A stretch of 32,530 nt of DNA from Bacteroidales bacterium (lineage in GTDB: Bacteria > Bacteroidota > Bacteroidia > Bacteroidales > UBA932), in the NCBI GenBank assembly GCA_016284265.1, contig JAEEOM010000019.1, positions 1 through 32,530 on the forward strand, given 5' to 3'. Positions within the stretch are counted from its first letter, which is position 1. Every line of letters begins with the position of its first letter. The notes under the pieces were generated by a model that searched no databases, had not been told where the DNA came from, and saw only the letters and a program-made list of their open reading frames with translations. Below, one piece after another: positions 1 to 32,530 of the stretch. Made by a program: the position numbers and the translations under genes.

Positions 1-204
1 GCCATCCTGTGAAAAGAGAAAGAGTTGGATGTCGTTGACGACGGCATCGTTTCCCGCAGGTGTCGTATCCGCTTTTGTGACAGCTCCGCTGCGGACAGAG
101 ACAGACAAAGATCCCTCCCCCGGCTGCACGTCCGGTGCGATCAGTGAGTTGCAGGCTGCGAGGCCCATCAGGCCTGCCGCAGCAATAAGAATGATTCGTT
201 TCAT
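1..204 (-). CDS. Fimbrillin-type surface lipoprotein, N-terminal part only
   Basis: The gene starts with ATG at 204 and runs off the left edge, so only the first 68 residues are visible. They begin with a lipoprotein signal peptide (MKRIILIAAAG...) ending in a lipobox with Cys18 (GLAAC), so the protein should be exported and lipid-anchored. After the Cys comes a strand-rich start with the pattern SLSVSVRSG, a TKA tripeptide and then VNDIQLFLFSQDG, which is typical of the first domain of Bacteroidales fimbrillins and FimB/Mfa2-like subunits. It lies 30 bases after the end of the fimbrillin-like gene upstream on the same strand and is probably the fourth gene of that operon. The exact subfamily (tip subunit, anchor or stalk) cannot be decided without the rest of the gene. 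Confidence 0.75.
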   Translation of the reverse strand, partial: MKRIILIAAAGLMGLAACNSLIAPDVQPGEGSLSVSVRSGAVTKADTTPAGNDAVVNDIQLFLFSQDG

Positions 205-234
205 GAGTATTTGATAATGAATGGATAATTGTCC

Positions 235-1251
235 TTAATAAATCCCTTGCAGATTACCTCCGTCTGTCCAGTCTTCCACCGTCACTGTCGCTGCGATGCC
301 GGAATAATCTGTCAGGGGATCTTCCGGATGCTCCACCCCATATCCGGCAATCGTCAGGTCTATGTGATAGTGCCGGTTACGGCGGATCCGTTCCAATGTG
401 ACAGGGTACCAGGTCGTCCTGCCACCTAATTGCGCCTTGACGACGAAGCGGGTGCTGCGGCTTCCCCAGTTTTCCCGATCGTGACTGTCCGGTGATGCGT
501 TGGGATAAGGATAGAAACTATGGCCGCTTGCCAGACTGTCGGAAGCCCCCAGTGGAATGTCAAGACGGGCGTAGAGCAAGTCTGCCGGGCAATCCGCCAC
601 CGGCGGCTCCTCAAAAATCATCCGGTTGTACCAGCGGGCAGCAGCATCTGGAATGGAGTCAGTGAGGGCCAGTGTGTTCTGACCGACGACATTGGTCAGG
701 CCTATTGCCTCAACAACAAAGGGCTTGCTGGCCAAGGTTCCGGAAAAAGCCGTCCGGATCGTGCAGGTCACTTTGCCGACCAGCCGGGTGACTTCGACGG
801 TAATCTTCTCGTCAGCCTCGATCAGATGGTCGGAGAGCGCGCCCACCATCACGAAGTTCCCGACGCCATTCTCGGAAAGGGTTGTGATTGTGGCAAGCAG
901 GTCGCTCTTCGTGATGGCAACCCGGGGCAAGCCCGTCTTGTTGGCGACCACGACAAAATCATAAACCTCATCGGTCAGGTAAAAGTCAAAACGGCCGTCG
1001 GTCGAGTCGTACGTATCGACCAGCGTTCCCGTGCGGCTGAACACATAGAGAAGGCAACGGACCACATTGCTTTCGGCAAGCGAAGGCACATCCAGCGCAC
1101 GGGTCTGCAGGGCACTGCCGGCCAGTTCCAGGGAAACGTGCCGGGCGGCCAGTTCTTCCGTACATGCGGCGCAGGGCTCCTTGTCGCATCCTGCTGCGAC
1201 AAGGAGTGCGCCGGTCACAAATAAAAAACGTTTCAAGAGTTTCATTTTCAT
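235..1251 (-). CDS. Fimbrillin-like surface lipoprotein (FimA/Mfa superfamily)
   Basis: A 338-residue predicted lipoprotein, probably a structural or accessory fimbrial subunit. The signal peptide (about residues 1-21) ends at a lipobox with Cys22 (VAAGC). An Arg at 51 in the context ALQTRALD lies near the beginning of the mature part. In fimbrillins of the FimA/Mfa1 type an Arg in this region is where the propeptide is cut before polymerisation, but here that role is inference. The body has the alternating strands and the closing pattern VTVEDWTDGGN seen near the C terminus of many Bacteroidales fimbrial proteins. The start at 1251 is favoured because its ATG overlaps the TGA of the upstream gene (ATGA, 1248-1251), which suggests translational coupling; Met3 is an alternative start. 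The family assignment rests on pattern and context, not on a database match. Confidence 0.75.
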   Translation of the reverse strand: MKMKLLKRFLFVTGALLVAAGCDKEPCAACTEELAARHVSLELAGSALQTRALDVPSLAESNVVRCLLYVFSRTGTLVDTYDSTDGRFDFYLTDEVYDFVVVANKTGLPRVAITKSDLLATITTLSENGVGNFVMVGALSDHLIEADEKITVEVTRLVGKVTCTIRTAFSGTLASKPFVVEAIGLTNVVGQNTLALTDSIPDAAARWYNRMIFEEPPVADCPADLLYARLDIPLGASDSLASGHSFYPYPNASPDSHDRENWGSRSTRFVVKAQLGGRTTWYPVTLERIRRNRHYHIDLTIAGYGVEHPEDPLTDYSGIAATVTVEDWTDGGNLQGIY

Positions 1252-3218
1252 ATCGCTTCAGATTCGCGGTTCAGGCCATATTTCCGGATCAGGGCACTGA
1301 TTTCCGGATCCAGGTTGCCCCGGTGCACGAAGGCACTGTTCTGGGCACAGGCGTGCAGATAGCACTCCACCGCACTGCGCTCGTCACCCTGCCGGGCATA
1401 TAGCAGGGCGAGCATGTAATTCACTTCGGCATTGCGGTCGAGCTTCTCGAGAATGGCCAACGCGCTCGCGTTGTAATCGAGACAGCAGTAAGCAATGGCG
1501 GTATTGTAGTCGGCATACGGACGCAGCAACGTGAGCGCCTGTTTGTAATCCCGGTCCCGGATAGCCTGGACACCTGCCATGTATGTCGTATCGAGCACGG
1601 TTGTCCGGATCGTATCCTGCAACATGTTGCGCCGGTGGAGACGGAAAGCGAAGACTACGGTCCGCAGGCGCGGATAGAGTTCTTTCGAGAGATACGGATA
1701 ATAGTCGTCCGCACGCATGGCAGTTTCGCGACGGTCCGGATCGGTCTCCTGCCGGCGTTTCTGATAGACCTGCTTCTGTTCCGTAGACATGTGTTCATCT
1801 GCATCGACGAGCCGGTCAAGTTGTTCCCAGTTCTCGGGAACGGCGTAGCTGCTGAAATGAATTTCAGGGCGCTCACGGCTTTCCGGATCGGCCAGCGTTC
1901 CATCCAAGTCCATCCGGACGCCTTGAGCCCGGTCCACCGAATCGGCGTAACGTTTCATGAAAGCGGCGAAATAACGGCCCACACTCCGGCTCCGCCGCTG
2001 GGAGAGTTCTCCGTTGGAACGCCACGATCCTTCCGGCGAGGCATGCGCCGTCACCACGATGCTGTCCAGGTCGAATTCCTGGTTTTCAAGCAGAGAAGCC
2101 AGCGTCGCACGGATACGGCCGATCTCCCGGAGATTGTCTCCCAGTTCCTCCCGCACGGCATCTTCGCCCACGCCGAACAGCAGCCGGGCCTCATCCTGCA
2201 GATCCACCCGCCGCGAGATGATTTGATCGAGATACCGTTCCCGGCCATCCACAAAAGCGCTCAGCGAACTGATGTAAAAGGTAAGCGGGTCGCTCTCCGG
2301 CACGGTATAGACCACCTTGTCCTGTTCACATACTTCGCCCAGAAGCCGGATATCCACCTTGCGCAGGCGGGGCCGGGTAGCGATGGTCTGCACATAGTTA
2401 TAGACAAACTCTCCCGCCTCGTTGACAATCAGCGTGTCGAGCCGCAGATGGCCTGTCTGGAAAGGTGCTTTCACATATTTGCGGAACATCTTGTCCTTGT
2501 CCCGGATCTTTCTTTCATTGCGGCGCACCAGCAGTCCATAGGTATAGTAATCAATGGCCTGCCGCTCGGTCACGCCATAGACGGAAGCAAATTCGCCGTC
2601 CGTCACGACGGAGGTGTCGCGCCGGAACGCGTAAAGTGCCGGAATATTCCGCTGGATGAACACCTCCAGCTGATGCCGGTCGATGAACCGGGTCGAGTCG
2701 GTGACGATCGACCGCAAGAAACGCTCATAGTGTTGATAACCGCGCAGTTGTGCCTTACGATAGTCCTTGCCCGTAATCAGGATGTCATCGAGGTCCACCG
2801 TATCTTCCAGGATTTCCATCCGGGGATGGAACCGGACCTGCCAGCGGCTGTCCTGCATCGCGGCCGGTACGATGACCTGGAACTCCAGATCGACGCGGCC
2901 ATGCCGTTCCGCCACATTCCGGAAACGGGCTGTCACCCGGGCGGCCTGCAGCGTTTCATTCGCTACCATCTCGCCGCTCTCCTCATCGCGGACCGCATTC
3001 ATGATGATGACTTCATGCCCCATGAAATCGTGGACCACCAGGCTGTCCTGCTCGAAACGGGGCATGTCGAGTTCCTGAAACGAGGTGCTGTAATGGGCGG
3101 GCAGGGCCAGCGAAGCGGTCAGCTGCTGCTCCTGCAGTTGTTCCGCCTTGCGGGACGTTGCACAGGAAACGGCCAGGCCGACGGCCAGGCAGCCCGCCAG
3201 GATAAGCGATCTTCTCAT
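1248..3218 (-). CDS. OmpA-like lipoprotein with TPR-like C-terminus, fimbria-associated
   Basis: A 656-residue lipoprotein: the signal peptide ends at Cys19 (LAVSC). The N-terminal half (about 40-340) is strand-rich and resembles the DUF3868-type region found next to DUF3575 proteins. Residues about 385-425 match an OmpA-like peptidoglycan-associating motif (VVTAHASPEGSW...LSQRRSRSVGRYF). From about 540 to the end short helical repeats with TPR-like spacing follow (AVQAIRDRDYKQALTLL, YNTAIAYCCLDYNASALAILE, LALLYARQGDERSAVECY). It probably sits in the outer membrane and links surface structures to peptidoglycan. It starts 4 bases after the DUF3575 gene and its stop overlaps the start of the fimbrillin-like gene, so the three are one transcription unit. 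The function is inferred from context. Confidence 0.72.
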   Translation of the reverse strand: MRRSLILAGCLAVGLAVSCATSRKAEQLQEQQLTASLALPAHYSTSFQELDMPRFEQDSLVVHDFMGHEVIIMNAVRDEESGEMVANETLQAARVTARFRNVAERHGRVDLEFQVIVPAAMQDSRWQVRFHPRMEILEDTVDLDDILITGKDYRKAQLRGYQHYERFLRSIVTDSTRFIDRHQLEVFIQRNIPALYAFRRDTSVVTDGEFASVYGVTERQAIDYYTYGLLVRRNERKIRDKDKMFRKYVKAPFQTGHLRLDTLIVNEAGEFVYNYVQTIATRPRLRKVDIRLLGEVCEQDKVVYTVPESDPLTFYISSLSAFVDGRERYLDQIISRRVDLQDEARLLFGVGEDAVREELGDNLREIGRIRATLASLLENQEFDLDSIVVTAHASPEGSWRSNGELSQRRSRSVGRYFAAFMKRYADSVDRAQGVRMDLDGTLADPESRERPEIHFSSYAVPENWEQLDRLVDADEHMSTEQKQVYQKRRQETDPDRRETAMRADDYYPYLSKELYPRLRTVVFAFRLHRRNMLQDTIRTTVLDTTYMAGVQAIRDRDYKQALTLLRPYADYNTAIAYCCLDYNASALAILEKLDRNAEVNYMLALLYARQGDERSAVECYLHACAQNSAFVHRGNLDPEISALIRKYGLNRESEAI

Positions 3219-3222
3219 AGGT

Positions 3223-3807
3223 TCAGAAAATATAGGTCAGGGATACTTGTACGTCATTCGAAGGGAGAAGAAACCATTTCCACGCATCCCGGATCAGCCG
3301 GCCATCCTCGGCAGAGAGGATCCGGCCGCAACGCGGACAGCGGTACAGGGTGTAGCGCGCCCGACCGGCCCATAGCCCCAACCCCAGGTCAAGGTTCCAA
3401 TGGTCGGAAATCAGCCAGCTGTAGCCGGCGCCTACACCCAGGCCTGCCGCAACGCCCTCCTCGGTTTTCATCTTCCGAAAAAGACCACCGCGGTTATACT
3501 CCTCCAGTTGCGCTTTTGCGCCGAACCACCACGAGGAGGAGACATTCCAGGGCCACCAGCGCAGTCCGAGCGAAGCAGTCCGCGCACGGTTCTGAAAAGG
3601 ATTTCCTTTTTCCACCGAACCGTAGTTCCAGTTATTGTAGCGGGCGGCCGCATGCAGGGATAGATGCCGGCTGAGTGAGACTCCGGCCTGCAGATTGGCC
3701 GTTCCCAGGTTCGCCCAGTCCAGTAAGTTCGTGGAGAGCGTGACTTCCTGCGCCGATATCGAAGTTGTCAGAAAGAGGCAGAGCGCCAGCAGGATGCGAT
3801 GTTTCAT
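3223..3807 (-). CDS. DUF3575 outer-membrane beta-barrel protein
   Basis: A 194-residue protein with a cleavable signal peptide (MKHRILLALC...SISAQ) followed by amphipathic strands rich in Trp and Tyr and a terminal aromatic (SLTYIF), as in outer-membrane barrels. The pattern TNLLDWANLGTANLQAG, then RYNNWNYG, then GLRWWPW and WWFGAK is characteristic of DUF3575 proteins. These are found in Bacteroidales beside OmpA-like lipoproteins and fimbrillins, where a role in assembling or anchoring surface structures is presumed. A Cys pair in CPRCG lies in a predicted loop near residue 159. The start at 3807 is preferred over an in-frame ATG at 3822 because it gives a standard signal peptide and a short leader after the promoter box at 3832-3839. 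It is the first gene of the operon. Confidence 0.83.
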   Translation of the reverse strand: MKHRILLALCLFLTTSISAQEVTLSTNLLDWANLGTANLQAGVSLSRHLSLHAAARYNNWNYGSVEKGNPFQNRARTASLGLRWWPWNVSSSWWFGAKAQLEEYNRGGLFRKMKTEEGVAAGLGVGAGYSWLISDHWNLDLGLGLWAGRARYTLYRCPRCGRILSAEDGRLIRDAWKWFLLPSNDVQVSLTYIF

Positions 3808-3831
3808 AAGACCATATTGCATTTACGGCGG

Positions 3832-3839
3832 CAAAGCTA
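3832..3839 (-). promoter_or_regulatory. Promoter -7 box of the fimbrial operon
   Basis: The minus strand reads TAGCTTTG, an exact match to the Bacteroidota -7 consensus TAnnTTTG, 24 bases upstream of the ATG at 3807. A TTTG occurs further upstream (minus strand, 3854-3857), but at shorter spacing than usual for a -33 box. Confidence 0.6.
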
Positions 3840-4053
3840 AGGCACCCCCACCCACAAATAAAAACTCGGAGAAGGTAGTTGGATGAAGTTTTCAGCATCC
3901 CGAGAAAAACGGGAAAAATCCAGATTCGGAGTGGCCAGAATGGCCTTTTCGGGTGTTTTTCTTAAAAAACTGACAAAATGTCGGCCCGGCTGCGTTGGTA
4001 TCTTTTTTGATTTTCAGGGACGCAGCAATGAAAAATATTAAAAAACGATAATT
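3840..4053. promoter_or_regulatory. Divergent intergenic region between the fimbrial operon and htpG
   Basis: About 215 bases without a convincing gene. It contains the upstream part of the fimbrial promoter, the near-palindrome CTGACAAAATGTCGG at 3970-3984, a -7-like box TATCTTTT at 3999-4006 directed towards htpG, and a seven-codon open frame (MKNIKKR, 4028-4051) ending two bases before the htpG ATG. A long antisense frame extends into it but is a shadow of htpG. Confidence 0.6.
3970..4006 (+). promoter_or_regulatory. Candidate htpG promoter with an inverted repeat
   Basis: The near-palindrome CTGACAAAATGTCGG (3970-3984, one mismatch) lies 14 bases before TATCTTTT (3999-4006), a one-base variant of the TAnnTTTG -7 box. 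The repeat sits where the -33 region would be, so it could be an operator or a specialised promoter element for heat-shock control. It is not the CIRCE sequence. The regulatory role is inference. Confidence 0.5.
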
Positions 4054-5916
4054 ATGATGAAAGGAAAAATCGGGGTGACTACGGAAAACATCTTTCCGGT
4101 CATCAAAAAGTTCTTGTATTCCGACCATGACATCTTTATGCGGGAACTCGTCGCCAACGCTGTCGATGCGACGCAGAAACTGAAAGCCTTGGCCGGGACC
4201 GGCGAATTCAAGGGTGAACTGGGCGACCTGACCATCCATGTGGACGTGGACAACAAAGCCAAGACCATTACACTGACCGACCGCGGCATCGGCATGACGG
4301 AAGAAGAAGTAGACAAGTACATCAACCAGATCGCCTTCTCTTCGGCCGGCGAATTCCTGGAGAAATACAAGGACAAGGCAGGCAGCATCATCGGTCACTT
4401 CGGACTGGGTTTCTATTCCGCCTTCATGGTGGCACAAAAAGTCCGTATCGAGACCCTCTCCTGGCAGGAAGGGGCCAAGGCGGTGAAGTGGGAATGCAAG
4501 GGCGAACCTGATTTCACCATGACGGAGAGCAAGAAGAGCGATCGCGGCACCACGGTCACCCTCTTCCTCGACGCGGACAGTGAGGAGTTTTCCGAAGAGG
4601 CGAAAGCGGGTGCCCTGTTGAACAAGTATTGCAAGTTCATGCCCGTCCCCATCTGCATGGGCAAACAGAAAGAGTGGAAGGACGGCAAGTATGTCGATAC
4701 CGACAAGGACAACATCATCAACGACACCGAGCCCCTGTGGACCCGCAAGCCCAGCGAGCTCAAGGACGAAGACTACCTGACCTTCTACAACAAACTCTAT
4801 CCGATGCAGGAAGATCCCCTCTTCCACATCCACCTCAACGTCGATTACCCGTTCAACCTGACCGGTATTCTCTACTTCCCCAAGATCAAAGACCGGCTGG
4901 AAGTCACGCGCAACAAGATCCAGCTCTTCTGCAACCAGATGTTCGTCACCGACTCCGTCGAGAACATCGTACCGGAGTTCCTGACCCTGCTGCACGGCGT
5001 CATCGACTCGCCCGACATTCCGCTCAACGTGTCGCGCAGCTACCTGCAGGAAGACGCCAACGTGAAAAAGATCTCTTCCTACATCACCAAGAAGGTGGCC
5101 GACCGGCTGGAAGAGATATCCAAGAACAAAAAAGAGGAATTCGAGCAGAAGTGGGACAACCTGAAACTCTTCATCGAGTACGGTATGCTCACCGACGAGA
5201 AATTCTGCGACCGCGCACTGAAGTTCGCGCTGCTGAAGAACACGGACGGTACTTTCTTCAAATACGACGACTACGCTGAAAAGATCAAGGAAGCCCAGAC
5301 CAACAAAGACAAGAAGATCGTTTATCTGTACTGTACGGATCCGGTCGCCCAGTATCCCCAGGTCGAAGCGGCCAAAGCCAAGGGTTACGACGTACTGGTC
5401 TTCGATTGCCCGCTCGATGCCCATTTCGTGAACCTGCTGGAAGGAAAACTGAAAGACGCCACGTTCAAACGCGTGGACGCCGATGCCATCGACCGTCTGG
5501 TGGAGAAGGAAGAGCGGACGAAATACGAAATTTCGGAAGAAGATGCCAAATACGTGACCAGCGTTTTCGAAGAAATCCTGCCCAAGGAAAACAAATACGA
5601 TGTAAAGGTGGAAAACCTGGGCGAAGCAGCCGCTCCGATCCTGATCACACAGAGCGAATTCATGCGCCGTTACCGCGACATGGCAGCCCTGGGCGGCGGC
5701 ATGAACTTCTACGGCGAACTGCCCAACAGTTACAACATCACGGTCAACGCTGAGAATCCGGTCGTCAAGAAGATCCTGGGCGAAACCGGCATCAAGGCCC
5801 TGACCGCCGACAACACCCTGCTCAAGCAGGTTACCGACCTGGCACTGCTTGCCAACGGCATGCTGAAAGGCAAGGCCCTGGCTGATTTCATCAAGCGAAG
5901 CGAAGAGCTGCTATAA
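4054..5916 (+). CDS. htpG: Hsp90-family molecular chaperone HtpG
   Basis: A 620-residue cytoplasmic ATP-dependent chaperone. The N-terminal GHKL ATPase domain shows FMRELVANAVDA (Glu31, Asn35, Asp38), the DRGIGM motif (76-81) that binds adenine, and the lid glycine motif GHFGLGFYSAF (114-124). The middle domain carries the conserved sequence PLNVSRSYLQED with its Arg near the ATP gamma-phosphate. The C-terminal dimerisation domain is present, and the eukaryotic MEEVD tail is absent, as in bacteria. The length is normal for bacterial HtpG. Two adjacent ATG codons open the frame at 4054; either could initiate. The gene is monocistronic. Its last bases overlap by 6 the end of the convergent PqiA-like gene. 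The upstream near-palindrome suggests stress control. Confidence 0.97.
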   Translation: MMKGKIGVTTENIFPVIKKFLYSDHDIFMRELVANAVDATQKLKALAGTGEFKGELGDLTIHVDVDNKAKTITLTDRGIGMTEEEVDKYINQIAFSSAGEFLEKYKDKAGSIIGHFGLGFYSAFMVAQKVRIETLSWQEGAKAVKWECKGEPDFTMTESKKSDRGTTVTLFLDADSEEFSEEAKAGALLNKYCKFMPVPICMGKQKEWKDGKYVDTDKDNIINDTEPLWTRKPSELKDEDYLTFYNKLYPMQEDPLFHIHLNVDYPFNLTGILYFPKIKDRLEVTRNKIQLFCNQMFVTDSVENIVPEFLTLLHGVIDSPDIPLNVSRSYLQEDANVKKISSYITKKVADRLEEISKNKKEEFEQKWDNLKLFIEYGMLTDEKFCDRALKFALLKNTDGTFFKYDDYAEKIKEAQTNKDKKIVYLYCTDPVAQYPQVEAAKAKGYDVLVFDCPLDAHFVNLLEGKLKDATFKRVDADAIDRLVEKEERTKYEISEEDAKYVTSVFEEILPKENKYDVKVENLGEAAAPILITQSEFMRRYRDMAALGGGMNFYGELPNSYNITVNAENPVVKKILGETGIKALTADNTLLKQVTDLALLANGMLKGKALADFIKRSEELL

Positions 5917-6408
5917 TTTCTTCTTTCCGAAACCATCCACGAGCAGGATGGTAACCAGGCGCGTGAGCACGGCCAGCGCGATGAAATTCGTACCCATCTC
6001 CAGCCGCATCACGATGAACCGCGAGTTCATCTTGAAATTGAGCAGCAACATGGCCACCAGGAACACATCGATCATGTTCCACTTGTCCACCGACTGAAGT
6101 TTCAGGAACTGGCGCCCCGTCCCCAAGCGGAGCGCCAGTTCGATGTATTTGAGGATGGGAAGGATAAACGTGAAAACCAGAATGATGGAAGCCACCAGAT
6201 ACTCGCTGCTCTCCCAGAACATCTCCACGGAGTCGAACAGCGTCACCTCCTGGTGTTTGAGCGCAAACCCAAGCACCTGATACTTTGTGGACATCAGGGG
6301 ATAGCAAAGTCCCAGGATATAAAACACGACCGATGCGGTCAGGAAGGCCACCGCTGCGAGATTCCGGGATGTCAAGAACTTGTACGGTTTTTTAAGCGGG
6401 ATTTCCAC
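5911..6408 (-). CDS. PqiA-like inner-membrane protein
   Basis: A 165-residue integral membrane protein with four predicted transmembrane helices (about 18-38, 68-92, 112-130 and 138-158). The sequence DKWNMIDVFLVAMLL matches the hallmark (R/K)WsMxDVF of one repeat of paraquat-inducible protein A; E. coli PqiA has two such repeats, so this is a single-domain version. PqiA proteins work with MCE proteins in envelope lipid homeostasis, but no MCE gene is adjacent. The start is GTG at 6408 because no ATG is available upstream of the first helix. The promoter box TATCTTTG (minus, 6436-6443) lies 27 bases upstream. The stop overlaps that of htpG tail to tail. Confidence 0.8.
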   Translation of the reverse strand: MEIPLKKPYKFLTSRNLAAVAFLTASVVFYILGLCYPLMSTKYQVLGFALKHQEVTLFDSVEMFWESSEYLVASIILVFTFILPILKYIELALRLGTGRQFLKLQSVDKWNMIDVFLVAMLLLNFKMNSRFIVMRLEMGTNFIALAVLTRLVTILLVDGFGKKKL

Positions 6409-6427
6409 GACTTACTGTTTTTTTTCT

Positions 6428-6443
6428 TACCTTTACAAAGATA
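6428..6443. promoter_or_regulatory. Divergent promoter boxes for the PqiA-like gene and rmuC
   Basis: The minus strand reads TATCTTTG at 6436-6443 (exact TAnnTTTG) towards the PqiA-like gene. The plus strand reads TACCTTTA at 6428-6435 (one mismatch) towards rmuC. The boxes abut, so the two promoters probably compete. Confidence 0.5.
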
Positions 6444-6458
6444 TCGTTTTTTATAATC

Positions 6459-7817
6459 ATGTCCACAACTACGTTGATAATCTTGATCGCTGCGGTGGTT
6501 GCATGGGTGCTGGCGATTATCCTGACGCGGGCCTTGACACGGTCTTCGCTCCTGGCAGACCGGTCGCGGCTGGAGTCCATCCTGGATGTCCCGGCCCGTA
6601 TCGAAAAAGCGGTTCAGGACACTGAAAAGGCCAAGGACGCTGTGATGGAGGCTCATGACAAAGCCCACGCAGAGGCCCTGGACGCCCGCGACCGGGCTCA
6701 TGAAGCTGCGATGAGGACCCTGAAGGAACAGTTCGCCGAAGCGATGGGGCAGATGAAGGAGCAGGTCAAGAATGCGACGGACGAACTGCTGAAAAGCCGG
6801 CAGAAAGAATTCAAGGAGGCCAGCAGCGAAGCCCTTGGCACACTCCTGACCCCTGTCAAGGAAAAAATGGAGGAACTTCGCAAGGAAATGAACGCCAACA
6901 GCGACGTCCACAAGACCGCCCAAAGTGCCATCAAGAGTGACGTAGAGAACCTGATGAAATACACCGGCCGCGTGGCACGGAGCACCGACCAGCTGGCAGC
7001 CGCCTTCAAATATGGCAATAAACTGCAAGGCACCTGGGGCGAGACCATCCTGGAAGAACTCCTCTCCTCGCAGGGGCTCACCAAAGGCGTCCATTTCGAC
7101 GTCCAGCCGACCATCGTCGACGCCGACGGCAGGACCGTCAAGAACGAGGACGGCTCCGCCATGCGTCCCGACGTGATCATCCACCTGGACCGCCGCCGTG
7201 AAGTGATCGTGGATGCCAAGACTTCCCTGGCCGATTACGTAAGCTACGTCAACGCCGAAAACGAGGAAGACCGGGTCCGCTACCTGCGGGCCCATATCGA
7301 CAGCATCAAGAAACATGTGAAGGAACTTGCACGGAAAGACTACGCCTCTTACGTGCAACCGCCAAAAATGTCGGCTGGCTACGTCATCATGTTCGTCCCC
7401 AACATGGGTGCCCTCTGGACCGCCCTCAACGCCGAACCCGACCTGTGGCGATGGGCGGCCGAGCAGAACGTCTATATCGCTGACGAGCAGTCGCTTTACG
7501 GAGCCATCCGTATCGTCCAGCTCACCTGGACCCAGGTACAGCAAGCCGAAAACCACGAGAAAGTCTATGCCTTGGCCGGCGAGATGATGGACCGCGTGGA
7601 CAAGTTCCTCGCTGCCTACGGCGAAGTGGGGAATGCCCTGGAAAAAGCCATGAAAGCCTACGGCGAAGCCGGCAAGAAACTGGCACCGAACGGTCAGAGC
7701 ATCACCACCACTGCCATCAAACTCGCCAAAATGGGTGCCCGGAAAGGCAAACATATCGAACGTGCCCTGCAGGATGTCGATGATATCGGCGCCCTGGAAG
7801 AGGGCGACCGGGAATAA
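6459..7817 (+). CDS. rmuC: DNA recombination protein RmuC homologue
   Basis: A 452-residue protein with an N-terminal transmembrane helix (about 4-24), a long coiled coil (about 35-180), and the RmuC domain of PD-(D/E)XK nuclease fold. Visible conserved blocks are KLQGTWGETILEELL, RPDVIIHLDRRREVIVDAKTSL (the Asp and the DAK lysine being candidate active-site residues), MFVPNMGAL and YGAIRIVQLTW. RmuC limits inversion at short inverted repeats in E. coli. The start at 6459 is an ATG giving the membrane helix directly. deoD follows after 29 bases on the same strand and may be co-transcribed. Confidence 0.93.
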   Translation: MSTTTLIILIAAVVAWVLAIILTRALTRSSLLADRSRLESILDVPARIEKAVQDTEKAKDAVMEAHDKAHAEALDARDRAHEAAMRTLKEQFAEAMGQMKEQVKNATDELLKSRQKEFKEASSEALGTLLTPVKEKMEELRKEMNANSDVHKTAQSAIKSDVENLMKYTGRVARSTDQLAAAFKYGNKLQGTWGETILEELLSSQGLTKGVHFDVQPTIVDADGRTVKNEDGSAMRPDVIIHLDRRREVIVDAKTSLADYVSYVNAENEEDRVRYLRAHIDSIKKHVKELARKDYASYVQPPKMSAGYVIMFVPNMGALWTALNAEPDLWRWAAEQNVYIADEQSLYGAIRIVQLTWTQVQQAENHEKVYALAGEMMDRVDKFLAAYGEVGNALEKAMKAYGEAGKKLAPNGQSITTTAIKLAKMGARKGKHIERALQDVDDIGALEEGDRE

Positions 7818-7846
7818 TCTGAACTTTAAAAATCAAATAATGCGAT

Positions 7847-8554
7847 ATGGCTGATACCCCTACCCCCCACATCGGAGCAAAATACGGTGAAATCGCCGAG
7901 ACCGTGCTGATGGCCGGCGACCCGCTCCGCGCGAAATTCATTGCCGATAACTTCCTGACCAACCCCGTGCAGTTCAATGAAGTCCGCGGAATGCTGGGCT
8001 ATACCGGCACCTACAACGGCAAACGCGTCAGTGTCATGGGCCACGGCATGGGCATTCCCTCCATCGGAATCTATTCCTACGAACTCTACAACTTCTACGG
8101 CGTGAAGACCATCATCCGTGTCGGCTCGGCCGGATCGTACCACCCGGACCTGCACTTGGGCGACCTTGTCATCGCACAGGGAGCCTGCACCGATTCGAAC
8201 TACGGTGCCCAGTTCGGACTGCCAGGCACCTTCGCCCCGATTGCTGACTTCGACCTGCTGAGGAAAGCCGCATCCGCCTGCGAGCAGCGCGAGCTCCACT
8301 ACATGGTGGGAAACATCCTCTCATCCGATGTTTTCTATTCGGACAATCCGCAGTCGGAAAGCTGGCGGAAGATGGGCGTGCTGGCCGTGGAGATGGAAGC
8401 CGCCGCGCTCTATATGAACGCAGCCCGTTCGGGTAACCGGGCATTGGTGATCTGCACGATTTCCGACCATATCCTGACGGGTGAAGAGATGTCCGCCGAC
8501 GAGCGGCGCACCACCTTCACCAACATGATGGAAGTCGCACTGTCGATTATCTAA
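7847..8554 (+). CDS. deoD: Purine-nucleoside phosphorylase, DeoD type
   Basis: A 235-residue cytosolic enzyme that cleaves purine (deoxy)ribonucleosides with phosphate to give the base and (deoxy)ribose 1-phosphate, for purine salvage. Hallmarks are the N-terminal [24 protein letters not shown] (His8 and Arg28 region), [16 protein letters not shown], the phosphate-loop stretch IRVGSAGSY, the purine and ribose residues in [11 protein letters not shown], and the catalytic Asp in [10 protein letters not shown]. The length matches the family (about 235). The stop overlaps by 8 bases the stop of the convergent rhamnosidase gene. Confidence 0.96.
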
Positions 8555-11500
8555 GCACGAAGGTATAATGCCCGGAAGGCAAGGTATAACGCCCGGGCTG
8601 GTCGCCCGGGACTGCATATTCTGCCCCGTGCGTTACCTGCACATCCGTATCTTCCTCCACCGGCAGCGTCAGCGCCGCCGAGGTATTGGCCGGCACGGTG
8701 AATTCAAAAGCAAGGGAGCCGTCATCCAGATGTCGCCAGGCACTCTCAATCCGGCCATACACGGAATCATAATGCCCTTTCACGTACTGGAAGGAGCCGC
8801 CGACGCGCGGTTCGAGCACGAAGCGATGATACCCCGGATCCTCTTCCAACGGCCGGATGCCCAGCATGTAGGAGAACATCCACTCCTCGATGGCGCCGAA
8901 TGAATAGTGGTTGAACGAGTTCATGTCTACCAGTCCGAAACCCCGCTGGATCGTATAGGAATTCCAGCGCTCCCACATCGTGGTCGCCCCCTGCATCACC
9001 GGATAGAGCCACGAGGGGTATTCACGCTGCTCGAAAAGTTGGTAAGCCACCTGATCAAAACCATTGCGGGAAAGGACAAGATTGATATAGGGCGTGCCGA
9101 TAAAACCGGTCGTCAGTTTGTAACCATGCGCCGCCACGTTTTCCACCAGGTTCTGAAGAGCCAGCGGTTTATGAGACGCATCGAACAGATCGGCCTGGAG
9201 CGGAACGACATACGAAGTCTGCGTATTGGCCTTGAAGGAGGCATCGGCTCCGCCTGCGATCCATTCACTGTATGGCGGCACGTTCTTCGTCTCCTTCGTG
9301 ATACCGTCCGGGCCCACGAACTCCCGGTTGAAGGCGGTCTTGATGCGTTCATACAATTCATGCCAACGGACGGCATCTGCATGAAGTCCCAACGCATTGG
9401 CCATCTTTTCCATCAGCATGGCGTCATAAGCATGGTAAGCCGTATTGGTGAGCGGCGTATTGGTGTGCTCCAACGCCACCCAGTCGCCATAACCGGTTCC
9501 GGGCTGGATGTCACCCACGGCCCGATGCTGGAGGTACTCCATGTACCGGACCATGGAGGGATAGTGGTCGCGCAGGAACTTCGCGTCGGCGTACTGGAGA
9601 TAGATCTGCCAGGGGATGATGATGCCGGCTTCCATCCACCCCATGGCTCCACCACCCGGATTCGCTCCTTGCGGAGGTGCCGCGATGTTGGGGATGATGT
9701 TGGGATAACTGCCGTCATCGCCCTGGATGTCACGGATCGACTGGAACCAGCGCGTGAAGAACGGATCTACGTTCATATTGTAGGTAGCTGAACGCGAGAA
9801 CACCTGGGCGTCGCCGGTCCAGCCCAGCCGCTCGTCGCGTTGCGGGCAGTCGGTCGGGATGGAGAGGAAATTGCCGCGCTGGCCCCACACGATGTTTTCG
9901 TAGAGCCGGTTCACGTCTGCGTCGGACGTCTCGAAGCCGCTGGTCTGCGCACCGATCGATTCGAGTACCAGGCCTTCCACATTCTCAAGTGGCAGGACCT
10001 TGTCGATGCCATGGATTTCAAGGTAGCGGAAACCATGGAAGGTGAAATGCGGCTGGAATACTTCTCCCCCGCCTTTGAGGATATAGTGGTCGGTCGACAG
10101 GGCACCGCGGTAATTCTCGTTATATACCCGACCTTTATTGGCCTCATACACTTCAGCGGTCAGCGGCGGGAGCGGATCCTCGGGCACTTCGGCCGGATAG
10201 ATCATCTCGCCGTAGCGCACGGTGATTTCGGTTCCGGCCTTGCCCGAGAGCTTGATGCGCGGCACGCCCACCATGTTCTGGCCCAGGTCATAGACGAACA
10301 CGCCGGGTGCGGGCTCGGTCACGGAAACGGCTTTCAGGACGATGTGGTTCCGGACGGGCGACCCGATGTAACTCGCGATCAGGATGCTGTCGGCCGGTGC
10401 TTCCACCACCTTCGCAGCGTTCCAGCCCGAATCATCGAAGCGGGCCTTGCTCCAGCCCGGCACTTCGCGCCGCGCGTCGTAATCCTCGCCGTTCTGGAAA
10501 CTGTCGCTGAGGATCGGGCCGCCGCTGAAGGTCTTCCAACTATCGTCGGAAACAATGACTTCCTGTGTGCCGTCGGTATAGGTCAGCACGAGTTTGGCCA
10601 GCAGGGAAAGGTCGATGCCATACTGGTCCTGCCAGTTGGTAGCAAAGCCTGTAAAATCGCTCCACCAGCCGGCGCCCAACTGTGCGCCGAGGGCATTGTC
10701 GCCTTTGCGGAGCATGGGCGTCACGTCGTAGGTCTGGTAAAGGATCCGGTAGCGGTAGTCGGTGCAACCGGGATTGAACCAGTCGTCAGCCATCCGTTGG
10801 CCGTTGATTTCGTATTCATAGATACCGCGGGCCGTCGTGTAGAGCCGCGCTGAAGCCAGCGGTTTACTCACGGTAAACACTTTGCGGAGCATCGGTGCGC
10901 CGGTAATCTCAGCCGGTGAGAGCAGGCACCGTTCACCGCCTGGCACCTCATGGATCTCTTCGCTCCGATAGAGCGTGCTGTGCCACACTTCTTCGGTTAC
11001 CGTCAAGTTCGAAAACGTGGCATCGCTGCCTGCCGGCTGGATCAGGCCCAGTTTGTTGAACCGGCAGTACGGCTTCCACACGTCGTCGGGATAAGGCGTT
11101 ACGGAGAACTGTTCCTGGACCAGCTCCTTGCCGTCAAAGTACGGCTTGATGTAATAGCCGCGGGCATAATGGTGTCCCCAGATCTTCAGCGTCAAGTGGT
11201 GCGGCTTCAGCAGGTCCGCCGCGCGAACGCCGACAAGGGATTTTTCCCAGTCGAGCGTTTCCATGCCATCAGTCACGTGGGAGATGCTGAGCGTAACTGG
11301 AGAACCCGCCACAAGGCGTGCACGGACGAAATTCCCTTCATCGAGCCAACCCAGCACGAAATCAGCCTCCTGCGCCCCTGCGGCCAGACAAAGGTCGAAA
11401 TCGAGGGTATAGTGGGAACGGTATTTCGAAAAATGGGGCTGCCCGTCGGAAATCCATTGTGCCCCCGACCAGCCGCTGTCCATCAGCCCCGTCTCAAACC

Positions 11501-11876
11501 AGGACGCCGCCTGGACCGTTACGGCTTCGGCACTGGTGACCTCCACGCCCCAGTCGTACCGCGTACAGGGTTTCAGCGACTCGCCCTGATACACGATACC
11601 CACCGACACATCGGAGGGAAGCACATTTCCCGCGCCCGAATCCCAAACCCGAGCACCCGAGACCGATTCGGTCACGACGATCCGGTATGATGCCTGCCGC
11701 TGGTCATAGAGGTCGCTCTCCATCTTCCAACTGAACCGGGGCTCCTGCGTATCGATGCCCAGGGGCGTGGTACAATAATCTACCTGCAAATCCGTCACGC
11801 GGAAAGGAGTCTCCGGTGTCCGGTTACAGGACAACAAGGCGAACGCTGCCAGGAGCGCGGTCAAAAAATGCTTCAT
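8547..11876 (-). CDS. Alpha-L-rhamnosidase (GH78) lipoprotein
   Basis: A 1109-residue exported lipoprotein ([17 protein letters not shown], Cys17) that should remove terminal alpha-L-rhamnose from plant or microbial glycans. In order it has a fibronectin-like N domain (about 28-135), a Bac_rhamnosid_N region carrying [16 protein letters not shown], a beta-sandwich with [16 protein letters not shown], the (alpha/alpha)6 catalytic barrel starting near 655 with [15 protein letters not shown] (Glu682 the likely general acid, Asp689 substrate-binding), and a C-terminal beta domain. TMWERWNSY carries the second conserved Glu. The ATG at 11876 is preferred over GTG at 11888 because it begins a standard signal peptide. 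It follows the dipeptidase gene by 16 bases. No SusC/SusD pair is present in the window, so it is not in a typical polysaccharide-utilisation locus here. Confidence 0.93.
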
Positions 11877-11892
11877 GGTATTTATCACAGTC

Positions 11893-13002
11893 TTATTCAG
11901 CCAGGCGCTGGACTTGTTCCATCACCCGCAGGAAATTGCCACCGGCAATCAAGCGGATGTCATGCTCGGAATAGCCGCGTTTGCGGAGTTCGATGATGAT
12001 CTTCGGCATCTTGCCGATGTCCTCCAGCCCGTCGGGGCAGGTTTCGATTCCGTCGAAATCACTGCCCAGGCCCACGTGCTTCACGCCGACCAGTTTCACG
12101 ACATGGTCAATATGGTCCACGATCCGCTTGTAGGACGGACGCGGCACAGCGTTCATCGCCTCGACAGTCTCGCGCATCCGCTGCTGCAGGGCAGGATCGG
12201 CCGGGTTTTTCAGCCACTCCACTTGCGTATCTTCCTCGGCATCGATCAGCGCCGAGACTTTCGCGTTGTATTCTTTGTCCAAAAAAGGAGGATAGAAGTT
12301 GATCTGGATTACGCCCCCCTTTTCAGCCAGCGCCACGATCATCTCATCGGTCATGTTGCGGGGATGCTCATTGAGCGCCCGGCAGCATGAATGCGTAGCT
12401 ACCACGGGCGCCTGGGAATACTTGAGCACATCCCAGAACGAATCATCCGAAATGTGGGAGACATCGACCAGCATCCCGAGCCGGTTCATCTCTGCAACCA
12501 CTTCGCGGCCGAAGGGACTCAAGCCACCCCAGCGCGGTTCTGGCGAAGTGCAGGAATCACAGATCTCGTTGCTGCGGGAATGGGTCAGGGTCATATAGGT
12601 GATACCCAACCGGTTGAACATCCTCAGGAGCGACAGGTCCCGCTGAATCGGCGCACCGTTCTCCATGCCCATGAAAATGGAGATCAGGCCATTCTTGGCA
12701 TTGCGGCGTGCCTGGGACGGCGTGGTGGTCAGCGCCACCAGGTCCTGGTTCTGTTCCACGGCGTCATAGACCTTGGCAATCAGTTCAAAGGCACGACGTG
12801 TCGCCTGGTCGGGAGTCAGGGCGCAGGACGTGTAGATGGCGAAGAAAGAGCCGTTGATGCCGCCTTTCTTCATCCGCGGAAAATCGACGTGGGTGATGGG
12901 GAAGCGGCCGGGGGTGTACCCTTGTTCCACCCGCCGGCCGAAATCGGCTCCTTTCGCCAGCATCAGCGGGGCGTCGCAGTGGGAATCGAGCAGAAACATC
13001 AT
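11893..13002 (-). CDS. Membrane-dipeptidase-family (M19) zinc peptidase
   Basis: A 369-residue amidohydrolase-fold dipeptidase, probably cytoplasmic since there is no signal peptide. The binuclear zinc site is visible: HCD (His8, Asp10), the bridging Glu114 in MGMENGAP, His183 in VDVSH and His204 in VATHS, with the late Asp in GLGSDFDGIE. The family hydrolyses dipeptides, including some with D-residues in the C-terminal position. The length is usual for bacterial M19. It begins 9 bases after the GIN-domain gene, pointing to one operon with rlmB and the rhamnosidase. The actual substrate cannot be read from the sequence. Confidence 0.93.
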   Translation of the reverse strand: MMFLLDSHCDAPLMLAKGADFGRRVEQGYTPGRFPITHVDFPRMKKGGINGSFFAIYTSCALTPDQATRRAFELIAKVYDAVEQNQDLVALTTTPSQARRNAKNGLISIFMGMENGAPIQRDLSLLRMFNRLGITYMTLTHSRSNEICDSCTSPEPRWGGLSPFGREVVAEMNRLGMLVDVSHISDDSFWDVLKYSQAPVVATHSCCRALNEHPRNMTDEMIVALAEKGGVIQINFYPPFLDKEYNAKVSALIDAEEDTQVEWLKNPADPALQQRMRETVEAMNAVPRPSYKRIVDHIDHVVKLVGVKHVGLGSDFDGIETCPDGLEDIGKMPKIIIELRKRGYSEHDIRLIAGGNFLRVMEQVQRLAE

Positions 13003-13011
13003 GATCCCCCG

Positions 13012-13791
13012 CTAGTTCTCGTGCTTGAGCGACGAAGCTCCCTTGATCTTGTCGGCCCGGATATTCAAGTTTTCGTCATCCCCGTAGTACTTGCATTTCG
13101 AAGCACCGGAGAGTTCAACCGTCAAAACCCTGCTGACACGGACTTCCACATTCGAAGCACCGGCGGCCTTCACTTCGACATCCTCCGCATCCAGTTCGGA
13201 GGCCCGAACCCGGGATGCGCCGGCGACCTTCAGGTTCACATCGGTCGATTCACCGGACATTTCCAGACGCGAAGCACCCGCAAGTTCAGCCGAAATGTCG
13301 CTGCAGCGCAGGCTCATCAAAGCCTTGGACGCACCGGCCAGTTTGATATCCATTTCCGGCGCCTTTACATTGAGATTGGTGATTTCACTGCCTCCTTTCA
13401 GACTGACCGAAAACCGGTTCATCGTATTGGTGAACTGATCGTTGCTGCTAAGCTTAGAAGCGCCGCTCAAATCAATATATGTCAGTTCCGGCAATGCGAT
13501 GACGGCCCGCACGATCTTGTTGCGGTTCATTTGCTTGAGGCGGAACGGAAGCCGTGTGAAATTCAGTTCCAGCACGCCGCCCCGGTTCTTGACCAGCAGG
13601 AACGGGAGGAATTCTTCGGAAATTTCGATTTCTACCTTGAATTCATCGGCACGTTCGACGATGACCTCAAAAGCGTTGGTCGCCTTGATTCCGGTGAAGT
13701 CATCGATTTCATAGGATTTCTTGACAGTGCGCGCGTCTGCCATCAGGAACGTGAGCAGCAGCGCAGCCAATACGACAAAGGTACGTTTCAT
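13012..13791 (-). CDS. GIN-domain (DUF2807) secreted beta-solenoid protein
   Basis: A 259-residue exported protein with a signal peptide (MKRTFVVLAALLLTFLMADA). The start of the mature part, IDDFTGIKATNAFEVIVERADE, followed by LLVKNRGGVLELNF, is the signature of DUF2807 proteins, called putative autotransporter adhesin head GIN domains. From residue 108 the chain is a repeat array with GAS triplets at 110, 153, 172, 191, 211, 229 and 251 (and GGS at 133), spaced about 19-21 residues, as expected for rungs of a beta-helix. The ATG at 13791 was chosen over a longer frame reaching 13920 because it opens a signal peptide. It lies 17 bases after rlmB and 9 before the dipeptidase. The role in the envelope is not known. 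Confidence 0.88.
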   Translation of the reverse strand: MKRTFVVLAALLLTFLMADARTVKKSYEIDDFTGIKATNAFEVIVERADEFKVEIEISEEFLPFLLVKNRGGVLELNFTRLPFRLKQMNRNKIVRAVIALPELTYIDLSGASKLSSNDQFTNTMNRFSVSLKGGSEITNLNVKAPEMDIKLAGASKALMSLRCSDISAELAGASRLEMSGESTDVNLKVAGASRVRASELDAEDVEVKAAGASNVEVRVSRVLTVELSGASKCKYYGDDENLNIRADKIKGASSLKHEN

Positions 13792-13808
13792 ATCGTTACT
13801 GTGTTTGG

Positions 13809-14558
13809 TTATTCTTTCATTCTCTGCCGGACCGCCTCGAACAGGACCAACGCCGCGGCGACCGACACGTTCAGCGAACCTGTCTCTCCCACCATCGGAA
13901 TCCTGGCCCCGACCGTGCATAGACTCAGCACCGGTTCGGAAATGCCTTTCCCCTCCGATCCCATCACAATCACGGAAGCCTTCCGGAGATTGACATCGTA
14001 AATTTCATCTTCGGCCTTTTCACTGGCCGCCACGATCTGGAATTCCGAATCGCGGAAATAATAGAGTGCCGTGCGCAGATTCGCCACACGGGCCGTCGGG
14101 ATACGAAGCAGCGCGCCAGCCGAGGTCTTTACGGCGTCGGCGTTGATGGCGGCGCTGCCCTTGGCCGGAACGACGATACCGTCCACGCCGGCACACTCCG
14201 CACTCCGGGCAATGGCGCCCAGATTCCGGACGTCGCTGATGCCGTCGAGCACCAGGAAAACGGGGTTGGCCTTGCGGGAGAGCGCGCCTTCCACCATTTC
14301 CTCGAAAGGGACATACTCAATCTGCGCGAGAAAAGCAATGACACCCTGGTGTGCGCCGCGGGTCAGGTGGTTCATCTTCTCGACAGGTACGAACTGGTAT
14401 GGGATTCCACGCCCCTGAACTGCCTCCAGCAGCGTCCGGAACTGTTCCCCTTCCAATCCTTTTTTGAAAAGGATCCTTTCGAATTTGCGTCCCTGCAGCA
14501 CCGCATCCGTCACGGGATGCATGCCGTAGAGATAGTAGGCTTCAGTATGGTTTTCCAT
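13809..14558 (-). CDS. rlmB: 23S rRNA (guanosine-2'-O-)-methyltransferase RlmB / TrmH-family SPOUT methylase
   Basis: A 249-residue SPOUT methyltransferase. The N-terminal substrate-binding domain (YYLYGMHPVTDAVLQG) precedes the trefoil-knot domain with motif 1 NLGAIARSA (Asn112, catalytic Arg118), motif 2 VMGSEGKGI (199-206) and motif 3 GETGSLNVSVAAALVLFEAVRQR (Ser228, Asn230), which bind S-adenosylmethionine. By family the target is a ribose 2'-OH, G2251 of 23S rRNA for RlmB; a related TrmH-type target cannot be excluded. It is the first gene of a four-gene minus-strand unit and has a good promoter box 19 bases upstream. Confidence 0.92.
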   Translation of the reverse strand: MENHTEAYYLYGMHPVTDAVLQGRKFERILFKKGLEGEQFRTLLEAVQGRGIPYQFVPVEKMNHLTRGAHQGVIAFLAQIEYVPFEEMVEGALSRKANPVFLVLDGISDVRNLGAIARSAECAGVDGIVVPAKGSAAINADAVKTSAGALLRIPTARVANLRTALYYFRDSEFQIVAASEKAEDEIYDVNLRKASVIVMGSEGKGISEPVLSLCTVGARIPMVGETGSLNVSVAAALVLFEAVRQRMKE

Positions 14559-14630
14559 GTCGTTTTCGCGTAACTGTCAAAGATAATCATTTTCCCGCGA
14601 AAAACCAACAGCCGAACCTCAAGCTGCGGG
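14559..14630 (-). promoter_or_regulatory. rlmB promoter region
   Basis: In this 72-base gap the minus strand reads TATCTTTG at 14578-14585 (exact -7 consensus), with a TTG at 14606-14608 about 20 bases further upstream as a candidate -33 box. It separates the rlmB operon from the metallo-beta-lactamase-fold gene on the same strand. Confidence 0.65.
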
Positions 14631-15926
14631 TCAGCGACGGTCAGTGGAAAAGCGCAAGACACTGCGCACAGTCATCGACTCATCACGGGCATCCAGACAA
14701 GAAATGGAATACCGTTTCCCACCAGGCGTGACGTCCAGCACGACATGCGCGCCATCAAAGCATGCGGGAGCAATATCTTCCAGCCAGGGGCTTCCGGCAT
14801 CTTCGGCACGACGCTCTGCCGGAAAGATACAGGGACACAGCACCCGGTCACCGGGATAAAGGGAGCGGTCGGACAGCCGTTGCATGACAGGAGCGACATC
14901 GTGCAACTGGTCCCAGACACAAGTGACCCACACCCGCGGCCGCAAGGCAGCGACCAGCGGAGCCGGCATCGAGTAATGGCCGTGGTGATTGACTTTCGCC
15001 ACATGCACGGGACTGCAGACTCTCGCCAATTCCGCCTCGACGTCCACCGCCGTACCGTCCGGCTTTTTAAAAGTGTCGCAAAAATCACCTGCCGTATAAA
15101 AACGGAAATCTCCGTAGGAAACGACGATTCCCAGGCTCATGCCGTTCTCGTTGAGTTCCTGCTCATCCGTCTCGACGAAGTCCGCATACAAGTTGGTCAC
15201 CGATCCGTCGGGAGCCGCGATGCGGCCGCACCCGCAGAGGTTGCGGACAGAGAACCCCGGATAACGGTCCGGTTCATATTGCAGGGCAATCTGCCCCGTT
15301 TCCCCCACCCGGAACTTTTCGATTTCCATGCCCCATTTCTTTTGCATACGCTGATAGAACGAGCGGATATGGGCCACGATATCGCCCATATAGTCGTCGG
15401 GCATGGGCAGCGGGTCGTTATAGTCGGGCCAGGCCCGGTCAATGGCCTTCCGGAAAGTCAGGCGTTCGGCTGCGTGCGTAAAACCGCTCAGGGCAAATTC
15501 CTCTCCGTCCCGGACCATCGTTCCGGCATTGAAATGGGGATCGCCTGCGTGGTCGCAATGATAATGGGAGAGCATCATATAATCCACGTTGCTTCCCCTG
15601 GGATTGACCCGCTCCACATATCTTGCAATCCAGTCTCCCGAATGCCGGGAGGAAGACGGAAGCACAGGTACAGCCAGTTTACCACGGCCGATGGCATCAT
15701 GGTCGCCGCAATCCAGCAACATCGACGTACCGTCGGGGAAAATCATGAACATGGATTCTGCCACGCCCGTATAGATGAAATGCACTTGAAAATGGCCATT
15801 TTTCCAGCCTTTCCACGGTCTTCCGACCGCCTTGTCGGATGCCCCTGCGGCGAACGCCTTTTTCCAATCCAGCATCAGAGCCAGGGAGGTCAGGGCAGAT
15901 GTTTTCAGAAAATCTCGTCGATCCAT
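14631..15926 (-). CDS. Metallo-beta-lactamase-fold hydrolase with Tat-type signal
   Basis: A 431-residue protein whose N terminus, MDRRDFLKTSALTSLALMLD, has a twin-arginine motif (RRDFLK), a mild hydrophobic stretch and a possible cut site after AFA, as in Tat substrates. The mature part has the metallo-beta-lactamase motif HYHCDH (His121, His123, Asp125, His126), FYTAGDF as the later metal Asp, and KVNHHGHYS, a combination resembling ComEC-type hydrolase domains. It should therefore be a folded, metal-containing periplasmic hydrolase; the substrate is unknown. The ATG at 15926 was preferred over TTG at 15932. The box TATCTTTG (15930-15937) ends only 3 bases before this ATG, so the transcript may be leaderless. 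tatA and tatC lie 3-4 kb away. Confidence 0.82.
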   Translation of the reverse strand: MDRRDFLKTSALTSLALMLDWKKAFAAGASDKAVGRPWKGWKNGHFQVHFIYTGVAESMFMIFPDGTSMLLDCGDHDAIGRGKLAVPVLPSSSRHSGDWIARYVERVNPRGSNVDYMMLSHYHCDHAGDPHFNAGTMVRDGEEFALSGFTHAAERLTFRKAIDRAWPDYNDPLPMPDDYMGDIVAHIRSFYQRMQKKWGMEIEKFRVGETGQIALQYEPDRYPGFSVRNLCGCGRIAAPDGSVTNLYADFVETDEQELNENGMSLGIVVSYGDFRFYTAGDFCDTFKKPDGTAVDVEAELARVCSPVHVAKVNHHGHYSMPAPLVAALRPRVWVTCVWDQLHDVAPVMQRLSDRSLYPGDRVLCPCIFPAERRAEDAGSPWLEDIAPACFDGAHVVLDVTPGGKRYSISCLDARDESMTVRSVLRFSTDRR

Positions 15927-15929
15927 ACA

Positions 15930-15937
15930 CAAAGATA
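15930..15937 (-). promoter_or_regulatory. Promoter -7 box of the Tat-signal hydrolase gene
   Basis: Minus strand TATCTTTG, exact consensus. It ends 3 bases before the chosen ATG, so transcription would begin at or next to the start codon. Confidence 0.5.
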
Positions 15938-15949
15938 AACATTATCTTT
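15931..15949. repeat. Perfect inverted repeat between divergent promoters
   Basis: AAAGATAA-ACA-TTATCTTT, two perfect 8-base arms with a 3-base centre. One arm is part of the -7 box of the minus-strand gene. The other gives TATCTTTC on the plus strand, one base from a -7 box, upstream of the CapC-like gene. It could be an operator or a symmetrical pair of promoter boxes. Confidence 0.6.
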
Positions 15950-15971
15950 CGACTGCCTGCGAAAGAATGTG

Positions 15972-15979
15972 TAACTTTG
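15972..15979 (+). promoter_or_regulatory. Promoter -7 box of the CpsB/CapC-like gene
   Basis: TAACTTTG, exact match to TAnnTTTG, 31 bases upstream of the ATG at 16011 and 5 bases upstream of a small leader frame at 15985. Confidence 0.6.
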
Positions 15980-15984
15980 CAAAA

Positions 15985-16014
15985 ATGTATCAGCCTGCCG
16001 GAAAGTACCTATGA
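15985..16014 (+). other. Nine-codon leader frame coupled to the CpsB/CapC-like gene
   Basis: ATG at 15985 opens the frame MYQPAGKYL, whose TGA (16012-16014) overlaps the ATG of the next gene (16011-16013) in an ATGA junction. It begins 5 bases after a -7 box, so it would be translated from a nearly leaderless mRNA and could hand ribosomes to the downstream gene. No function is claimed for the peptide itself. Confidence 0.35.
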
Positions 16015-16631
16015 TCGACTGCCACTGCCATATCCTTCCGGGTCTCGACGACGGTGCCGCCGATCTCGAGGAATCGTTGTTTTTGTGCCGCTGGTTCGTG
16101 AGACACAGTTACACCGAAGTTGTGTGCACTTCCCATCGGACCCGCCTGTATCCCAACACGGCGGAGACCGTAGAACAAGCCGTCGCAGCATTACAGCAAG
16201 TACTTGATCGCGAAGGGGTTTCCCTGCACCTGATCCCATCGCTGGAATACCGGCTCATCCCCGAGACCTGGCGGCCGGAGCGGCTGCTGCCCTGGCAGGG
16301 AAATCACCTGCTGGTGGAACTTCCCTTGAAAAAACCGGAGAAAATGGGGAACATCGTTCCGGAAGACGAGATCCGCTGGCTGATCGAAGAAGGCTATCAG
16401 CCGGTGCTGGCTCATCCGGAGCGTTATCTTTGGGCAAGTACTGCAGATTACGATCGCTGGCACGCAGCCGGCGCTCTTTTCCAGCGCAATTTGGGTGCCA
16501 TCGAAGGCTTCTACGGCAATCCGGCCGCCGAGCGCGCCAGTTACCTTGTCCGGAAAGGCTGGTACGCCTTTCTCGGCACAGACCTCCACAACCGTCGTTA
16601 CGCTGCGTTTTTTGACAGCATCCTGAGCTAG
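16011..16631 (+). CDS. CpsB/CapC-family PHP tyrosine-protein phosphatase
   Basis: A 206-residue PHP-fold metal hydrolase. The N terminus MIDCHCHILPGLDDGA (His5, His7, Asp13, Asp14) is the family signature; further metal ligands are His42 in CTSHRT, the His in VLAHPERY and the pair in GTDLHN near the end. Relatives are manganese-dependent tyrosine phosphatases that control tyrosine kinases of capsule and exopolysaccharide export. No Wzc-like kinase or capsule gene is next to it. It is shorter than typical members (about 240-255). The ATG at 16011 is supported by direct entry into the metal motif. It ends 21 bases before the stop of the convergent ABC-F gene. Confidence 0.88.
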   Translation: MIDCHCHILPGLDDGAADLEESLFLCRWFVRHSYTEVVCTSHRTRLYPNTAETVEQAVAALQQVLDREGVSLHLIPSLEYRLIPETWRPERLLPWQGNHLLVELPLKKPEKMGNIVPEDEIRWLIEEGYQPVLAHPERYLWASTADYDRWHAAGALFQRNLGAIEGFYGNPAAERASYLVRKGWYAFLGTDLHNRRYAAFFDSILS

Positions 16632-16652
16632 TCAGCCCCAGGTGCATTTCGG

Positions 16653-18614
16653 TCAAAGGCTCGCCCACTCCTCCATCTTGGCGTCAAGGTCACGCTTGAG
16701 CTCAAGATAGGCACGGGTGAGATCCATGATGTCGACATCAGGCGTGGGTGCCGCCAGTACTTTTTCAATGTCGGCCATCTTGGATTCCAGTTCAGCAATC
16801 TGCTTCTCCAACTGGTTTTGCCGATTCTTCGCCCGCTTTTCCTCCCGCGACTGTTGCTTCTGTTGTTGATACGAAGCTTTAGCCTGCGCGGGTTGGCATG
16901 GTGGAGCGGCAGGTTCTTTCAAGCCCGGTTCCATCCGGGCTTGAAAAGGTTCTGACGCGCGCTGGAGAGCAGGCGCTTTCTTCTCAATATCTCGAAATGA
17001 CTCTGCCTTTTTATGGCGTAGGAAATCATCGACGCCGCCCAGATGCTCTTTCACCCGGCCGTCAATGAACTCATAGACCTTGTCCACCAGGCCGTTCAGA
17101 AAGTCACGGTCGTGCGAGACCACGATAATGGTGCCGTCATAGGCTTGCAGTGCCTGCTTCAGGATATCCTTCGAGCGGATGTCCATGTGGTTCGTCGGCT
17201 CGTCGAGCGCCAGCAGATTATGGGCCTTGAGCATGAGTTTGGCCATCGCCAGCCGGGAACGTTCCCCACCGCTGAGTACCGCCACTTTCTTATCGATATC
17301 CTCTCCCTTGAAAAGAAACGCCGCCAGAATATCCCGCAACTTCATCCGGATATCCCCCACCGCGATCCGGTCCAAAGTATCGTAGACCGTCGCCTTCTTG
17401 TCGAGAATATCTTCCTGATTCTGGGCATAATAGCCGATATCGACATTGTAACCCACCTTCGCTTCGCCGGAGAAAGGCTCCAGTTCACCCATCAAGACCC
17501 GCATCATCGTCGTCTTGCCTTCCCCATTACGGCCTACGAATGCCACCTTTTCCCCCCGCTTGACAATAAGACTCGCGCCATTCAACACCGTCTTTTGCGG
17601 ATATCCGATCACCGCATCCTTTACTTCGAAAGCCACGTCCCCGCTGCGGGGTGCCGGCGGGAACTTCACATGGATGGCCGACAAGTCTTCTTCGTCGATC
17701 TCAATCCGTTCGATTCTCTCCAACTGCTTCACGCGCGACTGCACCTGGTTGCTTTTGGTCGGCTTGTAACGGAACTTCTCAATGAACTCCTCGGTCTTTT
17801 CGATCATCCGCTGCTGGTTGGCATACGCAGCCTTTTGTTGCGCAATACGCTCCTTACGAAGCTCAACATATTGGGAATAAGGAACTTTATAATCGTACAG
17901 GTGTCCCAGCATTACCTCGACCGTCCGTGTCGTACAGTTGTCCAGGAAGCGCCTGTCATGGGAAATCAGCACCAGTGAACCTGTAAAGGAGCCTTTCAGA
18001 TAATCTTCCAACCATTGGATCGACTCGATGTCCAGATGGTTCGTCGGCTCGTCGAGCAGCAGCACGTCAGGACGGCGCAGCAGGATCTTCGCCAGTTCAA
18101 TGCGCATGTTCCAGCCCTGCGAGAACGTCTCGGTCCTGCGCCCGAACTCAGCTTTCTTGAATCCAAGACCCGTCAGCGTACGCTCCACCGATTCCTCCGG
18201 CGCTTCGCTTTGGGCCAGGACCAATTGGTCGTTCACCTCGTTGAGTTCTACGATTAACCGATGATAAGACTCTGATTCATAGTCCGTACGCTCGGCAAGC
18301 TCAAGTGATATTTCATCTACTCGCCGATTCAGTCGATCGAGTTCGTCGTAGACCGTCATCACCTCTTCCAGGACAGTGTGCCCCCGGTGATGCTCCATGA
18401 TTTGCGGCAGGTAACCGATGCGCTGCCCGGCCGTACGGGTTATCTTGCCGGCCGTCGGACTTTGCAGCTCCATGATGAGCTTGAGCATGGTGCTCTTTCC
18501 TGCCCCGTTTTTGCCAACCAGCCCAATGCGATCCCGGTCGCCGATGTGTAGGCTCACGCTGTCAAGCAGCGTAAAACCGCCGTAGGAAACGGTGATGGCA
18601 TCTAATGAAATCAT
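16653..18614 (-). CDS. ABC-F family ATPase with C-terminal coiled coil
   Basis: A 653-residue soluble protein with two ABC nucleotide-binding domains and no membrane segment, as in ABC-F translation factors that act on the ribosome E site. Domain 1 has Walker A GKNGAGKST (34-42), signature FSQGW and Walker B LLLLDEPTNHLD. The charged linker (about 235-310) contains the P-site tRNA-interaction region. Domain 2 has GRNGEGKTT, LSGGERSRLAMAK and LLALDEPTNHMD. A C-terminal coiled coil follows (about 590-650). Residues about 550-574, between domain 2 and the coiled coil, are encoded by a palindromic repeat read in reverse (16894-16966). The start overlaps the stop of tatC by an ATGA, so it is the last gene of the valS-tatA-tatC unit. 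Confidence 0.93.
   Translation of the reverse strand: MISLDAITVSYGGFTLLDSVSLHIGDRDRIGLVGKNGAGKSTMLKLIMELQSPTAGKITRTAGQRIGYLPQIMEHHRGHTVLEEVMTVYDELDRLNRRVDEISLELAERTDYESESYHRLIVELNEVNDQLVLAQSEAPEESVERTLTGLGFKKAEFGRRTETFSQGWNMRIELAKILLRRPDVLLLDEPTNHLDIESIQWLEDYLKGSFTGSLVLISHDRRFLDNCTTRTVEVMLGHLYDYKVPYSQYVELRKERIAQQKAAYANQQRMIEKTEEFIEKFRYKPTKSNQVQSRVKQLERIERIEIDEEDLSAIHVKFPPAPRSGDVAFEVKDAVIGYPQKTVLNGASLIVKRGEKVAFVGRNGEGKTTMMRVLMGELEPFSGEAKVGYNVDIGYYAQNQEDILDKKATVYDTLDRIAVGDIRMKLRDILAAFLFKGEDIDKKVAVLSGGERSRLAMAKLMLKAHNLLALDEPTNHMDIRSKDILKQALQAYDGTIIVVSHDRDFLNGLVDKVYEFIDGRVKEHLGGVDDFLRHKKAESFRDIEKKAPALQRASEPFQARMEPGLKEPAAPPCQPAQAKASYQQQKQQSREEKRAKNRQNQLEKQIAELESKMADIEKVLAAPTPDVDIMDLTRAYLELKRDLDAKMEEWASL
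16894..16966 (+). repeat. Palindromic coding repeat, copy A (73 bp), inside ABC-F gene
   Basis: On the plus strand it carries the shared arm GGTGGAGCGGCAGGTTCTTT and the right arm GAAAAGGTTCTGACGCGC, separated by a perfect 12-bp stem (16917-16928 with 16935-16946, TTTCAAGCCCGG and its complement) and a 6-base loop. The host gene is on the minus strand, so the repeat is translated in reverse, giving QRASEPFQA...GLKEPAAPP in the linker after the second ATPase domain. No stop is introduced. Confidence 0.9.
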
Positions 18615-19417
18615 GCCGCTGCCTCCGATTCTTTTTCCTCAAGTTCTTCTTCAGATTCCTTCTGTTTCGGCTTGCATACCAGAATACTGATTCCATACAA
18701 GAGAGACAGCGGAATCGCCGCGATCAGCATGGAGAACGGGTCGGCCGGCGTGATGATCGCCGCCAAAACAGCAATGACCAGCACGGCCCATTTCCAGCCA
18801 CCCAGCAGCGTCTGGCGCGAAAGCAATCCAATCTGCGAAAGCACAGCCACGAGGGTAGGAATCTCGAACACGATGCCGAACAACAGCACTGTGGAACTGA
18901 CCGTCGAAATATAGGAATTCAGGGAAATGGTGTTGACTACCGCTTCGCTCACCTTGTAGCCGTCGAAGAAATTGACCATCAGCGGCAGGATGATGCAATA
19001 GCCCACCGCGATCCCCAGATAGAAAAGGAAAGAAGCAAAGAGAAACGCCCGTCGCGTAGCCTTCTTTTCATGCTGATACAATGCAGGGGCGATGAACCGC
19101 CAGATCTCGAACAGCACATACGGGCAACAAAAGATAAAGGCACACATGAACGTTACGCGCATATGCACCATAAACTGGGTGGAAAGCTCGATATTTACCA
19201 GTTGAAGACCGGTTTCCATACCGAACCAGCGATAAAAGAAGAAATCCGTCCGGGTCGGTGCCAGAATCAACGTGTCGAAGAGGAAATTCTTGAAGAAAAA
19301 AAGCACGACGAAAGCAACAAGCAAGGCAATGACCACACGGAACAACCCCTGCCTGAGTGCTTCCAGGTGATCCCAGAAGCTCATGTCTTTGGTCTCGTCG
19401 AGCTTCTCTTCCGCCAC
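18611..19417 (-). CDS. tatC: Sec-independent protein translocase subunit TatC
   Basis: A 268-residue inner-membrane protein with six predicted helices, the receptor of twin-arginine signal peptides. Conserved features are the N-terminal SFWDHLEALRQGL (TatC Glu and Arg of the signal-binding site), CCPYVLFEIWRFIAPALYQHEK with its FxxWxFxxPaL motif, the periplasmic loop, and AAIITPADPFSM near helix 5. The acidic tail (EEELEEKESEAAA) is variable in the family. It lies 6 bases after tatA and overlaps the ABC-F start by 4 bases. No tatB is seen, consistent with a TatA-TatC system in which TatA serves both roles. Confidence 0.96.
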   Translation of the reverse strand: MAEEKLDETKDMSFWDHLEALRQGLFRVVIALLVAFVVLFFFKNFLFDTLILAPTRTDFFFYRWFGMETGLQLVNIELSTQFMVHMRVTFMCAFIFCCPYVLFEIWRFIAPALYQHEKKATRRAFLFASFLFYLGIAVGYCIILPLMVNFFDGYKVSEAVVNTISLNSYISTVSSTVLLFGIVFEIPTLVAVLSQIGLLSRQTLLGGWKWAVLVIAVLAAIITPADPFSMLIAAIPLSLLYGISILVCKPKQKESEEELEEKESEAAA

Positions 19418-19423
19418 GGCCCC

Positions 19424-19672
19424 CTACTTCTCCTCCTTCTTCTCCGGCTTCTTGTCGTCCTCTTCCTTGACGATCTCTGCCTTGATCTCCTGGATGTCCT
19501 TCTCGGCATCCTTCATGCCGGCCTTGAAGCTCTTGACACCTTTGCCCAAACCATGCATGAGTTCAGGAATTTTCTTGCCGCCAAAGAGAAGAACAATCAC
19601 GAGCGCGATAATGACCCACTGCCACGGGCCGATGACGCCCATCGGAAGCATTGCTGCAAATAAACTTGCCAT
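19424..19672 (-). CDS. tatA: Twin-arginine translocase subunit TatA
   Basis: An 82-residue protein with one N-terminal transmembrane helix (about 14-31, GPWQWVIIALVIVLLFG), the conserved FGGKKIPEL hinge, an amphipathic helix (GLGKGVKSFKAGMKDAEKD) and an acidic/lysine-rich tail, as in TatA/TatE. Phe and Gly before the hinge are conserved in the family. It polymerises around TatC to form the export pore for folded proteins. It sits between valS (19 bases upstream) and tatC (6 bases downstream). Confidence 0.95.
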   Translation of the reverse strand: MASLFAAMLPMGVIGPWQWVIIALVIVLLFGGKKIPELMHGLGKGVKSFKAGMKDAEKDIQEIKAEIVKEEDDKKPEKKEEK

Positions 19673-19691
19673 ATCCTTATCGTTTAATGTG

Positions 19692-22397
19692 TTATTTCTT
19701 TAGATCAGATAACCTAATCCGGAGATTCTCCAGTTTCGTCGTTGCGTCGGCCAGCTTCTTGCGTTCCATCTCAACGACCTTGGCCGGGGCATTGGCCACA
19801 AACTTTTCATTCGACAACTTGGCATTGACCCCACGCAGGAATCCTTCGTAGCGCTGCATCTCCGCCTCGATCTTGGCCACTTCTGCCGCTACGTCGATCA
19901 TGCCATCAAGCGGCACATTGAACTCCGAAGTTCCCACCATGAAGACCTCGCCAGCCCCGGAGAACGCTTCGACCGAAACGATTTCAGAAACAAAAGCCAT
20001 CTTGCGGACGACCGGCTCCATCGAGGCTGGGAATGTACCCTTTACCTGCAGTTTCAACGGTTCTTTAGGCGCGATGTTCTTGGCCTGACGCAGGGCACGC
20101 ACGCCCACCACCACCTCACAAGCCATTGCAAAATCAGCGACCAGCTGCTCGTCGAAGGCACCGCCCAGCGGCATCTGCTGGAACATGATCGTTTCGCCCT
20201 CGGCCCGGTCTTCCAGCGCATGCCAGAGCTCCTCGGTGATGAACGGCATCACCGGATGGAGCATCCGCAGCAGCGCATCGAAGAACGACAACGTCGCTTC
20301 ATAGGTCGTGCGGTCGAGCGGCTGCTGCACATTGTTCACGAATACAGGCTTGACGAGTTCCAGGTACCAGGCGCAGAAGTCGTCCCAGAAGCACTTGTAG
20401 GTGGCCATCACCGCATCGTTGATGCGGAAGTTTTCGTAGTCCCGGTGCGCTTGCGCGGCAGCCTGGGAAAGACGCGCACGGAACCACGCCACGGCCACGC
20501 GGTTGGCTTCGCTCTGCGGCACATCAGCCACCGTCCAGCCCTTCACGAGCCGGAATGCGTTCCAGATCTTGTTGCTGAAGTTGCGACCCTGTTCCACCTG
20601 CGTCTCGTCAAAGAGGATATCATTGCCGGCCGAGGTGCAGAGCAGGATACCCAGACGCACCCCGTCAGCGCCGTATTTCTCAATCAGGCCGATCGGATCA
20701 GGCGAGTTGCCCAACTGCTTGCTCATCTTGCGACCGAGTTTGTCACGCACAATCCCGGTGAAATAGACGTTGCGGAACGGCACGTCCTTCATATACTCCT
20801 CGCCGGCCATGATCATGCGGGCCACCCAGAAGAAGATAATATCGGGAGCCGTCACCAGGTCGCTGGTCGGATAGTAGTACTTGATTTCGGGGTTGCCGGG
20901 ATTGCGGATGCCGTCGAACAGAGAGATCGGCCAAAGCCAACTCGAGAACCAGGTGTCGAGCGCATCTTCGTCGTGCCGCAGTTCCTCGGCCGTAAGTTTT
21001 TCATAGCCAGCTATCTGGTGCGCCTTTTCCAGCGCTTCTTCCCGATTCATCGCCACCACGAAGCGTTCCTCCTCCCCTTCCGGTGTCGGAAGGTAGTAGG
21101 CAGGAATGCGGTGTCCCCACCAAAGCTGGCGGCTGATGCACCAGTCGTCGATATTCTCAAGCCATTGCCGATAGCTGCCCACGAATTTCTCAGGATAGAA
21201 CTTGATGTCGCCTTCGAGCACGGGTTTCAGCGCAATCTCGGCCAGGTGCGGCATTTTGAGATACCACTGCTTGCACAGGCGCGGCTCCACAGCCGTGTCT
21301 GCGTTGCGTTCCGAATAGCCCACCTTGTTCACGTAGTCTTCCACCTTTTCCATCAGGCCCGCGGCTTCCAAGTCCTTGGCAATGCGTTTGCGTACCACGT
21401 TGCGGTCCAGACCCACGTACAGCGGCGACTGGTTGCTGATTGTTCCGTCGGGATTGAAGATATCGATGGTTTCCAGGTTATGCGTCTTGCCGAGGTTGTA
21501 GTCGTTCACGTCGTGGGCCGGGGTCACCTTCAGGCAGCCCGTACCAAATTCGATGTCCACATAGCGGTCCTCGATGACGGGGATCATCCGGTTCACAAGC
21601 GGCACAATGACCTTGTGGCCGCGCAGCCATTGGTTCTTCGGGTCCTTCGGGTTGATGCACATGGCCGTATCGCCCATGATCGTCTCGGGACGCGTCGTAG
21701 CCACTACGGCGTAGTAACGGCCCTGCTCATCGCGATGCAGGACTTCCCCTTCCTCACCAGTCGGCCGGACGGCGTCCTGGTCGGCTACATAGTATCTCAG
21801 ATAAAAGAGTTTGGAATGTTCTTCCTTATAGACCACCTCAATGTTCGAGAGGGCGGTCTGGGCCTTCGGATCCCAGTTTACCATGCGCAGACCCCGATAG
21901 ATGAGGCCTTTATCGTACAAATCGCAGAATACGCGCAGGACACTCTCAGAACGTACCTCGTCCATCGTAAAAGCGGTGCGGTCCCAGTCGCAGCTGGCAC
22001 CCAGACGACGTAATTGTTTGAGAATGATACCACCATGTTCACGGGTCCAGTCCCAGGCATGTTCGAGGAACTGTGCGCGGGAAAGATCCTGCTTGCGGAC
22101 ACCTTGCTCAGCGAGACGGCCCACCACTTTGGCTTCGGTAGCGATGGAGGCGTGATCGGTACCCGGTACCCAGAGGGCATTCTTGCCGAGCATGCGTGCG
22201 CGGCGCACGAGCACGTCCTGCAGCGTGTTGTTCATCATGTGGCCCATGTGAAGCACACCGGTCACGTTGGGCGGCGGAATCACGATGACGTAAGGTTCGC
22301 GTCCATCGGGTTCGGAATGAAAGAATCGATGTTCCAGCCAGTACTGGTACCATTTGTCCTCGGTCTGCGAGGGATCGTATTTTGCGGAGATCTCCAT
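19692..22397 (-). CDS. valS: Valyl-tRNA synthetase
   Basis: A 901-residue class I synthetase that charges tRNA-Val in the cytosol. The ATP-binding HIGH motif appears as HMGH (50-53, in [13 protein letters not shown]), and the second motif as KMSKQLGNS (Lys557-Lys560). The connective editing domain (about 200-400) includes [15 protein letters not shown] and [26 protein letters not shown] and [13 protein letters not shown] mark the rest of the catalytic core. The anticodon-binding domain and a C-terminal coiled coil ([19 protein letters not shown]...) complete it. The ATG at 22397 fits the family start ([10 protein letters not shown]); an in-frame ATG at 22439 and a longer frame to 22478 exist. 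It heads the unit with tatA, tatC and an ABC-F gene. Confidence 0.97.
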
Positions 22398-22409
22398 GTC
22401 TTTTCGTCG

Positions 22410-22428
22410 TGTCCGGCGGGACCGGACA
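22410..22428. other. Hairpin in the valS leader
   Basis: TGTCCGG-CGGGA-CCGGACA forms a perfect 7-bp stem with a 5-base loop, between the -7 box at 22448-22455 and the valS ATG at 22397. It would form in the leader RNA, about 12 bases upstream of the start codon, and could affect initiation. It is not a T-box by any feature that can be seen. Confidence 0.4.
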
Positions 22429-22447
22429 TCAAGGTTCATTAATCCTG

Positions 22448-22475
22448 CAAATTTAATTAAATTATCGTATCTTTG
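22448..22475. promoter_or_regulatory. Divergent promoter boxes for valS and the fucose-isomerase-like gene
   Basis: The minus strand reads TAAATTTG at 22448-22455 towards valS, and the plus strand reads TATCTTTG at 22468-22475 towards the gene at 22519. Both match TAnnTTTG exactly. They are separated by 12 AT-rich bases. Confidence 0.6.
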
Positions 22476-22487
22476 CATTCCGCCACT

Positions 22488-22499
22488 CGTTTATAAACG
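22488..22499. repeat. 12-bp perfect palindrome in leader
   Basis: CGTTTATAAACG lies 12 bases after the plus-strand -7 box and 19 bases before the ATG at 22519, around or just downstream of the expected transcription start. It could be a repressor site; no regulator is identified. Confidence 0.45.
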
Positions 22500-22518
22500 T
22501 TTTTACACGGATATCGCC

Positions 22519-23856
22519 ATGCCCAATTCGATCAATCTCGTCATTTTCTCTTCTTCCCTCCACGATCACACGAGTGTCATCGGATCCCGGAAAGAACTGT
22601 TCGAAGGCATCCGCCGCTTCGCAGACCTCGATATCACCTATCCCTCGATGCTCGCATCCGGCCGGACGGCGCTCGACAGCCTGATTGACGGAGGCGGCTG
22701 CCCCGGATGTGAACTTCCTGACAGCCAGCATAGCAAAACCATCTGTTTCATCGCCACGGGTGGAACCGAGGAGATATTCAAAGATTACGTCGAGAGCCTG
22801 CCCCGCCCCGTCCTGCTGTTGAGCGACGGACTCCACAACGCTTTTGCAGCCTCCTTTGAAATCAAGACCTGGCTTTCACAGAAAGGCATCGCCTGCACCT
22901 TGTTCAATGCACCACTGGACTACAATCCCGCTTTTTTTGAGCAAATGGAGCAGGAACTCTTCGGTGACTCCAGTTCGGCTGATACCCTGACCGCTTCGGA
23001 TCCGCTCCCTGCTTTTCCGAAAAACGTGATGCGGGCGTTCGAAAAGACGCGAATCGGTCTGATCGGCGGAGCCAGTGGCTGGCTCATCTCTTCCGGCATC
23101 GACCGGGAAACCGTAACAAAAACCTACGGGGTCAAGTTCGACGACATCACGCTGAGCGAATTGGAGCAGGACTTTTCTGCCGTATCTGCCTCTGATCCCG
23201 AAGTAGAAAAAGTAGGGAGCAGGATGGATGCCTACCTGACTGACGACCGTACACCCGCCGACCTGCGCGAAGCCGCCCGTATGTATGTCGCCCTGCGCCG
23301 TTTGTGCGCCCGTCATGCGCTGAACGCACTCACACTGAAATGTTTCGGAATTCTGGGAAGTTGCCGGACCACGGCCTGTCTGGCATTGGCTCTGCTCAAC
23401 GACGAAGGGATCATCGCCGGCTGCGAAGGAGACATTCCCGCATTGTGGACCATGCTTTATGTCAAATATGTTTATGGGCAAGCGGCTTTCATGGCCAATC
23501 CCGCCTCATCGAACCGTCGGGAGCGCACCATCGACTTCGCGCATTGCACCATCCCCCTGGCCATGGTCCACGGCTTCCGTCTCCCCTCTCACTTCGAGTC
23601 GCAGTCTGGCATCGGCATCGCGGGCAGCGTCCCGAGCGGCCGCTATCGCATCGTGAAGATTTCTGGTGCGCGACTCGACCAGTTCTACGAAACGGAAGGC
23701 GACCTGATCATGAACACCAACATCCCGCAGCGATGCCGTACGCAGATCCGGTTCCGCTTCGCTTCGGAAGAAGAATTCGACCGCTTTTTCCGGGTCAGTA
23801 AAGGAAATCACATAATTCTGTGTAAAGCCGCTGGACCGGCAGGCCCATCACGTTGA
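22519..23856 (+). CDS. L-fucose/L-arabinose isomerase-like protein (COG2407-type)
   Basis: A 445-residue cytosolic protein. The N-terminal half is a Rossmann-like domain (INLVIFSSS, FIATGGTEEIF, PVLLLSDGLHNAFAAS), and the C-terminal half has the pattern of the FucI/AraA fold: RIGLIGGASGWL, LTLKCFGIL, the acidic active-site-like stretch AGCEGDIPALWTMLYVKY, FMANPASSN and FAHCTIPLAM with a His. Members of COG2407 isomerise or act on deoxy-sugars, but many are of unknown substrate, so no specific reaction is claimed. The start at 22519 opens directly into the first strand; a longer frame would run into valS. The last 62 bases overlap the end of the convergent maf gene. It is not in an operon. Confidence 0.7.
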   Translation: MPNSINLVIFSSSLHDHTSVIGSRKELFEGIRRFADLDITYPSMLASGRTALDSLIDGGGCPGCELPDSQHSKTICFIATGGTEEIFKDYVESLPRPVLLLSDGLHNAFAASFEIKTWLSQKGIACTLFNAPLDYNPAFFEQMEQELFGDSSSADTLTASDPLPAFPKNVMRAFEKTRIGLIGGASGWLISSGIDRETVTKTYGVKFDDITLSELEQDFSAVSASDPEVEKVGSRMDAYLTDDRTPADLREAARMYVALRRLCARHALNALTLKCFGILGSCRTTACLALALLNDEGIIAGCEGDIPALWTMLYVKYVYGQAAFMANPASSNRRERTIDFAHCTIPLAMVHGFRLPSHFESQSGIGIAGSVPSGRYRIVKISGARLDQFYETEGDLIMNTNIPQRCRTQIRFRFASEEEFDRFFRVSKGNHIILCKAAGPAGPSR

Positions 23857-24373
23857 AATAGGAGCCCCGGATCGCCGTAATTCCCGTGTAGCCGATCCAC
23901 TCCTGGACCCCATAGGCGCCGGCCTTGTCATAAGGCCGGTATTTTTCAACATAATACGCGATTTCTCCCTCTGTCAGCGGCTTGAAGTCCACTTCGGTCG
24001 TATCGCTGAACGTGTGGATCCTTTCGCAGGTACGCAGGGCGACACCGGTCGTCACGGTATGGGTGCGTCCCGACAATTCCTGCAGCATGGCAACGGCTTC
24101 CCCCCGGTCGCGGGGTTTGCCCAGAATCTCCTGATCGAGGAAGACAAGGGTATCGGCAGTAATCAGCACTTCTCCGGGCAACAGCGCCCGGTGGAAGGTC
24201 TCGGACTTGTGCCGGGCGAGGAATTCGGGGATGGCATGATGCGGAAGATCCTCGCTATAAGCCTCCCGTTCGTCCTTGTTCACCTCGACCCGGAACTCGA
24301 TATCGAGGCCTTTCAACAACTCACGACGGCGCGGCGATGCCGACGCCAATGTAAAACAATAATCTTCAAACAT
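23795..24373 (-). CDS. maf: Maf-family nucleotide pyrophosphatase
   Basis: A 192-residue cytosolic enzyme of the Maf/HAM1 type, which hydrolyses non-canonical or modified nucleoside triphosphates (dTTP/UTP and methylated pyrimidines in the YhdE-like branch). The signature SASPRRRELL (11-20), VEVNKDE, the catalytic Asp in LITADTLVFLDQEILGKP, and the late DKAGAYGVQEWIGYTGITAIRGSYFNVMGLP block are all intact. It is the last of four tightly spaced minus-strand genes and lies 14 bases after kdsC. Confidence 0.94.
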   Translation of the reverse strand: MFEDYCFTLASASPRRRELLKGLDIEFRVEVNKDEREAYSEDLPHHAIPEFLARHKSETFHRALLPGEVLITADTLVFLDQEILGKPRDRGEAVAMLQELSGRTHTVTTGVALRTCERIHTFSDTTEVDFKPLTEGEIAYYVEKYRPYDKAGAYGVQEWIGYTGITAIRGSYFNVMGLPVQRLYTELCDFLY

Positions 24374-24387
24374 TCGATGATGTCGGC

Positions 24388-24960
24388 TTATACGTTCTTA
24401 CCCGTATGTAAGGCGACTTGGGTGATGGCATCAGGATGGCTGCCTTTCCAAGGATTTTCGGGGTCGAAGAGCCATTTGCCCTGGGGTTTGAGGACGCTTT
24501 CAATCAGGTTGCGGACGCAGCCGCGGCCGCCGGGGAATTGCGACACCCAATCGGCGGCGGAACGGACTTCGGCTACGGCGTCAGCAGGACAGACGCCCAG
24601 ACCCGCAAGCTCGATGGCCGGGATATCGGGGATGTCATCCCCGACGAAAGCGACCTGCGCTGGTTCCAGGCCGTTGCGCCGGCAGAAATGCAGGAGGTCT
24701 TCGGCCTTGTTTTTCGAGAGCATGTACAAGTTCTCATCGCCGATGCCCAGCGAGTGGGCGCGGTGAAGCAGGCTTGGCGACACACCACCGGTAATGAAAG
24801 CGCAAGGAAAGCCGTTGTCTACAGCCGTTCTCACGCCGAAACAATCTTTCGAATTAAACTGGCGAAGCAAATCGCCGTCGGGCATGGCCAGCACAAGCCC
24901 GTCGGTAAAGACCCCGTCCACATCGAACGCAAAAGCCTTGATATCCTCAAATCGTGTCAT
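24388..24960 (-). CDS. kdsC: 3-deoxy-D-manno-octulosonate 8-phosphate phosphatase (KdsC-type HAD)
   Basis: A 190-residue HAD phosphatase of the short C0 type. Motif I is AFDVDGVFTDG (nucleophile Asp13, acid/base Asp15), followed by the Lys/Asp region FNSKDCFGVR, motif II FITGG, and motif IV FVGDDIPDIPAI. GLGVCPADAVAEVR then ADWVSQFPGGRGCVRNLIE match KdsC, which forms Kdo from Kdo 8-phosphate for lipid A core synthesis and works as a tetramer. It lies 9 bases after the M28 peptidase gene and 14 before maf. It is slightly longer than average members, mostly at the C-terminus. Confidence 0.92.
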   Translation of the reverse strand: MTRFEDIKAFAFDVDGVFTDGLVLAMPDGDLLRQFNSKDCFGVRTAVDNGFPCAFITGGVSPSLLHRAHSLGIGDENLYMLSKNKAEDLLHFCRRNGLEPAQVAFVGDDIPDIPAIELAGLGVCPADAVAEVRSAADWVSQFPGGRGCVRNLIESVLKPQGKWLFDPENPWKGSHPDAITQVALHTGKNV

Positions 24961-24969
24961 AAGCAGAAA

Positions 24970-26322
24970 CTAACGGGCGACGGCTGGCAGGCTCGGCTGG
25001 CCGGCCGCAGAAAGAGCGCGGACGGCGAAGAAATAATTATCTTTGCTGAGCGGGCACTGGAAGGTTTGCGCGAACAGGGCCGGATCGGCCGGCACGGTGC
25101 CAAGAGACTGCCACGCTGGCTGGTCGGTCTCCCTATACAGAACCTGGTAGGAGACTGCCGGGTCGACTTGTCCGTTGCCGAGGCGAACCGGATCCCAAGC
25201 AATCACCGTATGGTTCTCCAGTGCCCGGGCATTGGCAATGCGGGCGTTCTCAGGACGAGCAGGCGCCTGTGCCAGACTCATGGCCGTAGCCAGATTGATG
25301 CGGATGTTCCTGGTCAGCGAAGGAATATCGACACCCGACAGGAGATCCCCGTAATCGATCCCGTTCTCCGTGCGGACATCCTGATGCGTCCGGTCGTAAT
25401 TTTCACAATACTCACTCATGCGTACGGCCGTGAAACCTTCCCGCAGGAAAGGGGTATGGTCGCCGCTGCGTCCATAGCGGTCATTCCGGTAGATGAGCTT
25501 TACCTCTTGGTCAGGCACGTAAATCTGAGCCGTCTCCCGGATATAGCGGGCAAGCTGGCGATGATCGCTGTCCTCACCGTTGCGGCTCTCGGAGAAGACC
25601 CGGACCTTATGGTCTTCCACCAGGCCGGTGCCGCTTGCCTGCGCATTGCCGATCATATCATTGTTGATCATGGCCAGGACAGGCCACCCCTCCTCCTTGG
25701 CCCGTGCCGCCATAAACTTGGAACCGTCCAGACCCTGCTCTTCCCCGGAGACAAACAAGCACTTGACCGTCTGTTCCAACGGAATCTCTGACAGGATGCG
25801 CACCACTTCCAGCAAGCAGGCCAGTCCGCTGCCGTCGTCATTGGCGCCCGGCGCAAAAGAAGTGGAATCCATCACGTCAGCCACCCGCGTATCAATATGG
25901 GCAGAAAGCAGAATCTCGCGCTCGGCCTTTGTACCGGGCAGGGTGACCATGACCTGAGGAGCCTGGAGCACGCGGTCGTATCGCCCGCCTTTTTCCCCTG
26001 CCGGGTAGTGAATCACTTCCACGACAGGAACAGGACGGACACCTTCCGCACGACTCGCCCAAGTCTCGCAACGCGTGACGAGGTAATGCACAGCCGCACC
26101 GATACCCCGTTCCGGATCGGTCTGCGTGCTTAAGGTATGCCGGGTATGGAATCCGACCAACTCTTCAATCCAGGTCCGGATACTGTCGGAACTGACTTGG
26201 GCGACTGCAGCGGAAATGACGGGGTCGGCTGGAATTCCGGAAGGACACGCCGTGTCAACGGGTTTCTGGCAGGCAGCCACTACCGTCACGCAGGCAAACA
26301 AAAGGATAAAGAGGCGTTTCAT
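24970..26322 (-). CDS. M28 family zinc aminopeptidase lipoprotein
   Basis: A 450-residue exported lipoprotein (signal to Cys18, VVAAC). The peptidase domain has the two-zinc ligands in SAHIDT, GANDDGSG, the catalytic Glu-Glu pair in VSGEEQGLDGS, the Asp in INNDMIGNA, and the late His in DRTHQ. About residues 350-450 form a fibronectin-like domain (ENHTVIAWDP...YQVLYRE...YFFAVRALSAAG). It should cleave amino acids from peptides in the periplasm or at the cell surface. The ATG at 26322 was chosen over TTG at 26328. It lies 12 bases after the amidohydrolase gene, in one operon with kdsC and maf. Confidence 0.92.
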   Translation of the reverse strand: MKRLFILLFACVTVVAACQKPVDTACPSGIPADPVISAAVAQVSSDSIRTWIEELVGFHTRHTLSTQTDPERGIGAAVHYLVTRCETWASRAEGVRPVPVVEVIHYPAGEKGGRYDRVLQAPQVMVTLPGTKAEREILLSAHIDTRVADVMDSTSFAPGANDDGSGLACLLEVVRILSEIPLEQTVKCLFVSGEEQGLDGSKFMAARAKEEGWPVLAMINNDMIGNAQASGTGLVEDHKVRVFSESRNGEDSDHRQLARYIRETAQIYVPDQEVKLIYRNDRYGRSGDHTPFLREGFTAVRMSEYCENYDRTHQDVRTENGIDYGDLLSGVDIPSLTRNIRINLATAMSLAQAPARPENARIANARALENHTVIAWDPVRLGNGQVDPAVSYQVLYRETDQPAWQSLGTVPADPALFAQTFQCPLSKDNYFFAVRALSAAGQPSLPAVAR

Positions 26323-26334
26323 GATCAAACAGCG

Positions 26335-27447
26335 CTATTTCTTGCGGGAAGACAGCAGCCGGACGGCATTGTCGTGGTAAATCTTCTTCAGGACCTCGTC
26401 GGAGAGCCCGATCCCCTGCATCGGCCAGTGATAGGACTGTTCGTCGAGATAGAAGTGCTCGTCTTCCGTTTCAAGGATCCGCCACTGGGCCCGATACATG
26501 CTCGGGTCGGGGTCATTGTCGGTGCCGAAGAGGAGGCGGTCCTGATACTTTTCATAAAAGCGTTTGGTGGCCCGCGGGGTCACGCAGGTTTCCTGATGAC
26601 GGGCCGAGATATCGAGCCAGAGTTTGGGATGGCTGTCCATCACTTCGCTCAGACGGGCATAGTCGTGGTTGTAATTGAGCAGGTGGCAGGCGATGAAGGT
26701 CGTGTTCGGATGCCGTTCCACGCATTCCAAGAACGCGTTCACCACACCGTCGAGGTCGAGGATGCCGGGCTCGGACAGGTCGATGCGCCAGTGCTTCGCG
26801 TTCATCAGGCCGTCATTGTGCGCATCGATCGGCTCATACATCCAGATGGGATCGCCGCTGTGGATCGACACGGGCAGACCCAGCTCGCCGCATTTCTCGA
26901 ACAGCGTATCGAACTTCGGATCGTTGAAATGCAGGCCGGGTTCCTTGACTTTCCCGGAGATCCGCTCGCCCATGCCCTTGTCGATGAGCTCGCCCACACC
27001 GGCCGCGCCTTTCGCATAGCAGCGTTCCAATTCCGCGATGGCGCACGCGGGGAATTCGGGCTGGTCCCATTTCGTCATATCGAAGCCACACCAGATCTCG
27101 AACTTGTCGGAGATGCCCTTGTAGAGGTCGTACAGGCAGTCGAATTCTTCGCCGAAGGCCTTGGTGTGGATGATGACTTTTTCAATGTTGTTCTCTTCCA
27201 GCGTCTTCGCCCAGGCCCGGATGCCCGCCTCATCGTCGCGGTAAGGATGCGAGTGCATGTCGATGACGGAGAATTTGGCGGCCGTCGGCTTGTGTTCCTC
27301 GAGCTGGAACACGGAGACGGGTTCATAATCCTTCAGCTGAAGCTGATCCACCGGATCCTGGTCCTGGGAAATAGCGACTTTGTTGCCGGAACATCCGGCA
27401 ATGAGCAACAGGCTGGCCGCAATTGAGAAGAAAAGGGACTGTTTCAT
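26335..27447 (-). CDS. Amidohydrolase-2 family lipoprotein
   Basis: A 370-residue protein with a lipoprotein signal (MKQSLFFSIAASLLLIAGC). The body is an amidohydrolase-related TIM barrel (PF04909-like): DMHSHPY (metal HxH), KVIIHTK, GLPVSIHSGDP, FIACHLLN, a conserved DISAR, and the late metal Asp in LLFGTDND. Relatives are metal-dependent hydrolases or decarboxylases with varied substrates; its own is unknown. A lipid anchor implies action outside the cytoplasm. The ATG at 27447 opens the signal peptide; a longer frame to 27519 has no support. It is the first gene of the unit with M28, kdsC and maf. Confidence 0.85.
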   Translation of the reverse strand: MKQSLFFSIAASLLLIAGCSGNKVAISQDQDPVDQLQLKDYEPVSVFQLEEHKPTAAKFSVIDMHSHPYRDDEAGIRAWAKTLEENNIEKVIIHTKAFGEEFDCLYDLYKGISDKFEIWCGFDMTKWDQPEFPACAIAELERCYAKGAAGVGELIDKGMGERISGKVKEPGLHFNDPKFDTLFEKCGELGLPVSIHSGDPIWMYEPIDAHNDGLMNAKHWRIDLSEPGILDLDGVVNAFLECVERHPNTTFIACHLLNYNHDYARLSEVMDSHPKLWLDISARHQETCVTPRATKRFYEKYQDRLLFGTDNDPDPSMYRAQWRILETEDEHFYLDEQSYHWPMQGIGLSDEVLKKIYHDNAVRLLSSRKK

Positions 27448-27467
27448 AGGTTCGGGTTTGAGAATAA

Positions 27468-27496
27468 CAAATGTAAGGAAAAATACGATAACTTTG
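27468..27496. promoter_or_regulatory. Divergent promoter boxes for the amidohydrolase operon and the aldo/keto reductase
   Basis: The minus strand reads TACATTTG at 27468-27475, 20 bases from the ATG at 27447. The plus strand reads TAACTTTG at 27489-27496, 28 bases from the ATG at 27525. Both match TAnnTTTG exactly. Confidence 0.62.
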
Positions 27497-27524
27497 CAAC
27501 GCACTGAACAGAACCCCATTCCCC

Positions 27525-28721
27525 ATGCAATACAGAAAGGACAAAAACGGCACCGAACTGTCGATTCTCGGTTACGGATGCATGCGCTTTTCTCGCAAGG
27601 GCGCCAGCATCGACGTGGACAAAGCGGAACGGGAAATCATGGCAGCTTACCAGGCCGGCGTAAACTACTACGACACCGCCTACATCTACCCTGGCAGCGA
27701 AACCGCCCTGGGGCAGATCCTCGAACGCAATGGCATCCGCGACCAAGTCTACATCGCCTCAAAGCTTCCCCAATACCTCATCCAGCGCCGCGCTGCGCTC
27801 GACCGCTACTTCGATGAGCAGTTGAAACGGTTGCGGACGGACCATATCGACTACTACCTGATGCACCAGCTCACGGACTTTGCCCAATGGAAGAAACTCA
27901 AGGACATCGGAATCATCGCTTGGATTGCGGAAAAGAAACAGGCCGGTGCCATCCGGAACATCGGATTCTCCTATCACGGCAATACCGATCAATTCCTGCA
28001 AATCCTTGCCGACTATGAATGGGATTTCTGCCAGATCCAATACAACTACCGCGACGAACATACGCAGGCTGGCGCCACCGGTCTGAAGGCTGCCGCCGCC
28101 CGGGGAATTCCAGTTATCATCATGGAGCCGCTCCGCGGCGGCAAACTCGTGGGAATGCTCCCGGAATCGGCGAAAAAGATCATCGCCGCCAACCCGCGCG
28201 GCTGGAGCCCTGCGTCCTGGGCTTTCCGCTGGCTCTACAACCAGCCGGAAGTGACCGTCGTCCTTTCGGGCATGAACTCCCTGGAGATGGTCGAAGAAAA
28301 TGTCCGGACCGCCTCCGAGGCCGGTGTCGGCGCCTTCACGGAGGAAGACCACGCCTTGATCGACAAAATCCGGGAAGAAATCAAGCGGACCGAGAAAGTC
28401 GGTTGTACCGGCTGCCGCTACTGCATGCCTTGCCCCCATGGCGTTGACATACCCGGTGCCTTCCGTTGCTACAATGCGATGTACAGCGAATCCAAGTCCG
28501 CCGGCCGTTTCCAATACGCCCAAACCGTCGGGATGACCCAAAAACCCGCTTTTCCTTCCCAATGCATCGAATGCGGCAAATGCGAAAAGCACTGCCCGCA
28601 GGCCATTCCCATCCGGGAAAAGCTCAAAGAAGCTGACAAAGCCCTCCGGCCGCTGCCCTATCGCATCGGCATCGACATCGTCCGGCGTTTCATGTTCCGG
28701 AAGAGAGCGCCCCGCTCCTAA
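27525..28721 (+). CDS. Aldo/keto reductase with C-terminal 4Fe-4S domain
   Basis: A 398-residue cytosolic oxidoreductase. The N-terminal TIM barrel has the aldo/keto reductase tetrad Asp50, Tyr55, Lys80 and His114 (in YYLMHQL), plus the NAD(P)H-binding region near the end of the barrel (TVVLSGMNSLEMVEEN). Residues about 290-360 add two Cys clusters: C294, C297, C300, C303 followed by Pro, and C347, C350, C353, C357 followed by Pro, the latter a standard 4Fe-4S ferredoxin motif. This fused architecture is common in anaerobes, with unknown substrates. It is monocistronic; its stop overlaps the convergent trmO stop by 4 bases. Confidence 0.93.
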   Translation: MQYRKDKNGTELSILGYGCMRFSRKGASIDVDKAEREIMAAYQAGVNYYDTAYIYPGSETALGQILERNGIRDQVYIASKLPQYLIQRRAALDRYFDEQLKRLRTDHIDYYLMHQLTDFAQWKKLKDIGIIAWIAEKKQAGAIRNIGFSYHGNTDQFLQILADYEWDFCQIQYNYRDEHTQAGATGLKAAAARGIPVIIMEPLRGGKLVGMLPESAKKIIAANPRGWSPASWAFRWLYNQPEVTVVLSGMNSLEMVEENVRTASEAGVGAFTEEDHALIDKIREEIKRTEKVGCTGCRYCMPCPHGVDIPGAFRCYNAMYSESKSAGRFQYAQTVGMTQKPAFPSQCIECGKCEKHCPQAIPIREKLKEADKALRPLPYRIGIDIVRRFMFRKRAPRS

Positions 28722-29482
28722 AAGGCCCGGATCATGCCGGAGTCTACGACGAAGTGGATGTCACGGCCAGCATAAGACAAGCCGTAGGTACGGCTGGCGT
28801 CTGGCTTGCCGGCGTGGTAGGCCGGGCGGGGATCCTGGGCGAGGATTTCCCGCAGCGTGGCCAGTTGGCAGTCAGAAAGACTGGCAGCCAGGGAAGGATC
28901 GATTTCCACCTCGAGCAAGGTCTGCGGGTTCGCCCCGACAAAGCCGTCGGTAGCGTCGGAATGGATATCGACGCCGGGCAGATAGGGTTTGATGTCGTAG
29001 ATGGGCGTGCCATCCATCAGGTCGGCACCAGTGACCATCAGGACGAGACCGTTTTCCCCATCTGCCTCAATCCCTTCAAGGCGAACCGATGACAAGCCGA
29101 TTGGATTCGGCCGGAAGGGCGAGCGCGTAGCGAAAACGCCCATCCGGACATTGCCGCCCAATCTGGGAGGCCTAACTGTCGGGGACCAATGGGGATCCGG
29201 CTCTCCAACGCGCGTCAGAACCTTTTCAGACCCAGCGGGGACGCTTGGGTCTGAAAGAACCTGCCGCTCCACCAGGCCAGCGCGAGTTGTATCTCCATTG
29301 GTCAGCGAAAATCCCCAGATGAGCCAGATGTGCGAAAAACCCTCGAGGCCGCGAAGGGCTTCGGGGACACGGTAGGCGGGTTCGAAGACAATCTTCGAGC
29401 GCAACGACGGCGCCAGGCCGCTCTGGCGCGGCAGCCCGAACTTCGTCGGAAAATCGTTGTGGATACGGGCAATGACCTCCAT
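28718..29482 (-). CDS. trmO: tRNA (N6-threonylcarbamoyladenosine-37 N6)-methyltransferase TrmO, with a repeat-encoded insertion
   Basis: A 254-residue protein of the TsaA/TrmO (VirR) family, which methylates t6A37 in tRNA-Thr. Conserved blocks are FPTKFGLPRQSGL, GLEGFSHIWLIWGF, WSPTVRPPRLGGNVRMGVFATRSPFRPNPIGLS and the C-terminal DIKPYLPGVD region with YAGRDIHFVVD. Between the HIWLIWGF strand and the WSPTVRPP block the chain carries about 25 extra residues (69-93, GLVERQVLS...EKVLTRVG) encoded by a palindromic repeat at 29204-29279. Relatives usually have only a short turn here. The frame stays open and the flanking motifs are intact, so the protein is likely functional. It is divergent from the second ABC-F gene. 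Confidence 0.93.
   Translation of the reverse strand: MEVIARIHNDFPTKFGLPRQSGLAPSLRSKIVFEPAYRVPEALRGLEGFSHIWLIWGFSLTNGDTTRAGLVERQVLSDPSVPAGSEKVLTRVGEPDPHWSPTVRPPRLGGNVRMGVFATRSPFRPNPIGLSSVRLEGIEADGENGLVLMVTGADLMDGTPIYDIKPYLPGVDIHSDATDGFVGANPQTLLEVEIDPSLAASLSDCQLATLREILAQDPRPAYHAGKPDASRTYGLSYAGRDIHFVVDSGMIRAF
29204..29279 (-). repeat. Palindromic coding repeat, copy B (76 bp), inside trmO
   Basis: The minus strand has the same arms as the other copies (GGTGGAGCGGCAGGTTCTTT on the left, GAAAAGGTTCTGACGCGC on the right). The central stem is 11 bp (29224-29234 with 29246-29256, TTTCAGACCCA on the plus strand) around 11 bases that can pair further. It is read in the sense direction of trmO and gives GLVERQVLSDPS...EKVLTRVG. 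Confidence 0.92.
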
Positions 29483-29510
29483 GACAATGCGAAGATAGCT
29501 ATTTTTCGCC

Positions 29511-29518
29511 TATCTTTG
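29511..29518 (+). promoter_or_regulatory. Promoter -7 box of the second ABC-F gene, near-leaderless
   Basis: TATCTTTG, exact consensus, ends 6 bases before the ATG at 29525. Transcription would therefore begin at or within a few bases of the start codon. A weaker minus-strand TATCTTCG at 29490-29497 may serve trmO. Confidence 0.6.
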
Positions 29519-29524
29519 CATGCC

Positions 29525-31369
29525 ATGGCTTCATACCTCCAGATCGAGAACATTTCCAAGTCGTACGGACCGAAAGTGCTGTTCGACCACATCGGCTTCA
29601 ACGTGAACGAAGGCGACAAGATCGCCCTGATCGCGCCCAACGGCACAGGAAAGACCTCGCTGATGCGGATCCTGGCCGGCAAGGACAAATCGGACTCCGG
29701 CGGCCAGATCCGGTTCCTCAAGGCAATCCGCATCGCTTTTCTGGAACAGGATTATGATTTCAATCCGGAAGCGACACTGCTCGAGCAGGTTCTTTCCGGC
29801 AGCACCCCTTTTCTGGAACATCTCGATGCCGAAGGGCAATTTGAATACGAGCACCGCATCATCCGCCTGCTGACAGAATTCGGCCTGAGGCCCGACCAGC
29901 GGATGCGGGAATTGTCAGGCGGCGAAATCAAGCGTGTGGCCCTCACCCAGGTACTGGCTCCGGAAGCCGATTTCCTGATTCTCGACGAGCCCACGAACCA
30001 CCTCGACGTCGATGCCATCGAATACCTCGAGAACTACTTGAAGCGCTCACGCTGTACCCTGTTCATGGTCACCCACGACCGGTATTTCCTCGACCGCGTC
30101 TGCAACATCGTCATGGAACTCGACCACGGGCAGATCTATATTTATAAAGGGGATTACGAGAACTATCTGGAGAAGCGCGCCGAGCGCATCGCCAATTACA
30201 ACGCCGAGACCGACAAGGTACGCAATCTCCTCCGCCGCGAACTGGAATGGATGCACGCCACCCCCTGTGCCCGGACCGGCAAGGCCAAGTACCGCAAACA
30301 AGCCTTCTGGGAACTCAAAGGCCGCGCCGAACAGGCCTACACCATCCGGCAAGTCTCGATGGAAGCCCTCGAAGGAGCCACCCGCCTCGGCACCAAAATC
30401 ATCGACTGCTACGATGTCTGCTTCTCATTCGATGATTGCGGGCCGAGCGATGGCCTGGTGGAGCGGCAGGTTCTTTCAGGCCCGCTTGACGGGCCTGAAA
30501 AGGTTCTGCCGCGCGTTGGAAAAGGCCCGCTAATAAAAGACTTCAGCTATAAGTTCCAGCGATACGACCGGATCGGAATCGTGGGAAGAAACGGCATCGG
30601 AAAAAGTACGTTCATCGACTTGCTTATCGGGGCGCTGGAACCGACGGCAGGACGCATCGAACGAGGCGAATCCCTCAAGATCGGCTACTACCGCCAGGAT
30701 GGCATGCAGTTCGACGAGGACCAGACTGTACTGGAAACCGTCAATAACCTCGGACTCCTCAACCAATTCCTCTTTCCGCACGACATGCTGAGCAACCCCG
30801 TCAGCAAACTCTCCGGCGGCGAAAAGCGAAGGCTCTACCTGCTTACCATCCTGATGCAGCAGCCCAACTTCCTGATTCTCGACGAACCCACCAATGACCT
30901 CGACATCGTAACCCTCAACATCCTCGAGGAATATCTGCTCGACTTCAAGGGCTCCCTGATCGTTGTCTCTCATGACCGCCACTTCCTCGACCGCGTCGTC
31001 GACCACCTGCTGGTGTTCTGCGGAGACGGCCTCATCAAGGACTTCGTTGGCGGCTACACCGAATACCGTTCTTTCATCAAAGACTACGAAGCTGACCAGC
31101 GCCACCAGGCAAAACCACAGGCAACCAAGATGCCCGTTCAAGCCGGACATGACGAAAAAAAGAAACGCCTTACGTATAAAGACCAGCGCGAACTTGCGCA
31201 GCTGGAAGCCGATCTCGAAAAGCTGAACGCCGAGAGAAGTGCGGTCGAAGCACTCCTCTCCCGCCCCGACGCTCCCTACGAACAAATCCGCGACGCCTCC
31301 GAGCGCTATGAGGCGCTGAAGCAGGAAATCGATGAAAAAGAGTTCCGGTGGCTTGAACTGTCCATGTGA
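29525..31369 (+). CDS. ABC-F family ATPase (Uup-like), with a repeat-encoded insertion
   Basis: A 614-residue soluble protein with two ABC domains. Domain 1 has Walker A APNGTGKTS, signature LSGGEIKRVAL and Walker B FLILDEPTNHLD. The linker includes RRELEWMHATPCARTGKAKYRKQ, the pattern typical of Uup-like ABC-F proteins. Domain 2 has GRNGIGKST, LSGGEKRRLYLL and FLILDEPTNDLD, and a C-terminal coiled coil follows (about 545-610). At residues 310-332, just before the LIKDFSYKF strand of domain 2, the chain contains GLVERQVLSG...EKVLPRVG encoded by a palindromic repeat (30451-30520); relatives have only a short loop there. The start at 29525 gives the first ABC strand directly; the frame continues upstream to 29330 only by chance. 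It is separate from the M13 gene, which has its own promoter. Confidence 0.94.
   Translation: MASYLQIENISKSYGPKVLFDHIGFNVNEGDKIALIAPNGTGKTSLMRILAGKDKSDSGGQIRFLKAIRIAFLEQDYDFNPEATLLEQVLSGSTPFLEHLDAEGQFEYEHRIIRLLTEFGLRPDQRMRELSGGEIKRVALTQVLAPEADFLILDEPTNHLDVDAIEYLENYLKRSRCTLFMVTHDRYFLDRVCNIVMELDHGQIYIYKGDYENYLEKRAERIANYNAETDKVRNLLRRELEWMHATPCARTGKAKYRKQAFWELKGRAEQAYTIRQVSMEALEGATRLGTKIIDCYDVCFSFDDCGPSDGLVERQVLSGPLDGPEKVLPRVGKGPLIKDFSYKFQRYDRIGIVGRNGIGKSTFIDLLIGALEPTAGRIERGESLKIGYYRQDGMQFDEDQTVLETVNNLGLLNQFLFPHDMLSNPVSKLSGGEKRRLYLLTILMQQPNFLILDEPTNDLDIVTLNILEEYLLDFKGSLIVVSHDRHFLDRVVDHLLVFCGDGLIKDFVGGYTEYRSFIKDYEADQRHQAKPQATKMPVQAGHDEKKKRLTYKDQRELAQLEADLEKLNAERSAVEALLSRPDAPYEQIRDASERYEALKQEIDEKEFRWLELSM
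30451..30520 (+). repeat. Palindromic coding repeat, copy C (70 bp), inside second ABC-F gene
   Basis: It carries the same left arm as the other copies (GGTGGAGCGGCAGGTTCTTT) and the right arm with one change (CTGCCGC for CTGACGC). The central stem is a perfect 11 bp (30474-30484 with 30490-30500) with a 5-base loop. In this copy GCGGCAG (30463-30469) and CTGCCGC (30506-30512) also pair, giving an outer 7-bp stem. It is read in the sense direction and in the same frame as the trmO copy. Confidence 0.92.
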
Positions 31370-31377
31370 CAATTTGT

Positions 31378-31385
31378 TATCTTTG
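31378..31385 (+). promoter_or_regulatory. Promoter -7 box of the M13 peptidase gene
   Basis: TATCTTTG, exact consensus, 29 bases upstream of the ATG at 31415 and only 8 bases after the ABC-F stop. A TTG at 31353-31355 is a possible -33 box. Confidence 0.6.
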
Positions 31386-31414
31386 CGACCAGAAAAACGA
31401 TCAAACAAACATAC

Positions 31415-32530
31415 ATGAAAAAGATGATTTTATTGCTGGCGGCAGTGGGACTGGCAGCAGCCTCCTGCGGCACCAAAGAGCCGGCCAAGACGGCCGGCAT
31501 CAACTACGATTACATGGACACGACGGTCAAGCCTGGTGACGACTTCGCCAAGTATTCCACGGGACACTGGGGCGACTTCAACCCGCAGCCGCCGGAGTAT
31601 CCTTCCTGGGGTGCCTTCACCAAACTCCGCGAAGACAACACCAAGACCCTGGCCGGCCTGATCCAGGGGATCGCCGCCCAGGACAATGAAAAGGGCAGCA
31701 TCGCCCAGAAGATCGGCGACCTCTACAACATGGCCATGGACTCCGTCCGCCTGAACGCCGACGGCGCCACGCCGCTGAAGGCCCACCTGGCGGAGATCGA
31801 CGCCCTCAAAAACCGCGAAGACCTGCTGAAATACTGCGCCAAAGAGCACGATAACCTGCTCTTCAGCATGTATGTGGGTGCCGACGAAAAAGACTCCAAG
31901 AACAATATCGTCTCCATCGGCCAGGGCGGCCTGACCCTGCGCAACAAGGAGTACTACTCCTCGAAGGATCCCCAGAACGTGAAGGTCCGCGAAGCTACGA
32001 AAGAGCATATGAAGAACCTCTTCGTGCTGGCTGGCTACCCGGAGAAAGAAGCGGCCGCCAAAGTCGCCCGCATCTGGGCGCTTGAGACCGAGCTCGCCGC
32101 CGCACACTACTCGATGGAAGAGCAGCGCATCCCCGAGAAGAACTACCACAAGATGAGCGTCGACGAGCTGATGAAGCTCTGCAAGCCCTTCGACTGGAAG
32201 GCCTATCTGAAGGACTATCGCTACGACAAGACCGAGGTCGTGGACCTCGGCCAGCCCGAGCCGGTGGCCAAGGCTTGCAAGATGCTGATGACTACGCCGC
32301 TCGAGACCCTCAAGGACGTTTTTCGCTGGCAGATCATCAACGGTGGTTCCTCGCTGCTGTCCGATGACTTCATCCAGGAAAACTTCGAATACAGCCGCAA
32401 GATTTACGGCACCCAGGAAGTTACCCCGCGCTGGAAGCGTGCGGTCAGCCTGGTGGACGGCCTGATGTCCGACGCCGTGGGCCAGATGTACGTCGAGAAA
32501 TACTTCCCCGCCGAGGCCAAGGCCGAGATG
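31415..32530 (+). CDS. M13 family (neprilysin/PepO-like) metallopeptidase lipoprotein, N-terminal part
   Basis: The gene starts with ATG at 31415 and runs off the right edge after 372 codons without a stop. The signal peptide MKKMILLLAAVGLAAASC ends at a lipobox Cys18. The mature part begins with the M13 pattern YMDTTVKPGDDFAKYSTGHW (usual form: D..v.PgdDFy.yaNg.W), followed by WGAFTKLREDNTKTL and the helical N-terminal lobe. The zinc motif HExxH and the catalytic Glu of the second lobe would lie beyond the window, so catalytic competence cannot be checked. Members cleave peptides in the periplasm or at the surface. Confidence 0.92.
   Translation, partial: MKKMILLLAAVGLAAASCGTKEPAKTAGINYDYMDTTVKPGDDFAKYSTGHWGDFNPQPPEYPSWGAFTKLREDNTKTLAGLIQGIAAQDNEKGSIAQKIGDLYNMAMDSVRLNADGATPLKAHLAEIDALKNREDLLKYCAKEHDNLLFSMYVGADEKDSKNNIVSIGQGGLTLRNKEYYSSKDPQNVKVREATKEHMKNLFVLAGYPEKEAAAKVARIWALETELAAAHYSMEEQRIPEKNYHKMSVDELMKLCKPFDWKAYLKDYRYDKTEVVDLGQPEPVAKACKMLMTTPLETLKDVFRWQIINGGSSLLSDDFIQENFEYSRKIYGTQEVTPRWKRAVSLVDGLMSDAVGQMYVEKYFPAEAKAEM

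Follow-up and report, generated by a model that had tools for sequence, protein, structure and literature searches.

Analysis of the 32,530-nt window, by which we mean the whole stretch of DNA that was analysed, showed that it contains three copies of a palindromic element, all of them inside Pfam-supported genes with open frames (Table 1). The left arm of the element, GTGGAGCGGCAGGTTCTTTCA, has three exact matches in the window against a mean of 0.00 in 100 shuffles, and the right arm, TGAAAAGGTTCTGACGCGCG, occurs three times at 0-1 mismatch against a shuffle mean of 0.01; these counts rule out a chance origin of the arm repeats. Direct reading confirmed the initial annotation of this DNA in describing a common left arm of 23 bases, a right arm of 25 bases with two variable positions, and two copies in sense and one in antisense orientation. 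Its statement that the inserts are in frame without a stop was also upheld, while the proposed size of about 23-25 residues was too small, the element being 78-84 nt or 26-28 residues long.

Table 1. Host genes, element copies and flanking arms in the window
Feature	Position	Strand	Remarks
Host gene 1, ABC-F ATPase	16653..18614	-	Pfam ABC_tran, ABC_tran_Xtn
Host gene 2, TrmO	28718..29482	-	Pfam TrmO_N/TrmO_C
Host gene 3, ABC-F ATPase	29330..31369 (ORF as listed)	+	Pfam-supported
Element copy 1, 81 nt	16888..16968	+	Antisense to ABC-F gene; covariance model, 91.4 bits
Element copy 2, 84 nt	29202..29285	-	Sense in trmO; covariance model, 100.1 bits
Element copy 3, 78 nt	30445..30522	+	Sense in second ABC-F gene; covariance model, 89.6 bits
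Gene-5' flank arm ACCAATGGAGAT, inverted repeat around copy 2	29291..29302	-	IR score 21; 12/13 columns match
Gene-3' flank arm ATCCCCATTGGT, copy 2	29185..29196	-	Overlaps conserved W codon of TrmO
Short outer arm GCGGGCC, copy 3	30438..30444	+	Paired in single-strand fold; flank IR score only 14
Short outer arm GGCCCGC, copy 3	30524..30530	+	Partner of GCGGGCC in single-strand fold

In host gene 1 the element separates FRDIE from YQQQKQQSREEK, a site that is also occupied in other genomes, and in host gene 3, whose true start is probably further downstream than the ORF start, it lies between CYDV and IKDFSYKFQRYDRIGIVG. This third copy is common to the relative G051 (core identity 97%), and its flank inverted repeat (IR) score lies inside the chance range. 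Alignment placed the TrmO insert between GFS and WSPTV; with the element and its arms the protein has 254 aa, compared with 219 in G051 and 216 in three other relatives. The predicted structure of TrmO has a mean pLDDT of 62 with residues 59-128 below 50, and since this stretch spans the insert and also conserved TrmO residues, the prediction shows nothing firm on the insert.

The arms recur beyond the window, as expected of a repeat family. Searches with a covariance model identified nine copies in the source genome (G000) and matches at E≤0.01 in 21 of 40 genomes of the genus, while none was found in the other sampled genera; in these searches the family is confined to one genus of uncultured Bacteroidales. 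The claim that copies are never intergenic holds within the window but not genome-wide, where the nine copies comprise six genic and three intergenic ones. The element consists of a conserved GGCCTGGTGGAG leader, a lower stem, an internal loop flanked on both sides by GGTTC and a covarying upper stem, with GGAG directly 5' of the lower stem. In the alignment 94.9% of 390 cells were paired and 11 of 15 pairs had double-sided changes; the covariation of 0.523, against 0.168 in shuffles, was reached by none of 500 shuffles. A search of the window against Rfam gave no match at gathering level, so a known RNA family was set aside. Carriage by phages or plasmids is likewise unsupported, blastn of copy 3 against both collections being empty. 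The exact left arm occurs in three viral contigs and one Bryobacteraceae contig, which were rejected as carriers because the covariance model gave one match only, of 12.4 bits (E 0.36), in the Bryobacteraceae contig.

Copies of this DNA lie in either orientation, both in genes that are unrelated to one another and outside genes. A named host gene was assigned to 45 of 77 strong copies, the remainder being intergenic or unassigned; genic status was set partly by open frames, so this is not an unbiased rate. The frame was open through the insert in all 19 element-bearing genes surveyed (cbiD 10, TrmO 3 and glycerate kinase 6), which are not independent events, and a model scan of the 78 loci of the family searches revealed no further full copy within these three genes. 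Genic copies use both orientations and five reading frames, L035 being scored as sense via its longest open frame and lying antisense to its CobD-like host frame. On average 4.32 of the six frames of the 77 copies were free of stops compared with 4.25 after shuffling. The element is thus no more stop-free than expected, nothing shows a design for coding, and selection for stop-free frames inside it is unsupported. Judging from the open frames, insertions in genes would persist where they are in frame and in tolerant loops, and hence be translated; the same gene loops are occupied repeatedly across relatives.

Element-free orthologues were found at four recurrent sites, namely trmO (G051), cbiD, the second ABC-F site and glycerate kinase; at the second ABC-F site an element-free CYDV..KDF is present in L165 (G042), L174 (G022) and L176 (G003). 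The host-gene segments are therefore insertions, as first proposed, and the opposite expectation, that all orthologues carry the segment, failed. The TrmO gene of G022 lacks the element and carries a near-perfect palindrome with 29-bp arms and one mismatch, the longest of the 59 distinct palindromes that a scan of the fetched loci (870 kb) gave. Pre-existing palindromes were rejected as insertion targets; the other 58, judged by eye and without annotation, resembled terminators, were repeats of other kinds or lay within elements.

A long inverted repeat of host coding sequence, perfect over up to 29 bp, surrounds many of the genic copies. An IR score of at least 20 was obtained for 33 of the 105 copies with flanks analysed (weak matches without fetched loci and a reverse-strand partial match of L051 were excluded) compared with 1.05% of 10,920 mismatched flank pairs. 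Such arms accompany 24 of 45 genic and 2 of 32 intergenic or unassigned copies; the first split was 24/41 versus 2/36, with a genic class drawn from loci first inspected partly for having arms, and later spanning-frame tests moved L001, its orthologue L079, L086 and L110 to the genic class. The remaining 21 of the 45 genic copies score below 20, among them the second ABC-F site in G000, G046 and G051 (14, 10 and 10) and CobD in G046 and G051 (9 and 9).

For 39 copies at shared sites, which like the 18 orthologous pairs considered below were hand-chosen from recurrent sites, the mean score was 27.7 with a copy's own arms and 13.9 with the arms of other species at the same site; 23 of 39 own-arm pairs and 20 of 222 cross-species pairs scored at least 20. 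Arms therefore match each other within a species and differ between species, as in cbiD, where those of G000, G011 and G022 are each self-matching. In G011 and G022 the element is common (core 94%) and the arms are different, self-matching in 24/25 and 23/24 columns, and the cbiD flanks of G046 and G051 share 72% identity near the element but 91-94% at greater distance. These differing arms and diverged flanks indicate that the flanks were also rewritten after insertion. In 15 of the 18 orthologous pairs conservation of the core exceeded that of the near flanks, and in three of the 18 the orientation of the element was flipped: cbiD of G046/G051 (flanks 94/91%, core 94%), cbiD of G011/G022 (flanks 78/81%, core 94%) and the first ABC-F site of G000/G051 (core 84%). 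In the first of these pairs the arms of G051 are now weak (score 14, 7 columns).

From the family, its structure, the in-frame genic copies, the element-free relatives, the species-specific arms, the flips and the remnants we infer a mobile hairpin and template switching as the cause. It is likely that a hairpin that works like the Rickettsia palindromic elements moves and that its palindrome then grows, homogenises and inverts as replication switches template, whereby the coding sequence of the host is rewritten. A structured hairpin of ~80 nt would insert at many places in one Bacteroidales genus and then trigger template switching during replication: at the hairpin the polymerase would fold back or jump strands and so copy adjacent host sequence, inverted, onto the other side. 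Further switching would homogenise the two arms and sometimes invert the whole element between them, and later partial deletion may leave new protein segments in the form of half elements or of a palindrome alone.

In yeast coding genes, template switching is described as homogenising inverted-repeat arms and inverting spacers of 2-5 bp (PMC8604942). The arm homogenisation and the spacer inversions in coding DNA reported here resemble such quasipalindromes, but the inverted segment is ~80 bp, far above the yeast spacers in that account, and is seeded by a mobile-like hairpin. Coding-gene inverted repeats with near-perfect arms are also described from Nematomorpha mitochondria, with template switching given as one possible cause; here, however, a dispersed element centres each palindrome, whereas the passages on the nematomorph repeats mention no common central element (PMC6649704). 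Three further observations count against template switching: intergenic or unassigned copies are mostly armless and a purely mutational process should ignore genes, many genic copies are armless too, and the arms of G051 are weak in a flipped pair. Also against the reading, insertion is deduced from comparison, no enzyme was found, and no target-site duplication, such as would mark a MITE of a DDE transposon, was noticed in an unsystematic look by eye at the printed flanks.

A candidate for the enzyme is a RAYT (Y1 HUH transposase) recognising the GGAG-hairpin, which would make the element a non-autonomous, REP-like one. REPs carry a tetranucleotide of the GGAG type at the hairpin base, as does this element, and Y1_Tnp-family genes occur in most of the same genomes: within the genus, PF01797 matched in 20 of the 21 genomes that bear the element and in 7 of the 19 that lack it (Fisher p=1e-4), two of the latter seven matches falling below the family cut-off. 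This co-occurrence may, however, follow clade, and G000 has nine copies and no PF01797 match. A linked transposase, which the initial annotation had suggested looking for, did not emerge: 30 of 68 Y1_Tnp places, taken with ~1.5 kb on each side, gave chance-level model matches only (best 13.1 bits, E 0.49; none credible), the other 38 were compared by coordinates only, and the closest pair among 116 element and 68 Y1_Tnp positions (G000 and the weakest matches left out) was 1.7 kb apart. REPs, moreover, are extragenic, unlike the many copies in named host genes. Movement by a RAYT is accordingly possible but doubtful.

The arms might instead be made at insertion, a single-stranded hairpin integrating and its 3' end priming the copying of the adjacent strand to give an inverted target duplication. 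Judged by eye, the arm that adjoins conserved host codons in cbiD and TrmO seems to be the native one, with the inverse copy beyond the element, and arms are concentrated in genic copies; the low-scoring genic copies, the different self-matching arms around one element in G011/G022 and the diverged near flanks in G046/G051 make this unlikely. A combination, in which the mobile hairpin itself writes the inverted host copy, template switching renews it, and every insertion gives rise to a coding palindrome that corrects itself, can flip and goes on producing new protein loops, can be put forward tentatively. Retention of the hairpin in genes for a role at the RNA level (mRNA processing, translational bypass or attenuation), with selection for base pairing explaining the covarying arms, would suit the enrichment of arms in genic copies, the strong upper-stem covariation and the conserved core, but appears quite improbable given the use of both orientations and five reading frames, the open frame in all 19 surveyed genes, which bypass would not need, and the near-perfect G022 palindrome that lacks the element. 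That the segments are ordinary protein sequence of ancient origin, and the repeat a product of chance or convergence, would suit the sites common to several species and the 20 of 35 copies most similar to a same-site copy in another species, but it is hardly tenable, being refuted by the element-free orthologues at the four sites and at odds with the recurrence of this DNA, in either orientation, in genes unrelated to each other and outside genes.

The best-known in-frame palindromic elements are those of Rickettsia, the Rickettsia palindromic elements (RPEs), for which no transposase is known. The likeness in behaviour to RPEs that had been noted at the outset is borne out in another phylum by a dispersed palindromic family in frame within unrelated genes and by insert-free orthologues. 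The Bacteroidales element differs in size (~80 nt against ~150 bp in Rickettsia), in using both orientations at one site and in its host-derived arms, which remain complementary, whereas RPEs are described as losing the identity of their repeats over time (PMC6649704). A 2024 review describes RPEs as small palindromic repeats that add a peptide segment in frame inside unrelated genes; it regards in-frame fusions by intragenic MITEs as not unusual and RPEs as taking them unusually far, and considers a similar route of protein evolution conceivable in other prokaryotes (PMC10969869). The present family adds a second phylum. Since a single gene can be aligned across many relatives with the element full, flipped, halved or absent, two questions can now be tested: does template switching at hairpins really give rise to new coding sequence, and by what means do short palindromic elements spread and persist within genes? 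The half elements, recognised by eye, lie in frame in glycerate kinase of G011 and G004 and in TrmO of G043, with model scores of 22.2 bits in G011 and 18.5 bits in G043.

Direct reading of the sequence bore out the coordinates, arm lengths and variable positions that the initial annotation gave for the three hairpin copies, and each arm of the element occurs three times in the window against 0.00 and 0.01 occurrences expected by chance. Its proposal that the copies are insertions and not ancient protein sequence also holds, as element-free short loops were found in trmO, cbiD, the glycerate kinase gene and the second ABC-F site. The trmO/ABC-F region of the related genome G051 was 86% identical to the window over 2418 bases; the ABC-F copy is common to both, and the G051 trmO is element-free, with the short loop FSESEGWSPTV. 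The frame was open through the insert in all 19 element-bearing genes (cbiD, 10; trmO, 3; glycerate kinase, 6), which are non-independent events. Because a motif search could hide frame-broken copies, the 78 family-search loci were rescanned with a covariance model, built from 26 element copies. The scan recovered the same 19 copies and two in the neighbouring ABC-F gene, its weak matches being half elements and the reverse strand of known copies, and no additional full copy was found in the cbiD, trmO and glycerate kinase genes of these loci. No stop depletion was found inside the element, so it is selection on the host gene, together with base composition, that accounts for the open frames.

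The covariance model identified nine copies in G000, the genome holding the window, and at E<=0.01 it detected the family in 21 of the 40 genus genomes. Under stricter filters, nine of 199 genomes sampled at family level matched, every one from the element's own genus (1 of 25 genera) and none from outside it, and G000 was the sole match among 295 genomes sampled at order level. A scan of the genome collection for the exact left arm returned 31 stretches, 30 of them in Bacteroidales or Bacteroidia MAGs; the labels of four genomes behind these 30 name sheep, goat or buffalo omasum. The other stretch, on a Bryobacteraceae contig, was without support from the covariance model and was rejected. 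The upper stem keeps its structure with variable sequence, showing double-sided changes at 9/9 pairs. Over the whole structure, covariation scored 0.523 versus 0.168 in shuffles (0/500 reached 0.523). Diverged subfamilies (L177, L146, L149 and L261) were seen by eye to retain GGCCTGGTGGAG and GGTTC-like loops and to differ in the lower stem (AAATCAG/CTGATTT, GCGTTCA/TGAACGC), so covariation extends to the lower stem when subfamilies are compared. A related subfamily in G007 (L113-L125, 31-41 bits) has near-constant outer arms, GTCGCGGAGCGCGGGCT..AGCCCGC..GCGGAGCGAC, and several of its copies look almost identical, suggesting that a longer unit multiplied recently.

Six of the nine G000 copies are genic (three in the window and one each in cbiD, an HI0933-like flavoprotein gene and an endonuclease/phosphatase-family gene) and three lie between genes, one of which runs a few codons into the ends of listed ORFs. 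Across the genus, a host gene could be named for 45 of the 77 strong copies, the remainder being intergenic or unassigned. Host sites recurring across species were cbiD before ATVIKDAGDDPD, two ABC-F sites, trmO, glycerate kinase, a CobD-like aminotransferase and an HI0933-like protein. The copies occupy five reading frames and lie in either orientation (counts approximate).

The host sequence around many genic copies forms a long inverted repeat, with pairing columns, a few element bases included, of 29/29 in G000 cbiD, 30/31 in G043 cbiD and 25/25 in G011 trmO. Arm scores of at least 20, the cut-off, were obtained for 33 of 105 copies versus 1.05% of 10,920 mismatched left/right pairs. At shared sites the mean score was 27.7 with the own partner versus 13.9 with a partner from the same site in another species, and 23/39 own pairs versus 20/222 cross-species pairs scored at least 20; thus the arms at one site vary by species, each pair matching itself, most clearly in cbiD of G000, G011 and G022. 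Among the 77 strong copies this score was reached by 24/45 genic versus 2/32 other copies (Fisher p=1.7e-5), leaving 21 of the 45 genic copies without strong arms.

Comparison of 18 orthologous pairs revealed an inverted element in three: cbiD of G046/G051 (flanks 94 and 91% identical, core 94%), cbiD of G011/G022 (core 94%) and the first ABC-F site of G000/G051 (core 84%). The arms of G051 cbiD are now weak (7 columns). In 15/18 pairs conservation was higher in the core than in the near flanks, and the cbiD pair of G000/G051 (core 70%) appears to involve a different copy. G022 trmO is without the element and instead holds a palindrome whose 29-bp arms mismatch at one position and closely resemble those around the G011 element; in-frame half elements persist in trmO of G043 and, for glycerate kinase, in G011 and G004. 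For 35 shared-site copies the most similar copy was at the same site in another genome in 20 (14% expected at random) and at another site of the own genome in 8 (9% expected); the family thus shows both inheritance at a site and more recent spread or conversion.

By behaviour, though by description and not by sequence, the nearest known kind is the Rickettsia palindromic element, as portrayed in part of PMC10969869. Unlike those elements, the present one has self-matching host-derived arms and orientation flips; a passage of PMC6649704 states that the Rickettsia elements lose repeat identity. Searches of the open-licence literature showed no account of a comparable Bacteroidales family, which does not prove absence. 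Passages of PMC8604942 and PMC6649704 report that replication template switching yields arms that match each other, inverted spacers and palindromes within coding DNA. Since the arms, flips and coding palindromes match these effects, we propose insertion combined with template switching, in which a mobile hairpin would insert and would then seed template switching during replication. The main difficulty is the bias of the arms toward genes, which mutation alone does not explain. Genes of the Y1_Tnp family (Y1 transposases) were present in 20/21 element-bearing versus 7/19 other genus genomes (p=1e-4), an association that may stem from clade structure; no element copy was found near such a gene in 30 loci (among the pairs listed, the shortest distance was 1.7 kb), and none of these genes was detected in G000.

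The site of the L006 intergenic copy is also occupied in G051 (L068). Several copies (L001, L016, L019 and L093) were seen by eye in the flanks to adjoin another repeat of the form CCCGGTCAAGCCGGGAATGACG, and a different hairpin, AAGTTGATCCCCCT..AGGGGGATCAACTT, was found repeatedly across several genomes.

Positions of element copies in the window (covariance-model extents) and of features in fetched loci (L numbers; positions within the locus)
Feature	Position	Strand	Context
Element copy	window 16888-16968	+	ABC-F gene (Pfam), copy antisense
Element copy	window 29202-29285	-	trmO (Pfam), copy sense
Element copy	window 30445-30522	+	second ABC-F gene (Pfam), copy sense
Intergenic element copy	L006:1482-1580		nearly entire gap between two convergent ORFs
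Different hairpin	L207:5597-5643		
Different hairpin	L202:3892-3938		
Different hairpin	L047:2781-2827		
Different hairpin	L016:1163-1197		
Single open frame	L047:997-2697		glycerate kinase and RNase HII domains
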